From: Prochlorococcus sp. AG-424-E18
GTDB taxonomy: Bacteria; Cyanobacteriota; Cyanobacteriia; PCC-6307; Cyanobiaceae
NCBI GenBank assembly: GCA_003210155.1
Contig: QCNC01000004.1
Location: 1-64,000 of the forward strand
Direction: 5' to 3'
DNA length: 64,000 nt
The notes under the pieces were generated by a model that was not told where the DNA came from, did not search any database, and was given only the letters and a program-made list of their open reading frames with translations. Positions 1-64,000 of this stretch are shown in pieces. The first letter of the stretch is position 1. Every line of letters begins with the position of its first letter. A program made the position numbers and the translations under genes.

Positions 1-938
1 ATAATAATCTTGATTTTTCTTAATATTTTTATATTCATTAAAAACCGCCTTAGTTGATTAATTAAAGTCTGTTTTTTTGGGATTTCTCTAAAAATATGAG
101 AAAACATAAATGAAATATTTTCTTTTTTTACTCCATAATTTCTCATTAATTTTTTTATATCATCGTATTCTTTTTTTATTGATTTACTTTTCATTTTCAT
201 CCACCTATTTAAGGTATTGGACCTATTAAGATTCTTGTTAACACCACCAGAATCAGCAACGGGCGGATTGATTCCATTTCTTATCCATGAGACAGTATTA
301 TGCACATGACATTTACCATGAGCTATATTTGTGAATTCAAAGAGTCTTTCTATAGCAAATGGGCATGATATTGATATAGAAAAGCTATTACGAACATTTC
401 TTTTCCAATCATGGCTTCTTATAACAGAATAAAAAGTTGCACAAATGTAATCATTGAAATAGTGAAATACTCTATCTTCCATATTTTCATGTATTTGAGT
501 AGAATTCACATCTTCTAATTTTAGATATGCTTTTCTTATTTTTAAGTTATTTTTAGTTTTATATACAAGATTACATCGACCCATTGATGAATTAAATTCT
601 GTGTTTCTATCTAAAAATTTTATTGATCTTGCTATACCTCTTGGGAGATGAATCTCATCATCAGCTGATAATAAACTATATTCTCTACTTACAATATAGG
701 TGGCTTTTTTTATTCGCTCAGAATATGATTTCGGTTCGTAAAAGTATTTTAATTTAAAGTTTGGATTGTGATTTTTTTTTGTCAAATTAATTTTCTTATT
801 AGAACCATCCAAAATTATTAGTTCAATGGGATATTTACTCCAATAGTTAACTAAAGCTTTAAGGCTAAGTTCCTTATTATAAGACAAAACAACTACTGAT
901 AATTTGTTTAAATATTTGTTTAATCTATTATTTACCAT
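1..938 (-). CDS. Glycosyltransferase, TIGR00180-like family (partial, runs off left edge)
   Basis: Not in the ORF track because it has no stop inside the window. Reverse strand reads MVNNRLNKYLNKLSVVVLSYNKELSLKALVNYWSKYPIELIILDGSNKK...YSLLSADDEIHLPRGI..., open to base 1. LSVVVLSYN, LIILDGS and SADDE fit this GT family. Confidence 0.8.
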   Translation of the reverse strand, partial: MVNNRLNKYLNKLSVVVLSYNKELSLKALVNYWSKYPIELIILDGSNKKINLTKKNHNPNFKLKYFYEPKSYSERIKKATYIVSREYSLLSADDEIHLPRGIARSIKFLDRNTEFNSSMGRCNLVYKTKNNLKIRKAYLKLEDVNSTQIHENMEDRVFHYFNDYICATFYSVIRSHDWKRNVRNSFSISISCPFAIERLFEFTNIAHGKCHVHNTVSWIRNGINPPVADSGGVNKNLNRSNTLNRWMKMKSKSIKKEYDDIKKLMRNYGVKKENISFMFSHIFREIPKKQTLINQLRRFLMNIKILRKIKII

Positions 939-990
939 TTTATTTTATTCAATATACTGTTAGTTTAACATTGGATAATATAACTATATA

Positions 991-1947
991 ATGTCAAATT
1001 TTATTATTGTAGGTTGCGGGAAAATAGGTAATGAATATGCAAGAATATTAAATAAACAAGGTCATCAAATCAAATTAGCTTTTGGCTCTGGAAATTCTGA
1101 CTCACATGTCAAACTCGCTAAAAAATACGATGCAGAATTTTCAAGTAATTACAATATCTTAAAGGAAGATAAATTTGATTATGACGGAATAATAATTTCG
1201 ATTCCTGCTAAAGAAGATTTAAAATGGATTAATAATTTGCCTCCAACAAATATTTTAATTGAGAAACCTGGCCAATTAAAATCAATTGATTTAGAAAAAT
1301 TAAATAAAGGAATTCACAATATATTTATTGCTTATAATAGAAAATTTTATGATTCATATAATCATCTTCAAAATTTTGTAAATTCACAATCAAAACCTTG
1401 CATTGTAAGTGTTAATATCCCAGAACCTATAAATACTCAATTTGAAGACATAGAAACACAAAGACCATTTAATGTTACAAACAATTCTTGTCATATAATT
1501 AGTATTTTGAGAGGGGTTTTTGGTAAATTAAATTTAGAAAAGACTTTTAATAAAAATAAATTATTTATAAATAGATCTGCTCTTCTTAATTCAATCACTT
1601 CAAAAGGACATATAATTAATCTTTTAATTAGCTTAGATGAATATTCTAATACATCTATAAAAGTAAAGGGCGATAAAAATTCATTATTATTGCAACCTAT
1701 TGAGGAATCAAAAGAAATAATAGGTTTAAATTCAGAAATTGATTTAAAAGATAACGTAAGAAAATATTTTCAATTATTTGGTGAAACAAAAAAATCTTAT
1801 TGTGATTTTGGATTCAAGCCAGGTTTTTATAAACAGGTGGAAGCTTTTACAAAATTTTGTAGCTCACGGGAAAACATAATGTCCTCACTTACAAAGATAG
1901 AAGAGGGAATAGAAATTATTAAAGAAATAGAATATTTTCTAAAATAA
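991..1947 (+). CDS. Gfo/Idh/MocA-family oxidoreductase-like protein
   Basis: N-terminal Rossmann motif GCGKIGNEYARIL; IIISIPAKED and IEKPGQL typical of the family. Confidence 0.7.
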   Translation: MSNFIIVGCGKIGNEYARILNKQGHQIKLAFGSGNSDSHVKLAKKYDAEFSSNYNILKEDKFDYDGIIISIPAKEDLKWINNLPPTNILIEKPGQLKSIDLEKLNKGIHNIFIAYNRKFYDSYNHLQNFVNSQSKPCIVSVNIPEPINTQFEDIETQRPFNVTNNSCHIISILRGVFGKLNLEKTFNKNKLFINRSALLNSITSKGHIINLLISLDEYSNTSIKVKGDKNSLLLQPIEESKEIIGLNSEIDLKDNVRKYFQLFGETKKSYCDFGFKPGFYKQVEAFTKFCSSRENIMSSLTKIEEGIEIIKEIEYFLK

Positions 1948-2243
1948 AGTTAACAAAAATTTTTTAGGATAAATAATATAATTATTTTTCTTTAAATTAT
2001 TCTTATTGGATTAGCTAATAAAAAAAGCATTTTAAATTTTATATTAATTTTTGAGGTTTTTATTGCTGGTTATTCCGAATCTTTTTATAAAAAGTTTTTA
2101 TATTTAATGGAATATAGAAAATATTCATATTTTTTAAAAACTACTTTACGCATTTTCACATAATTTATTTGATTAAAATTTTAAAGAAAGATTTGTTAAA
2201 CAGTGCTTCTGCTAAGATAAAATATTAATTATTTTCGTTAACT

Positions 2244-3269
2244 TTGATGAAAGTTCTAGTTACTGGTTCTGCCGGGTTTATTGGTTTTCATCTAACTAAA
2301 AAACTTTTAGAAAGAGGCGACGTAGTATTAGGTATAGATAATTTGAATCCTTATTATGACGTGACGCTTAAAAAAGATAGATTATTGGAACTTCAAAAGG
2401 CAGCAAAAAAATATAGTACCTCTTTTCAATTTTCAGAAATTAATCTTGAAGATTCAGAAAATATTAATTCATTTTTTGATGAAAATAAACCACAAAAAGT
2501 AATTAACTTAGCCGCTCAGGCTGGGGTAAGATATTCACTTGAAAATCCAAGTGCATATATACAATCCAATTTGGTTGGTTTTGGGAATATATTAGAAAAT
2601 TGCCGAAATCATGATGTAGAACATTTAGTTTATGCAAGCAGTAGTTCTGTTTACGGAGGAAATACAAATTTTCCTTTTTCAGAAAAAGATGGAGTTAATC
2701 ATCCTGTTAGTTTATATGCTGCTACAAAACGTTCTAATGAATTAATGGCTCATACATATAGTCATTTATTTAATTTACCTTCTACGGCGGTTCGTTTTTT
2801 TACAGTATATGGTCCCTGGGGGAGACCGGATATGGCTCTTTTCCTTTTCACAAAAGCAATTTTGAATAATCAACCAATAAAAATTTTTAATCAAGGGGAT
2901 ATGATAAGAGACTTTACCTATGTAGATGATATTGTAAATTCGTTAATAAAACTTTTGGATAAGGTCGCAACACCATTAAAGAACTTTGATTCATCTAATC
3001 CAGATCCCTCTACCAGTTGGTGTCCTCACAGAATATTTAATATAGGTAATTCTAAACCAACTAATCTAATGAAATATATAGATTGTTTGGAAAACTCATT
3101 AAATAGAAAAGCAATTAAGTTCTTTCTTCCTATGCAAAAAGGTGATGTAAGGGTTACGTCCTCAAACTGTAGTGCACTTGAAGATTGGATTGGTTATAAA
3201 CCTTCAACCGAAATAGAGACTGGTATATCTAAATTTGTTAAGTGGTTTAGAGAATATTATAAAATATGA
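2244..3269 (+). CDS. NAD-dependent epimerase, UDP-glucuronate 4-epimerase-like
   Basis: VTGSAGFIGFHL, NLAAQAGVRYS, YAATKRSNE, TVYGPWGRPDMALFLFTKAI. Confidence 0.88.
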   Translation: MMKVLVTGSAGFIGFHLTKKLLERGDVVLGIDNLNPYYDVTLKKDRLLELQKAAKKYSTSFQFSEINLEDSENINSFFDENKPQKVINLAAQAGVRYSLENPSAYIQSNLVGFGNILENCRNHDVEHLVYASSSSVYGGNTNFPFSEKDGVNHPVSLYAATKRSNELMAHTYSHLFNLPSTAVRFFTVYGPWGRPDMALFLFTKAILNNQPIKIFNQGDMIRDFTYVDDIVNSLIKLLDKVATPLKNFDSSNPDPSTSWCPHRIFNIGNSKPTNLMKYIDCLENSLNRKAIKFFLPMQKGDVRVTSSNCSALEDWIGYKPSTEIETGISKFVKWFREYYKI

Positions 3270-4621
3270 AATTTCAAGATTATAAAGATTGTACTGTTGC
3301 TGTCTTGGGACTTGGTTACGTTGGCCTACCATTAGCCATAGAATTAAGTAAGCATCAAAAATGTCTTTTATCGAATATTAAATTGGAAAGAAAAGTAATT
3401 GCTTTTGATATTAATGAGAAACGTATTAAGGCTTTAAAGAAAAATTTTGATGAAACTAAGGAAGTAAGTTTTGATGAATTAAATTCAGCTAAAAATATTA
3501 TTTTTACTTCAAATAAATTAGATTTAATTAATGCTTCAATTTTTATAATAACTGTTCCTACACCAGTTGATGATGCAAATAAACCAGACTTAAATATTCT
3601 TAAGAAAGCAACCTATACAGTCGCTGAAATTATGAAAAAAAGATATGAAATAAAGAAAAAAAATAATAATAATATTATTGATGTTGTTATATACGAGAGT
3701 ACAGTATATCCTGGAGCAACTGAAGAATTCTGCATACCAATAATTGAAGAACAAAAAGATTTAATGTTAAATAAAACCTTTGTATGTGGATATAGCCCTG
3801 AAAGAATAAATCCTGGTGATAAAGAACATAATTTAATTAATACAGTAAAAGTTACAAGTGGAAGTTGTGATGATGCAAGTGAATGGATTAGTTCTTTGTA
3901 TGGATCTTTTATTAAAGGGGGTATATATAAGGCAAAAAATATTAAAGTGGCTGAAGCAGCGAAGGTTATTGAAAATACTCAAAGAGATTTAAATATAGCT
4001 CTTATAAATGAATTAGCAATGATTTTTAATAAATTAGAAATTGATACACATGATGTGTTAAAAACAGCAGGTTCAAAATGGAATTTCCTCAATTTTAAGC
4101 CAGGACTTGTTGGCGGTCACTGTATTGGAGTAGATCCATATTATTTAACGTACAAAGCTGAACAAGTGAATTATTACCCAGAAATTGTTCTGGCTGGAAG
4201 AAGAATTAATAACAACATGAGTAAATGGATATGTGATCAAATAATTAAAAAAATGTCTTTGACTGGAAATTTAGTTAAAGGGAGTAGAGTTATCTTATTA
4301 GGCATTACATTCAAAGAAAATTGTCCTGATGTAAGAAATACTAAAGTCATTGATATTATAAATATCCTCAATGAGTATGAAATAATTATTGACGTATATG
4401 ATCCGTGTGCTGATTTTTCTAAGGTTGATAATAGTTTAAACATTAATATAATCAAGAAGCTTTCCCCTCCATATAGATATGATGTAGCATTGGTTGCTGT
4501 TGGGCACAATGAATTCAAAGATAAGAATATTAATTTTTGGAAGGATTTAATTACTAAAGAAGGTTTAATTATCGATTTGAAAGATATTGTCCCTAGGGAG
4601 ATAGTTAGTCTAAGATTATGA
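3266..4621 (+). CDS. Nucleotide sugar dehydrogenase (UDP-GlcNAc/GalNAc 6-dehydrogenase-like, TviB/WbpO type)
   Basis: VLGLGYVGLPLA, VPTPVD, ESTVYPG, GYSPERINPGD, GGHCIGVDPYYL; overlaps the preceding CDS by 4 nt. Confidence 0.9.
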   Translation: MKFQDYKDCTVAVLGLGYVGLPLAIELSKHQKCLLSNIKLERKVIAFDINEKRIKALKKNFDETKEVSFDELNSAKNIIFTSNKLDLINASIFIITVPTPVDDANKPDLNILKKATYTVAEIMKKRYEIKKKNNNNIIDVVIYESTVYPGATEEFCIPIIEEQKDLMLNKTFVCGYSPERINPGDKEHNLINTVKVTSGSCDDASEWISSLYGSFIKGGIYKAKNIKVAEAAKVIENTQRDLNIALINELAMIFNKLEIDTHDVLKTAGSKWNFLNFKPGLVGGHCIGVDPYYLTYKAEQVNYYPEIVLAGRRINNNMSKWICDQIIKKMSLTGNLVKGSRVILLGITFKENCPDVRNTKVIDIINILNEYEIIIDVYDPCADFSKVDNSLNINIIKKLSPPYRYDVALVAVGHNEFKDKNINFWKDLITKEGLIIDLKDIVPREIVSLRL

Positions 4622-4678
4622 GCATCTTAGTAAATAATTAAACTTAAGATTTTTTCTTAATTTTTAAATAAAAAAATA

Positions 4679-6604
4679 TTAATGCCAATGTTTATACCAT
4701 GCTTGAAAATTAAGTATTGTCCACAACTGGTGATGCCAACAATATTTTTGCGATTTATGTTCTTCCCAAATTTTTCTTACTTGATTTGGTTCAAAAAAAC
4801 TGTTTTTAAGTTCTCTCTCACTTAACATTTCTTCAGTCCAGTCTCTTAAATCAGTACATAACCATTGATCGATTGGTATCCCAAATCCCATCTTTGGTCT
4901 ATTAATTAATTCTTCGGGTACATATTTGCATAAAACCTCATACAAAGCCCATTTCCCTTTACCATTATAGAATTTTTGATTAAAAGGAAGGCTCATCGTC
5001 CATTCAATTAGGGTGTGGTCCAGATAAGGTACTCTTGTTTCAAGACCATTAGACATTGATGCTCTATCTGTTTTGACTAGAATATCGTCTGGCAGATAAG
5101 TTTTCATATCTAGAGCCATCATTATTTCTCTAAAATCGTATTCCTGCCTCCAATTCTTTTCTAAAAGATCTAAATTCAAGTCTTTTATTTCATTCCTTAG
5201 AAATAAAGAGGGACTTTGTATTACTGAAACTATTTTTTTATAGTAATCTATATCATCTTTTATGGTTAGAGTGTTTGAAAGCTTTTGTATTCTGTCACCA
5301 AAAGCTGGAATATTTCCTAAAGAAAATAATTTTCCAAGATATCTATCTAGATAGTTTGAAGGTAAAATTTTTAAAAGATTTGAAAATAAATACTTTAATT
5401 TTTTAGGATATTTCTGAAAAGTCTTAAATATTTTGTATCCAAGATTATATCTGTTATATCCACAAAATAATTCATCGCCTCCATCGCCAGCAAGCGATAC
5501 TGAAACATGACTTTTAATTAGTTTGCTGAGGATAAATGTAGGAATCTGTGATGAATCTGCGAAAGGCTCATCCCAGATAATTGGAAGATTTGGAATTACA
5601 GATATCGCATCCTTTTCTTTAATGTAGAGTTCATTATGGCAAGTACCTAGATAACTTGATATTGCTTTTGCACTATTTGCCTCGTTATATCCTGGTGTCT
5701 CGAATCCTATAGTGAAAGTATTGATGGGAGATTTACTAAGTGATTGCATTTCTGCAGCAATTAAACTTGAATCAATACCTCCAGATAAACTAACTCCAAT
5801 TGGAACATCCGATAACATTCTCATTTTTACTGAATTTTTAATTCTCAAATCCAATTCATTTATTACTTCATCATGTGAAAAATTATGCCTGCAAGAAATA
5901 CTTTTGTCTAAAGTTGAAAATAAATCCCAATAAGATTTATGATCAGATATTTCAAATTTATCTATATCGAAAGTTATTATTGTTCCTGGTTCAAGTTTAT
6001 AAATTCCATCATAAATACAAAATGGTGTTGGTACATAAGAATAACGAAGATATAGATTTAATGCTTCTGAATTAATTGAAGGAGACCAGTCAGGGTGATG
6101 TACAAAAGATTTTAATTCTGATCCAAAAAAGAATGTTTTTTTTAATCGGCCATAGTAAAGAGGTTTTTCCCCAAGTCTATCTCTTGCAAGAAAAATCTTT
6201 TTTTCTTGCCTATCAAGTAACACGAAGGCAAACATCCCATTCATCATTTTTAAAGTTTCTTCTATACCAATAAGACTAAATGACTCCAATATTGTTTCAG
6301 TGTCACTGTTTCCTTTCCATTTGAAATTAGCTTTTTGATTGAGGTTTTTTCTAATATCAAAATGGTTATAAATTTCTCCATTGAATGAAATGACAAATCT
6401 TTTGTTAAGACTTATCATAGGCTGATTACCATATCTAGATAGTTCTAATATTGAGAGTCTGGTATGACCTAATGATATGCTTCCTGAGTTATCTGTCCAA
6501 AAACTTTGATGGTCTGGTCCTCTTGAATTAAGAGAATTCGTCATTTTTGATATTATCATTTCATCACTAGAGTTTAATGAAACAAAACCTGTAATTCCGC
6601 ACAT
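4679..6604 (-). CDS. asnB: Asparagine synthase (glutamine-hydrolysing) family protein
   Basis: MCGITGFVS N-terminal nucleophile Cys, SLSGGIDSSLIA ATP pyrophosphatase motif, 641 aa. Confidence 0.92.
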   Translation of the reverse strand: MCGITGFVSLNSSDEMIISKMTNSLNSRGPDHQSFWTDNSGSISLGHTRLSILELSRYGNQPMISLNKRFVISFNGEIYNHFDIRKNLNQKANFKWKGNSDTETILESFSLIGIEETLKMMNGMFAFVLLDRQEKKIFLARDRLGEKPLYYGRLKKTFFFGSELKSFVHHPDWSPSINSEALNLYLRYSYVPTPFCIYDGIYKLEPGTIITFDIDKFEISDHKSYWDLFSTLDKSISCRHNFSHDEVINELDLRIKNSVKMRMLSDVPIGVSLSGGIDSSLIAAEMQSLSKSPINTFTIGFETPGYNEANSAKAISSYLGTCHNELYIKEKDAISVIPNLPIIWDEPFADSSQIPTFILSKLIKSHVSVSLAGDGGDELFCGYNRYNLGYKIFKTFQKYPKKLKYLFSNLLKILPSNYLDRYLGKLFSLGNIPAFGDRIQKLSNTLTIKDDIDYYKKIVSVIQSPSLFLRNEIKDLNLDLLEKNWRQEYDFREIMMALDMKTYLPDDILVKTDRASMSNGLETRVPYLDHTLIEWTMSLPFNQKFYNGKGKWALYEVLCKYVPEELINRPKMGFGIPIDQWLCTDLRDWTEEMLSERELKNSFFEPNQVRKIWEEHKSQKYCWHHQLWTILNFQAWYKHWH

Positions 6605-6838
6605 ATATTTGACAAACTATATTTACAAATTATTCAATATTATGAATTAAATTTTTTTCATTAATATATTTTAATAATAAATATATAGCGATATTTTAAA
6701 GAAAATATTTTTTAATATAAATATAATGCTGTTGTTTAACTATTAACATCAAAATATTATTTCGCAAGTAATAAAAGTCTTTCAGCAATTAAGAAAGTTC
6801 TATTTTGATATTTAATATATTATTTTAAGTAAAATTTT

Positions 6839-8059
6839 TTAAAAAATTTCTGATCTATCAATTATTAGATCAGCTAATTCAAAACTAGCTGTAAAAGCTG
6901 GTGAAATAGCATTTAATACATGCGTGCTATTAAGACCATTTATACATAAAAAATCATCAATTAACTTACTATCTTTTAAATTAAATAATTGAGCTCTAAT
7001 TCCAACTTTATTACTTGGTTCAATAAATTCTGGTTTAAGGGAAGGTATCAGCTTTTTAGCAGCTTTTACTAAAAATGGCTGAAAAGATTGAAATGCCTGC
7101 TCATTGACATATTTTTGAAATCCTCCTTTATTTTGAATATATTGACTAGCTAAAATTGAAATATTTTTAAATGCCATTAAAGGTTCTAATCCATCAAAAA
7201 GATTATAATTTTCTCTTCCCCATGCAGGAGTGGCGGTAGGGCCTATAGTTATTACAGGTTTAGAATCAGCACTTGGAGTAAAATGTACACCTAAAAAAGG
7301 AAATGCCAAATCTGGCACAGGGTAAAGGTTTGTTGATATGGAAATCGGACTTTTATCTTTTATTTTCCAGTATAAACCTTTGAAAGGAAGCAGAATATAA
7401 TCCAAACCAATTTCAAACTTATGCGCCAATCTATCTGATTGAAGTCCAGAACAATTAAAAAGATAGTCAAAACTCAACTTACTATTATCTTCGAAAACTA
7501 ATTCACTTTTAAATTTGTTTACTTTAGATATTTTATGTCCCATTTTAAATTTCACGCCTTTTAACTCTAATTGGCTTTTGAGATGATTTATTACTTGTTT
7601 AGGATTAACCACTGCAGTATTTGGACTCCATAATGCTCTCCCAGAAGCTGATTTAGCTTGAGGTAAAATTTCATAAAGACTTTTTTCATCAAGATATTCA
7701 ACTTTTGCACCATTCTTAATACCCCTTTCTGCAAGAACATCTAATTGCTTATCAAGATGTGTTTCTGTTGGAACGATAATTTTTCCGCAAGAATTGATTG
7801 AAAGTTTATTATCTATGATCCAATTTTTTAATCTTTTTGATCCTTTTACACTTACTTTAGCCTTTAATGAACCTGGTTTATAATATAGACCTGCATGCAA
7901 AACTCCACTATTTCTCCCAGAAGTATGTAATCCAACTGCATTTTCTTTTTCAATAATAGTAATTTTATTTGATATTTTTCTTTCAATTAATTGATAAGCA
8001 ATACTTTGACCAACCATTCCCGCTCCAATTATAACAATTTCAGTTTTTATATTTTTCAT
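6839..8059 (-). CDS. lhgO: L-2-hydroxyglutarate oxidase-like FAD-dependent oxidoreductase
   Basis: IIGAGMVGQSIAYQL, HTSGRNSGVLHAGLYYKPGSLKA, GPTATPAWGRENY. Confidence 0.85.
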   Translation of the reverse strand: MKNIKTEIVIIGAGMVGQSIAYQLIERKISNKITIIEKENAVGLHTSGRNSGVLHAGLYYKPGSLKAKVSVKGSKRLKNWIIDNKLSINSCGKIIVPTETHLDKQLDVLAERGIKNGAKVEYLDEKSLYEILPQAKSASGRALWSPNTAVVNPKQVINHLKSQLELKGVKFKMGHKISKVNKFKSELVFEDNSKLSFDYLFNCSGLQSDRLAHKFEIGLDYILLPFKGLYWKIKDKSPISISTNLYPVPDLAFPFLGVHFTPSADSKPVITIGPTATPAWGRENYNLFDGLEPLMAFKNISILASQYIQNKGGFQKYVNEQAFQSFQPFLVKAAKKLIPSLKPEFIEPSNKVGIRAQLFNLKDSKLIDDFLCINGLNSTHVLNAISPAFTASFELADLIIDRSEIF

Positions 8060-8401
8060 AACTTTTTTAAAAAAAATTATTTTTTAATCCATCCTAACTT
8101 AGTAAAGAAAATTAATTAAAATAATGATTAACTAATAAAATAATCTATTTAATAAATTATTTGGGAAATCATTTAAATTTTATTATCTTTTTAGAATAAT
8201 ATAAATGTAACTCAATATATAATTTTATTTATTTAAAGATAAAAAATATTTTTCAATTCGCATTAACATCCTATTCATGAAATATTCTAAGATAATTTAA
8301 AAATAGAATTTTTAAACTACTTTAGAGACTTAATCTTTATTTTTATAATTTAACGATATATGTATATTATTCTTAAAAATACAATAGGATAATTTTTTAA
8401 A

Positions 8402-9253
8402 ATGAAACAAGAAAATACAAAAAATAGAATTGGTTTTATGCAAGGGAGGTTGTCTGAACCAGTAGATAATAAAATACAAGCATTTCCAATACATACTTGG
8501 GAGAAAGAATTTAAATGGGCAAAAAATATTGATATTAAAAATATGGAATGGACTATAGATTATCAAAATATTTTGCAGAACCCCCTTATGCAGAAAAATG
8601 GTAGAGATAAAATTAATTTTTTAAAAGAAAAATATGATCTTAAAATACCTTCGATCACATGCGATTGCTTTATGCAGCAACCATTTTGGAAAGAGTCTAA
8701 TCCAGAAAATAACAAAAAATTAATTAATTTATTCTTTAACTTAGTTCAAGCTTGTAAGATAATTGATTGTAGAATAATAGTATTGCCATTAGTAGATAAT
8801 GGAAAATTAGAGAAAAAAAAAGAAGAAAAATACTTAATAGATTTCTTAAAAGATAATATTGATTTTATAAAAGATAATAATGTTCAAATTGCTTTTGAGA
8901 TAGATTACGAGCCTAAAAAAATTGCAATCTTTTTAGAAAATTTAAACACTAACTTTTTTGGAATAAATTATGATATCGGTAATAGTGCCTCACTAGGATT
9001 TGAACCAGATCAGGAGTTCTATAATTATGGCGATAGAATATTTAATGTTCATATAAAAGATAGAAAATATAGAGGTTGCACTGTGCCTCTTGGAGAAGGA
9101 AATGCTAATATTCCTTTAGTCTTATCCCTGTTATCAAAATATAAATATAAAGGTAATTTTATTTTTCAAACAGCCAGAACCTACAAAGGGAATCATATAA
9201 ATTTAATGCAAGAATATTACATCAATCTACTTGAAGCATTGAAAATCTGTTAA
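8402..9253 (+). CDS. Sugar phosphate isomerase/epimerase-like TIM barrel protein
   Basis: GFMQGRLS, INYDIGNSASLG, VHIKDR, PLGEGNANIPLVLSLL. Confidence 0.75.
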   Translation: MKQENTKNRIGFMQGRLSEPVDNKIQAFPIHTWEKEFKWAKNIDIKNMEWTIDYQNILQNPLMQKNGRDKINFLKEKYDLKIPSITCDCFMQQPFWKESNPENNKKLINLFFNLVQACKIIDCRIIVLPLVDNGKLEKKKEEKYLIDFLKDNIDFIKDNNVQIAFEIDYEPKKIAIFLENLNTNFFGINYDIGNSASLGFEPDQEFYNYGDRIFNVHIKDRKYRGCTVPLGEGNANIPLVLSLLSKYKYKGNFIFQTARTYKGNHINLMQEYYINLLEALKIC

Positions 9254-9280
9254 TCTTTAGGAAAATATTTCAATAAATAC

Positions 9281-10033
9281 TTGAAAGGGATATTCGAAAA
9301 CAAAATAGTTTTTGTTACTGGATCTACTAGGGGTATAGGCTTACATATAGCAAAAAAATTTTCACTAAATGGTGCAAAAGTTTTTCTAAATGGAAGAGAT
9401 CAAAAATTTTTCAAAAGTGCTATTGAATTTATACCCGATGCTCAAATAATTAAAGGAGATTTAACAAATCCTGCCACTTTAAAGAAAGTTACAGATGAAT
9501 TAAAAGAGCGTGTAAAAAATATAGACATTCTTGTTTGTAATCTAGGAAGCGGAAGCTCTGTAAAACCCGGTGATGAGAATAATGATGAATGGAAAAGAAT
9601 GTTTGAATTAAATTTTTTTTCTGCAGTAAATATAATAGATCTTTTAAAGTCCGAACTCATAAAGAGATCAGGATCTATACTTTGTATATCTTCAATTTGC
9701 GGTAATAAAGTAATAGATGGTGCGCCTTTAACTTACTCATGTTCAAAGGCTGCCTTAAATGCTTATGTAAAATGTTCTGCTAATTTATTTGGGGAAAAAG
9801 GAATAAGAATAAATGCAATCGCCCCAGGAAATATTTTATTTGAGGGTTCCTCTTGGGATAAGAAAATTAAGCAAAATAAAAAATTAACAGATAATATATT
9901 AAAAAATAAGGTGCCTTTATCTAGATTTGGCAATCCTGAGGAAATTGCAGATTTAGCTTGTTTCCTATCATCACCAAAAGCAGCATTTGTTACGGGTTCA
10001 ATTTGGGATATAGATGGAGGTCAAAGTTTTTAG
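9281..10033 (+). CDS. SDR-family oxidoreductase
   Basis: TTG start; VTGSTRGIGLHIA, NLGSG, YSCSKAALNAYVK, IDGGQSF C-terminus. Confidence 0.88.
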   Translation: MKGIFENKIVFVTGSTRGIGLHIAKKFSLNGAKVFLNGRDQKFFKSAIEFIPDAQIIKGDLTNPATLKKVTDELKERVKNIDILVCNLGSGSSVKPGDENNDEWKRMFELNFFSAVNIIDLLKSELIKRSGSILCISSICGNKVIDGAPLTYSCSKAALNAYVKCSANLFGEKGIRINAIAPGNILFEGSSWDKKIKQNKKLTDNILKNKVPLSRFGNPEEIADLACFLSSPKAAFVTGSIWDIDGGQSF

Positions 10034-10206
10034 CAGATTTTTGAGAATAATAATTGATTTAAAAATTATTAAGTTATATTTTCCAATTAGCAATAAACTT
10101 GATTAATTTAATTTTGTGATTCAAATTAGTAAAATATAATATCTTTAAAAGAATATCTTAATCTAATTAATTCTTCGTAGAACTATTCTCAAAATATTAT
10201 TCAATT

Positions 10207-11184
10207 ATGGATAAAAAAAATAATAAATTTTTAAATATTGCAATCTTAGGTATTGGCAATATAGGTGCAAGACATTTAGAAAGCATTATAAAAACTTCCC
10301 GTAACATAAATATTTTTATTTTTGATATCTATGAAAGTCGCTCAAAAGAAGTAATAAATATTTATGAACCTTTTAAAAAAAATATAAATATTAATGCAAT
10401 TAATAATATCAAAGATTTGCCAAGTGAAATAAGCTTCTGTATTATTTCAACTACTGCGTTAGAAAGATTGAGTGTACTTGAGAAAATAGATAGTAATATA
10501 AAATTTTTACTTTTAGAGAAAGTATTAACATCATCTAAAAAAGAATTAAAAAGATATCAATCAATTAGTAATCAGTTCGAAGCTGTATTCGTAAATATGC
10601 CTTATTATTATGAAAATATTTTTCAAGAGATTAAAAAATATATATCTAAACCTAATAAGATTATTTTTCAAGGAGGGGACTTTGGAATAGCGTGTAATTT
10701 AGTTCATTTTATAGATATTGCAGAAAAATTGTTACAAAAAAAAATTAGGAATTTTAAACAAAATAATAATAATCTTTTATGGAAAAAAGCTAAAAGAGAA
10801 GGCTTTTACGATTTAACTGGTGAGATAATGCTGGAGCTAAGTTCGGGAGAAAAAATTTATATAATTTCAGAAGTTAAACCTCAAGAGGATATAAAAATAA
10901 TTGTATCGGATGAATTTAACGAGATTGTATATGAATGGGATAACGGAGAACTATTTAAAAATAGTATTTTTTGCAGTAAAAATATAATTACTTATCAAAG
11001 TTCAAGAACATTAAATATATTAGAAGACTTATTAACTGGTAAATCACCCAAAGTTTCATCTTTAGATAATGCAATAAGAATTCATAATCAACTTATTGAT
11101 ATACTTCAACCCTCTTGGAATAAATATTATGAAATTAATTATGATTTTAAACATAAGTTTAATGAGAAAATGATTATTACTTAA
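10207..11184 (+). CDS. Gfo/Idh/MocA-family oxidoreductase
   Basis: IAILGIGNIGARHLESI Rossmann motif, ISTTALERL, LLEKVLT. Confidence 0.7.
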   Translation: MDKKNNKFLNIAILGIGNIGARHLESIIKTSRNINIFIFDIYESRSKEVINIYEPFKKNININAINNIKDLPSEISFCIISTTALERLSVLEKIDSNIKFLLLEKVLTSSKKELKRYQSISNQFEAVFVNMPYYYENIFQEIKKYISKPNKIIFQGGDFGIACNLVHFIDIAEKLLQKKIRNFKQNNNNLLWKKAKREGFYDLTGEIMLELSSGEKIYIISEVKPQEDIKIIVSDEFNEIVYEWDNGELFKNSIFCSKNIITYQSSRTLNILEDLLTGKSPKVSSLDNAIRIHNQLIDILQPSWNKYYEINYDFKHKFNEKMIIT

Positions 11185-11323
11185 TCACTTTATTTAATTT
11201 TATTTAATGAGTATTGCATTCTATTACCATTGTTTTAGTGATTAGGTTAATAAGGGTTGTAAAATGAGTTATTATTTGAGACAAAGAATTTTTTTATTTA
11301 AAAAATAAAGTTTTAATAAATTT

Positions 11324-12223
11324 ATGATATCCATCTCTAAATCTGAAGAACGTCTTAAAAAAGCATTTGAAATAGATTATTTTTATGATCCCTTTTTTAT
11401 TGCTGAAATTGGGATCAATCATAATGGCTCTGTCAAGCTAGCAAAAGAGCTTATAGATATGGCAGTAAAGGCTGATTGCGATGCCGTTAAATTTCAAAAA
11501 AGAGATATTAATACCGTCTATAGTAGTAAAATTTTAGATTCCCCAAGAAAAAGTCCTTGGGGAGAAACTACAAGAGAACAAAAAATTGGTTTGGAGTTCT
11601 CTAAAGATGAATACATAGAGATAGATGATTACTGTAAGAAAAAAAATATTTTATGGTCTGCATCAGCATGGGATACTAAAAGCCAAGATTTCCTAAAAGA
11701 ATTTAATCTTCCTTTTAATAAAGTTGCATCTGCTTTGGCAACAAATAAACCATTTCTTGAATACGTAGCAATGGAAAAAAAATTAACTTTTGTTTCTACT
11801 GGAATGATGCAAGAAAAGGATATTGATGAAATTATTAATATCTTTAAGGATAATAAATGCCCTTTATGTCTTTTTCATACAGTAAGTGTATACCCATCCC
11901 CAGAAAATGATTTGAATTTATTATTAATTAAAAAATATAAGGAAAAATTCAATATCCCTATTGGATATAGCGGGCATGAATCAAGTGTTTTACCTTCAAT
12001 CATTGCAGCGACAATGGGAGCATCAGCAATTGAAAGGCATATTACCTTAGATAGAGCAATGTATGGATCTGATCAATCTGCTTCTTTAGAATCACAAGGT
12101 TTAAATAATCTTGTTTCTTCTCTAAGAAAATATAAAAATCTCCTCGGTAATAATAAGAAAACTTTTTCTCTAGAGGAGAAAAATGTAGCAAATAAACTTC
12201 GATATTGGAAAAATCCTGAATAA
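11324..12223 (+). CDS. N-acetylneuraminate synthase (NeuB/SpsE)-like, apparently lacking the C-terminal SAF domain
   Basis: FFIAEIGINHNGSVKLAKELID, AVKFQKRD, VSTGMM, IGYSGHESS, ERHITLDRAMYGSDQSASLE; 299 aa. Confidence 0.88.
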   Translation: MISISKSEERLKKAFEIDYFYDPFFIAEIGINHNGSVKLAKELIDMAVKADCDAVKFQKRDINTVYSSKILDSPRKSPWGETTREQKIGLEFSKDEYIEIDDYCKKKNILWSASAWDTKSQDFLKEFNLPFNKVASALATNKPFLEYVAMEKKLTFVSTGMMQEKDIDEIINIFKDNKCPLCLFHTVSVYPSPENDLNLLLIKKYKEKFNIPIGYSGHESSVLPSIIAATMGASAIERHITLDRAMYGSDQSASLESQGLNNLVSSLRKYKNLLGNNKKTFSLEEKNVANKLRYWKNPE

Positions 12224-12534
12224 TGATCTACTGTTTTGATATTGATGGAACTATCTGTTCCTTTACAGATGGGAACTATGAGAAAGCTGTTCCTTACTTA
12301 GATAGAATAAAACAAATAAATAAGCTTTTCTTAGATGGGCATACCATAAAGTTATTCACAGCAAGAGGAACTACTACTAAAATTGATTGGCGTGATTTTA
12401 CTGTTGATCAATTGAAAGATTGGGATGTTAAGTATCATGAATTGATATTAGGTAAACCTCATGCCGACATCTTCATAGATGACAAATCTGTCCACTCAGA
12501 AAGTTGGTTTTTTCAAAATGAAGTATCTGCATAA
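12223..12534 (+). CDS. Small HAD-like phosphatase (103 aa)
   Basis: FDIDGTIC motif I, KLFTARG, ILGKPHADIFIDDKS; start codon overlaps the upstream stop (taATG). Confidence 0.75.
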   Translation: MIYCFDIDGTICSFTDGNYEKAVPYLDRIKQINKLFLDGHTIKLFTARGTTTKIDWRDFTVDQLKDWDVKYHELILGKPHADIFIDDKSVHSESWFFQNEVSA

Positions 12535-13105
12535 AAGACTTATTCAAAGAAGCAAAATTTTAGAAAAATTTTTTTTTGAGAATGAGAAAAATATTTCAGA
12601 ATTATTTGTTGATGTAGAGAATTCCATATCGAATTCTGGGAAATTAATTCTGATTGGTAATGGCGGGAGTTTTGCTATAGCCCAGCATATATCGGCAGAG
12701 TTTACTGGTAGATTTGTAAAAGAAAGAGATTCTATTCCTTCCTTTGTCTTGGGAAGTAATCCCTCATCTTTTTCTGCAATTTCAAATGATTATGGATATG
12801 AAAATAGTTTTTCGAGAGAATTTAGTTCGCTTGCTAATAAAAAAGATATTTTGATTGCAATGTCTGTATCAGGGAAAAGTAAGAATATATTAAAAACTCT
12901 TGAAGCATCAAAAGTTAAAAGTATAAAAAGTTATTTTTTAACTGGTCAATCAAAAGAAAAGATTAATGTAGAAAAAATTTTAGGAACAAATTTAATAACA
13001 GTACCGTCCTCTGAAACTGCTATCGTTCAAGAAATACACTTCACCATTCTGCATGAGTTGTGTAATTTTATAGATGAAAATTATTCATCTCTTAAAAATC
13101 TTTAA
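12518..13105 (+). CDS. SIS-domain isomerase, phosphoheptose isomerase (GmhA)-like
   Basis: ORF open from 12479, but ATG 12518 (MKYLHKRLIQRS) gives only a 17-nt overlap. ILIGNGGSFAIAQHISAEFTGRF, AMSVSGKSKNILK, PSSETAIVQEIHF. Confidence 0.83.
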   Translation: MKYLHKRLIQRSKILEKFFFENEKNISELFVDVENSISNSGKLILIGNGGSFAIAQHISAEFTGRFVKERDSIPSFVLGSNPSSFSAISNDYGYENSFSREFSSLANKKDILIAMSVSGKSKNILKTLEASKVKSIKSYFLTGQSKEKINVEKILGTNLITVPSSETAIVQEIHFTILHELCNFIDENYSSLKNL

Positions 13106-13803
13106 TTGTTCTTTCCTATAAGAAATTCTAAAAATTCTAAATCTTCTAAAGTATCAATTTCATGCGAAACAGGAGTCTCATATAATTTAATTTTTTCTCC
13201 ATGTAGAGAATTTGAAGATATTTGATCTGTTTTAATCAAATCGAGATATCCATTAGGAACGTAAACCTTTGGAAGTTTTTGTCTTGGATTATTAGTATCT
13301 TTTAGTTCAAAATTACTGACAATGGGTTCTGCATAATTATTTTTATCTTTTAAAAACCATTTAAAAGGACTTTCCGAACATTCGTGTACTGATCTTAGCG
13401 AAGATGATTCATTATCTTCTAAAAATAGATTTATTCCATTTTCCACTACTCCTAAATCCCTTATTGGAGTAGTTGGTCTTAGATGTACCCATATGTCTGG
13501 ACTTCTATCCGAAAAAAAATTATAAAGATGTTTAAATAAATCATGATCTGTTGCATTGTCGCCACTAATTTCACTTGGTCTTAAAAATGGAGTTTCAGCA
13601 CCAGCTTTTTTGCCAATATCCTGGTAATCAATAGAATCTGTATCTAAGATAACTCTAGATATGAGATTTGATTTTAAGGCTATTTCTATGGAATGCACAA
13701 GCAGAGGTTTTCCACCAAGATTTCTTATGTTCTTATTTTTTACACCCTTTGAACCTGATCGTGCTGGAATTATTGCCCATACTTCTTTCATATTTAAACC
13801 CAA
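13102..13803 (-). CDS. Acylneuraminate cytidylyltransferase (NeuA)-like
   Basis: VWAIIPARSGSKGVKNKNIRNLGGKPLL, WVHLRPTTPIR; start may be internal Met at about 13791. Confidence 0.88.
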   Translation of the reverse strand: MGLNMKEVWAIIPARSGSKGVKNKNIRNLGGKPLLVHSIEIALKSNLISRVILDTDSIDYQDIGKKAGAETPFLRPSEISGDNATDHDLFKHLYNFFSDRSPDIWVHLRPTTPIRDLGVVENGINLFLEDNESSSLRSVHECSESPFKWFLKDKNNYAEPIVSNFELKDTNNPRQKLPKVYVPNGYLDLIKTDQISSNSLHGEKIKLYETPVSHEIDTLEDLEFLEFLIGKNN

Positions 13804-13865
13804 ATTTTATTCTTATTTTAAGTTGCTAATTGTAAAAGAATGAAAATTTAAAATTTTTCATTATA

Positions 13866-14576
13866 TTACTTCCTAAGTATTGGTTTTATTGAAGAAGACA
13901 AAAGCATAATTTCTTTAGAAAAACGAATCCATTTATTTATAGGATTTACTGAACTAGAATTATATAAAAAATTTGGAATTATAATTCTTGAAATTTCAGC
14001 TAAAAATAAAAGATATTTTTTATTCCAGAGAAAAGGTAGTTGTCTAAAATATTCAACGGTAACATTTTCAAACCCATGCATTTCCTGTATATCTTTTAAT
14101 GAAGTTTTCATAAAAGGTGTTCTATGTGTATAGTCCTCAAAGTAAATTCTGAAGTTATGTTCCCATGATGGACAAAGAGTTATAGCAATCCCCCCAGGTT
14201 TAAGCACTCTAAACATCTCCTCAACAAGCTTTTCAGGATAATAGAAATGTTCAATAACAGATTTGGAATAAACGATATCAAAAAAATTATCTGGGAAGGG
14301 AATTCCATCATTTTCTATATCAGATTTTTTAAAATTTATCTTAGGCAAATATTTTAAAACTGTATCTGATTGATCAGTAGCATGACCAACTAAACCACAT
14401 TTCATAAATCCTTTAAGAAATTCACCCCTACCACAACCAATGTCTAGTATTTTTTGATTCTTTTTTAATTTATATCTTTCAAAGATATATTTAGTTAGAT
14501 GGTATGGATATGATGTTAGAGGTTTTTTTCTCTCATCATAAATAACCTGTACATAATCAAATTTATTATTTTTCAT
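13866..14576 (-). CDS. Class I SAM-dependent methyltransferase
   Basis: KILDIGCGRGEFLKGF, FFDIVYSKSVIEHF, EEMFRVLKPGG. Confidence 0.85.
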   Translation of the reverse strand: MKNNKFDYVQVIYDERKKPLTSYPYHLTKYIFERYKLKKNQKILDIGCGRGEFLKGFMKCGLVGHATDQSDTVLKYLPKINFKKSDIENDGIPFPDNFFDIVYSKSVIEHFYYPEKLVEEMFRVLKPGGIAITLCPSWEHNFRIYFEDYTHRTPFMKTSLKDIQEMHGFENVTVEYFRQLPFLWNKKYLLFLAEISRIIIPNFLYNSSSVNPINKWIRFSKEIMLLSSSIKPILRK

Positions 14577-14633
14577 TGATAATATTTAAATTTTATTCAA
14601 TTCTAATCTTACAATGATTCTATATTTTAATTT

Positions 14634-16022
14634 TTAAGAATTTGATGCTTCATATATAGCCTCGTCTAAAACCTCTATTCCTTCTAACAAAGCTTCATTA
14701 GTAATAATTAAAGGTGGGCCAATTTTGATAGATTCTCTACCTGTATGTACTACTAGTAATCCTTTCTGCATACATAACTCGGAAACTTTGCTTGCAAAAG
14801 CAGAATCAGGAGCATTATTATTAGTTTTTTTAAATAATATAGCCGCAATTAAACCTTTACCAAAGATATAGCTTATTTTTTTTGGATATTTTTCTTTAAG
14901 ACTATTTAAACCATCAAATAAAATTTTACTTTTTAAATTGGTCTTACTAATAAGTTTTTTTTCTTCAATTTCTTCAAGAACGGCTAATCCAGCAGCACAA
15001 ACAAGTGGATTAGCAGAATGTGTACTGCTCATATTTCCAACTTCTGGTAAATCCATTATTTCACTTTTCCCTAATACTCCAGATAAAGGAACTCCCCCTC
15101 CCATCCCTTTACCAGTGCAGATTAAATCTGGTACCACATCGTAGTGTTCATAGCCAAAATTTTTACCAGTCCTACCGAAACCAGATTGCATTTCATCGAA
15201 TGTTAATAGGATATTATTTTCATCACAAATTTTTTTTATTTCTTGAACAAATTCTTTTGGATAAAAGATCGCTCCCCATCCTTGAAAGGTTTCTAAAATA
15301 AAGCCGCAAATATCAGTTTCTATGTTTATACCATTATTTTTTAGTTCTAATATTGACTCATTCAACATTTCAATTCCTTTTTTTTCGTTCAAACTCCAGG
15401 GATAAGGAAAAGATATAAAGTGTATATCTTTATCTTGGTATCCTATCCATTCTTTTTGCGATGAATTACTACTCATCATTTGTGCACCAAGTGTTCTGCC
15501 ATGCCAATTATTTTCAATGGCAATAATACCTAGTCTTTTTTTTGATTTTTTCTTACCATTCATCCTCATCAATTTAAGTGCAGCTTCTGTGGCTTCTGTC
15601 CCTGCTGATAATAAAAAAGCCTTTTGAAAATTCTTACCTGCAAACTTAATTAATTTCTCAAGATAGTCAGCTCTCTTTCTATTACTATATGCATAACAAT
15701 TAAGGAGCGGACTATCTATAGTTTTTTTTATTGCATTAGATAATCTTTTATTCGAATGACCAATATTAGCTACAAATATTGTTGATGTAAAATCTATCCA
15801 ACAGTTTCCTGCAGGATCAAAAACATTAAAATCTATTGCTTTTTCCCATATTATAGGCAACTGCCCATGCATAGATCGAGATTCAACCATTTCGAGACGT
15901 TTTAATATCTCTTTAGTTCCTTCGCATGGTATTGCAGTTTGAATTAACCTATTTTTTGTCTTTATTTTTTTTACAATTTTTGGCTCTAAAGAAAAAGAAT
16001 GAGCATGCATAACAATTTTCAA
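14634..16022 (-). CDS. Class III (PLP) aminotransferase
   Basis: FLLSAGTEATEAALKLMR, WHGRTLGAQ, LTFDEMQSGFGRTG, DLICTGKGMGGGVPLSGVLG (PLP Lys). Confidence 0.9.
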   Translation of the reverse strand: MKIVMHAHSFSLEPKIVKKIKTKNRLIQTAIPCEGTKEILKRLEMVESRSMHGQLPIIWEKAIDFNVFDPAGNCWIDFTSTIFVANIGHSNKRLSNAIKKTIDSPLLNCYAYSNRKRADYLEKLIKFAGKNFQKAFLLSAGTEATEAALKLMRMNGKKKSKKRLGIIAIENNWHGRTLGAQMMSSNSSQKEWIGYQDKDIHFISFPYPWSLNEKKGIEMLNESILELKNNGINIETDICGFILETFQGWGAIFYPKEFVQEIKKICDENNILLTFDEMQSGFGRTGKNFGYEHYDVVPDLICTGKGMGGGVPLSGVLGKSEIMDLPEVGNMSSTHSANPLVCAAGLAVLEEIEEKKLISKTNLKSKILFDGLNSLKEKYPKKISYIFGKGLIAAILFKKTNNNAPDSAFASKVSELCMQKGLLVVHTGRESIKIGPPLIITNEALLEGIEVLDEAIYEASNS

Positions 16023-16077
16023 TATTAATTTAATTATAAAACTAATCGTGTAAAATGATTTAATAAAACTTTTATAA

Positions 16078-17871
16078 GTGAAACCAAAAATTCATCTTAC
16101 AGCTTTATCTAATGATATTTTTAATGATAATGATTTAATTTTAGGTGAATGGTGTATTCCAGATTCTAATGAGAAGTTTTTGCCTTATCATTGGGATGAT
16201 ATAGATAAAATGCACTCAGACTTTAAAGTAATAGATGATATATATGAGGAGGCATTAATAATATTTAAAGACATATTGAATGAACATCATAAAAAAGATT
16301 TTTCTTTAAAATCTTGGCGAGTATTGATAGGAAATTGGCTTCATACAACTTTACATACTATTTATGATAGATATTTCATTATAGATTTTTTTTACAAGAG
16401 GGAATTATTTAATTTTAAGAATACTGAAATCTGTTGGTATAACATTAAAAATCAAGACTTAGTTTTTTTCTCAAGTTATAGTACTTGTGATTCTATGAAA
16501 AGGTCAGATGTAGTAAATCAATATATTTTCCAATTCATATTAAAAAATTTTTCAAAAATTAATAGTCCCCGAAAAAAAAATATCAAAAAACAAAATCTTA
16601 AGAGTTTTAAAAAAAATTTTAAAAATGCTAATTTCAAGAAAAATAAATTTTTAAGAATTATTTTATCTTGTGCGTCTTTCTTAAGAAGGATATTTTCGTA
16701 TTTTAGGATTTATCATGTAATAACAAACTATACTCGGTTTCCGAAAATACAAGATATTAGATTATCTCTAAATTTCGGATCATTTTATTTACCAGGAATC
16801 ATAAATGACAACATTTCAGGTTCGGGTCAAATTACATTTGATTATGAATTACGAAAGAATTTGACAAAAAAGGTTTTGAGAAGAATTAATAAATCAAAAA
16901 AGTTAAGGAGAAATTTAAATACTGAATTAATAAACATTATTACAAAATTAACTTTTGAATTGATTCCATTTAATTTTCTTGAAAATTTTGATTCTCTTCA
17001 TAAAAAATGTCTTCTGGAAAATTGGGTTTTAAGAAAAACAAATATTTTTACTTCAACTTCTTTTTATAACAATGACTCATTTTGTATGAGTTCAGCAATT
17101 GCATTAAATAATAATTCAAATCTTTTTATAATTCAACATGGCGGAAATTTTGGGAATGCAAAATTTAATAGCAGTGAAAATCATCAACGAAAAATTTCTT
17201 CTAAATATTTAACTTGGGGATGGAAGGAAGATGATAATACCTTACCATTAGGAGTTTTAAAACCTATAAAAAAATGCGACAAGAGAATTCGAAAAAAGAA
17301 AGAAGTTTTGCTTATTAGTATGGAGCTTTATAGATATAGTTATGTAAGTTATAGTGGTGTTCATTCTACACAATGGCTTGATTATCAGAATGATTTAGAG
17401 AGAATTGCAGTTGATATTAATTCTTCAGGATATGATCTATTCGTAAGAGTTAAACCTCTTCCTGATTCATGGAATTCTGAAAAAAGATGGCGATCATTAA
17501 ATTTTAAAATCGATAATACCAAATCCTTTTTCCAATCATGTAGAGAATCTAAAATTGTTTTGTGCACCTATAACGCAGCAACATTCCTCGAAACTATTTA
17601 TATGGATATACCTACTCTTATTTATTGGGATAAAGAAATGTGGGAGATGAGACCGCAAGCAAATAAATTTTTTGAAACTTTAAAGAAATTAAAAATTCTT
17701 CATTACGATAAAATATCTCTTATGAAAACCCTAAATTTTGCAAAATCTATAGGTTATCTTGAGTGGTGGGAAAGTAAAAATAAAGAAAAAGAATTTTTAG
17801 AATTCAAGCAAAATTATTGTAAAGACCCTAATACAAAAGTATTGAAATACTCAAGTTTATTAAAGATATAA
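16078..17871 (+). CDS. LIC12162-family (TIGR04331-like) putative transferase
   Basis: GTG start; N-terminal LILGEWCIPDSNE, FIIQHGGNFGNAKF, CTYNAATFLETIYMDIPTLIYWD; 597 aa. Confidence 0.72.
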   Translation: MKPKIHLTALSNDIFNDNDLILGEWCIPDSNEKFLPYHWDDIDKMHSDFKVIDDIYEEALIIFKDILNEHHKKDFSLKSWRVLIGNWLHTTLHTIYDRYFIIDFFYKRELFNFKNTEICWYNIKNQDLVFFSSYSTCDSMKRSDVVNQYIFQFILKNFSKINSPRKKNIKKQNLKSFKKNFKNANFKKNKFLRIILSCASFLRRIFSYFRIYHVITNYTRFPKIQDIRLSLNFGSFYLPGIINDNISGSGQITFDYELRKNLTKKVLRRINKSKKLRRNLNTELINIITKLTFELIPFNFLENFDSLHKKCLLENWVLRKTNIFTSTSFYNNDSFCMSSAIALNNNSNLFIIQHGGNFGNAKFNSSENHQRKISSKYLTWGWKEDDNTLPLGVLKPIKKCDKRIRKKKEVLLISMELYRYSYVSYSGVHSTQWLDYQNDLERIAVDINSSGYDLFVRVKPLPDSWNSEKRWRSLNFKIDNTKSFFQSCRESKIVLCTYNAATFLETIYMDIPTLIYWDKEMWEMRPQANKFFETLKKLKILHYDKISLMKTLNFAKSIGYLEWWESKNKEKEFLEFKQNYCKDPNTKVLKYSSLLKI

Positions 17872-18233
17872 ATTTTGATTTTAATTAATAATCATTTTTA
17901 GAAAAAGATAAATATGATAAATTTGTAATCAAATTATTCTTAAAGAAAACTAGATAGTTTTTTTATATTTTAATTCTTGAAAATTTATATAAAAAGCATC
18001 TAAAAAAGATAAAAAATTTTTATATTTAGCTCACTTAACATTAAAATTATGGATGTATTTACCAATAAAATTTCAAATTATATTTAAGGGAATGAAACTC
18101 ATCTGGAAATAAAAATAATCTGTATAAAATTTTTGGTCTAACTCAAGACTAGATTACTATTAAATCTTAAAAAAATAATAAATCTATTTTTTTTCAATTT
18201 GAATTTATATTAAAATTATATTAACATTAAATT

Positions 18234-18962
18234 ATGTCTGAAAATATCGAAAAAGCAGGAGATAATATTAGCACCGATGTTAGTTCGTGGAGTTTTGCCG
18301 GAAAAACTCCATTAGTTTTTGATCAACACATATCAAAATCTGTGCCCGGTTATGATGAAGGTCAACAGATTATTGCTTCATATTGTGATTTCTTTATAAA
18401 TCTTAATCCAAAAAGAATATATGATTTAGGCTGTTCAACTGGTTCCTTACTACAAAAAATAGAATCTAGACATTCAAATAAGGATATTTCTTATATAGGT
18501 TATGATGTTATCCCTGAGATGATAGATATTGCAAATAAAAGAAAATTTATTAACAAAAATAGATTTGACTTCGCATGTGAAAATATTCTAGATGTTGACT
18601 TTTTGGAATCCTCAGTAATCACTTCTTACTATACTTTGCAATTCATATTGCCAAGTGTAAGGCAAAAGTTGGTAAATAAAATTTATGAATCTTTATGTTG
18701 GGGGGGAGCCTTCTTTGTCTTCGAAAAGACAAGAGGTCCAGATGGAAGATTCCAAGATATGAATACCCATGTCTATAATGATTATAAATTAAGGAATGGT
18801 TACAAGCCAGAAGAAATTTTTTCAAAGAGTAGATCTCTGGCTGGCGTTTTAGAGCCTTTTTCAGATCGGGGCAATCATGAAATGTTTGAAAGAGCTGGAT
18901 TTAAAGATATAGAATACATCTTTACAAACATTTCCTTCAAAGGTTGGATTTGTGTAAAGTAA
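18234..18962 (+). CDS. CmoA-like (carboxy-SAM synthase family) SAM-binding protein
   Basis: FDQHISKSVPGYDEGQQIIASY, RIYDLGCSTGSLL, YTLQFILPSVRQKLVNKIYESLCWGGAFFVFEK, SKSRSLAGVLEPFS; collinear with CmoA from memory. Confidence 0.7.
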   Translation: MSENIEKAGDNISTDVSSWSFAGKTPLVFDQHISKSVPGYDEGQQIIASYCDFFINLNPKRIYDLGCSTGSLLQKIESRHSNKDISYIGYDVIPEMIDIANKRKFINKNRFDFACENILDVDFLESSVITSYYTLQFILPSVRQKLVNKIYESLCWGGAFFVFEKTRGPDGRFQDMNTHVYNDYKLRNGYKPEEIFSKSRSLAGVLEPFSDRGNHEMFERAGFKDIEYIFTNISFKGWICVK

Positions 18963-19235
18963 AATTTTTTAAATTTCCTTTAATTCTTTATATATTTCTA
19001 AGAATTTATATAGTAATAAGTTAAAAAAAAATTGTTTTAGACAAAAATCATTCTTAAATTATTAAGGGATCCAAAAAATATATTTTCTAAAATTTCAAAA
19101 AGTTTAGGAAGCTAGATTTAAAAATTGAATAAAAAATTCCTTTTCATTTAAATTTTTATAATTTATGAAAATTAACTTTTTAGCAAAAATAAGGATCAAA
19201 AAATAATATATAGTTATCCCAATAATCAAATTCAA

Positions 19236-20042
19236 GTGCTGAAATCTTTCCTGAAAAAATTATTACCTCCGATTTTACTGGACATTTACAAAACCTTAAA
19301 AAAAAATCAAAACAGCTTAACGGGGCCTTTCCCATATAATGAAATTCCTGATGAGAATGTATGGATTGGTAATTCTTACAAAAGTCACATAAAAAGTAAA
19401 GTAAGGAGTATAGATTTTTCTGAAAAATATAAATATGATTATTTAGACATTTCAACTTTATATCTAAACTCAATTACAGAAGAGGAAAGGTCAATTAAGG
19501 TATTAGATTGGGCAGGAGGCACAGGGCGTGTTTGGTTTAATATTTATAAAAACATTTATAAACCTGAAAAAATTGAATGGAATGTAGTAGATAAAAAGTT
19601 TCTAATGGAAATGGGAGAAAATCATAGCAAGCAGAATAAAATCCCAATAAGATTCTTCGAAAATATAGACGATTTACCCAACACTAATTACGACATCATT
19701 TACATCAATTCATCTATTCAATATCTCGAGAACTTTCAAAAGCTTTTAAGTAAGTTACTGAAAAAAAACCCAAAACATATTATTTTTAATAGATTATTGA
19801 TTTCTGAAGGGAATTTAAATTTAACGTTTAGACAAAAAATTGGAGAAAGAGTAACTCCATGCACTTTTATCTCTGAAAAAGAATTGATTCAATTTTTGCA
19901 CGACAATAGTTTTAAACCAATCTTTAACTCACCTTGTTGGGGACAATGCAAATATCTAAGTAGTATTCTGTCGAAGAAGTCTAAACAAAGTCTAGGTAGA
20001 TATTTTAGTAAAGACATAATTTTCAGAAAAATATCTTCTTAG
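19236..20042 (+). CDS. TIGR04325-like putative methyltransferase
   Basis: GTG start; LTGPFPYNEIPDENVW, VLDWAGGTGRVWFNIY, DIIYINSSIQYLENF. Confidence 0.68.
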   Translation: MLKSFLKKLLPPILLDIYKTLKKNQNSLTGPFPYNEIPDENVWIGNSYKSHIKSKVRSIDFSEKYKYDYLDISTLYLNSITEEERSIKVLDWAGGTGRVWFNIYKNIYKPEKIEWNVVDKKFLMEMGENHSKQNKIPIRFFENIDDLPNTNYDIIYINSSIQYLENFQKLLSKLLKKNPKHIIFNRLLISEGNLNLTFRQKIGERVTPCTFISEKELIQFLHDNSFKPIFNSPCWGQCKYLSSILSKKSKQSLGRYFSKDIIFRKISS

Positions 20043-20316
20043 TTTTTTTTGCCAAATAATTCTCGCACTTTTGCAGTTTTATTATGATAATTCGTTTTTA
20101 GAGTTAAAATAAGCTGGTAAATCTTTAAAGATTAATCATTTGAAATTGTTTTTTAATGTAAATTTAGAAACTTATTAAATATTTATTATTCAAAAATATT
20201 CTTAAATTTTAGAAATTTAAAACAAAAAAAATTAATATTAATTAAAAACATTTCGATAATTTTTTTTAATTTCAATTTTTATTAAAATAGTAAAGAAAAA
20301 ATTATATATTCTTTAT

Positions 20317-21087
20317 ATGGTAAAAAAGCAAGAATTATTTTTAAATTCAAATGATCATTCTTTTGAGCTAGGCTTTGCAGACAATTTAATGCTTAGAAAT
20401 TATGCTAGATTAAACAATTTTTATTTTTGTTCGATGATTGGTGGAGCAGAATCAATAAGAGATTTGCAAGAGTCAAAAAATATATTTGCTGATGCTTTTG
20501 AGTTCCCAATGATAGAATCTTTGTTTGCAATTAAAAAAATTTTTGATGCTTTAGAAAAAGTTTTTATATTAGACAGTTACTCTTTAAAAAACAAATTTAT
20601 TTTCATAAATATAGATTCAACTGATGGCTTAGAACTTTTAAAGGATTTGAATGATCTAATTATCCCAAAATTCCTTACAAAAGAAAACATAATTTTTAAT
20701 TTTGATAGAAGATCTATAACAAAATCAATTGGATTAGTAAAAAGTGAAAACTTTGAAATGGAAGATTTTGAAGAACAAATCAATTCACTTATCCTAAATA
20801 AGATAAATTTTATCAAAAATAGATCTTTTAGATTTTCTGTTTCTGGCGGTATAAAAGAAAAATCTTTTATACATATGCAGGGAATAAATTTATCTCCAGA
20901 TTTTATAAAAACAGGTCTTTTTACTATCAAATCAAATAATGATAATGACATAATTTTTCAAAAAATATCTGATTTACAAGCTTTAGAATTAAAAATAATA
21001 TCTCAAATGAATAAATGCATAATTTACAAACATAATTATCTGAATATTAGAGAATCACATCTAAGAAATTATATAAAAAATAAATAA
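20317..21087 (+). CDS. HpcH/HpaI aldolase-like protein with divergent active site
   Basis: Same layout as the adjacent CDS (CSMIGGAESIRDLQ...FEFPMIESLFAIKKIF vs LKVGGPCAKRDIYEAF...LVPMVESAFAIEY), but the IES and GRSDLANSLG motifs are replaced by IDS and NFDRRSITKSIG. Confidence 0.55.
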   Translation: MVKKQELFLNSNDHSFELGFADNLMLRNYARLNNFYFCSMIGGAESIRDLQESKNIFADAFEFPMIESLFAIKKIFDALEKVFILDSYSLKNKFIFINIDSTDGLELLKDLNDLIIPKFLTKENIIFNFDRRSITKSIGLVKSENFEMEDFEEQINSLILNKINFIKNRSFRFSVSGGIKEKSFIHMQGINLSPDFIKTGLFTIKSNNDNDIIFQKISDLQALELKIISQMNKCIIYKHNYLNIRESHLRNYIKNK

Positions 21088-21088
21088 T

Positions 21089-21880
21089 ATGAATCCATTT
21101 TTAATTGAATTAGAGAAAAAAATTATTTCTCTTAAATCATCTCAAAGACTAAAAGCTATAAAAGCGGAATTTGAAGCTGAAGGGACAAGAATTGAAGAGC
21201 TTTCTATCTTATCTCATTTATGCACAACTAACTCAATACCTTTAACCCTTAAGGTGGGAGGTCCTTGCGCAAAAAGAGACATTTATGAAGCATTTCAAAT
21301 AGGAGCTAATGAAATATTAGTTCCAATGGTTGAATCGGCATTTGCAATAGAATATTGTTCGGATGCTTATATGGCTTTGATCCCTAATTTTCAATCTCTT
21401 AAAACTCGTCCATTATTATCAGTGAATATAGAGAGCAAAAAAGCAATTCAAAATATTGATAGTATTTTAGAAAGCATAAAAAATTTATCACTTCCTATAA
21501 ATAGTATCGTAATAGGGAGATCTGATCTTGCTAATTCATTAGGAGAAAAAGATGTTAATTCAGAATTAATTTTAGATTTAAGTTATATGCTTATAAAAAA
21601 ATGCAGAGAAATTAATTTAAAAGTAACTATTGGAGGTAATTTAACTAGACATAGCTATAAATTTATTAATAATTTTGATAATAATATTTATGCTTTTGAG
21701 TCAAGAAAATGTACTTTTAGCAACCTTGAACCATTATCCCAAAATAGTTTTAATGCACTAATAAATGATGGATTAGAATTTGAATTGTCTTGGTTAAAAT
21801 TCAAAAGGTCACTATATCAAGACCGATCTGAAGAGGAAAATTTTAGAATCTCAAAAATTTCAAAAAGAATCAATCAATAA
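21089..21880 (+). CDS. HpcH/HpaI aldolase / citrate lyase beta-like protein
   Basis: VGGPCAKRDIYEAFQIGANEILVPMVESAFAI, VNIESKKAI, VIGRSDLANSLG. Confidence 0.68.
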   Translation: MNPFLIELEKKIISLKSSQRLKAIKAEFEAEGTRIEELSILSHLCTTNSIPLTLKVGGPCAKRDIYEAFQIGANEILVPMVESAFAIEYCSDAYMALIPNFQSLKTRPLLSVNIESKKAIQNIDSILESIKNLSLPINSIVIGRSDLANSLGEKDVNSELILDLSYMLIKKCREINLKVTIGGNLTRHSYKFINNFDNNIYAFESRKCTFSNLEPLSQNSFNALINDGLEFELSWLKFKRSLYQDRSEEENFRISKISKRINQ

Positions 21881-21886
21881 TTTTAA

Positions 21887-22642
21887 ATGGTAAATCTAGT
21901 TACAAATTCTTTTAGTCTTGATTCTATAGAGGGAGTTATCTTTGATAAGGATGGAACCATCACAGACTCTAATATTTATTGGTCGAAAATCATAAAAATG
22001 AGAGCACAAAAAATTATAGAATATTACGGCATAAGACCAATTCACTTTAAAAATATTTGTTCTTCAATGGGTTTAGATAATAGTTCCAATAGGTTATTAG
22101 AATCAGGGCCAATAGCAATAAAAAGTAGAAAAGAAGTGATCAACAGCATAGTAGATTACTCAAAAGATATTGAAGTTATTTTTAATTATGAAGAAATAGA
22201 ATCATTATTTTTTGAAGTCCATAATGAATTTCTGCCACAAATGGATGCTTTTATTAAACCAATTTATCCATGCCTAGATTTAATAAAAAGGTTATATCAT
22301 TCAAAAGTTAAATTATCTCTTCTCACTAGCGATACAACAAAGAATGCTGAGCTAGTTTGTAAGAAATTAAAAATTACTTCCTATTTCGAACATATAGTAG
22401 GAGGAGACTTAAGTAACCACAATAAATCTTCAGGTATTCCAGCAAAGCTAATTTGTAAAAGAATGAATATAGAGAACAAAAATGTCATTTGCATAGGTGA
22501 TACTCCTATTGATCATGAAATGGCAGTTAATGCAAATTTAAAAGGCTCTATTCTTGTTGAATCGGGACAAATTCCATTTAATTCATTATTAAGTTTTTCT
22601 AAGTATTGCGTTAAAAATTTATCTGAAATCTTTATCTATTAA
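21887..22642 (+). CDS. HAD-superfamily hydrolase (phosphatase)
   Basis: VIFDKDGTITDSN motif I, LLTSDTTKNAE, CIGDTPIDHEMAVNANLKG. Confidence 0.88.
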   Translation: MVNLVTNSFSLDSIEGVIFDKDGTITDSNIYWSKIIKMRAQKIIEYYGIRPIHFKNICSSMGLDNSSNRLLESGPIAIKSRKEVINSIVDYSKDIEVIFNYEEIESLFFEVHNEFLPQMDAFIKPIYPCLDLIKRLYHSKVKLSLLTSDTTKNAELVCKKLKITSYFEHIVGGDLSNHNKSSGIPAKLICKRMNIENKNVICIGDTPIDHEMAVNANLKGSILVESGQIPFNSLLSFSKYCVKNLSEIFIY

Positions 22643-22753
22643 AAAAAATACCATATTAAAAGAATTATTGAATTAGTCTGCAAATTCGAAATTTTTAGTA
22701 TATTTATAAAAAATCAAAATAAAATAGATTAAAGTTTTAAAATTCCTATATTT

Positions 22754-23497
22754 ATGAAGAAACTAAGTAAAGGCATTGGAATATGGCAAATTATTAACTC
22801 TAGTTTGGTAACAGATATTATTGCCAGTGCAGGATTCGAAATCACAATATTTGACTTAGAACACGGTCTTCATACCCCAGAAACAATACAAAACTGCCTT
22901 TATGCTGCAAATTCATCTGGATCGCTACTTACTATTGCAAGAATTCCTACACATGAATACCAATATATCGTACAGGTTATTGATACAGGTATTGATGGAT
23001 TACTTTTCCCTCATGTAGAAACAAAAGAACAACTTGATAAAATCATTAATCTTACTTTTTTATATCCAGATGGTAATAAAAGTTTCTCTCCATTTATTTC
23101 CAGATTCAAGTTTGGGCTAGATAAGAAAAATAAAAATAATCCTTTACTTGGAATACTAATAGAATCAAAATTAGGTATGAAAAATTTAGATTTACTTTTG
23201 TCAAACCCAAAAGTAGATTTCGTTTATTTTGGCGCCTATGATTTGTCAATGGAAATTAATAAAAATGGCAGCATTTTCGATCCAGAAATAATAGACAATT
23301 TGAAAAAACTTATAAGTACTGCAAAAAGATTCGATAAAAAGATATTTGCAATTTATAGAAATGATAATGAACTTAAAATTTTATTTAATTTAGGAGTTGA
23401 CTACCCAATAGCTTCTGTAGATACATCAAATTTGGTCAACAAATTAAGAGAAGAAAATCTAAAGTATTTAGAATTAAAATCTAAGATCGATTCTTAA
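22754..23497 (+). CDS. HpcH/HpaI family aldolase (2-keto-3-deoxy-sugar acid aldolase-like)
   Basis: GFEITIFDLEHGLHTPE, ARIPTHEYQYIVQVIDTGIDGLLFPHVET, GILIESKLGMKNLD, FVYFGAYDLSMEIN. Confidence 0.85.
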   Translation: MKKLSKGIGIWQIINSSLVTDIIASAGFEITIFDLEHGLHTPETIQNCLYAANSSGSLLTIARIPTHEYQYIVQVIDTGIDGLLFPHVETKEQLDKIINLTFLYPDGNKSFSPFISRFKFGLDKKNKNNPLLGILIESKLGMKNLDLLLSNPKVDFVYFGAYDLSMEINKNGSIFDPEIIDNLKKLISTAKRFDKKIFAIYRNDNELKILFNLGVDYPIASVDTSNLVNKLREENLKYLELKSKIDS

Positions 23498-24218
23498 TAT
23501 ATTCTTTAACTATCTCTAAATCATTTACATTATCTACAGCTTTTCCTGATTTAGTTAATTCTACGCATTGAACATTAATATCTAGTTCTAAAAATCTATT
23601 TATTTCTAAATCTTCTTGTAGTTCAAAAGTGGATTTTTGTTTTTGTCTATGAAATAGTTCTAAATGTTTTTTATTAAATGCATATATACAAACGTGTTTA
23701 TAAGCATTTTTAAAGACATCAAATTTACTTCCTGGAATAGCAGCTCTACTTGAATAAAGCAATTTTTTAGAATTGGTAAAAACCATTTTAGGAATTGATA
23801 AATTCCTAAAATCTGTTTCGTTTTTTATTTTTGTTATTGCTGTATGAACATCTAAAAGGTTATTTGATACTTCTTTTATGAAAAATTTTAGTTCTTCAGC
23901 TGGAAATATTGGTTCATCTCCTTGTAAATTTATATACTGATCAGCCTCTACTATTTCTGCTACTTCTGCAACTCTATCAGTTCCAGTAAGACAATTTTCA
24001 GAAGTCATTATTACTCTTGCCCCAAAACTCTCGCATTTATATTTAATCTCATTAGAGTCTGTAGCAATTATGATTCTTTCTTTTTCTCCTAATGCTTTTA
24101 AAGCACAGTTATAAGTCCTTTCAATAATGGTTTTACCTTGTATATTTATAAGAAGCTTTTTAGGAAGTCTAGTAGAGTTGAGCCTTGCTGGAATAACTAA
24201 TACAAAATTATTTTTCAT
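23481..24218 (-). CDS. 3-deoxy-manno-octulosonate cytidylyltransferase (KdsB)-like
   Basis: LVIPARLNSTRLPKKLL, CLTGTDRVAEVAE, YINLQGDEPIF, IYAFNKKHLELF. Confidence 0.88.
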   Translation of the reverse strand: MKNNFVLVIPARLNSTRLPKKLLINIQGKTIIERTYNCALKALGEKERIIIATDSNEIKYKCESFGARVIMTSENCLTGTDRVAEVAEIVEADQYINLQGDEPIFPAEELKFFIKEVSNNLLDVHTAITKIKNETDFRNLSIPKMVFTNSKKLLYSSRAAIPGSKFDVFKNAYKHVCIYAFNKKHLELFHRQKQKSTFELQEDLEINRFLELDINVQCVELTKSGKAVDNVNDLEIVKEYIKNRS

Positions 24219-24270
24219 TTAAGAATTAAATTGATTTCTATATCAATTTTATTTACTAATTAATTTTTAA

Positions 24271-25110
24271 TCAATTAAAGAATTTATTTCTTAGATCATT
24301 AATTGCTTCTAAAAATAATTTTTTGTTAGTTAATAAATTTTCATTATATTTTTGAAGATTTTTAAAAATTCTTAAGTAGTTTAAATTGAAACTAATCCCA
24401 CCATATGGGACCTTACATTGTTCGGCCAATTTAGAAGTATATGAGTTTGTACCACCACAGAGAAGAATTGGTATTCTTTTAGTATTAGGAACTTTTGAAT
24501 TTAGCTCTTTATAAATAATATCTGCTGTAGAGATAGTCTGCAATGTCTGATTAAAATTATCCTCATTGAAATCACTTATCCCATCTACTTCTAATATAAG
24601 GTTATTTTTAAAAATTGATTTTGCATTCTTAATTAATTCAATTATGTTAGCGTTACTCAGATTCTTTCTACTTAGTCTTAGGGAAATTGTTTGACCATTA
24701 AAATTTTCATTAATTATATTTGAATGACCAATAAATAAATCATTTTCAAAAAAATCTATGTGCAACTCTATTACGTCTATATCAAAATCATTTAATACTT
24801 GAATAGAATTTTTAAAATCTTGATTTCTTAATTTTAAAAAACTTGAGGTTTCAAAGCTTACAAATACTAAAGGAAAATTTTGAGATATATTTAATTCATC
24901 TTTCAATTTCTTATGTGAATTATTGATTGCTTCTTTAACTTTTAGAAGCAGTTCAAGATCAAATGTAATATCAATTGCATCAAAATTTCCTAAAGTAGCT
25001 AAGCAACTTGCCAAATAAATTTGATTTTTACTTTTATTGAACTCAAAATCTAGTTTATAGAAATTTGAATCCAAAAGTTTTTTCTTGTGGTAAGCATTTA
25101 AGCATTTCAT
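24271..25110 (-). CDS. LdpA-like protein lacking the ferredoxin (4Fe-4S) insertion; divergent paralogue of the next CDS
   Basis: Collinear with 25134..26165: LSRKNLSNANIIELIKNA...LQTISTADIIYKEL...RIPILLCGGTNSYTSKLAEQCKVPYGGI vs LDRKHLSNDMLIDRIESA...LQAVSIADFINKNL...KLPILISGGTNSFTGQLARQCEVEFNGI; no CxxCxxC motifs. Confidence 0.6.
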   Translation of the reverse strand: MKCLNAYHKKKLLDSNFYKLDFEFNKSKNQIYLASCLATLGNFDAIDITFDLELLLKVKEAINNSHKKLKDELNISQNFPLVFVSFETSSFLKLRNQDFKNSIQVLNDFDIDVIELHIDFFENDLFIGHSNIINENFNGQTISLRLSRKNLSNANIIELIKNAKSIFKNNLILEVDGISDFNEDNFNQTLQTISTADIIYKELNSKVPNTKRIPILLCGGTNSYTSKLAEQCKVPYGGISFNLNYLRIFKNLQKYNENLLTNKKLFLEAINDLRNKFFN

Positions 25111-25133
25111 TTTAAAAATAAAAAATTAAATTA

Positions 25134-26165
25134 TTAACCTAATAAATTCATGGATATTAATTTTTTTGCCATACTTATTGCTTTTAATAAATTTTCATTT
25201 GTCATTTCTAATAAATTCGTTTTGTAAGGAGAAATAACTTTTCTAGCATGTGTACCAATTGTTATTCCATTGAATTCAACCTCGCATTGTCTTGCTAATT
25301 GACCGGTAAAGGAATTTGTTCCTCCTGAAATAAGAATTGGTAATTTTTTAAACTTTATTTCTTGTTTTTTTAAATTTTTATTTATAAAATCTGCTATTGA
25401 AACAGCTTGTAGAGTTGTATTAAAATCATCCGTACCTCCACTCATAGGTATACCATCTGCTTGAATAATTAATCTATCATCAGCTATGTCGAAAGCAGAT
25501 TCTATTCTATCAATTAACATATCATTACTTAAGTGCTTTCTATCTAGACACATCGAAATCATCCCATTTGGAACCGATTCCGATACTACCTTCCATTCTC
25601 TCATCGTTGAATCATTATCTGGAACACCTGCATGCAGTTCAATACTTTCAGCTCCAGCCTCTACACATTCAGGCAATATATTTAATAATTCTTTAGCATT
25701 GTGACTATATGTTATCGCATTTGCCGCCGGGGGGCATACAGCTTCACAATTACCACAACCTATGCATAAATCTTTGATTATAATCAGATTTTCGGGTATA
25801 GCCTTGGTTGGGCAAGTAGGTATACATAAATTGCAGGAAACACAATCATTAGTTATAAATGCTTTCCTAACATGATGATCTCCAGGCATCCCTACACTTA
25901 CTGTTACGAAGGGAATAAAGGGTATTTCAATCTTAAATTCTTTTGACTTTACTAATGCTGCATTTATTCCTTTTTTAGCAGCTTTTACTATGGTTGGACT
26001 AGCTGAGACATCAAAACCAGCGCAGCCTGCCATGGTATAAACATATGCTAAGTATTCAACTTCATCAGCATCTTCATTACCCGCACCACAAACTAATTTA
26101 AAATATTTTGATGATTGCAAAAGATCCCTATAAAGACCAAACCTAGAACTAGTTTTCATTTCCAT
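25134..26165 (-). CDS. LdpA-like protein with 2x[4Fe-4S] ferredoxin domain
   Basis: FKLVCGAGNEDADEVEYLAYVYTMAGCAGFDVSASPTIVKAA; CVSCNLCIPTCP and CIGCGNCEAVCP motifs (encoded at about 25734-25844). Confidence 0.7.
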   Translation of the reverse strand: MEMKTSSRFGLYRDLLQSSKYFKLVCGAGNEDADEVEYLAYVYTMAGCAGFDVSASPTIVKAAKKGINAALVKSKEFKIEIPFIPFVTVSVGMPGDHHVRKAFITNDCVSCNLCIPTCPTKAIPENLIIIKDLCIGCGNCEAVCPPAANAITYSHNAKELLNILPECVEAGAESIELHAGVPDNDSTMREWKVVSESVPNGMISMCLDRKHLSNDMLIDRIESAFDIADDRLIIQADGIPMSGGTDDFNTTLQAVSIADFINKNLKKQEIKFKKLPILISGGTNSFTGQLARQCEVEFNGITIGTHARKVISPYKTNLLEMTNENLLKAISMAKKLISMNLLG

Positions 26166-26624
26166 AATTTCAATTAATAACTAGTTTAAAAATAATTAAG
26201 AATACACATCTTCCATTTTACAAGATTTTTTAGGAATAAAAGTTATTGCATATGCTTTTGAAGCAATAGGTTGCAGGGTAAATACTTTTTCCTCAGTTAA
26301 ATGCAGCAATATTTCTTAGGTATTAAATTCTTTTTTGTTAAGAGCCACTTTTACTTAACTACCAATTAATATTATTCATTTTTACAAGAATCAAATTAAT
26401 ATAATTATCTCTAGGACAATTTCTCTTTTTTTATCTTGCAAAATGCGATAGGAATTAGTTTGGAAAAACTTTCCATTCATGCCTAGTAATTAATAGTAAT
26501 AAGTCTTATTTAATAATATTCATGTCCAAACAAATTCCTTTTTTTTCTCAAATTAAAACCTCAACAAATTTTATATAAACTTTAACACCACCCAAAACTA
26601 AAATTTATTTTCAGAAAGGTAATT

Positions 26625-27449
26625 TTAAGAATGGAAGACATCAAAATTCCCTTGACAATTGGGAGCGGGATTTCTAAATATTAATGGTCTGCAAATTGCT
26701 AGTTTTGATTCGAAACTAATACTCCCAGTATAATTAGTTAAACTAAAAAATTTTGTACCAAATGTAGGGATATTTAAATTAATAATTTTATCTGATTCGT
26801 TTAAATGTATTTTAATAATAAGGTATTTATTAGTTGGATTATTAAAAACTAAATCATAATTTTCTTGTTCCTCGAACTTATAGATAGGAGTATAAATATG
26901 TTTTCTAGAATTATATGTTGCTCTTTTTAAAAAATTTTTTGATATTCCACCAAAATTACCATGAACAACAGCACCACTATATTTATTTTCTTGAGGATAA
27001 TAGATTGTATAACCTCTGTTTTGCTCACAAATTTCGTTAATTTTTTTTAAACCATAATTATCAAATATTTCATAAAGAGATGTTTCTGAATCTACATAAT
27101 GAATGAATGAAAAATATTTACCTTTTGGACTTTCATGAGGAGAATCAAGTAATATTTTTTCAAAAAAATTATTTGTTTGGTATTTCTGACTGTTTATCAA
27201 TTCACCTTCCTCATTGAAAAAAATAAAATTATGAGTAACCTCAATTTTTTTCCCAGTAATTAAACTCCTCAGATTTTCAGCAACAAATTCAATCCGGTAA
27301 CAATTATTACTCCAAACAAAAAAATCAGAAAGGTTAGTTTCGAAATTGATATCATCTCTCAATGAGTAAACTTTATGATTCCAGTTTATTAAGTATGATA
27401 GATAATTAATAAATTTCTTAGGAAAATATTTTTTTAAGAATTTTTTCAT
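26625..27449 (-). CDS. Hypothetical protein (274 aa)
   Basis: Long ORF directly after the TAA of 27450..28286 (TAA|ATG). No family recognised; C-terminus CRPLIFRNPAPNCQGNFDVFHS. Confidence 0.6.
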   Translation of the reverse strand: MKKFLKKYFPKKFINYLSYLINWNHKVYSLRDDINFETNLSDFFVWSNNCYRIEFVAENLRSLITGKKIEVTHNFIFFNEEGELINSQKYQTNNFFEKILLDSPHESPKGKYFSFIHYVDSETSLYEIFDNYGLKKINEICEQNRGYTIYYPQENKYSGAVVHGNFGGISKNFLKRATYNSRKHIYTPIYKFEEQENYDLVFNNPTNKYLIIKIHLNESDKIINLNIPTFGTKFFSLTNYTGSISFESKLAICRPLIFRNPAPNCQGNFDVFHS

Positions 27450-28286
27450 TTATAACCAAGTTTTTTTTAGTAACCTAACCCCATCCATTTTGTTTAAACC
27501 ATAAAATAATTCTGTAGGAGGGTGAGTATGTTCTGCTGATAACTGATTAGTCTTTAAATTTAATGTGAGATTTATTGGAATGAATGAAGAATCTTTTGAA
27601 GTATAGAAATCAACTGAATTTATTTTTTCTCTATTATTTTCTTCTTGTATTCGATGAATTGTAAATGAATTTCTTTTAGCAATAATCTCTTTTTTTAAAG
27701 ACTTATTACATGGATTAAAAACATTAATTTTAACTTCTCCTTGTAAATCTGAACTTACATTGATATTCATAAAAATTATAAAATTCACTACTTCTTTACT
27801 ATTATAAGTTTGTTTTAAAGCATCAAAGCTTAAGAATGAACTTTTTTCTAAAGATGCCATTTCAAAAGGATATTCACCCTGATAAGAAGTAATTGATTTT
27901 TTAAAATAAAAATTCAGAGAACATCTCTCTGCTACTGGAGATTTATCTATTCTTAATGAATCTGGCTTAGGCAGTTTCTTTGGTGTTTTAGGGAAATTAT
28001 TATTTTTTTGAGGAACTAGTACAAGCATCTGATTAGGGTATACCTCAAAATCTTTTCTTTCAACTTGAGCATATTCATAAGGATAAGTCTTAAAAATCTT
28101 GATAAGTGACCAGTTGCATTTTTCTAAAGCATAAAGTCCAAGATAAATTATTTTGTTATATGACTTTCCAATAATCGTATCTTTTAATCGATTATTTGGA
28201 ATATTCAGGAAAGTAGTAGATCCGTAAATTTCAAGAGATAATTCCCCTATATTAATTGTTGGAGGTACCGGAAAAAAAGAACTCAC
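27450..28286 (-). CDS. Hypothetical protein (278 aa)
   Basis: Long ORF abutting the downstream CDS; no family recognised; C-terminal HTHPPTELFYGLNK. Confidence 0.6.
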   Translation of the reverse strand: MSSFFPVPPTINIGELSLEIYGSTTFLNIPNNRLKDTIIGKSYNKIIYLGLYALEKCNWSLIKIFKTYPYEYAQVERKDFEVYPNQMLVLVPQKNNNFPKTPKKLPKPDSLRIDKSPVAERCSLNFYFKKSITSYQGEYPFEMASLEKSSFLSFDALKQTYNSKEVVNFIIFMNINVSSDLQGEVKINVFNPCNKSLKKEIIAKRNSFTIHRIQEENNREKINSVDFYTSKDSSFIPINLTLNLKTNQLSAEHTHPPTELFYGLNKMDGVRLLKKTWL

Positions 28287-28583
28287 TATTATCTAAATTT
28301 TTAAAAGGGTTGAAAATTATTATATTTGTTTTTAATAAAATTACTATCATCTTAGATAATTAGAAATCTTATTTTTAAAAATATATATACTCAATAATTT
28401 GCTCTATTTTTATTAGTTACTTTTTCTAGTAAAGGGAAGATTATAAACTCTATTAAAGATTAAGAAAGATTCAAATATTTTGGATATAAATTTGCAGCAA
28501 AAATAGCAATTACTTAATAATTTATAGTTAATATATTTTTCCGAAAGGGGAATCAGAATTTTTTTTCCTTAATCAATAAAGAT

Positions 28584-29381
28584 TTAAGAGCCTTTAATTA
28601 ATATTGAACTTCCGCATGCGAAATGTAGTAAAGTTTCATTCTTATCTTCAAAAAACTCATTAACTAGCTTTCTAAGCAAGGGGTAATTCCAACCATAATC
28701 ATCAAAATATATAATGCCCCCCTCCACTATCTTTTCGTAAAGCATTTCTAAAACTTGCCTTTCAGGTATTCCATGATTTAAATCTATACTCAAGAATGAA
28801 ATTTTTTTTATATCACTCTCAACTTTTTCTAGTGATTTTGGAAGAAGACCCCTATGTAGAATGACATTAGGATAAAAAGAAAATCTATCTTTTACAATTT
28901 TAAAAACATCTTCTGGATATTTACTTATTGATTCTTCATTCCCCCAAGTATCAAACAAATGAAATTTCTTATTTATTTTTTCAAAAGAAATATATCTACA
29001 AATTGATCTTGATAGCAGTCCATACCAGACTCCAACCTCAACAAAATCACCATCCAACTCTTTACAATGGTTACCTGCCCATAAAACTATGTGATATCTC
29101 CAATCCATGTTTTCCCCCACCCCCATGCAGCAATCAGGCGCAGGTAAATCGCTAAGTGAGTAATTTTTTGAGTCAATATATTTCTCATCATCATAGATAC
29201 TGACATATCTATTTGTTGCAAGATTGTCTCCCCAGTAATTTGATGTATTTTTAGTCATAACTCTTTCAAACCCATGAGTACTTAGTAATTCTATTAAAAA
29301 ATCAGGTATCTTTCTTAATGTTCTTTTTAATCTTTCAAACCTGTTATTTACTTTTCTATACCATTTAGAGAATAAATACAT
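28584..29381 (-). CDS. TylF/MycF-type O-methyltransferase-like protein
   Basis: DFVEVGVWYGLLSRSI, FHLFDTWG, FLSIDLNHGIPERQVLEMLYEKIVEGGIIYFDDYGW. Confidence 0.75.
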   Translation of the reverse strand: MYLFSKWYRKVNNRFERLKRTLRKIPDFLIELLSTHGFERVMTKNTSNYWGDNLATNRYVSIYDDEKYIDSKNYSLSDLPAPDCCMGVGENMDWRYHIVLWAGNHCKELDGDFVEVGVWYGLLSRSICRYISFEKINKKFHLFDTWGNEESISKYPEDVFKIVKDRFSFYPNVILHRGLLPKSLEKVESDIKKISFLSIDLNHGIPERQVLEMLYEKIVEGGIIYFDDYGWNYPLLRKLVNEFFEDKNETLLHFACGSSILIKGS

Positions 29382-29798
29382 CTAATTAAAAATTAAAATA
29401 AAATAGCAATATACACCTTTTTTCCAATCTTATAGCAATAGTTTATTAAAAAATTAATTTAATTCATAAGTTTTCAAAAAAAATCTTTATAGTAAATAAT
29501 AAAATAAATATAGAAATAATGATAAAAAGTTAAAAGCTTATTATGGAAATCTGTATAAAATATTTTAATTAATAAATTCCATAGACATAAGGGAATTAAG
29601 GTTAAATCTATATTGGCTATTTACTAAGAAGATAGACACCTTTTTCAAAAATTTGCTCTTTTTTAGTACTTATTTGATAAGTTGAATTAGTAAAAATTTA
29701 ACATTTGAAAATTTTTTTAATTATCGGTCAATATATGTTATAGATTAGATATCAAATATAAATGAATTATTATTTCTGTTAGGGAAATTGGTCAGAAT

Positions 29799-30752
29799 AT
29801 GGGTTTTTTTGTAGGTTTTTGCACATCATATTTAATATGTTTTTTTTTGACTCCCCCCATTAAAAATTTTTCTTTTTATAAAAAAATTTTTGATAATCCA
29901 AACTTTAGAAGTCAACACTATAAACCAATAGTAAGAACAGGTGGCATATCAATTTTTATAAGTTTTATTTTTACTTTCATCCTTTGTCAATATTTTGGTG
30001 TAATAAATTTAAGTGAATCAAACCAATTAAATTTTATTTTGCCCATAGTTATATGTTCATCATTATTTTTCTTGATAGGTTTAATTGATGATTTAGTTAG
30101 ATTATCACCATTTCTAAGACTAGTTATACAATTTTCCTCTGCTTCATTATTGTGGGTTCTTAATATAAAAATAAGTGTGATTAACTTACTTTGGTTTAAC
30201 AATATAGAGCTACCAAATTTATTGAGTTATCTAATAACAATTTTCTGGGTAGTTGGAATTACAAATGCTATTAATTGGCTTGATGGACTAGATGGGCTTA
30301 TCGCAGGAATAATTTTTATTTACATAATTGGATTAACTTCTATTAGTGGGATAGCAGAGCAAAGTAACATAACTGTTATTTCAGCAATTATTGGAGGAGG
30401 TTGTTTAGCTTTTCTAAAATATAATTCTTATCCAGCAGAAATAATAATGGGTGATGGAGGTTCAAACTTTTTAGGTTTTATGATTTCAATTCTTACTCTT
30501 TATTCATCTGAATCATCTTCATTCAATGGGACAATAAATGCAAATTTCACTCTAGGAATATTAGCATTACCTTTACTAGATATGATTTTTGTAATTTTTA
30601 AAAGAATTTCAAAAAATCGTTCTCCATTTTACCCTGACAGGAATCATTTTCACCATAGATTATTAAATGCAGGATTTAGTCAGCCCAAAGCGGTTTTTTT
30701 TATATATTTATTAGTAATTATAAATACCTTTGCAGTACGAATATTTTTATAA
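29799..30752 (+). CDS. Glycosyl-1-phosphate transferase, WecA/MraY family (undecaprenyl-phosphate)
   Basis: Multi-TM; FLIGLIDDLVRLSPFLRL, NAINWLDGLDGLIAG, IIMGDGGSNFLGF, DRNHFHHRLLNAG. Confidence 0.9.
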   Translation: MGFFVGFCTSYLICFFLTPPIKNFSFYKKIFDNPNFRSQHYKPIVRTGGISIFISFIFTFILCQYFGVINLSESNQLNFILPIVICSSLFFLIGLIDDLVRLSPFLRLVIQFSSASLLWVLNIKISVINLLWFNNIELPNLLSYLITIFWVVGITNAINWLDGLDGLIAGIIFIYIIGLTSISGIAEQSNITVISAIIGGGCLAFLKYNSYPAEIIMGDGGSNFLGFMISILTLYSSESSSFNGTINANFTLGILALPLLDMIFVIFKRISKNRSPFYPDRNHFHHRLLNAGFSQPKAVFFIYLLVIINTFAVRIFL

Positions 30753-31436
30753 AAACTTTTTTATCAGAAATTAATTAGTTGAATAGATTTACATGAGGAT
30801 TTTTTTGACAGGTAAACTTGAGCTAATAATTCATGTTTAAACAGAAAAATTATGCTCCCGAATTTTATAATTATATTGAGACAATATATTATTTATATTG
30901 TATGCCATATTCGGCAGATGATATTTTAAACAGTTTAATAAGATTTTATTTCACTAGTATTAGGTCTATTTTTTCCTTCATGGCTCTGAATTTAATTTAA
31001 TAGAATTCAAGAGCAATAATAAAAAAATAAAAGTACTTAAGGTCGTCAAGAAAATTTTTGGAAAGTATATAACAAAGACATTTTTAAGAAGCCTAATATA
31101 CGTTTTAGAAGGACATTATCTAAATTATTAAAAAGACCTATGAAAAACTAGGCTTATGATTTTAATTTATGAATAATATATTATTAGATCAAGTTTTTTT
31201 AATTATGGTCCAATTAACAAAATTGCTCTCAAGAAATTATTCATAAATTATATTTTGGCATAATTAACTTTGGTCTTTATTAAAATTTTCAATTAAGCTG
31301 CTTTGACTTTAATTTATAAGTCATTAAAAAACAAATTACAAAATAAAAATTCTAATATATGAAAATTATCAAAATATTTCAGAATAAAGAAATAAGCTTT
31401 TACTCAATCCCTTTAATTAATGAAGTAAGTTATTAA

Positions 31437-32063
31437 TTAATTTTTTGAAGAAATTGATATGAACCCACACATTGGACCACATTCAATAAAACTTACTGAT
31501 GAAATACCAATATTATTAAAAAATTGAGAGACTTCTTTTTCTGTATGAGTATACAACTCACACGAATATCTGAATCTTCTTAAATAGTTTCTTATGCTAG
31601 GTCTAACCCAAGAGGCTACAACATAATTAGAAGATAAATGAGCCTTTTTAAGAACCAACTCTGGATCAGAGATATAATCGAATAATCCCAAACCTATTGC
31701 AATATCAGCTTTAGGATATTCTGGTGTTGCAATTAGATCGCAATTAATTAATTGCACTTTATCCAAAACATTTTTTTTGGATAAAAACTGTTTGGATTCT
31801 TCAAGCATTCTAGGACTAAAATCTAATCCAATAGCAGAAGTTACATCAGTTTCTTTTAAGGATCTATATAAAACTCTAGAGGGACCACATCCTAAATCCA
31901 GAAAAGTCTTCGCTGAGCATAGTTTAGTTGCTGCCAAAGCCAGCTCAACTCTTAATTTTAGAGGGCCATGTATGATTTTCTGTAGAAGTGTGTCGTTGTA
32001 AGCATCTAAAAACCACTTATTCGGAGAAGACCAATATTTGAGAGACAAATTATTTGAGCTCAT
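31437..32063 (-). CDS. Class I SAM-dependent methyltransferase
   Basis: TFLDLGCGPSRVLYRSL, AIGLDFSPRMLEESKQF, ADIAIGLGLFDYISDPE. Confidence 0.8.
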   Translation of the reverse strand: MSSNNLSLKYWSSPNKWFLDAYNDTLLQKIIHGPLKLRVELALAATKLCSAKTFLDLGCGPSRVLYRSLKETDVTSAIGLDFSPRMLEESKQFLSKKNVLDKVQLINCDLIATPEYPKADIAIGLGLFDYISDPELVLKKAHLSSNYVVASWVRPSIRNYLRRFRYSCELYTHTEKEVSQFFNNIGISSVSFIECGPMCGFISISSKN

Positions 32064-32091
32064 TATTTGTAAAATCTATGTTGTTTAAATT

Positions 32092-32934
32092 TCATAATAA
32101 ATTATGTCCTATAGGCAAAACATTTACGTTAGAAGAAGATGCTAAATTTCTTAATATTTTCTCAATAGAAGACCTATTGAAGTTCCATCTTAAATATAAA
32201 TATAAAGCTTTTATTTTCTTTGATTTACAAATTATTCTGAAAGGATTAATTATTGGTCCAAATTCATAAGGGTGTAAATATAAAGATGAATTATTAGTAG
32301 TCAGATTACTTTTTAAAATAGAACATGTTAGAAAACTTGGTAATACTCGCCATGTAGAGCCTCCGGCTAAATTAAAAGAGATAGGTTTTGACTTGAATGA
32401 ACATAAGGGGAAGACTTTAATAGGAAGAGATAATTTAGATAAGGAATTATTTTCAAGAAATAGACTTTTAAACTTATGGTACGAAATACTTGAGTCATAA
32501 GTATATCCCGCTTTCTTGAGTATATTAAGATTTTCAATATAATTTGCTTTAGAAACTGATAGGTAAGGGGATCTATAACCTTCAACCGGATATTGAATAA
32601 TGTCCTCTATCAAATTTTTTGAAAGAATTGAATCCTCCAAAAAATCATTGGATGAAATCGTTGATCTTTGGACATGTTTAAACCCATGTGATCCTATAGA
32701 ATGTCCTAAATTAAAAATATCTTTAACCAAGTTTTTATACAAAGATGCCGTTCGCCCATTAACAAAAAAAGTACATTTAATATTTAGTTCATCTAGAAGT
32801 TGCAATAGAAAATTATGTTCTTGTATAAAAGGAGATTTATTATGTTCATTAGTAAATTTATAATCATAGGCAGCTAAGCCAAAATCTTCCCAATCGATTC
32901 CTAAAGTAAAAGTCTTATTTGGTGATTTTTTCAT
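32092..32934 (-). CDS. Polysaccharide deacetylase-family protein (NodB-like)
   Basis: LGIDWEDFG, IKCTFFVNGRTA, LGHSIGSHGFKHVQ, VEGYRSPYLSV, LYLHPYEFG. Confidence 0.85.
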   Translation of the reverse strand: MKKSPNKTFTLGIDWEDFGLAAYDYKFTNEHNKSPFIQEHNFLLQLLDELNIKCTFFVNGRTASLYKNLVKDIFNLGHSIGSHGFKHVQRSTISSNDFLEDSILSKNLIEDIIQYPVEGYRSPYLSVSKANYIENLNILKKAGYTYDSSISYHKFKSLFLENNSLSKLSLPIKVFPLCSFKSKPISFNLAGGSTWRVLPSFLTCSILKSNLTTNNSSLYLHPYEFGPIINPFRIICKSKKIKALYLYLRWNFNRSSIEKILRNLASSSNVNVLPIGHNLL

Positions 32935-33997
32935 AGTAAGTATTTAATACTTTATCTTTCGAAAATTTTCTTTTTGCTCGATTGTAGGCATTGACTCTTA
33001 AAGTTTTTTGTTGAACTGGACTAAGTTTAATAGCATTAATAAGACCATTATATAAGGACTCTGTTGATCTTGGTTCACAAATAATCCCTGAATTAGATTC
33101 TGCGACATCAATACAGCCAGGTGCAGAAGTAGTTAGAAGAAGACACTGATATAAAACTCCTTCAAGTAAAACATTTGAGAGACCCTCTCTAAAACTAGGA
33201 ACGCAAAGAATATCTATTGAGGAATAGAAGTCTGCTTTATTAGCTGGTTGACCTAAATATACACCCCCAAACTTTACCCAATCTTGAATTTGGCTTTTAG
33301 TAACTAAATTTGATTTTAGATTAGAGTTATAAAACATTCCAGCTAGAAAAATTTTGCCTTTCATGAAGGGGTAATCATTTAAAAGCAATTTAGTGGCTTC
33401 CAAGTAATGCAGAATACCTTTATCTACAAGTAATCTTGAAAAACAAGCTATTCTGGGAGTCTTCAAAGGAAATTCATAAGTATCAGTTTTGATTGGTGTT
33501 TTTGGAAGTTCAATACCACTTCCACCAACAATGGTAAATTTATCAGGCTCAATTAGATGAGAAAAGGTTTTAGCATCAGTGATATTGTGAAAAAAAACAT
33601 GCTCTGCTTTTAACAAAATTAATGGATATATTAAACGCATCATTTTATAAATAATGTGCTTTGAATCCAAAAGTGGTCCTGTACCAGTAATTGTAGGATA
33701 GAAAGATAATCTAGGGAAAAATAACTTTAGAAAAAAACCAAATAATAATGGACGAATAGTAAAAGTTAAAAATGCTTTAGAAGATAATAGTTTAATTAGA
33801 AAATAAGAAAAGTTAAAAAAGTTAAGTTTCTTTATTGAGACATTTTTGAAATTTATGTCGTTAATAAATTTTTTTTCGTAGCTCGATAAAAAAAAGACAT
33901 AAACATGAAAATCATTTGAAAATCTTTTATAAAGTTGATTTCTAATATTATTTTTTAATCCAAAACTACAATTTTCTAAAAATATAATGTGTTTCAT
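32915..33997 (-). CDS. Glycosyltransferase family 4-like
   Basis: LSFYPTITGTGPLL, IACFSRLLVDKGILHYLEA, DILCVPSFREGLSNVLLEG. Confidence 0.88.
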   Translation of the reverse strand: MKHIIFLENCSFGLKNNIRNQLYKRFSNDFHVYVFFLSSYEKKFINDINFKNVSIKKLNFFNFSYFLIKLLSSKAFLTFTIRPLLFGFFLKLFFPRLSFYPTITGTGPLLDSKHIIYKMMRLIYPLILLKAEHVFFHNITDAKTFSHLIEPDKFTIVGGSGIELPKTPIKTDTYEFPLKTPRIACFSRLLVDKGILHYLEATKLLLNDYPFMKGKIFLAGMFYNSNLKSNLVTKSQIQDWVKFGGVYLGQPANKADFYSSIDILCVPSFREGLSNVLLEGVLYQCLLLTTSAPGCIDVAESNSGIICEPRSTESLYNGLINAIKLSPVQQKTLRVNAYNRAKRKFSKDKVLNTYYEKITK

Positions 33998-34161
33998 ATT
34001 AAAAAGCTAGTGATTAAATTACCAAAGATGTTTTGATTACATTGAATGTCTTGCAAGATAAATTTTAAAACTAAACCTCAATATAACCTCCCGAAAATAT
34101 TTTTACTATTGATAATAGTTATTTATTATTTCACACAGTCTAATAATTTGATTTGTGAGAA

Positions 34162-34184
34162 TAGGTTCAATCTATTGGAACCTA
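34162..34184. other. Small hairpin, possibly 3' processing/termination of the tRNA
   Basis: Perfect 7-bp stem TAGGTTC / GAACCTA with 9-nt loop, just downstream of the minus-strand tRNA; no U-tract, so only suggestive. Confidence 0.3.
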
Positions 34185-34197
34185 AAATAAAATTCAA

Positions 34198-34270
34198 TGG
34201 AGCCAAGCGGACTCGAACCGCTGACCCTCTGCATGCCATGCAGATGCTCTACCAGCTGAGCTATGGCCCC
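34198..34270 (-). tRNA. tRNA-Ala (anticodon GGC)
   Basis: RC folds as a cloverleaf: GGGGCCA TA GCTC AGCTGGTA GAGC A TCTGC ATGGCAT GCAGA GGGTC AGCGG TTCGAGT CCGCT TGGCTCC A. Confidence 0.96.
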
Positions 34271-34335
34271 ACGACTTCAAATATACCAATTCGAACCTTT
34301 ATATTTATATTTTCAAAATATGAATTTACCTAAAA

Positions 34336-34953
34336 TTAAACTTTTCGCCAGACAGCTAATAATTTTCCTTGAAAAACAACTTCATCTAAATTCAACTCGA
34401 TTGGTTCATACGCTGGATTTGCTGCTTCAAGAAATATCTTTCTTCCTCTCTTAAAAAAATACTTTAAAGTTGTTCCTAAACCTGGAACTAATGCACTAAC
34501 AATAGTTCCGTTTCTAAGAGAGTATGAATCTGTAATTGGCTCCATCAAAACCATATCTCCATCTGCAATGCATGCGTCTACCATAGAGTCTCCATTAACT
34601 GTGAGGGCAAAAACATTTTTCTTTTTGAAAACATCAGAAATATCTAAATTCTCTTGAACATCAGAATAAGTTTCAATTAAACCTCCAGCTGCGACTGAAC
34701 CCATAATTGGCACGCCTTCTATAATTTCATCAACTATTTGCATTGTTCTTGCTTTACCTTCTTGCCAAGAGATGTAACCCTTTTCTTGCAAATGTTTTAA
34801 GCGACTTTGAATTGGAGCAGGAGATTTCAATCCCATAGCTTGCATCATTTGCCTGATGGATGGGCTATGTTGAAAGTCTTTCATATATTTTTTTATCCAT
34901 CCATAGAGCTCATTCTGAGCTTGGGTAAGATCGTCCCCTGAAGAAGTTTCCAT
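34336..34953 (-). CDS. lexA: LexA repressor
   Basis: N-terminal wHTH, VPIMGSVAAGGL cleavage region, VNGDSMVDACIADGDMVLMEP. Confidence 0.93.
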   Translation of the reverse strand: METSSGDDLTQAQNELYGWIKKYMKDFQHSPSIRQMMQAMGLKSPAPIQSRLKHLQEKGYISWQEGKARTMQIVDEIIEGVPIMGSVAAGGLIETYSDVQENLDISDVFKKKNVFALTVNGDSMVDACIADGDMVLMEPITDSYSLRNGTIVSALVPGLGTTLKYFFKRGRKIFLEAANPAYEPIELNLDEVVFQGKLLAVWRKV

Positions 34954-34956
34954 AAA

Positions 34957-34980
34957 ACAAATGTACTCTAATACATTTGT
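34957..34980. promoter_or_regulatory. Perfect inverted repeat directly upstream of lexA, candidate LexA autoregulatory operator
   Basis: ACAAATGTA-ctctaa-TACATTTGT, 9-bp perfect arms, 3 bp from the lexA start codon; minus strand contains GGTACAAATGTAT and AGTACATTTGT. Confidence 0.55.
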
Positions 34981-35009
34981 ACCTCTTTAAAAAGCAAATC
35001 GCAATCTTT

Positions 35010-35936
35010 TCATGCAAGAAGGCATGACAGAAGAGCTTGTTGAGCGTGCATTCTATTTTCAGCCTGTTGAAAAATTCTACTTTTTTGACTTTCCATTGCT
35101 GCTTCAGTTATTTCTTTATTTCTATAAGCAGGGAGGCAATGAAGAATAATTGCATCTTTATTTGCCTTTTCCAATAGATCACTATCGATAGTAAACCCAA
35201 GAAAGTCTTTATCTTTCTCTTCTTTTTGATTTTCTTCACCCATAGATGACCAAACATCTGTGTATAAGACATTTGCTCCATGTACTGCAGCAATAGGATT
35301 ATTAGTGATTTTCAATAAATCCTTATTTTTATATATTTCATATGCTTTTTTAATCACCAAAGGATTAGGTTCATACCCTTTAGGACATGCAATCCTAACT
35401 TTTACTCCTAATAATGCACCACATAAAATAAGAGAATTTGCGACATTATTGCCATCACCTATAAAAGTTAAAGTCACATCTTTAAAATCAAGAAATTCCT
35501 CACGAATTGTTAAAAAATCAGCTAGAACTTGGCATGGATGTTCTAAATCTGTAAGAGCATTAATAACTGGCTTTGTAGACCACTTTGCATATTCTTCCAA
35601 ATCTGAATGATCAAACGTTCTAATTGCGATAACATCACAATATCTACTTAAAACTCTTGCAGTATCTTTAATTGGCTCGCCTCTTCCTATTTGTGATGTT
35701 GTTGGATTGAGATCAATAGTTGTCCCTCCAAGCCTAGTCATCGCAACTTGAAAACTAACTCTTGTGCGTGTTGATGACTTATCAAAGATTAGTCCTAAAA
35801 CTTTATTGTTAAGGTTTATATTTATTTTTTTATTTTTAAAGTTATTTGCAAGATCTAGAACGTGTAAAACCTCATCAGTTGATAAATCCACGCTTGATAG
35901 GAAATTATTATTAGCAAGCTTATTTGGCTTTAGCAT
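35010..35936 (-). CDS. argF: Ornithine carbamoyltransferase
   Basis: DKSSTRTRVSFQVAM, LTDLEHPCQVLADFLT, ILHCLPAYRNKEIT, ENRMHAQQALL. Confidence 0.96.
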   Translation of the reverse strand: MLKPNKLANNNFLSSVDLSTDEVLHVLDLANNFKNKKININLNNKVLGLIFDKSSTRTRVSFQVAMTRLGGTTIDLNPTTSQIGRGEPIKDTARVLSRYCDVIAIRTFDHSDLEEYAKWSTKPVINALTDLEHPCQVLADFLTIREEFLDFKDVTLTFIGDGNNVANSLILCGALLGVKVRIACPKGYEPNPLVIKKAYEIYKNKDLLKITNNPIAAVHGANVLYTDVWSSMGEENQKEEKDKDFLGFTIDSDLLEKANKDAIILHCLPAYRNKEITEAAMESQKSRIFQQAENRMHAQQALLSCLLA

Positions 35937-35962
35937 GAATATTTTAGTTGAATGAAATACTA

Positions 35963-37837
35963 CTATGCTGGCATTTTACTCTCTGACAAGAGGTTTTTAA
36001 GATCTTCACCCTCTATAACCTCTTCTTGAAGAATTTTTTGAGAAATCGATTCAAGAAGAGGTAAATTATTCCTCAAAATATTAAGTGCTGTTTCATGCGC
36101 ATCATCAACTAAATCTCTAACCTCTTTGTCTATTGCTTGAGCAGTAGCATCACTAACAGATCTTCTTGGATTGTTTCCATTTCCTAAGAATTGACTTCCG
36201 CCTTGTTTGTCATAAGCAAGGGGACCAAGAATATCACTCATTCCGAATGTACCGACCATTTGTTCTGCTATATCAGTTGCTCTTTGTAAGTCATTTGAGG
36301 CTCCCGTCGTAATCTTCCCAAAAACGACCTCTTCTGCTGATCTTCCTCCAAGAAGTGTCGCTATTTGTCCTTTTAATTCCTCTTTAGAATTCAAAAATCT
36401 TTCTTCTGTTGGCAATTGAAGAGTATATCCAAGTGCACTCATACCTCTGGGTACAATCGAAATCTTGGCAACTTTTGAACCTCCTGGCATAAGGTGGCCA
36501 ACTATTGCATGTCCGACTTCGTGATAAGCAACAACTTTCTTCTCATCATCTTGCAAAACACGACTTTTCTTTTCCAATCCGGCGACAACTCTTTCTATAG
36601 CTTCGCCTAAGTCTTGTTGTTCTACACTTTTCCTTTTAGCTCTAGCCGCAAGTAAGGCAGCCTCATTTACCATATTAGCTAAATCAGCTCCAGCGAACCC
36701 ACTAGTAGCTTGGGCAATAGAGTCCAAGTCAATTGAATCAGCTAGTTTAACCTTTTTTGTATATATCTCCAATATAGTTTTTCTACCAGACAAATCTGGT
36801 CTATCAACTAAAACTTGCCTGTCGAATCTTCCAGGTCTTAATAATGCGGCATCTAGGACTTCAGGTTGGTTAGTAGCAGCGAGTACTATAACTGGCTTAT
36901 CTGTCGAGGCAAAACCATCCATTTCGGTAAGAAGTTGATTTAATGTTTGTTCTCTTTCGTCATTACCGCCAACGACCCCCATAGATCCAGAACGACTTTT
37001 ACCAATAGCATCCAATTCATCAATAAAAATAATACATGGAGCTTTTTTCTTTGCTTGTTCAAATAGATCTCTTACTCTTGCGGCACCTGCACCAACAAAA
37101 AGCTCAACAAATTCAGAACCTGAAATTATAAAGAAAGGAACTTCTGCTTCTCCAGCAACAGCTTTTGAAAGAAGAGTTTTACCTGTTCCAGGAGGTCCCA
37201 CAAGAAGCACCCCTTTCGGGATGCGCGCACCGATGTCTGTGTATCTCTCAGGTTTTTTTAGAAAATCAACTATTTCTGTTAATTCGTCCTTAGCTTCATC
37301 AACGCCAGCCACATCAGCAAATGTTACTTTTGATTCATCATCGGGGACGTAAACTTTTGCTTTACTTTTAGTAAAACTAAGAGCTCCTTGAGCACCTCCG
37401 CCACCCATACTTCTTCTAGCGAAGAATTGTAAAACAAGAATAAAAATTAAAGGCGGAACAACCCAACTCAATATGGTTGAGAAAAAATTAGGCTTTTTGG
37501 GAGGAGCTGCAGCGAACTCCACACCTTTACTTTCTAACCTTTGTGGAAGGTCCATATCAAAAATTGGTGTTGTTGCTAAAACAGAAGGGGCACCTTCTTC
37601 GGCTCCATTTAACTCATACCTAATCTGTTCTTGAGTGATATATGCACGCTTGACTTCACCATCATTAACCTGATCTATGAATAATGAATAAGGAACCCTA
37701 GGGATTTGCATATTTTGATTTGGGAAAAGGCTGCTAAATAGAAGCAATGCTCCAACTCCTATCAAAATGATATTTACAATTCCAAATCTTCTATTAGGTT
37801 GATTATCGTCTTGTCTTATTGGCATAGTTATGAACAA
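35963..37837 (-). CDS. ftsH: ATP-dependent zinc metalloprotease FtsH
   Basis: [28 protein letters not shown] zinc site, SRH region; start may be internal Met (MPIRQDD). Confidence 0.97.
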
Positions 37838-37900
37838 TAGTGAACTTATTATAAACTAAACGAAGAGTTTCCGTATCTGTAAGGTTTTTTTTGGGTAAGA

Positions 37901-37910
37901 ACCGTACGGT
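37901..37910. promoter_or_regulatory. Perfect 10-bp palindrome upstream of ftsH
   Basis: ACCGTACGGT in an otherwise AT-rich intergenic gap, about 64-76 bp 5' of ftsH. Confidence 0.3.
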
Positions 37911-37939
37911 ACATTGACCCATAAAAATTAGTATGAAAA

Positions 37940-39040
37940 TTAATTTTTGAACGAACTTTTAACGCATATATCATTTCCAATCAAACTGTAATGACAATCA
38001 CTTAATTTAATAATTTCATGCATTTCTCTAAATTCAAAATCACTTAGCGGATTCATACTATTTTCTCCACCTAAAATTTTTGGAGCAATAAAAGTAATAA
38101 GTTCCTGAATGCAATTAGACTTAATAGCGGCAGTAGCCAATCTGGGGCCACATTCCCAAAGAACTTTATTACATCCTCTTTTTGCGAGTATTTTTGAAAT
38201 TAATTCTGGATTATCTGATAATACCTTTTCAACCTTTACACATTTCGGAATCCTTGAGAGGTAGCTTTCATTTGCTGTAGAGGAATCATAAATAACTAAG
38301 GTTTTTGCCTTACTACAATCCCAAAGATTAGATTTTGAGGGGAGATCTAAACTTTTTGTGAAAACAACTCTCAAAGGCTCAGGATTTTTGAAACCTCTGG
38401 AAGTCAAAAGTGGGTTGTCTCTTCTTAATGTGTTTCCCCCAATGATAATTGCATCAAATTCTGCTCTAAAAGAGTGAACTAATGACCTTGATTCATCATT
38501 AGTAATCCATTTACTTTTTCCATTTTTTAAAGCTATTCTTCCATCTATACTCATTGCCCACTTAAGAACTCCAAATGCTTTTTTAGTAATATTCCTATGA
38601 ATAAAAGCCTTATTTAGATCTAAGGATTCTTTTTTACATAATCCTAAATGAACTTGTATTCCAGCTTCTTTTAGAAGCTTAATACCTTTACCAGAAACTC
38701 TTTTATCAGGGTCTTCAATAGATATATATACTTTTTTTAATCCAGAGGATATCACCTTATCTACACATGGAGGTGTTTTACCTTGATGGCAACAAGGTTC
38801 AAGATTCACATACATTGTTCCACCTCTAGCATCTTTTTTTAAATTATTAAAAGCCATAGCCTCTGCATGAGGCATCCCTGCCTTGGAATGAAACCCTTCT
38901 GAAATAAGGTTTCCATTCTTATCAAGTATCACCGCTCCCACCCTAGGGTTGGGACTCGTTGTATTTTTGCCTAAAGAAGCCAAAAAAATTGCCCTTTTCA
39001 TCCATTTTGTATGGCTTACATTTTTTTCAGACATCTTCAA
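37940..39040 (-). CDS. ribD: Bifunctional riboflavin deaminase/reductase
   Basis: HAEAMAF...LEPCCHQGKTPPCVD deaminase motif; SIDGRIAL reductase domain. Confidence 0.96.
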   Translation of the reverse strand: MKMSEKNVSHTKWMKRAIFLASLGKNTTSPNPRVGAVILDKNGNLISEGFHSKAGMPHAEAMAFNNLKKDARGGTMYVNLEPCCHQGKTPPCVDKVISSGLKKVYISIEDPDKRVSGKGIKLLKEAGIQVHLGLCKKESLDLNKAFIHRNITKKAFGVLKWAMSIDGRIALKNGKSKWITNDESRSLVHSFRAEFDAIIIGGNTLRRDNPLLTSRGFKNPEPLRVVFTKSLDLPSKSNLWDCSKAKTLVIYDSSTANESYLSRIPKCVKVEKVLSDNPELISKILAKRGCNKVLWECGPRLATAAIKSNCIQELITFIAPKILGGENSMNPLSDFEFREMHEIIKLSDCHYSLIGNDICVKSSFKN

Positions 39041-39049
39041 AAATTAAAT

Positions 39050-39550
39050 TCAGTTTATTGATCTCCACTCTTTAACAACGAAGGGGGGAACAGGTAACTC
39101 AGAAAAAACTCCTGACAAAGATAATCTTAATGGTCTATTTTTATCTAAATTTTTAATCAATTCATCAAGATCGAATTCTGCTGCAGCTTGTCTTCCATCA
39201 TTTGCTAATTCGACATTAAATAATGTTCTATCATCTAAAAGCCACTGTTTTCTCCCTGATTCGACCATCAAGTCAGTGGGATGATCAATCCTGAGATTCC
39301 CTGGATATCCTATTACTCTCAAGATCAATTTATCTTCAAAAATAGATGATTTATAAGCAACTAATTGCCAAGTTTCAAAGTCCAAATCCCTTAAAAACTC
39401 ACTGCTAGCATTCATTAATTCCCCATTAATTTCTGTTTCTGCAACTTCTGCAGATACTTTTAATGGGTTAAAAATAAAAGATAGTAGTAAAAGTAAAGAA
39501 AATATTTCTTTGAAAAAAATATTTTTATTTGATTTTGTAATTTTCTTCAT
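39050..39550 (-). CDS. DUF3122-like conserved protein with signal peptide/TM N-terminus
   Basis: Hydrophobic N-terminus; DLESWQLVAY-like segment (DFETWQLVAYKSSIFEDKLILRVIGYPG). Confidence 0.65.
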   Translation of the reverse strand: MKKITKSNKNIFFKEIFSLLLLLSFIFNPLKVSAEVAETEINGELMNASSEFLRDLDFETWQLVAYKSSIFEDKLILRVIGYPGNLRIDHPTDLMVESGRKQWLLDDRTLFNVELANDGRQAAAEFDLDELIKNLDKNRPLRLSLSGVFSELPVPPFVVKEWRSIN

Positions 39551-39776
39551 TTTCAGAATCCATCAGGGCATCAAGAGTTACAGCTGTTCTTACAATAGCT
39601 TGATATCTTTTGATTATTTTACGATTTTTTTCTATAACTCGAGATAAATTCAAAGAGTCTTTTTCAGAATAGCTAGATGTTAAATCGTTAGTATCTTCTT
39701 CAATAAACTCAAATTCACTATCTTTATTAATTAGAGTTAATAATAAATCATGTAATCTCTTTCTCCTTTCAGACAA
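39525..39776 (-). CDS. Conserved hypothetical protein (83 aa)
   Basis: Compact same-strand ORF, 26-nt overlap with the downstream CDS. Confidence 0.55.
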   Translation of the reverse strand: MSERRKRLHDLLLTLINKDSEFEFIEEDTNDLTSSYSEKDSLNLSRVIEKNRKIIKRYQAIVRTAVTLDALMDSENEENYKIK

Positions 39777-39856
39777 TTAACTTATTATGATAACTCGAAT
39801 AATAATAAGATAATTTAATAAAACATTCAAACAATTAAGTTCAATTTAATTAAATA

Positions 39857-41134
39857 TTGATGACTGAAGTTAATAGAAAAATTCATGTAATTGGGATTAA
39901 TTCTTATAAATTTGAGGATCTATCTTTTAAATTACAAAATCTATTTTTAGAAACAGAAAATATTGCAGTTCCAAATTCATATTTTGAAGAAATTAAATCA
40001 TGGAGCGAAAATGATTTAGAAAAAAAGAAATCATTTTTCTCGAGCAACAGTAATAGCGAACTTGTTAACTGGCTTAGATCTCAAAAAACTGATGTTATTT
40101 TAATTTCGAGAGGAGATCCACTTTGGTTTGGAATTGGAAGAATATTACTAGAAAATTTCTCAAAAGATGAATTAAGTTTCTACCCGTCAAATACTTGCAT
40201 TCAACTAGCATTTAGTAAGTTAAAGATCCCATGGCAAAATACTTTGAATGTGAGTATTCACGGCAGAGATTGGACTAAGTTAGTTGAGGCTTTAAAAGCA
40301 AGGCCATCAAATTTAGCTATTATTACAGATTCAAATAACAAAAGTTTAGAAATAATTAAAAAAAGCTTATCAGAATTAAATCTGATTGAATTTTATGATT
40401 TTTGGCTCTTTGAAGAAATAGGATTCGATAAAGAAAAAATAAGAAAGTTAAATCTTAAAGAGTCATTACCCTCTGATATATCGAGTTTAAATATTGTTGT
40501 TCTAACAAAAACAAATAAAAATCTCTCAAATAATAATATCCCTCTTTTCGGAATCAGTGACCATATTTTCAAGACTTTTGATGATAGACCAAATTTATTA
40601 ACAAAAAGGGAGGTTCGCGTTCAAATCTTAGCTGATCTAGAGCTTCCTAAAAATGGTGTCATCTGGGATATAGGTGCAGGTTGTGGGTCAATTGGTTTAG
40701 AGGCATTAAAACTTAGACCTAACTTAGATTTATTTTGTATTGATAAAAGAATTGGCTCAAAGGCATTAATATTAGAAAACTCAAAAAGGTTAGGCGTTAA
40801 ACCAAAATTTATTTTTGAGGAAGACATAGTTAATACCTTAAATACGAGAAATTTAATTTCTTTTGAAAAACCCAATAGATTAGTAATTGGAGGATGTGAT
40901 AAAAAGACTAAACTTCAAATTATTAATACTATTGCTAAAAGCATGAATATTGGAGATATCATTGTTATCCCAATAATTGACATTCAAACTATTAAGGATT
41001 TAAAGGAGGAATTAGAAGATAAAAATTTCAAAACAAATTTAAATTTAATTCAGACCTATAAAAACTTAAGTATTGCTGAGGGAATGAGATTAGAACCAAA
41101 TAATCCTGTTTTTCTTTTAAAAGGGAAAAAATAA
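39857..41134 (+). CDS. cobL: Precorrin-6Y C5,15-methyltransferase (CbiE/CbiT fusion)
   Basis: ISRGDPLWFGIGR (CbiE); TKREVRVQILADLELPKNGVIWDIGAGCGSIGLEAL (CbiT). Confidence 0.92.
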   Translation: MMTEVNRKIHVIGINSYKFEDLSFKLQNLFLETENIAVPNSYFEEIKSWSENDLEKKKSFFSSNSNSELVNWLRSQKTDVILISRGDPLWFGIGRILLENFSKDELSFYPSNTCIQLAFSKLKIPWQNTLNVSIHGRDWTKLVEALKARPSNLAIITDSNNKSLEIIKKSLSELNLIEFYDFWLFEEIGFDKEKIRKLNLKESLPSDISSLNIVVLTKTNKNLSNNNIPLFGISDHIFKTFDDRPNLLTKREVRVQILADLELPKNGVIWDIGAGCGSIGLEALKLRPNLDLFCIDKRIGSKALILENSKRLGVKPKFIFEEDIVNTLNTRNLISFEKPNRLVIGGCDKKTKLQIINTIAKSMNIGDIIVIPIIDIQTIKDLKEELEDKNFKTNLNLIQTYKNLSIAEGMRLEPNNPVFLLKGKK

Positions 41135-41148
41135 ATTTAAATAAATTG

Positions 41149-42057
41149 TTATTTGTTAGGTTTAGCCACATGGGGCAAACCCCAGCCCAGTTTATTTCTT
41201 AAAACTTGAAAAAATTCATGATCTTCAAGTCTAATAAACTTAACTGAGTGTTTACTTTTTCTTATTAGAACTCTATCTTCAGGCCAAACATAACAACCAG
41301 CATTTCCGTCAACAACCATTACCAACCTTTCAGGCGTCGCGGGGAAAACAGTTACTGGCTCAGAATCATTAAAAACCAATGCCCTAGATGCCAATGAATG
41401 TGGAGCAATTGGAGTTAATTGCACGACCGGGCAATCAGGTGTGATAACTGGCCCTCCAGCACTCAATGAATATGCAGTAGAACCAGTTGGAGTAGATAAA
41501 ATTACTCCATCAGCTGAAATATCCACAGGAGCATGTCGCCCTATAGAAATCTCAAAATGACACATACTTGTCAGAGGTTCTCTATGAAGAGCCATCTCAT
41601 TAAGACATAGAGACTCCCATCTTCTTTGATCATTCCTCATAACACTAATAATAAAGCAAGTTCTTTCTTCAATATCCCAATTTCCAGCAATGATTTTATC
41701 AATTGCTTCATCAAGATTTGATAAATAGGCTTCTGCAAGAAAACCTAAATGACCAGTATTTATTGTAAGGATTGGAATTTTAGCAGGTGCTGTTTGCCTT
41801 GATGCAGAAAGCACGGTTCCATCTCCGCCAAGAACAATTGCAAATTCCATTGACGAGTCAAACCCCTCGGGAACACAATTCTTATATCCCAAAGGACGAA
41901 CATGTTGATCAGGATTGGCGAATCCAACCATTCCACCAGAGCTACTAACCCTTACAACTTGAAAATTAGATTTTTCCAATTTTTTTTGAACAGAACTCGC
42001 AGTTTGAACAGCCAGTTCTTTCCCGTCATTAACTATTAGCCCTGCTTTACGTTCCAA
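41149..42057 (-). CDS. nadK: NAD kinase
   Basis: [46 protein letters not shown]. Confidence 0.96.
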
Positions 42058-42124
42058 TCAAAAAACTAAAACTAAAACCATTTTAAACCAATTTGATTGA
42101 CAATCATAATTTAAAATTTCAATT

Positions 42125-43135
42125 TTATAAGAACTGTTCTAAGAATCTAAGATCATTAGTATAAAATTTTCTGATGTCGTCAATCTGATGTCTTACCATA
42201 CAAAATCTTTCAACTCCTAATCCCGCTGCAAATCCGGTCCATTTCTCAGAATCTATTCCTAATTTTTCTAGGACCTTTGGATCTACCATTCCGCATCCCA
42301 TTACTTCTAACCATTTACCTTTCCATTGAACATCTACTTCTGCCGAAGGTTCTGTAAATGGAAAATAACTAGCTCTAAATCTTACAGGAATATCTCCAAA
42401 AAAGGCTTTTAAAAAGGTAAGAACTGTTCCTCTTAAATGACTAAAATTTATATCTTGATCGATACATAAAACCTCAACCTGATTAAATACAGGGGAATGA
42501 GTAGCATCTACAGCATCTCTCCTATAAACTCTCCCAGGAGCAATAATTCTTACTGGAGGTGGATTTTTCTCTAAGTACCTTATCTGAACAGGAGAAGTAT
42601 GAGTCCTTAAAAGTCGATTTTCATCTAAGTAAAAAGTATCCTGCATATCTCTTGCAGGATGATTTTTGGGAATATTGAGAGACTCAAAATTATAAAAATC
42701 AGTTTCTATTTCAGGACCACTTTCAACTGAGTATCCTAAACCACAAAAAATATCTATTATTTCATCTTGAGTTGAAATTAAAGGATGCTTATTTCCAGGA
42801 GGTGTTCCAATTGAAGGGATAGTTACGTCAATTTTTTCTGTTTTAATCTTTTTGTCTAAGGCTTCATTATTTAATTGAATTTTTCTTTCATTTATTAATT
42901 CTTGCAAATTTATCTTTATTAAATTTGCCTTCTGGCCAACTATTGGTCTATCAGTGGCAGATAATTGACCCATTGTTTTCAAGATAATTGACAAGTCACC
43001 TTTTTTTCCTAGTAAGGAAACTCTTAATTGATCAAGCTCTTCATGAGTATTAGCATTATCTATATTAATTTTTGCTGTTTGAGAAAGATTATTTAATTTT
43101 TCCTCGATTTGACTTAATGATTCAATCTGACTCAC
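42125..43135 (-). CDS. pheS: Phenylalanyl-tRNA synthetase alpha subunit
   Basis: [67 protein letters not shown]. Confidence 0.97.
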
Positions 43136-43203
43136 TGATATAGTAAAAATAAGTATTGATTTATTTTACTTAAATATCGTCCATAAATAAAATTTATTGA
43201 TTA

Positions 43204-44022
43204 ATGAAACCGTTAAATATATTAATTAGCAATGATGATGGTGTTTTTGCAGCGGGAATAAGAGCTCTAGCAAAATCAGCTCAAAAAAGAGGACATAATG
43301 TAAAAGTAGTATGTCCTGACCAAGAAAGATCAGCTACTGGTCACGGACTTACTCTACAATCTCCATTAAGAGTGGAAAGAGCGGACGAATTATTTGAGAA
43401 AGGAATTGAAGCTTGGGGATGTTCTGGTACGCCTGCTGATTGCGTAAAATTAGCAATGTCTGAACTCTTGGATAAGAAACCTGATCTAGTTCTATCTGGA
43501 ATAAATCACGGTCCAAATTTAGGAACAGATATTTTTTGTTCAGGAACAGTCGCTGCAGCCATGGAAGGCACTTTAGAAAATGTTCCCTCCATGGCAATAA
43601 GCGTAGCTAGTTTTAAATGGAAAAATTTTGAATTTGCTGGAGAAATTGCTATGAATATTGCCGAACAAGCCATTAAGGATAGTTGGCCAGCTTCACTTTT
43701 ATTAAATTTAAATATACCCCCTTGCGAAAAAAGCAAAATAAGAGAATTATCCTGGACAAGATTATCGGTAAGAAAATATAAAAATCAATTTTCCAAAAGA
43801 GAAGACCCTAGGGGTGATGATTATTATTGGTTAGCAGGTGAGGTAGTCTTAGATCTTAAATCAAAAGGTTATGGCCCTAAGAATTGGCCTAGTGATGTGT
43901 CTCAAATACAAGATAATAAAATATCGCTTACACCTGTAGAACCAGATTTATTTTGGAGAGGTAATTTAGAAGTATTACCTAAAATTAATAATTCATTTAT
44001 AAATCCTTCTCAAAAGCCATAA
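43204..44022 (+). CDS. surE: 5'-nucleotidase SurE
   Basis: [61 protein letters not shown]. Confidence 0.96.
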
Positions 44023-44526
44023 AGAAAAACAAACTCCAAAAAAATGGGCAGCAATAACTTGAGTGTTACTGAGCACCGATAAGATTTCAAGTCCAGTAAT
44101 TGGAATATCAGATGTCGCTGTTATCAATTGTCCAGTCGTCTGAGAGGATGCCTGTATAAATAATGCGCCCATAAGAGCTTGGTATCCAATTAATCCAAAC
44201 AAAATACCTAATAAATCAACTATTAGACCTCTTTTTATTAATTTACTGGTTTGACCTCTTGAGGGTCTTGCGTTGCTAGCAATTGCTCTTCCTGTTCTAA
44301 CTATTAACCAACCTTGCCAAAGACTAAAAAGTAGTAAAATCAAAGAAATTGTTGTAAGTGAAAGACCAGGAGCTAAGCTTAGTTGCCCTTCGCTATTATT
44401 TACAACATTTGAAAAAAGCAAAACAGCTGCAACAACAACTCCTAAAATAGATTGAATCCAAAAGCGTATCCATCCAATGCGCCGCATTCCAAATGAAAGG
44501 GACTGAAAATCAATTTTGTCAGACAT
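43993..44526 (-). CDS. DUF3611-family membrane protein
   Basis: [55 protein letters not shown]; 3' end overlaps surE. Confidence 0.78.
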
Positions 44527-44594
44527 TCATTTGATTGAATAAACTATAATCTATTTAAATTTGCCATTAAAATTATAAAATTGCACGTAATCTT

Positions 44595-45518
44595 TTGATC
44601 TCTTTAATATCGCCATCTGAAGTAAAGAATCCCACTTCAATAGCTATTGGAAGTTTTGATGGCCTACATGCTGGCCATAGAAAATTAATACAAAGCGTTG
44701 TAGAAGAAAATCAATATACCCCAACAATTGCTAGCTTCTGGCCTCATCCCAGAGAAGTTCTATATAAAGAGACGCGTCTTAGACTTGATCTACCTTATGA
44801 AAAACTACCTATTCTTGAAAATCTCGGAATTGAACAATTAATTCTTATTCCTTTTGATAAGGAACTATCTAAATTAAGTGCAGAAAGATTTGTAAGAGAT
44901 ATTTTGATAAATCAATTACAAGCAAAAAACATTTCAGTAGGTGCTAATTTTAAATTTGGTTTTAGAAGAAGTGGAGACATAAATACTATAAAAAATACGA
45001 TTAAAGATACGGATATAAAATTAAAAATTACTCCAATTTTAGAAGACTCAGAAGGTAGAATCAGCAGCAGCAGAATAAGAGATTTATTAGAGAAAAGTGA
45101 TCTGAATAATGCTTACAAAATTCTTAATAGGCCTTATAGTTTTAATGGAAAAGTTGTTAAAGGTAAAGGGATTGGGAAGAGTATAGGATGGCCCACAGCA
45201 AATCTTGAAATAGATGGCAGAAAATTTTTACCTGGAGAAGGAGTCTACGCAGCTTGGACCACAATAGAAAATTCCAAAGAAAAAATTGAATCTGTTATGA
45301 ATCTTGGCTCTCAACCAACAATAAATCCACAATTACCATCTGCAGTTGAAGTTCATTTAATAAATAAAGATATCGATCTATATGGTTTAAATCTATCTGT
45401 AGAACCAGTAGAAAAGATTAGATCTCAAATCCAGTTCAAGAGTATAGATCAACTTTCTAATCAAATAAAAATAGATAGAGACTATGCTCAAAGTATTTTT
45501 AAAAACTACAAAAAATAA
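44595..45518 (+). CDS. ribF: Bifunctional riboflavin kinase/FAD synthetase
   Basis: TTG start; AIGSFDGLHAGHRKLI, SSSRIRDLLEK, GKGIGKSIGWPTANLEI. Confidence 0.93.
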   Translation: MISLISPSEVKNPTSIAIGSFDGLHAGHRKLIQSVVEENQYTPTIASFWPHPREVLYKETRLRLDLPYEKLPILENLGIEQLILIPFDKELSKLSAERFVRDILINQLQAKNISVGANFKFGFRRSGDINTIKNTIKDTDIKLKITPILEDSEGRISSSRIRDLLEKSDLNNAYKILNRPYSFNGKVVKGKGIGKSIGWPTANLEIDGRKFLPGEGVYAAWTTIENSKEKIESVMNLGSQPTINPQLPSAVEVHLINKDIDLYGLNLSVEPVEKIRSQIQFKSIDQLSNQIKIDRDYAQSIFKNYKK

Positions 45519-45525
45519 ATTTCAA

Positions 45526-46581
45526 ATGCTAAATTCCAATAATATAAACGCTGAAGATTCAAGAATTTATCAAATTATTGACGCTAATCTAGATAGAGCA
45601 AGAGAGGGACTTAGAGTTTTGGAGGATTGGGCTAGATTTGGCCTTGGCGAAGATAAATATGTGGAAAAGATTAAAAATTTTAGACAAATTTTAGGAAAAA
45701 ATCACTTAGAAGTTTATAAACAATCTAGGAATCATACTGAGGACAAATGCAAAGGATTGGCTCATCAAGAACAAATTAACAGAAAAACCTCTGAGCAAAC
45801 TATAAGTTCCAATTCGGGCAGAGTTCAAGAAGCATTAAGAGTTATAGAAGAATTCTCAAGACTTCATAATCATGAGCTTTCAAAAATCGCTTCGGAAATT
45901 AGGTATGAAATTTATACTATAGAAATCGATTTATTAAATTTAAACAAGTATGAGAGGTCGAAAGAAAAATTAAAAGACAATGACTTATATGTCTTAACAG
46001 ATCAAAAAAACAATTTATTGGAAATAATAGAAGAGATTTTAATTGCGGGGGTAAGAATCATCCAATATAGATTTAAAAATGGAGCTGATAAAGATCATCT
46101 TCAAGAAGCAATTCAGATTAAAGATTTATGTAAAAGATATAATTCGTTGTTCATCATTAACGACAGACTTGATATAGCTTTAGCATCTAATGCGGATGGA
46201 ATTCATCTTGGACAAGATGATTTAGATATAAAAACAGCAAGAAAATTATTAGGATATTCAAAAATTATTGGTATTAGCGCAAATAATGAAATTGATATTT
46301 CTAATGCTCTCAAAGATGGTTGTGATTACATAGGAATAGGACCAGTATTTGAAACTGCCACAAAAAAGAACAAAAAACCTATAGGTATTGAGAAGATCAA
46401 AAAATTAACAAAAGATTTAAATATTCCTTGGTTTGCTATCGGAGGAATTAAGTCAAATAATATTTCACATTTAAAAAGAAATGGGTTTAAAAAAGTTGCC
46501 TTAGTTTCGCAATTAATGAATTCTGAAGATCCTAAAGAAGAAGCTATTATGATCCTAAAAGAATTGTCTCATGAAAATTAA
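45526..46581 (+). CDS. thiE: Thiamine-phosphate synthase with N-terminal ThiD2-like domain
   Basis: ORF open from 45484; Met at 45526 follows the ribF stop. IDANLDRAREGLRVLEDWARF (ThiD2-like), INDRLDIALASNADGIHLGQDDL, GCDYIGIGPVFETATK (ThiE). Confidence 0.92.
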   Translation: MLNSNNINAEDSRIYQIIDANLDRAREGLRVLEDWARFGLGEDKYVEKIKNFRQILGKNHLEVYKQSRNHTEDKCKGLAHQEQINRKTSEQTISSNSGRVQEALRVIEEFSRLHNHELSKIASEIRYEIYTIEIDLLNLNKYERSKEKLKDNDLYVLTDQKNNLLEIIEEILIAGVRIIQYRFKNGADKDHLQEAIQIKDLCKRYNSLFIINDRLDIALASNADGIHLGQDDLDIKTARKLLGYSKIIGISANNEIDISNALKDGCDYIGIGPVFETATKKNKKPIGIEKIKKLTKDLNIPWFAIGGIKSNNISHLKRNGFKKVALVSQLMNSEDPKEEAIMILKELSHEN

Positions 46582-46780
46582 AGTAAACGGAGAAGAAAGA
46601 AAAATAGAACTTGATCAAGAGAATGCTCTACTTTCAAAAGCTCTAAATTTAATGGGATATAAACCCAACACAATTGTCGTCGAGTTAAATGATTTAATTA
46701 TTAATTCAATAAAATGGGAAAAAGTGAAGCTTAAAGATGGGGATAATTTAGAAATCGTTTCAATAGTTGGTGGTGGTTAA
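46571..46780 (+). CDS. thiS: Sulfur carrier protein ThiS
   Basis: 69 aa ending in the diglycine-type tail VSIVGGG; overlaps thiE. Confidence 0.92.
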   Translation: MKIKVNGEERKIELDQENALLSKALNLMGYKPNTIVVELNDLIINSIKWEKVKLKDGDNLEIVSIVGGG

Positions 46781-46891
46781 AAGATAAAATTTTTGCAAAT
46801 TAAAAATCTTCATAATTTTTTAAGTTTAAGCTTGAAACAATAACCAAATTTTCCCTGTTTTCGTTATATATTTTTATTATTAAAAAGAAAA

Positions 46892-47059
46892 ATGAAAAAA
46901 AAAATTGATAGTAATCCAAGGGCCCTAAAATGGGAGCAAAATGGAGAACTGGCACATAAAGATCTCTCAGAATTAATTGAAAGATTAAAAAATGTAGAAA
47001 GTGAAAATATTTCATCTGAGTTGTCTAGATTAGGCACAAAATCAGACATAAAAGATTAA
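46892..47059 (+). CDS. Small conserved-looking protein (55 aa)
   Basis: Below the ORF-track cutoff: MKKKIDSNPRALKWEQNGELAHKDLSELIERLKNVESENISSELSRLGTKSDIKD. Confidence 0.5.
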   Translation: MKKKIDSNPRALKWEQNGELAHKDLSELIERLKNVESENISSELSRLGTKSDIKD

Positions 47060-47126
47060 ATTTGTTACTTAGATCTTGTCTTTATCAAAATTTGTACCAA
47101 ATTAAAGTTACTGAATAAAAAAATAA

Positions 47127-47258
47127 ATGCCGAAAAGGTTTCCAGAGTGGGTAAACACAGAAGTCGTGATAAAAGCAATCAAAATGAGAGAAGAAGGAAT
47201 GCTTTCAAAACAACTTAATTTATGGATAGAAAACCTATTAGAAATAGAAAAAAAGTAA
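47127..47258 (+). CDS. Small protein (43 aa)
   Basis: Below the ORF-track cutoff: MPKRFPEWVNTEVVIKAIKMREEGMLSKQLNLWIENLLEIEKK. Confidence 0.45.
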   Translation: MPKRFPEWVNTEVVIKAIKMREEGMLSKQLNLWIENLLEIEKK

Positions 47259-47262
47259 TTAT

Positions 47263-47919
47263 TTAGGAAACACTTTTAATAATTCTTAGAGCTGCCATTG
47301 CTGCTCCGTAACCATTATCTATATTCATAACTGCAATACCTGGAGAACAGCTAGACAACATACTATTTAAAGCGGTTTCTCCATCCTTGCTAACGCCGTA
47401 GCCCACTGAGACAGGTACTGCAATTATAGGTTGTGCCAACAATCCACCCACAACCGTTGCCAAAGCTCCTTCCATTCCAGCACAAACTATCAGTACATCA
47501 TATTTATTAATTTCTTCTAACTGACTCATCAATCGATGAAGTCCAGCTACTCCAACATCTATAAAAGATTGACAACTCACACCATAAATTTCAAGAGCTA
47601 ATTGTGCTTCAAGTGTTACGGCCAAATCGCTTGAGCCGCCTGAAATTATGGCAACTTTTTTGTTCGTATTTACTTTATTCAGATTTTTCCCAATTGTTAG
47701 GCAATTTGCTTCTTCATAGAATCGTGCATCATCGTACAAACCTTTAAGATAATTAGCCTTTTCACTATTAATCCTAGTAATGAAAACAACCTCATTTTTA
47801 CTTAATACATTTTTAGATAATCTCTCTAATTGGTCGATACTCTTATCTTGACCCCAAATAGCCTCAATGAGTCCAAGCCTATCTCTTCTTTGAAAATCAA
47901 ACTTGATATCAAAATTCAT
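47263..47919 (-). CDS. larB: LarB-like (PurE/AIR carboxylase-related) protein
   Basis: RLGLIEAIWGQDKS, VAIISGGSSDLAVTLEA, VCAGMEGALATVVGGLLAQPIIAVPVSVGYG. Confidence 0.88.
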   Translation of the reverse strand: MNFDIKFDFQRRDRLGLIEAIWGQDKSIDQLERLSKNVLSKNEVVFITRINSEKANYLKGLYDDARFYEEANCLTIGKNLNKVNTNKKVAIISGGSSDLAVTLEAQLALEIYGVSCQSFIDVGVAGLHRLMSQLEEINKYDVLIVCAGMEGALATVVGGLLAQPIIAVPVSVGYGVSKDGETALNSMLSSCSPGIAVMNIDNGYGAAMAALRIIKSVS

Positions 47920-48362
47920 CTTTGCTTATCTAATTCTCCCTCATAAATCAATTCAAAAGGATTTTTGCCTACATTTAGAGCAGCTTTAACATTATCTTCA
48001 AATTTTTGTTGAACTATATTTACTTCTGACACTGGTATGCTTTTCCATAATTTCTTACTTTTCCAATTTACTAATATTAAAGCTTCTTCTTTTTCTTTAT
48101 CCCAAAATAATTGTCTTCCCAAAAAACCATCTTGAGAAGATAACCATGGCTCCCATATTTTTTTTTCAGCATTTAACCAAGCAGCTTTTGCATCGGCAGG
48201 TACTTTAAGTCTTAATTCCTCTATGACCATTTCACTTTGATAATTATTCATTGTAAGAGCTTTTAAATTGGGAATATCCGATTGGAAAATTAAAAATACT
48301 AAGCAAATTAATAATAAACAAAAACTTTGAAATTTTTTTTTCAAATTTAAATTAAATCTCAT
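47916..48362 (-). CDS. TIGR03792-like conserved protein
   Basis: [44 protein letters not shown]. Confidence 0.72.
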
Positions 48363-48859
48363 TTTTTCTCAAGTAGAACTACTGAATGGCAACTTATACC
48401 CTCTTCTCTCCCTTCTGGACCTAATTTTTCATTCGTGGTTGCTTTAATCCCAATTAAATCTTCATCAATATTTAAGACTCCAGAAATGTTTTTTTTCATT
48501 AATTTAATATGTGGCATTATTTTTGGTCTTTCAGCAACCAGAACACTATCAATATTATTTATTTCCCAACCATCTTTTCTTATCAAGTAAATAACTTTTG
48601 ATAACAAAAACAAGCTATCAGCATTTTTCCATTTTTTATCAGAAGGTGGAAAATACTTTCCTATATCACCAAGCGAAAGTGCTCCCAATAATGCATCCAT
48701 GATTGCGTGACTTAAAACATCAGCATCACTATGACCATCCAATCCTAAAGTATTGGGATGATGCAATTTGACACCTCCAATAATTAAATCTCTACCCTCT
48801 ACTAGTCTATGAATATCGTATCCATTACCGATTCGAAATCTTGGAGAGGAATTGTTCAT
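48359..48859 (-). CDS. ispF: 2-C-methyl-D-erythritol 2,4-cyclodiphosphate synthase
   Basis: [52 protein letters not shown]. Confidence 0.97.
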
Positions 48860-49008
48860 ACCAATTGATTTGGAGTATCGTAAAACAATTTGTAACTCAT
48901 GTTTAATTTTAACCTTAGCATGGGAAATCTATCATTTTTAACAATTTATGTAAGCGGCTTATTCTTGGATTAATAGAAATCATAAAACTTTTAGTACAGT
49001 TTTTACAA

Positions 49009-49440
49009 TTAAATTTCTACTATTTCAATAATGTTATTTTCAGGGTCTCTAAGGTATTTCACAAACTTAACAGAGCTGTTTTTTATCTTTTTATATTTTT
49101 TATCTTCACAAGAACCACCATTTTTTATTACTAAATTCTTAACTTCTTCAAAATTATCAACTGTAAAAGATATATGGTTTATTCCTGAAAAAGCAGGTAT
49201 AGGATTATTATTAATTTGCACTTCTGGTTTGATATATTTGATTATTTCTATACAAATTTGATTTGCAAATAACTTACATGTTTCAATTTTTGCATTGTTA
49301 ATTCCAATAATAGAGTCAAGCTCTTCACCTTGCTCAATTTTTTGTTCAATTTCATGAGGATTAATTAATGCTTTATAAAAATTTTTTAGGACTGATAAAT
49401 CTCCTCTAACCACTATTCCAATATGTCTGAATTTAATCAT
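49009..49440 (-). CDS. VOC (glyoxalase/bleomycin resistance)-family protein
   Basis: FRHIGIVVRGDLSVLKNFYKAL, GINHISFTVDNFEEV, YLRDPENNIIEIVE. Confidence 0.8.
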   Translation of the reverse strand: MIKFRHIGIVVRGDLSVLKNFYKALINPHEIEQKIEQGEELDSIIGINNAKIETCKLFANQICIEIIKYIKPEVQINNNPIPAFSGINHISFTVDNFEEVKNLVIKNGGSCEDKKYKKIKNSSVKFVKYLRDPENNIIEIVEI

Positions 49441-49541
49441 TAAATTTATTAAATTTGATTATTAAATATTACATTATGATGAAAATTAGTGATGACAATC
49501 GAAATTAACTTTAGAAATTATTATTCCTATATTTCCAGAAA

Positions 49542-50267
49542 TCACTCTTCATTAATATTTTCTTCCCAATTTTGATTATTAGATAATTCATCTTTTATGA
49601 GATCCTGCCTTCTCTCGTATGTTCTTTTAATTTGCTGTTCTTCCCTCCACAATTTAATTTCTCTATGATTACCATTCATCAGAACATCAGGCACTTCCAT
49701 ACCCCTAAACATCTGAGGCCTAGTATATTGTGGATATTCTAATAAATAAGAATTATGACTCTCATTGATCAATGAATCTGGATCCCCAAGAGTTCCTGGT
49801 AGTAGTCTAGTCAAACCGTTAATTATTGATATTGCAGGTATTTCACCTCCAGAAAGTACATAATCGCCTATAGATATCTCCTCATCAGCTAAATATCTAA
49901 TCCTTTCATCAAAACCTTCATATTGACCACAAATAATTATTATTTGATCCAAAGATGACCATCTTACGAGATCCTTTTGCTTTAATACTTTACCCTGTGG
50001 GGTCATCAACAAGGTTTTACTTTTTGGTGATTTAGTTATTGATTCATACGCTTTATAAATAGGTTCAGGTTTTAATACCATACCTGCTCCTCCTCCATAA
50101 GGCTTATCATCTACTTGTCTGTAAGAACCTTCTCCATATTCTCTTAAATCATGTAAATTTAAATCGATCAAATTCTTATCTACAGCTCTTGTTATGACTC
50201 CTAAATTATTTATTAATTCAAAAGCTTGAGGGAATAAAGTAATTACATCAAAATTAAAACCACTCAT
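49542..50267 (-). CDS. trmD: tRNA (guanine-N1)-methyltransferase
   Basis: [49 protein letters not shown]. Confidence 0.97.
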
Positions 50268-51179
50268 CTAGAAATCTTCCTCATAACCAAACTCAATTAA
50301 CCTTGATTCTTTTTTTCTCCAATTTGGAACAACTTTCACAAACAACTCCAAGTGAACTGGACCATCAATTAATTTTGACATATTTGATCTTGCTGACTGA
50401 CCAATCATCTTTAACATTGAACCTTTCTTTCCAATAAGAATGCCTTTTTGAGTTGATCTTTCAACAATAATAGTAGCCAAAATAGCTGTAAAAACTTTGC
50501 CATTTTTTCTTTTCATTTCCTCTCTCTTTTCTATCTTTACTGCGACACTATGAGGCACTTCTTCTCTTGTATTTTTTAATACCTGCTCTCTTACTAAATC
50601 AGATAATAAATTATCTAATGGTTGGTCGCAAATAGTCTCTTCGCTATAAAGTTTTGGTCCCTCTGGAAGAAAATTAAGTGCCATATCGACTAGTTCAGAA
50701 CATCCTTCTCCTTGAGAAGCACTTACAATTTGAAAGTTTCTAGTAATTCCAAAAAATCTTTTATATTGATCTAATCGTAAATCCCTAAACTCTTTATTAA
50801 CCAAATCCCACTTATTTAATGCAACAATAAACTCAGTATTATTTGCTATAAGAAAGTCTAAAATATATTCATCTCCTCTACCAGGTTTTTCACTTGAATC
50901 AATTACAAAAATTACAATATCGACTCCCTTAATTGCAGATTTTGCGTTTTTTACTAAGATTTCTCCAAGTCGATGATGAGGTTTATGAACACCTGGCGTA
51001 TCAACAAAAATTATTTGTCCCTTGTCATTAGTAAGTATTCCTTTTAATTTATTTCTAGTAGTTTGAGCTATTGGAGAAGTAATTGTTATTTTTTCTCCAA
51101 TCAATTTATTTATTAAAGTAGATTTACCGACGTTTGGCCTTCCTAGTAAAGTTACAAACCCAGATCTATAATTGGCCAA
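50268..51179 (-). CDS. era: GTPase Era
   Basis: GRPNVGKSTLINKL, QTTRNKLKGI, FVDTPGVHKPHHRLG, IGKKGSMLKMIG (KH domain). Confidence 0.97.
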   Translation of the reverse strand: MANYRSGFVTLLGRPNVGKSTLINKLIGEKITITSPIAQTTRNKLKGILTNDKGQIIFVDTPGVHKPHHRLGEILVKNAKSAIKGVDIVIFVIDSSEKPGRGDEYILDFLIANNTEFIVALNKWDLVNKEFRDLRLDQYKRFFGITRNFQIVSASQGEGCSELVDMALNFLPEGPKLYSEETICDQPLDNLLSDLVREQVLKNTREEVPHSVAVKIEKREEMKRKNGKVFTAILATIIVERSTQKGILIGKKGSMLKMIGQSARSNMSKLIDGPVHLELFVKVVPNWRKKESRLIEFGYEEDF

Positions 51180-51217
51180 AGACTTTTAATGCATCAATAA
51201 TAAAATTCTGATCAAAA

Positions 51218-51745
51218 ATGGAAAAAAAAGCTATAAATTTTAAAGAAGCTTCTTTCACGCAAGCAATAAACATATCCGCACAATGGTGCAAAGAGTGGAG
51301 TGAAGATTTACTCAGCGAAGAGGTTTTAGCAGATAGAATCGCAGAGCTAACTAAAACAAGAAATGGACTAAGAGGATTTTTTGCGTACGCTTTATCAGAT
51401 AAAGATTGTTTTTTGTTAGATAAACTTCCTTTTTCACTAATTTACAAACTGAACGAAAGTGGTGATGCTGTAACAGACATAGTAGTAAAAAATTTAATAA
51501 TGAGTTCCGCTCAAATTGTTATTCATCGAAGAAATAATAATCATGAATATGAGATGACATCGGAAAACATTTCAGATAGATGTAAGGCTATTTTGAGACT
51601 GCTAGAAACTAAGACAGTTACAAAAACTGTCAATCAAGTCTTTAAAGACTTAGATAATATGGGAAATAGTTTTGATGATTCAGTAAAATATGACTCAGAG
51701 CAAAAGGAATTTATAAAAAAACAAATTCTTGATATAGCCCAATAA
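51218..51745 (+). CDS. Conserved hypothetical cyanobacterial-type protein
   Basis: 175-aa ORF in a compact core context, followed by a strong terminator hairpin. Confidence 0.65.
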   Translation: MEKKAINFKEASFTQAINISAQWCKEWSEDLLSEEVLADRIAELTKTRNGLRGFFAYALSDKDCFLLDKLPFSLIYKLNESGDAVTDIVVKNLIMSSAQIVIHRRNNNHEYEMTSENISDRCKAILRLLETKTVTKTVNQVFKDLDNMGNSFDDSVKYDSEQKEFIKKQILDIAQ

Positions 51746-51746
51746 A

Positions 51747-51772
51747 AAAGCGTAGAAACAAATCTACGCTTT
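51747..51772. terminator. Bidirectional terminator-like hairpin between convergent genes
   Basis: Perfect 10-bp stem AAAGCGTAGA-AACAAA-TCTACGCTTT between convergent CDSs. Confidence 0.75.
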
Positions 51773-51796
51773 GGGTCAATTATTTATGAAATGTAT

Positions 51797-52534
51797 TTAG
51801 TCTCTTCTTCCACCGCCTTGAAGGGCAATCATTAATCTCAATATAAAAACAAAAAGATTTATGTAAGTTAGATACATACCTAAAGCCCCTGCAAGGTATT
51901 GATCATCATTATATCTTCTTGGCATTGTATAGAAATCAACAAATGACATTGCAACAAATAAGACAGTTCCAAATCCTGCAATTATCAATTCAAGACCTGA
52001 ACCTCCAAAAACTCCTGGAGCAAAAAATCCTCCAATTAATTGAAAAAACATTGCAATGAGTAGTCCTATTAACCCAAGACCAACTACCCCACTTAGTGCT
52101 TGACCAACACTATCACTCATTCTTTGGCCAGTATAAGAGGCAATAACGAAAGTTATACCTGTAGCTAAGGCAGCTGTTCCAACAGAACCAATACCAATTG
52201 TTCCTATTGCTAAAGCAACTATTCCACTTAAGGTAAATCCAGTTAACAAGCTAAAGCCTGTTAATAAAGGCAAAGCCTTGGCATTATTTGCATTATTTGC
52301 AGCACTTGTGGCTATAAAAAACAAAATCAATTCTGCAATTAATGCAACTATTGAAAGAGGCTGGAAAAGCCTAGGATTTGTTGCTATGAGTGAGACACCT
52401 GCTAAAACGCCTAAAGAGGTAAGAACCATACCTCCACCTACGTAAGGTAAAGCTTTTTGAACAACATTAGGTCCAACAATTGAACTAGTTTGTGCTTCAC
52501 GAATAGCTTGATTGAAATTACTACTTGCTGGCAT
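51797..52534 (-). CDS. Bax inhibitor-1/YccA-family membrane protein
   Basis: Seven hydrophobic segments; FVAMSFVDFYTMPRRYNDDQYLAGALGMYLTYINLFVFILRL. Confidence 0.88.
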   Translation of the reverse strand: MPASSNFNQAIREAQTSSIVGPNVVQKALPYVGGGMVLTSLGVLAGVSLIATNPRLFQPLSIVALIAELILFFIATSAANNANNAKALPLLTGFSLLTGFTLSGIVALAIGTIGIGSVGTAALATGITFVIASYTGQRMSDSVGQALSGVVGLGLIGLLIAMFFQLIGGFFAPGVFGGSGLELIIAGFGTVLFVAMSFVDFYTMPRRYNDDQYLAGALGMYLTYINLFVFILRLMIALQGGGRRD

Positions 52535-52607
52535 TTTCTTTTTGGAATATGTTTTTATTCTACTTGATTTTTAAAATTTCAGTGTACGGATCTCCAGAGT
52601 TATAAAG

Positions 52608-53564
52608 TCATTGATAAGCCTCAATGATTTTCTGAACTAAAGGATGACGAACTACATCTTCAACAGTTAAATAACAAAATTTTATACCTTGAGTTTTAAA
52701 GAGAATTCTCGATGCTTCGATGAGGCCGCTTTCCTGATCTTTTTTTAAATCAATTTGTGTAATATCTCCGTTTACAACCATTTTAGATCTATCACCTAAT
52801 CTGTTTAAAAACATTCTCATTTGAGAGCAAGTAGTATTTTGTGCTTCATCTAGGATAACCATTGAGTTATCTAAGGTTCTGCCTCTCATAAATGCTAAAG
52901 GTGCAACTTCAATAATTCCCTTATCAATTAATGAATTTGTTCTATCAAATCCAAAAATACTATGTAAAGAATCAAATAGGGGTCTTAAATATGGATCAAC
53001 TTTTTGTTGTAAATCACCAGGTAGAAATCCCAAACTTTCACCAGCTTCAACAGCTGGTCTGGTTAAAACAATTTTTTCAATTTTTTTCTCGTTCAATAGT
53101 CGTGCCGCGCAAACAGTTGCTAAAAATGTCTTACCAGTTCCAGCTGGACCAATCGCAAATGTAAGATCAAAGTTTTCAATTGATTCAACATATTCTTTTT
53201 GCCTTATAGTTCTTGGTCTTAAAAATCTTCCTTCTTTAGAACGCGCAAGAACTTTTTTCCCAAGTTCAGCATGTGAAGATGACTCTCCCATATTTAGAGA
53301 ACTTAAAGCCGCTTTTAGATCTACCTCTGGAACTTCTAAACCTTGTTCCCAAATTGGTCTTGTTAGTTCTACCAATGCTGAGGCTCTTTCAATTTTAGAC
53401 ATAACACCGTTCATCTCAAGTTGTAAGCCTCTTATTGTTAAAGAAACTCCTGTTAAGGACTCAAACTTTTTTAAGAAAGAATTACCTGGGCCAGATAATG
53501 CTGTAGCAGCATCAGAGCTTGGTAAGTCTATTGTGAAGTGACCAGTTTTGGAAACTTCCTTCAT
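52608..53564 (-). CDS. phoH: PhoH-like ATPase
   Basis: FAIGPAGTGKTFLA, LTRPAVEAGESLGFLPGDLQQKVDPYLRPL, VILDEAQNTT. Confidence 0.95.
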   Translation of the reverse strand: MKEVSKTGHFTIDLPSSDAATALSGPGNSFLKKFESLTGVSLTIRGLQLEMNGVMSKIERASALVELTRPIWEQGLEVPEVDLKAALSSLNMGESSSHAELGKKVLARSKEGRFLRPRTIRQKEYVESIENFDLTFAIGPAGTGKTFLATVCAARLLNEKKIEKIVLTRPAVEAGESLGFLPGDLQQKVDPYLRPLFDSLHSIFGFDRTNSLIDKGIIEVAPLAFMRGRTLDNSMVILDEAQNTTCSQMRMFLNRLGDRSKMVVNGDITQIDLKKDQESGLIEASRILFKTQGIKFCYLTVEDVVRHPLVQKIIEAYQ

Positions 53565-53594
53565 CTAGTTATTGAATAAAAATTTATCAAATCA

Positions 53595-53957
53595 CTAGCT
53601 TTCAGCTTCATCACTCTCGCTTTCAGCTTTACTAATATCATTTTCTTCTTTAGTTTTAGCCTTAGCTAATTTTTCCTTCTCTAACTTTGCTTTACCAATT
53701 GAGATAGAGGGCCTTTCTGTTTTTTCTAATAACCCGCCCTTTTCTAACAAAGATCTCACAACATCAGTTGGCTGAGCACCCTGAGTAAGTCTTTTTCTTA
53801 AAGCTTCTGTGTCAAGCCTGGTTTCCTTAGTTCTTGGGTTATAAAAACCTAGTTCTTGAAGAGGTCTACCATCTCTTCTGGAAGTACTATTGCATGCAAC
53901 AATTCTGAAACTTGCCTCTTTTTTCTTTCCAAAGCGCTTAAGGCGCAGTTTAATCAT
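53595..53957 (-). CDS. rpsP: 30S ribosomal protein S16
   Basis: [41 protein letters not shown]. Confidence 0.97.
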
Positions 53958-54011
53958 CTTAAATTAATGGGCTTTTAATAATAATATCATTGAAAGGTAA
54001 GAATTTAGAAA

Positions 54012-55427
54012 CTATAAATCAGCGAACCCTTTTTTCTTCTTATTATTTTTTTGTTTTTTCATCGGTTTATTACCACCCATTCCTGGCATTCCACCCATTC
54101 CTGGCATTCCACCCATTCCTGGCATTCCACCGTTCGACATTTGTTTCATAAAGCCTCTCATTCTTTGAAAATCAGCTAATACTTTATCTACATCTTTTGC
54201 TTCATAACCACTACCCTGAGCGATTCTTTGTCTCCTTGAAGGCTGAGCAGCAAGAACCTCAGGTTTTTGTTTTTCCTCAAGAGTCATTGATGAGATCATA
54301 GATTCTATTTTCTTAAGTTGATCTTCTCCATCTTTTATCATCCCATCATCGATTTTATTCATTCCAGGAATCAATTTAATCAATCCACCAAGTGATCCCA
54401 TCCTTTTAATTAATCTCATTTGCTTAACAAAATCATTGAAATCAAAAGTTGCTTCTTGAAGTTTCTTCTGCATCGATTCTGCATCAGCAAGTTCAACTTC
54501 TTTTTGTGCTTTTTCAACAAGTGTCAATACATCGCCCATCCCTAAAATTCTGCTGGCCATTCTCTCTGGATGAAATGGTTGCAATGCCTCTATTTTTTCT
54601 CCTACACCTATAAATTTGATTGGTTTACCACTTATTTTTCTTATTGATAAAGCAGCTCCACCTCTTGAGTCACCATCCAACTTAGTTAATATCGCCCCTG
54701 TGATTCCTACTTTTTCATGAAATGATTTTGTTAAGTCTGCAGCTTCTTGCCCAATCATTGAATCAACAACAAGCAAAACCTCATCAGGATTAGAAACTTC
54801 TTTTATTCGAACCATTTCACTCATCATGGAATCATCAATTTGCAGTCTTCCTGCGGTATCAATAATTATCGAATTAAAGTCGTTTTCACTAGCAAAATTT
54901 AATGCTTCCTTTGCTATTTCTTCTGGTTTGATATTTTTTTCTTTAGCTGAAAAAACTTCCAATTCATATTGACTTCCCAATGTTTTAAGCTGCTCTACAG
55001 CTGCTGGTCGATAAATATCTGCAGCCACCAAAAGAACTTTTTTATCTTTTTCCTTTAAATAAAGTCCTAATTTTCCTGTTGCAGTTGTTTTACCCGCGCC
55101 CTGAAGTCCAGCCATCAAAATGACTGTAGGACTATTTTCATTTTCGTTTAATGGAGAATTTTCATTCCCCATAATGTTAATCAATTCTTTATTTACGACT
55201 TCAATAAATTTTTGACCTGGGTTTACACCCCTAACTACTTCTTCTCCAATAGCTTTATCTTTGACATCTGATATAAACTCTTTTACTACAGACAAACTAA
55301 CATCTGCATCAAGGAGTGCTCTTTTTACCTCCTTCAAGGCATCGTTTATATTATTTTCACTAATTTTTGCTTCGCCTCTTAAACCCTTTACTGCGTCTTC
55401 AAAGCGTGACGAGAGTTCATCAAACAT
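54012..55427 (-). CDS. ffh: Signal recognition particle protein Ffh
   Basis: MAGLQGAGKTTATGKL, DTAGRLQIDD, GGAALSIRK, GMGDVLTLVEKA, Met-rich C-terminus. Confidence 0.97.
   Translation of the reverse strand: MFDELSSRFEDAVKGLRGEAKISENNINDALKEVKRALLDADVSLSVVKEFISDVKDKAIGEEVVRGVNPGQKFIEVVNKELINIMGNENSPLNENENSPTVILMAGLQGAGKTTATGKLGLYLKEKDKKVLLVAADIYRPAAVEQLKTLGSQYELEVFSAKEKNIKPEEIAKEALNFASENDFNSIIIDTAGRLQIDDSMMSEMVRIKEVSNPDEVLLVVDSMIGQEAADLTKSFHEKVGITGAILTKLDGDSRGGAALSIRKISGKPIKFIGVGEKIEALQPFHPERMASRILGMGDVLTLVEKAQKEVELADAESMQKKLQEATFDFNDFVKQMRLIKRMGSLGGLIKLIPGMNKIDDGMIKDGEDQLKKIESMISSMTLEEKQKPEVLAAQPSRRQRIAQGSGYEAKDVDKVLADFQRMRGFMKQMSNGGMPGMGGMPGMGGMPGMGGNKPMKKQKNNKKKKGFADL
54073..54126. repeat. 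Three exact 18-bp tandem repeats within ffh
   Basis: (CCACCCATTCCTGGCATT)x3, encoding the repeated MPGMGG of the Ffh C-terminus. Confidence 0.9.
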
Positions 55428-55474
55428 TATTAAAAAGTAATTTTAATTATTATAGATGATCTTGAAGTTTGTAA

Positions 55475-57580
55475 TTACAAGCCGCTCACGAAATCAACCA
55501 ATTTCCATGATTTATTTGAAAAACCCAAAATATACTTAACTTTAAGTGGATTTAATGATGTTTCATTAACAAATTCTCCAGAATTCTTTACTAATCTCTC
55601 TAGATAATCCAATTCTACTAAAACAGCTATCCGAGATGAAGTTTGCGATTCCAAATCAATCTTACTAATTTTAGAACTAATTTCCTTATAAATTCCCTTC
55701 TTGATATCATTCTGTCTTTCTTCGATTGTTCGATCAATTAGACCTTTACTAACAATTTTAGAAAGATTAATTTCACTCTTTCCTGCTAAATAATTACTTT
55801 TACTTAGAAGCCATCCATTAATTAAATTCCTTATATCTTCCAAAGAAGGCGAAGCTGTATTAAGTTCTTTGAATTCATAGGAAATAATTGAAGTAGATTT
55901 CTCAGAAATAGAATTCAATTTACTTGATGGATTTTTTTTTATTTCTTGAATAATATCTATCTCACTAAGCTTTTGATTTTTATCTAAAGCAACTAAAGGT
56001 TTTTCAGAAATAGATTCATCCTGAATTGATTTTTTAAAATTATTTCTCAAAAATCCAATACCAATACCAAATGCAAATAAGATCAAAAATGCATAGATAT
56101 AAATTAAATAAGGCGACCGATTAATAATTTCTTTATCCTTTAAAAATTCTCCAAAACTAAACTTTAATTCAGCAATTTTTTCTATTAAAAAATTATAAAA
56201 CTCTATTGGCTTTTTCTTAAAGTATTGCTCATTGAATTCGAATTCTTTGGTTTCAACCTTTTCATAGTCTTGTTTTATGCCGCCAGGCCAAGGTAATCTT
56301 CTTTCATCAGTAGTACCTAATAAATTATCAAAATCTTCAGTCTTATTTATAGAAAATTCCTCCTCATTTTGTTGGTTTTGAAGATTTGATCTAATTAAAA
56401 TTTTATTTGATTTCTTTTCTAATTTTTCAATAAATCCTTGAATTTCCCTGTCTTCAAACCAAGAATCTAAATCCACCTCTTTTGAGTCAATGTCTCTATA
56501 CCCAACTAAAACATCATTCTCTAACCAATTTTTACAGAAAATACATATCGCTTCTAACTTATTCCCAGGATAACTATTAAGCCAATCTCGCAAATTTTCA
56601 TCAGAACTACTTGAAAACCTCGCAGAGGCTTGGTCAATATCAGCTAAAAGCAAATCTAAACAACCAATTAGCGGCATTGAATCAAGACCAGATAAATTTA
56701 GCTTCTTTAAAATTCTCCTAGCTTCAAATAATTTTTCCGGCTTTCTTCTAGAGAAACCAATAGCTGTTAAGGATAGAAATGCTAAAAATCCTGCTTCTAA
56801 TGATCCTCTTTTTTGTAATTCAAGAAACAAATCAATCTGTTCTTGCACTGTCAAAAATGGCTTAATTTGTTGAAAAAAAGCTTCAAACTCTTGCTGATTT
56901 AAATAATCTTTATATTCAGATTTATTATTACCTTCCAAACCACCTCTTTTGATTATTAAATTTTCCAACATACTTAAGCCTTTTTTATGCGAATCTTGAT
57001 CATTTAGATCCCTACTAAGTAGATCTAGGATTCTGTAAGGAAGCAAAGCAACCAAATCTTCTTCAAGTTCTTTTCTTATTTCTCCAAGCTTTCCCATTCT
57101 TTGTAAAAGTTGTATACCTTCATATAAAAAATCTGCCGCGTTCGAATAGGATCTATTCTGTTGTTCTTGAATTGCAGAATCTCTAGCTGTTAAAGCAGCC
57201 AATAATGTTAAATCAGCTTCTCTACTACTTCCTAATGCTGGTGTTTGTGGGGGTTGTAATGCTTTTCTCGTAATTTTAAAAGCTTCTTTTGGTGAACCTG
57301 ATTCCCAAAGAAGTATTAATCCTGCTACTTCTCTATTTGAGGAAAAATCCAATCCAGAATTTCCATTTAATAACAAATTTTCGTACTCTCTTCTGCTTTC
57401 TGGATCAGTAAGTAGATCGGCAGTGAGGCGAAGCAACTCAGATCTTTGGGTTAAAACTTCATAAGTAAAACCTACATCAGGTGTTTTATCTAAACGCAAT
57501 TGAAACGCCCTTAATATTTCCTCAGAAGTTGCAGAAGGGCTTACGCCAATTAAACGAAAGTGGTCCAAAGGAAGTTCCAA
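55475..57580 (-). CDS. ftn2: ARC6/Ftn2 (ZipN)-like cell division protein, DnaJ-like N-terminus and C-terminal IMS domain
   Basis: PLDHFRLIGVSPSATSEEILRAFQLRLD, single TM (YLIYIYAFLILFAFGIGIGFL), IMS-like C-terminus INGWLLSKSNYL...KLVDFVSGL. Confidence 0.85.
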   Translation of the reverse strand: MELPLDHFRLIGVSPSATSEEILRAFQLRLDKTPDVGFTYEVLTQRSELLRLTADLLTDPESRREYENLLLNGNSGLDFSSNREVAGLILLWESGSPKEAFKITRKALQPPQTPALGSSREADLTLLAALTARDSAIQEQQNRSYSNAADFLYEGIQLLQRMGKLGEIRKELEEDLVALLPYRILDLLSRDLNDQDSHKKGLSMLENLIIKRGGLEGNNKSEYKDYLNQQEFEAFFQQIKPFLTVQEQIDLFLELQKRGSLEAGFLAFLSLTAIGFSRRKPEKLFEARRILKKLNLSGLDSMPLIGCLDLLLADIDQASARFSSSSDENLRDWLNSYPGNKLEAICIFCKNWLENDVLVGYRDIDSKEVDLDSWFEDREIQGFIEKLEKKSNKILIRSNLQNQQNEEEFSINKTEDFDNLLGTTDERRLPWPGGIKQDYEKVETKEFEFNEQYFKKKPIEFYNFLIEKIAELKFSFGEFLKDKEIINRSPYLIYIYAFLILFAFGIGIGFLRNNFKKSIQDESISEKPLVALDKNQKLSEIDIIQEIKKNPSSKLNSISEKSTSIISYEFKELNTASPSLEDIRNLINGWLLSKSNYLAGKSEINLSKIVSKGLIDRTIEERQNDIKKGIYKEISSKISKIDLESQTSSRIAVLVELDYLERLVKNSGEFVNETSLNPLKVKYILGFSNKSWKLVDFVSGL

Positions 57581-57693
57581 ACAATTATCCTATCGAAAAT
57601 TCTTAGACAAATTTTATCAAGTTAAAAATTTTTTTCACAAGGTCTTACAGAGTTTTTAAAAAAAATCATGAAAATCGACCTTCACGGCTTAGA

Positions 57694-58767
57694 ATGTTAA
57701 CAAATCAAAACTTCGTTAAGGTAATTTTCTTGGAAACACACTTAGAGAGAATCTCAAATCTTCAAGACATAAAAAAAGCCGAATTAGATCGAGAAACAGG
57801 ATTATTTCTTTATGAAGATATGACGCTTGGTCGTAGGTTTGAAGATAAGTGTGCAGAAATGTATTACAGGGGGAAAATGTTTGGTTTCGTCCATTTATAT
57901 AACGGTCAAGAGGCTATAAGCACGGGAGTAATTGGAGCCATGAAAAAGAAACATGATTGGTTTTGTAGTACTTATCGCGATCATGTTCATGCTCTAAGTG
58001 CGGGGGTCCCATCATTTGAAGTGATGAGTGAACTTTTTGGTAAAGCTACTGGTTGTAGCAAAGGCCGAGGTGGATCCATGCACTTATTTTCAAGAGAGCA
58101 TCACTTACTCGGAGGATATGCATTTATTGGCGAGGGAATTCCAGTTGCCTTAGGGGCAGCCTTTTCAAGCAAATACAAAAAGGAAGTTGCTGGTAACAGT
58201 AATAGCGATGCGGTAACTGCAGCATTCTTTGGGGATGGGACTTGCAATAATGGGCAGTTTTTTGAATGTTTAAATATGGCCCAGTTATGGAAATTACCCA
58301 TAATTTTTGTTGTTGAAAATAATAAATGGGCTATTGGTATGGCTCACGATAGAGCCACTAGTAATCCTGAAATCTGGAGAAAAGCGTCTGCTTTTGGTAT
58401 GCACGGCGAGGAAGTTGATGGAATGGATGTATTAGCAGTTAGAGGAGCAGCACAAAGAGCAATTGAGCGAGCTAGAGCAGGAGAAGGTCCGACACTTTTA
58501 GAATGTTTGACTTATAGATTTAGAGGACATTCTCTTGCAGATCCAGATGAATTAAGGTCTGAGAAAGAGAAGGAGTTTTGGGGAAAAAGAGATCCTATTA
58601 AGAAATTGGCCAAAGAAATTATTGACTGTAAATTCGCAACGGAAGAAGAATTAAAAATTATTGAAAAGAAAATTGATGCAGAGATATCGGAGTCAGTTAA
58701 AAATGCTCTTGAAGCTCCCGAGCCCCCTTCAGAAGAATTAACCAAATATATTTGGGCAGAAGATTAG
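57694..58767 (+). CDS. pdhA: Pyruvate dehydrogenase E1 component alpha subunit
   Basis: [47 protein letters not shown] (TPP), [14 protein letters not shown]; true start may be downstream of 57694. Confidence 0.95.
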
Positions 58768-58768
58768 A

Positions 58769-59710
58769 TTAAATACCGCTAGGTAATTTTCTGGTTAAAT
58801 TCCTTAATTTTCTTAGTGCCTTAAGTTCAACTTGTCTTACTCTTTCTCTAGAAACTTCTAACAATCTTCCAATTTCTGCAAGAGTATGTCTCTCATTTGC
58901 ATCAAGTCCAAACCTTAATTTAAGAACATGTTGTTCTTGCTCGCTTAAATGACTTAACCACTTACCTAGTTGTTCTTGATGCATTTTCTGTTCAACTTGA
59001 TCTAAAGGCTCTTCATTATTACTATCTGCAATTAAATCACCTAAAAAGCTCCTGCCATCATCACCATTTACTGGAGCATCTAAACTACTTGTCGATAAAG
59101 CTTGTCTTAAAACAGAATCCAATTCTTCAACATCAATTTCCATTGCCTCTGCAATTTCAATTCTGCTTGGCATAGCACCAAGCTTATGAGCCAAATCTCT
59201 ACTAACTTTTCTGATAGAAGCTAACCTTTCACTTAAATGAACAGGTAAACGGATTGTTCTTGATTGACAGGCAATTGCTCTTGTCATGCTCTGCCTAATC
59301 CACCAAAAGGCATAAGTAGAAAACTTATATCCTCTTGTAGGATCAAATTTTTCGACAGCCCTCTCTAACCCAAGAGAACCTTCTTGTACTAAATCAAGTA
59401 ATTCCAGTCCTTTACCTTGATATTTTTTTGCCACACTGACAACTAATCTTAAATTAGCTTTCATCATTCTTTCCTTAGCTCTTCTTCCAATTTTTATAGT
59501 TCTTTTTTGCTGAGTTGTAAAATCGTTAATCTTTTCATTTAATTGTCCATCTTCTGTAAGAATCATCATCCTCTGGACTTGATTACCCAATTCAATCTCT
59601 TCGGCAGGTGTTAATAAGGGGACTCTACCAATATTCTGCAGATACCAACTTATGGGATCATTACTCCTTCTTTTAGGTGTTTCTGATTGAGCTGGTATTG
59701 ATGAAACCAT
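58769..59710 (-). CDS. RNA polymerase sigma-70 family factor (RpoD/Sig group 1-2)
   Basis: NLRLVVSVAKKYQGKGLELLDLVQEGSLGLERAVEKFDPTRGYKFSTYAFWWIRQSMTRAI; C-terminal region 4.2 HTH. Confidence 0.95.
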   Translation of the reverse strand: MVSSIPAQSETPKRRSNDPISWYLQNIGRVPLLTPAEEIELGNQVQRMMILTEDGQLNEKINDFTTQQKRTIKIGRRAKERMMKANLRLVVSVAKKYQGKGLELLDLVQEGSLGLERAVEKFDPTRGYKFSTYAFWWIRQSMTRAIACQSRTIRLPVHLSERLASIRKVSRDLAHKLGAMPSRIEIAEAMEIDVEELDSVLRQALSTSSLDAPVNGDDGRSFLGDLIADSNNEEPLDQVEQKMHQEQLGKWLSHLSEQEQHVLKLRFGLDANERHTLAEIGRLLEVSRERVRQVELKALRKLRNLTRKLPSGI

Positions 59711-59850
59711 TTTTTAGACCTTTTTAGGTAGTAAGACTCTCCTACACTTTTTAAGAAATGGCAAAATATTTAATGCGCGCTTCAGATTTCAAGTAATATT
59801 TGTACACTTATGTGTTTAAAACTATAAATAACTCTCTTAAATTGTTTCTT

Positions 59851-61416
59851 TCAAGATATTTGTCTCGTTTTTATATTTCTCATTAATTTTGTCAGTTCAT
59901 CACCAATTGCAGAAGCATTTGACCCACTTTTGCATTTCGATGCAGCAAATGAATGCAAAAGTACATATTTAGCAAAAAAATCTGTTGATATATTTTTACT
60001 CAGGGTTAAATCAATCGCAGAACTACCAGCTACAAAACCAGATAAAAGATCACCCAATCCAGCTCGAGCTGTCTGAGAATCGGTTCCAAAAAGTTGCCAA
60101 ACTTTTTTATTATCAGCAACTACACTGTTAGCTCCTTTTAACAAAATACTTATATTGAATTCTTTTGCCGCATCACTAGCAAGCCCAACATTGGTCTTAG
60201 ATTTGATATTAGGAAATAATCTTCCAAATTCTTTGCTATGTGGTGTAATCCATGTCTTAAATTTTCTCTCTAAAAAGAAATTTGACCCCAATTTAGATTC
60301 CGAAATTCTATTAAGCGCATCCGCATCCAAGATCAATAATCCTTCAAAACCAGTGAGAATGTCTTTTGCTTTTTGCCAATCATCATTATCAATTCCTATT
60401 CCTGGGCCGACAACTACTGAATCAAATGCAGTTAAATCAATATTTTTCAATGCACTAAATAAAGATGCATTTCCATTTTGATTAGATTTCATAGTATCCT
60501 TTAAAACTATTTCTGGAGCAACTTGCCAAATAGATTCAGCAACTAACTCAGGCAGGACAGCCGAGATATAGCCTGCTCCACTTGATATCGCACCTTTTAA
60601 TGCTAAGTATGCAGCACCAGGATATTTTTCACTTCCAGCTATTAATAATGTTCTACCTCTTTTATATTTGTTGGAATTTCTTGGTAAAGAAGGTAAATTA
60701 ATATTTTTTAAATCTTTGTAAGTAACCTTAAAAATCTTTTTATCAACTTTGGAAAGTTTACTAATAGGCACACCAATATCTATATGGTGCAATTCTCCAA
60801 TGAAAGGCAATGCAGAATCTTGCGTCAACCCAATCTTATTAAGACCAATTGCCAAGGTATAGTTTGCCTTTACTGCGTTATCTAAAAAAGGCTCTCCTTT
60901 ATCAGGACATAATCCTGTTGGGATATCAATACTTATGACCTTTCCAGATTTTTTATGAAATTTTTGATTAAAAAGTTTAATTAATTTATTATCAACTTTT
61001 CTTGTTTGATTATTGCCAAAAACAGCATCAATCCAAAGTTCTTTACCATTTGCATTAGGTGGCTCTACTAATTTTGTGACGCCAATAGATGTAAGATAAT
61101 TAAGGTGGTTATTTGTTAATGTTTTTTTTATCGGGAATGGACACCATACCTGAACATAAAAACCTTTCAAAAAAAGCTCTCTAGCTATTACTGCACCATC
61201 CCCACCATTATTCCCAGGACCTATAAAAACAGTTATTCCATACTTTAGAAGAGGTTTCCTTTTCAAGAGCCATCTACTAATTTGAATACCAGCTTTTTCC
61301 ATCAATGCTTCTTGAGGCATTCCATCAGAAAACAATTCTTTCTCTAATATCAACATTTGCTTTGAATCAACAATTAAATGTTTAGAATCAATTGTTGGCC
61401 ATACAATTTCGTTCAT
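59851..61416 (-). CDS. nnr: Bifunctional NAD(P)H-hydrate epimerase / ADP-dependent dehydratase
   Basis: MEKAGIQISRWLL, IGPGNNGGDGAVIARELF, AGLGDLLSGFVAG. Confidence 0.93.
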   Translation of the reverse strand: MNEIVWPTIDSKHLIVDSKQMLILEKELFSDGMPQEALMEKAGIQISRWLLKRKPLLKYGITVFIGPGNNGGDGAVIARELFLKGFYVQVWCPFPIKKTLTNNHLNYLTSIGVTKLVEPPNANGKELWIDAVFGNNQTRKVDNKLIKLFNQKFHKKSGKVISIDIPTGLCPDKGEPFLDNAVKANYTLAIGLNKIGLTQDSALPFIGELHHIDIGVPISKLSKVDKKIFKVTYKDLKNINLPSLPRNSNKYKRGRTLLIAGSEKYPGAAYLALKGAISSGAGYISAVLPELVAESIWQVAPEIVLKDTMKSNQNGNASLFSALKNIDLTAFDSVVVGPGIGIDNDDWQKAKDILTGFEGLLILDADALNRISESKLGSNFFLERKFKTWITPHSKEFGRLFPNIKSKTNVGLASDAAKEFNISILLKGANSVVADNKKVWQLFGTDSQTARAGLGDLLSGFVAGSSAIDLTLSKNISTDFFAKYVLLHSFAASKCKSGSNASAIGDELTKLMRNIKTRQIS

Positions 61417-61462
61417 AATTAGTACAAAGCAATTGAAGAACTGTTCAAAAATTTAAACTTCC

Positions 61463-62620
61463 ATGTTAAAGACACAAAAGGATAAAAAATTAGAGAACTT
61501 TTTTTCTTCTTATGATAAAACTAAAAAGAAAAAAAATATTATTGTAGGTCTTTCTGGAGGCGTAGATAGTTCCCTTTCAGCTGCTCTTCTTGTAGAAAGA
61601 GGCTGGAATGTTGAGGGACTAACTCTTTGGCTTATGAAAGGACAAGGCTCCTGTTGTTCTGAAGGATTAGTAGATGCTGCTGGCCTTTGTGAAGATTTGG
61701 GAATTAATCATAAAATAATAGACTCAAGAGAAATTTTCGAAAGAGAGGTAATTAAAAAAACTACTGAAAGCTATGAGAAAGGATTCACTCCACTGCCATG
61801 TTCGATGTGTAACAAGAATGTGAAGTTTGAAGAGATGCTTAATTACGCAATAAGCAAAAAAGACTTTACTCATATTGCAACCGGACATTACGCAAGGATA
61901 AAAAAATCACCTTATGCTGAAAAACTTAATTGCAAGAGCTTTGTATTTAAAGACTTTATCCTTCTCAGAGGTGCTGACGAAAACAAAGACCAAAGTTATT
62001 TTCTTTATTCTCTTTCCCAAAAAGTACTAAGCAGATTGGAATTTCCCCTTGGTGAAATGAAAAAAGAAGATACAAGAAGGGAAGCCCTCAGATTAGGCCT
62101 TAGAACTGCTCAAAAACCAGAAAGTCAAGATTTATGTTTAGTTGAGCATTATGGATCAATGCAGATATTTATCGACAAACACATAGAACCCAAAGAAGGA
62201 GAAATTGTGCATGTAAATGGGAAAGTCCTTGGGACGCACAATGGAATTCAGCACTTTACGGTAGGTCAGAGAAAAGGGTTGGGCATTTCTTGGCCGGAAC
62301 CTTTATATGTAAAAAGTTTAGACAGGGAAAAAAACATAGTTTATGTAGCAGATAAAAGTGATCTCTTTAATAAAGAAGCAATAATTAGCGAGGTTAACTG
62401 GGTTTCAATCGAAGAACCTAAGCAAGAGATTGAAGTAGAAGCACAAATCAGATATAGAAGTCATCCAGTAAAAGGAACTTTAATCCCTTTGAAAAATAAA
62501 GATAATCTTACTAAAACATTTAAATTAATTTTTGAAGATAGTCAAAGTTCGGTAACGCCAGGACAAGCTGCAGTTTTTTATAAAGGAGAAATTTTATTAG
62601 GTGGAGGGATAATTAATTAA
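61463..62620 (+). CDS. mnmA: tRNA-specific 2-thiouridylase
   Basis: [51 protein letters not shown]. Confidence 0.96.
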
Positions 62621-63995
62621 TTTTCCAAAAGATATTTAATCCCATAAAAAATATAAACAAAAACAAAATAGGTTTATCTCCAAATTTTGTATAAAAAGTC
62701 TTTTCGGATGAAAAATTAGGGAACACTATTTCATTTCGCTCAACATCATAATCTAAAAGTTTAATTATTTTTCCATCATCTTGAACTAAGCCCGAAGGGC
62801 CTGTGTTTGATACTAGTAAATTATTTTTCTTATTTTCAATACTTCTTAATCTAGCCAAAGATAGGAATTGATTATAAAGCTTAGCTGGATATGGATCTAA
62901 ATTTGCTGCAGTTATTATTAGTTTTGCACCGCTATTAATAGCCTTTCTTATTTCTAGTCCATCACTAATTTCGTAACATATAGCTACTGCTAGTGGGGGG
63001 GTAAATTTAGTATCAAAAAATCTTGAATCATAGCCTGGTTGAATTCCTCCAACTGCAGATAATCCTCTTGAAAAAATATCTAGAAATCTAGGTATTTTTT
63101 CACCTATTGGAACAAGTCTATTTTTATCTATAAATGAGGTAAAAGATTTATCTCCAATTTGAAATCCGAGTAAAGAACTTCTTAACTCATTATTTGAATT
63201 TCTGAAACCTCCTGACAAGGTATTAACCTTAATGCCTTTAGAAAAATAAAAATTGTTAGATAGAGTCCCTTCAGGAGCAACAAGAAGTTTCGCTTTGTTT
63301 GATAAAGCATATTTTTGAGCGATGGATAGCTTTTCTTCAATAAATTCATCATTTATTTTTAATTTTTCTCTTGTTGGTATATTAGTTTGCCAAATAGCTA
63401 CTGGATATTCATAATTTCTTTTTAATGGACTTGTTAAACCTCCAAATAAATGTAAGAAAATAAAAACCAAAAGTCCTAAAAGAAATATTTTTTTAAAGTG
63501 AAGTTTTCTTTCCCATCTACCTTGAATGTAAAAAATCCAAAATCCAATCAATATTTGTAATACGCATAAACCACTTGCACCAATCCATCTTGCTAAACCA
63601 GCAAGATAAATATCACCTGGGATAAGACTCTCTCCTAAACCTATCCAAAAAAAAGGTGTTTGAGAAAGTATCAATTCACCAATACCCCAAGTCAAGGATA
63701 AAAAAAATACTTTTACTGTTAAAGATAATATTTTCATTTTGAAAACATCCTCTTTCCAGAAGATAATTTCAACTAACAATCCCCATAAATAAACTAATAT
63801 CCCACCCAGAAAAGCGCAGAATAATAATATTAAAATGGTAATTATTAAACTTGCAAGCCATGAGAACCCAAGCCATGTCAATGGATGAAGATCATAAAGC
63901 CAAGAATGACTTATCAAGATAAAGAAAAAACCCCAACAAAAATTTGCTATTCTCCTTTCACTTCCCTTCCATAAAATAAATAAAGATATCGGCAT
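62613..63995 (-). CDS. lnt: Apolipoprotein N-acyltransferase (5' end probably beyond the window)
   Basis: Multi-TM N-terminus, [48 protein letters not shown] lies at the right edge, so the start is uncertain. Confidence 0.88.
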
Positions 63996-64000
63996 AAAAA

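Follow-up and report, generated by a model that had tools for sequence, protein, structure and literature searches.

CMP-activated ulosonates are known as products of PEP-dependent synthases, and the activation by KdsB is itself already known. The Kdo pathway (KdsD-KdsA-KdsC-KdsB, with WaaA) has a KdsB-family cytidylyltransferase and a phosphatase in common with the locus described here, whereas this locus has pyruvate-type aldolases and an Fe-S protein, and its phosphatase is of the HAD_2 type and not a KdsC. The nonulosonic acid pathways (NeuB/NeuA, PseI/PseF) likewise end in a CMP-activated 2-keto-3-deoxy acid, the kind of product that is suggested for the locus, but they use the PEP-dependent NeuB where the locus has aldolases. 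The class II pyruvate aldolases HpaI, GarL and RhmA share their fold and catalytic residues with one of these aldolases (A3), but they are catabolic and have no known link to CMP-activation, and the two other aldolase-like proteins (A1 and A2) miss parts of the active site. HpaI reactions are reversible, and HpaI and GarL serve in catabolism.

The Fe-S protein resembles LdpA of the circadian clock in its ferredoxin motifs within a GGTN TIM barrel and in conserved positions common to true LdpA, but it scores far below the LdpA cut-off and is found in sugar cassettes and phages. A survey placed LdpA in cyanobacteria only (PMC5520375), and its molecular action on the clock is described as unresolved (PMC13421787). 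Cyanobacterial lipopolysaccharides, such as those of marine Synechococcus, have often been reported to be without Kdo and heptose (PMC4515613). The open-licence literature searched held no description of an HpcH or 4-hydroxy-2-oxovalerate aldolase together with a cytidylyltransferase in a surface-sugar context.

The seven-gene cassette and its proteins

The window, a stretch of 64,000 nucleotides, belongs to a picocyanobacterial genome of 1.45 Mb in 31 contigs (G000, 87.5% complete), whose closest named relatives in the sample are Prochlorococcus. The cassette covers positions 20317-26165 in two converging runs, A1-A2-HAD-A3 and LdpA-LdpA2-KdsB (Table 1), with intact and closely packed reading frames that are separated, in coordinate order, by 1, 6, 111, -17, 52 and 23 bp, the 52 bp lying between KdsB and LdpA2 on the same strand. 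The initial annotation had drawn the limits at 20317-24218 and listed five coding sequences including a convergent KdsB-like one; all five are real, with intact frames at the positions given, but the unit runs on to 26165 and includes two LdpA-family genes that had been overlooked. Its observation that there is no PEP-dependent synthase among the five also holds; a NeuB gene is found 8 kb away (11324-12223). In a promoter and terminator scan the site count was not above that of shuffled sequence, and PHROGs had no family for the cassette proteins. Neither a candidate glycosyltransferase nor a homolog of a 537-aa protein that adjoins KdsB in relatives was identified in the window.

Table 1. Genes of the cassette with their positions in the window
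Gene and assignment	Position	Strand	Evidence
A1: TIM-barrel paralog of A2, metal-ligand residues gone	20317..21087	+	hhalign to A2, AF2 model
A2: HpcH/HpaI subfamily	21089..21880	+	PF03328 37.2 bits
HAD-superfamily phosphatase (HAD_2)	21887..22642	+	PF13419 5.6e-21
A3: HpaI/GarL-type class II pyruvate aldolase	22754..23497	+	PF03328 75.7 bits
KdsB-like CMP-ulosonate cytidylyltransferase, aldolase-linked clade	23481..24218	-	CTP_transf_3, NF003952, tree, motifs
LdpA2: LdpA-like paralog without Fe-S region	24271..25110	-	alignment
LdpA-like TIM-barrel protein, two CxxCxxCxxxC motifs	25134..26165	-	LdpA_C 4.2e-10, NF045992

Both A2 and A3 exceed the gathering score of 25 for the HpcH_HpaI family. 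In AbHpaI the metal is held by Glu151 and Asp177 (PMC8560999). A3 has the metal ligands as well as the His and the Arg, as E36, H37, R63, E137 and D163 are conserved in alignments to GarL, HpaI and relatives. In A2, the metal ligands of HpaI have their counterparts in E115 and D146, and the protein is marked by the motifs K-x-x-F-E-x-E-G and E-[ST]-R; its His-Glu loop reads K-A-E-F-E-x-E-G, with the HpaI His replaced by Phe, and an equivalent of the Arg was not found in the alignments. A1 has no Pfam match, and it is the profile comparison with hhalign (97.8%, E 1e-12) that joins it to A2; its AlphaFold2 model (pLDDT 91.9) has HpaI (7eth, E 1e-6) as best PDB match. As both metal-ligand positions of A1 (Glu, Asp) vary across the alignment, A1 is probably a non-catalytic partner of A2, which it directly precedes in all eight genomes that have the pair. 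Of the three aldolase-like TIM barrels of the initial annotation, all have the fold, but the treatment of A1 as an aldolase passed over the loss of its metal ligands, the protein being catalytically degenerate. The HAD_2 gene is found in the same slot at four picocyanobacterial loci (L034, L035, L108, L109) and at the viral locus L232.

The LdpA-like protein matches LdpA_C and carries its two ferredoxin motifs inside the TIM barrel, but it reaches only 127 bits with the NCBIfam LdpA equivalog NF045992, the cut-off of which is 450. Its AlphaFold2 model (pLDDT 86.9) is most similar to class II aldolases in the PDB, with a TM-score of about 0.5. Judged by its sequence, it is a member of the LdpA superfamily and a paralog of the clock protein, and not LdpA itself. 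Genes of this kind were detected in nine of 300 related genomes, always next to an HpcH or HMGL-like aldolase gene, six of them with A1-A2 and three with an HMGL-like aldolase, HAD and KdsB, and there was none outside an aldolase cassette among these 300 genomes of the family. LdpA2 is its neighbour in the window as well as in L035, L037, L093, L108 and L109.

KdsB and the Kdo genes

KdsB belongs to the CTP_transf_3 family (PF02348, 131.7 bits, 4.3e-38) and to the subfamily NF003952 (216 bits, cut-off 193), but neither of the cut-offs of the Kdo equivalogs NF003948 and TIGR00466 is reached. The active-site motif QGDEP and the terminal VD motif are kept. In the phylogeny, the KdsBs of the module, of the HMGL-linked loci and of phages form one clade (support 97/98), which persists (95/97) and stays separate from the added sequences when E. 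coli and kdsA-positive picocyanobacteria are included, and the KdsBs of nine kdsA-positive picocyanobacteria form a separate clade of their own; the HMGL-linked KdsB of L088 sits on a long branch, and its placement is unsure. The association of aldolase and cytidylyltransferase recurs in several KdsB clades and also with the unrelated HMGL-like aldolase superfamily. In fourteen genomes KdsB scores 60 bits or more and no KdsA passes its cut-off, and in ten of these an HpaI- or HMGL-type aldolase gene adjoins KdsB. Only one further CMP-transferase of G000 is above the family cut-off; it is encoded at 13102-13803 and is closer to PseF, and the earlier idea that each of the two may act on a sugar of its own agrees with their belonging to separate families.

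KdsA (TIGR01362) is absent from G000, from the complete genome G078 and from the other genomes that have the module or A1-A2-LdpA, and none of the eight genomes with A1-A2 has it. The KdsC model (TIGR01670) gave only 19 bits in G000 and no match in G078, and it was positive in the KdsA carriers G241 and G115. KdsD (TIGR00393) had no match in G000 and a partial one far below the cut-off in G078, and WaaA (PF04413) was absent from all nine picocyanobacteria tested, with E. coli as a positive control. A search for kdsA, kdsC and kdsD in the same genome, which the initial annotation had suggested, thus detected none of them in G000 or G078, and KdsB is present as the sole copy in both. As the neighbourhood is conserved too (see below), the outcome that would have refuted the earlier proposal did not arise. 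The explanation that this is simply a housekeeping KdsB was rejected on the absence of kdsA, kdsC, kdsD and waaA together with the KdsB tree. One DAHP-type synthase is encoded in G000.

Distribution in picocyanobacteria and viral contigs

The full content of the cassette is found in four Prochlorococcus genomes, which are that of the window, G078 (L034), AG-363-M17 (L035, identical to L113) and AG-686-O05 (L109), and these differ in gene order and orientation. The neighbourhood, whose conservation in other picocyanobacterial islands had been proposed as a check, is hence conserved, and the recurrence of its content despite rearranged order and orientation suggests that the genes are selected to function together. 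Since the content is kept in four genomes with differing orders and partly also in phages, the cassette is not a chance assembly. The 300 related genomes have 14 HpaI-type genes, and for ten of these a cytidylyltransferase gene is no more than 2 kb away; by chance one would expect roughly 1% per gene, with the qualification that homologous loci are not independent. Other loci have parts of the cassette. AG-347-E23 (L108, at the end of a short contig) has no A3, and its A1-A2-HAD-LdpA is accompanied by a different cytidylyltransferase, G088 has A1-A2-LdpA with KdsB about 9 kb away, and in G026 and G006 A1-A2-LdpA is found without KdsB, HAD or A3 nearby. The single aldolase-KdsB unit of the initial annotation had overlooked this occurrence of A1-A2-LdpA without KdsB.

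LdpA-like proteins with 41-49% identity are encoded also on 25 IMG/VR contigs, the viral status of which is the IMG/VR assignment and was checked in this analysis for L209, L214 and L219. In most of these contigs an A2-family gene is found directly 5' and a small HAD-like gene (about 126 aa) directly 3' of the LdpA-like gene. L214 and L219 have a tight five-gene run A2-LdpA-HAD-HpaI-KdsB, six contigs (L209, L211, L212, L215, L218, L223) have A2-LdpA-HAD followed by a NeuA-like transferase, in L232 the HAD and an HMGL-like aldolase take the place of A2, and many others have the LdpA-like gene next to those for a ThDP enzyme and RfbG/H, some with HpaI and some without it. Records of named phages contained no LdpA-like gene; the LdpA-like proteins of the window and of the phages had no match among named phages and plasmids, and neither had A2.

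A possible aldolase route to CMP-activated sugar acids

On balance, the seven genes probably form a surface-sugar cassette for a CMP-activated 2-keto-3-deoxy acid, a Kdo-like ulosonate that is not Kdo, and the acid would be made without a PEP-dependent synthase. At the level of sequence this reading is carried by the gene content, by the catalytic residues of A3 and KdsB, by the linkage of the genes and by the Kdo pathway being undetected. The metal-dependent, HpaI-type A3 would join pyruvate and an aldehyde to the 2-keto-3-deoxy acid, the HAD phosphatase would remove a phosphate before or after this step, KdsB would couple the free acid to CMP, and a glycosyltransferase would then add the sugar acid to the O-antigen. 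A1 and A2, as a degenerate and a catalytic partner, may form a second sub-module with the LdpA-like Fe-S TIM barrel, which most likely would provide the precursor, an aldehyde or keto acid, or alter it through one more lyase and redox step; related clusters have an HMGL-like aldolase where A2 would stand. The sugar, the order of the steps, the role of the LdpA-like protein and the redox step are what we infer. The aldolase route to a CMP-ulosonate that had been proposed earlier is thus supported in part, by the absent Kdo genes and the recurring linkage, and the making of the KdsB substrate by any of the aldolases is presumptive, as are the sugar and the order. Because a CMP-transferase without HpaI is seen both in the HMGL-type clusters and in several of the phage clusters, A3 may not be the step common to all clusters, and as A1-A2-LdpA is found also without KdsB, the cassette may consist of two joined sub-modules.

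It is rather unlikely that these would be two independent sub-modules in one island, with HpaI and KdsB leading to a CMP-ulosonate and A1-A2-LdpA, possibly with the HAD, to an unrelated product. Loci at which A1-A2-LdpA has no KdsB or A3 nearby (L036, L038) and HpaI-KdsB pairs without A2 (L096, L104, L105, L237) would agree with such an independence, as would the A2-family genes elsewhere, which lie mainly beside a ThDP enzyme, RfbF/G/H, and HAD or SDR and DHQS-like genes, as surveyed in wider bacteria with the first profile set, which contained some wrong overlapping ORFs for KdsB, A1 and A2. However, both parts occur together in four Prochlorococcus genomes with varied order and in two phage contigs, and KdsB, LdpA2 and LdpA follow one another in the manner of an operon.

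An ordinary Kdo supply, with KdsB as a normal Kdo cytidylyltransferase and a kdsA that was missed, might be suspected from the KdsB subfamily match, from the incompleteness of G000 and from the presence of kdsA in 133 of the 300 sampled picocyanobacterial genomes, but it is very improbable, as kdsA is absent also from the complete G078 and from all eight A1-A2 genomes, the Kdo equivalogs are not reached, KdsB is in a clade apart from its kdsA-positive relatives, and WaaA was found in none of the nine picocyanobacteria. NeuB is encoded in the same island as KdsB, and one could therefore imagine that KdsB activates the NeuB product and the aldolases serve something else; this can hardly be the case, because the PseF-closer CMP-transferase is nearer to NeuB, and relatives of the module have KdsB and aldolases with no NeuB in the retrieved neighbourhood. 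That the aldolases rather cleave, and so recycle a keto-deoxy acid, would suit the reversible chemistry of HpaI and the catabolic nature of HpaI and GarL, but it would be most surprising in a surface-polysaccharide island, with a phage run that ends in a cytidylyltransferase gene and no sugar-acid transporter or dehydratase within the cassette.

Should experiments bear out the aldolase route with its LdpA-family enzyme, CMP-ulosonates would have a new kind of entry. A second entry by way of aldolases would account for the orphan KdsB genes of organisms that lack kdsA, and acidic sugars would be expected on Prochlorococcus as well as on the particles of phages. A2 relatives were found at no less than 206 genome loci and on 21 viral contigs. 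The occurrence of A1-A2-LdpA without KdsB and of A2 relatives beside ThDP enzymes makes it possible that A2 and LdpA make a more general intermediate, which different islands may put to different use. It can be proposed, only tentatively and with some doubt, that there is a modular, partly phage-borne route to CMP-sugar acids in which an HpcH- or HMGL-type aldolase and an LdpA-superfamily Fe-S enzyme replace the PEP-dependent synthase, and the intermediate goes either to CMP-activation or to a branched-sugar ThDP enzyme; in that case, LdpA itself would be a sugar-acid enzyme or have arisen from one. With an aldolase-based entry, LdpA would also gain a set of relatives for which a metabolic role can be tested; members of this family are present beyond cyanobacterial genomes, in phages. 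As to the phage contigs themselves, L219 encodes PhoH, L214 carries a gene of the GT29 sialyltransferase family, and Flavobacterium phage immuto and Microcystis phage Mel-JY01 have genes similar to some on L209 and L214.

LdpA relatives in viruses and genomes

A published survey found the clock protein LdpA solely in cyanobacteria (PMC5520375), whereas here relatives of it are carried also by 25 viral contigs (L209-L233). Among genomes, G017 has an LdpA_C match at full strength (154 bits), but in the genome of AG-424-E18 and in the complete genome of its relative G078 the search for LdpA_C returned only the cassette paralog and no full-strength match, and thus true LdpA seems not to be universal in these genomes.

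Variants and neighbours of KdsB cassettes

In the loci L088-L093 an HMGL-like aldolase of ~540 aa adjoins KdsB. It has an additional C-terminal domain of about 200 aa, for which Pfam gave no match, and a HAD gene is also present in these loci, often together with an LdpA-like gene. The uncharacterised ~537-aa protein is a candidate transferase and has no homolog within the window; the window's protein pair has homologs in L099 (1e-38 and 1e-36). The annotation in S-SCSM2R implies that the ordinary KdsA/KdsB pair occurs in at least one named cyanophage.

Proteins near KdsB cassettes, and other cassettes
Feature	Location	Remark
Two neighbouring proteins, no assigned function	window 26625-28286	homologs near L099 KdsB cassette
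~537-aa protein	L034:2838-4451, L089:3294-4898, L092:3587-5203, L093:8097-9707	adjoins KdsB cassettes
SDR + KdsB + DHQ-synthase-like gene	L094, L099, L101, L107	different KdsB cassette
HAD, GAPDH-like, NeuA-like transferase, HpaI	L236:9681-12872	second aldolase cassette of G078, same island
KdsA + KdsB	PQ898602.1 (211927-212604)	annotated in cyanophage S-SCSM2R

A2-family genes beyond Prochlorococcus

Genes of the A2 (HpcH/HpaI-subfamily) family were found in at least 206 genome loci across many phyla and also on 21 viral contigs. Their usual neighbours, as surveyed (L114-L187, L188-L208) with the initial profile set, which included wrong overlapping ORFs, are a ThDP enzyme, RfbF/G/H, and either HAD or an SDR/DHQ-synthase-like pair. 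This neighbourhood looks like a branched-sugar cassette.
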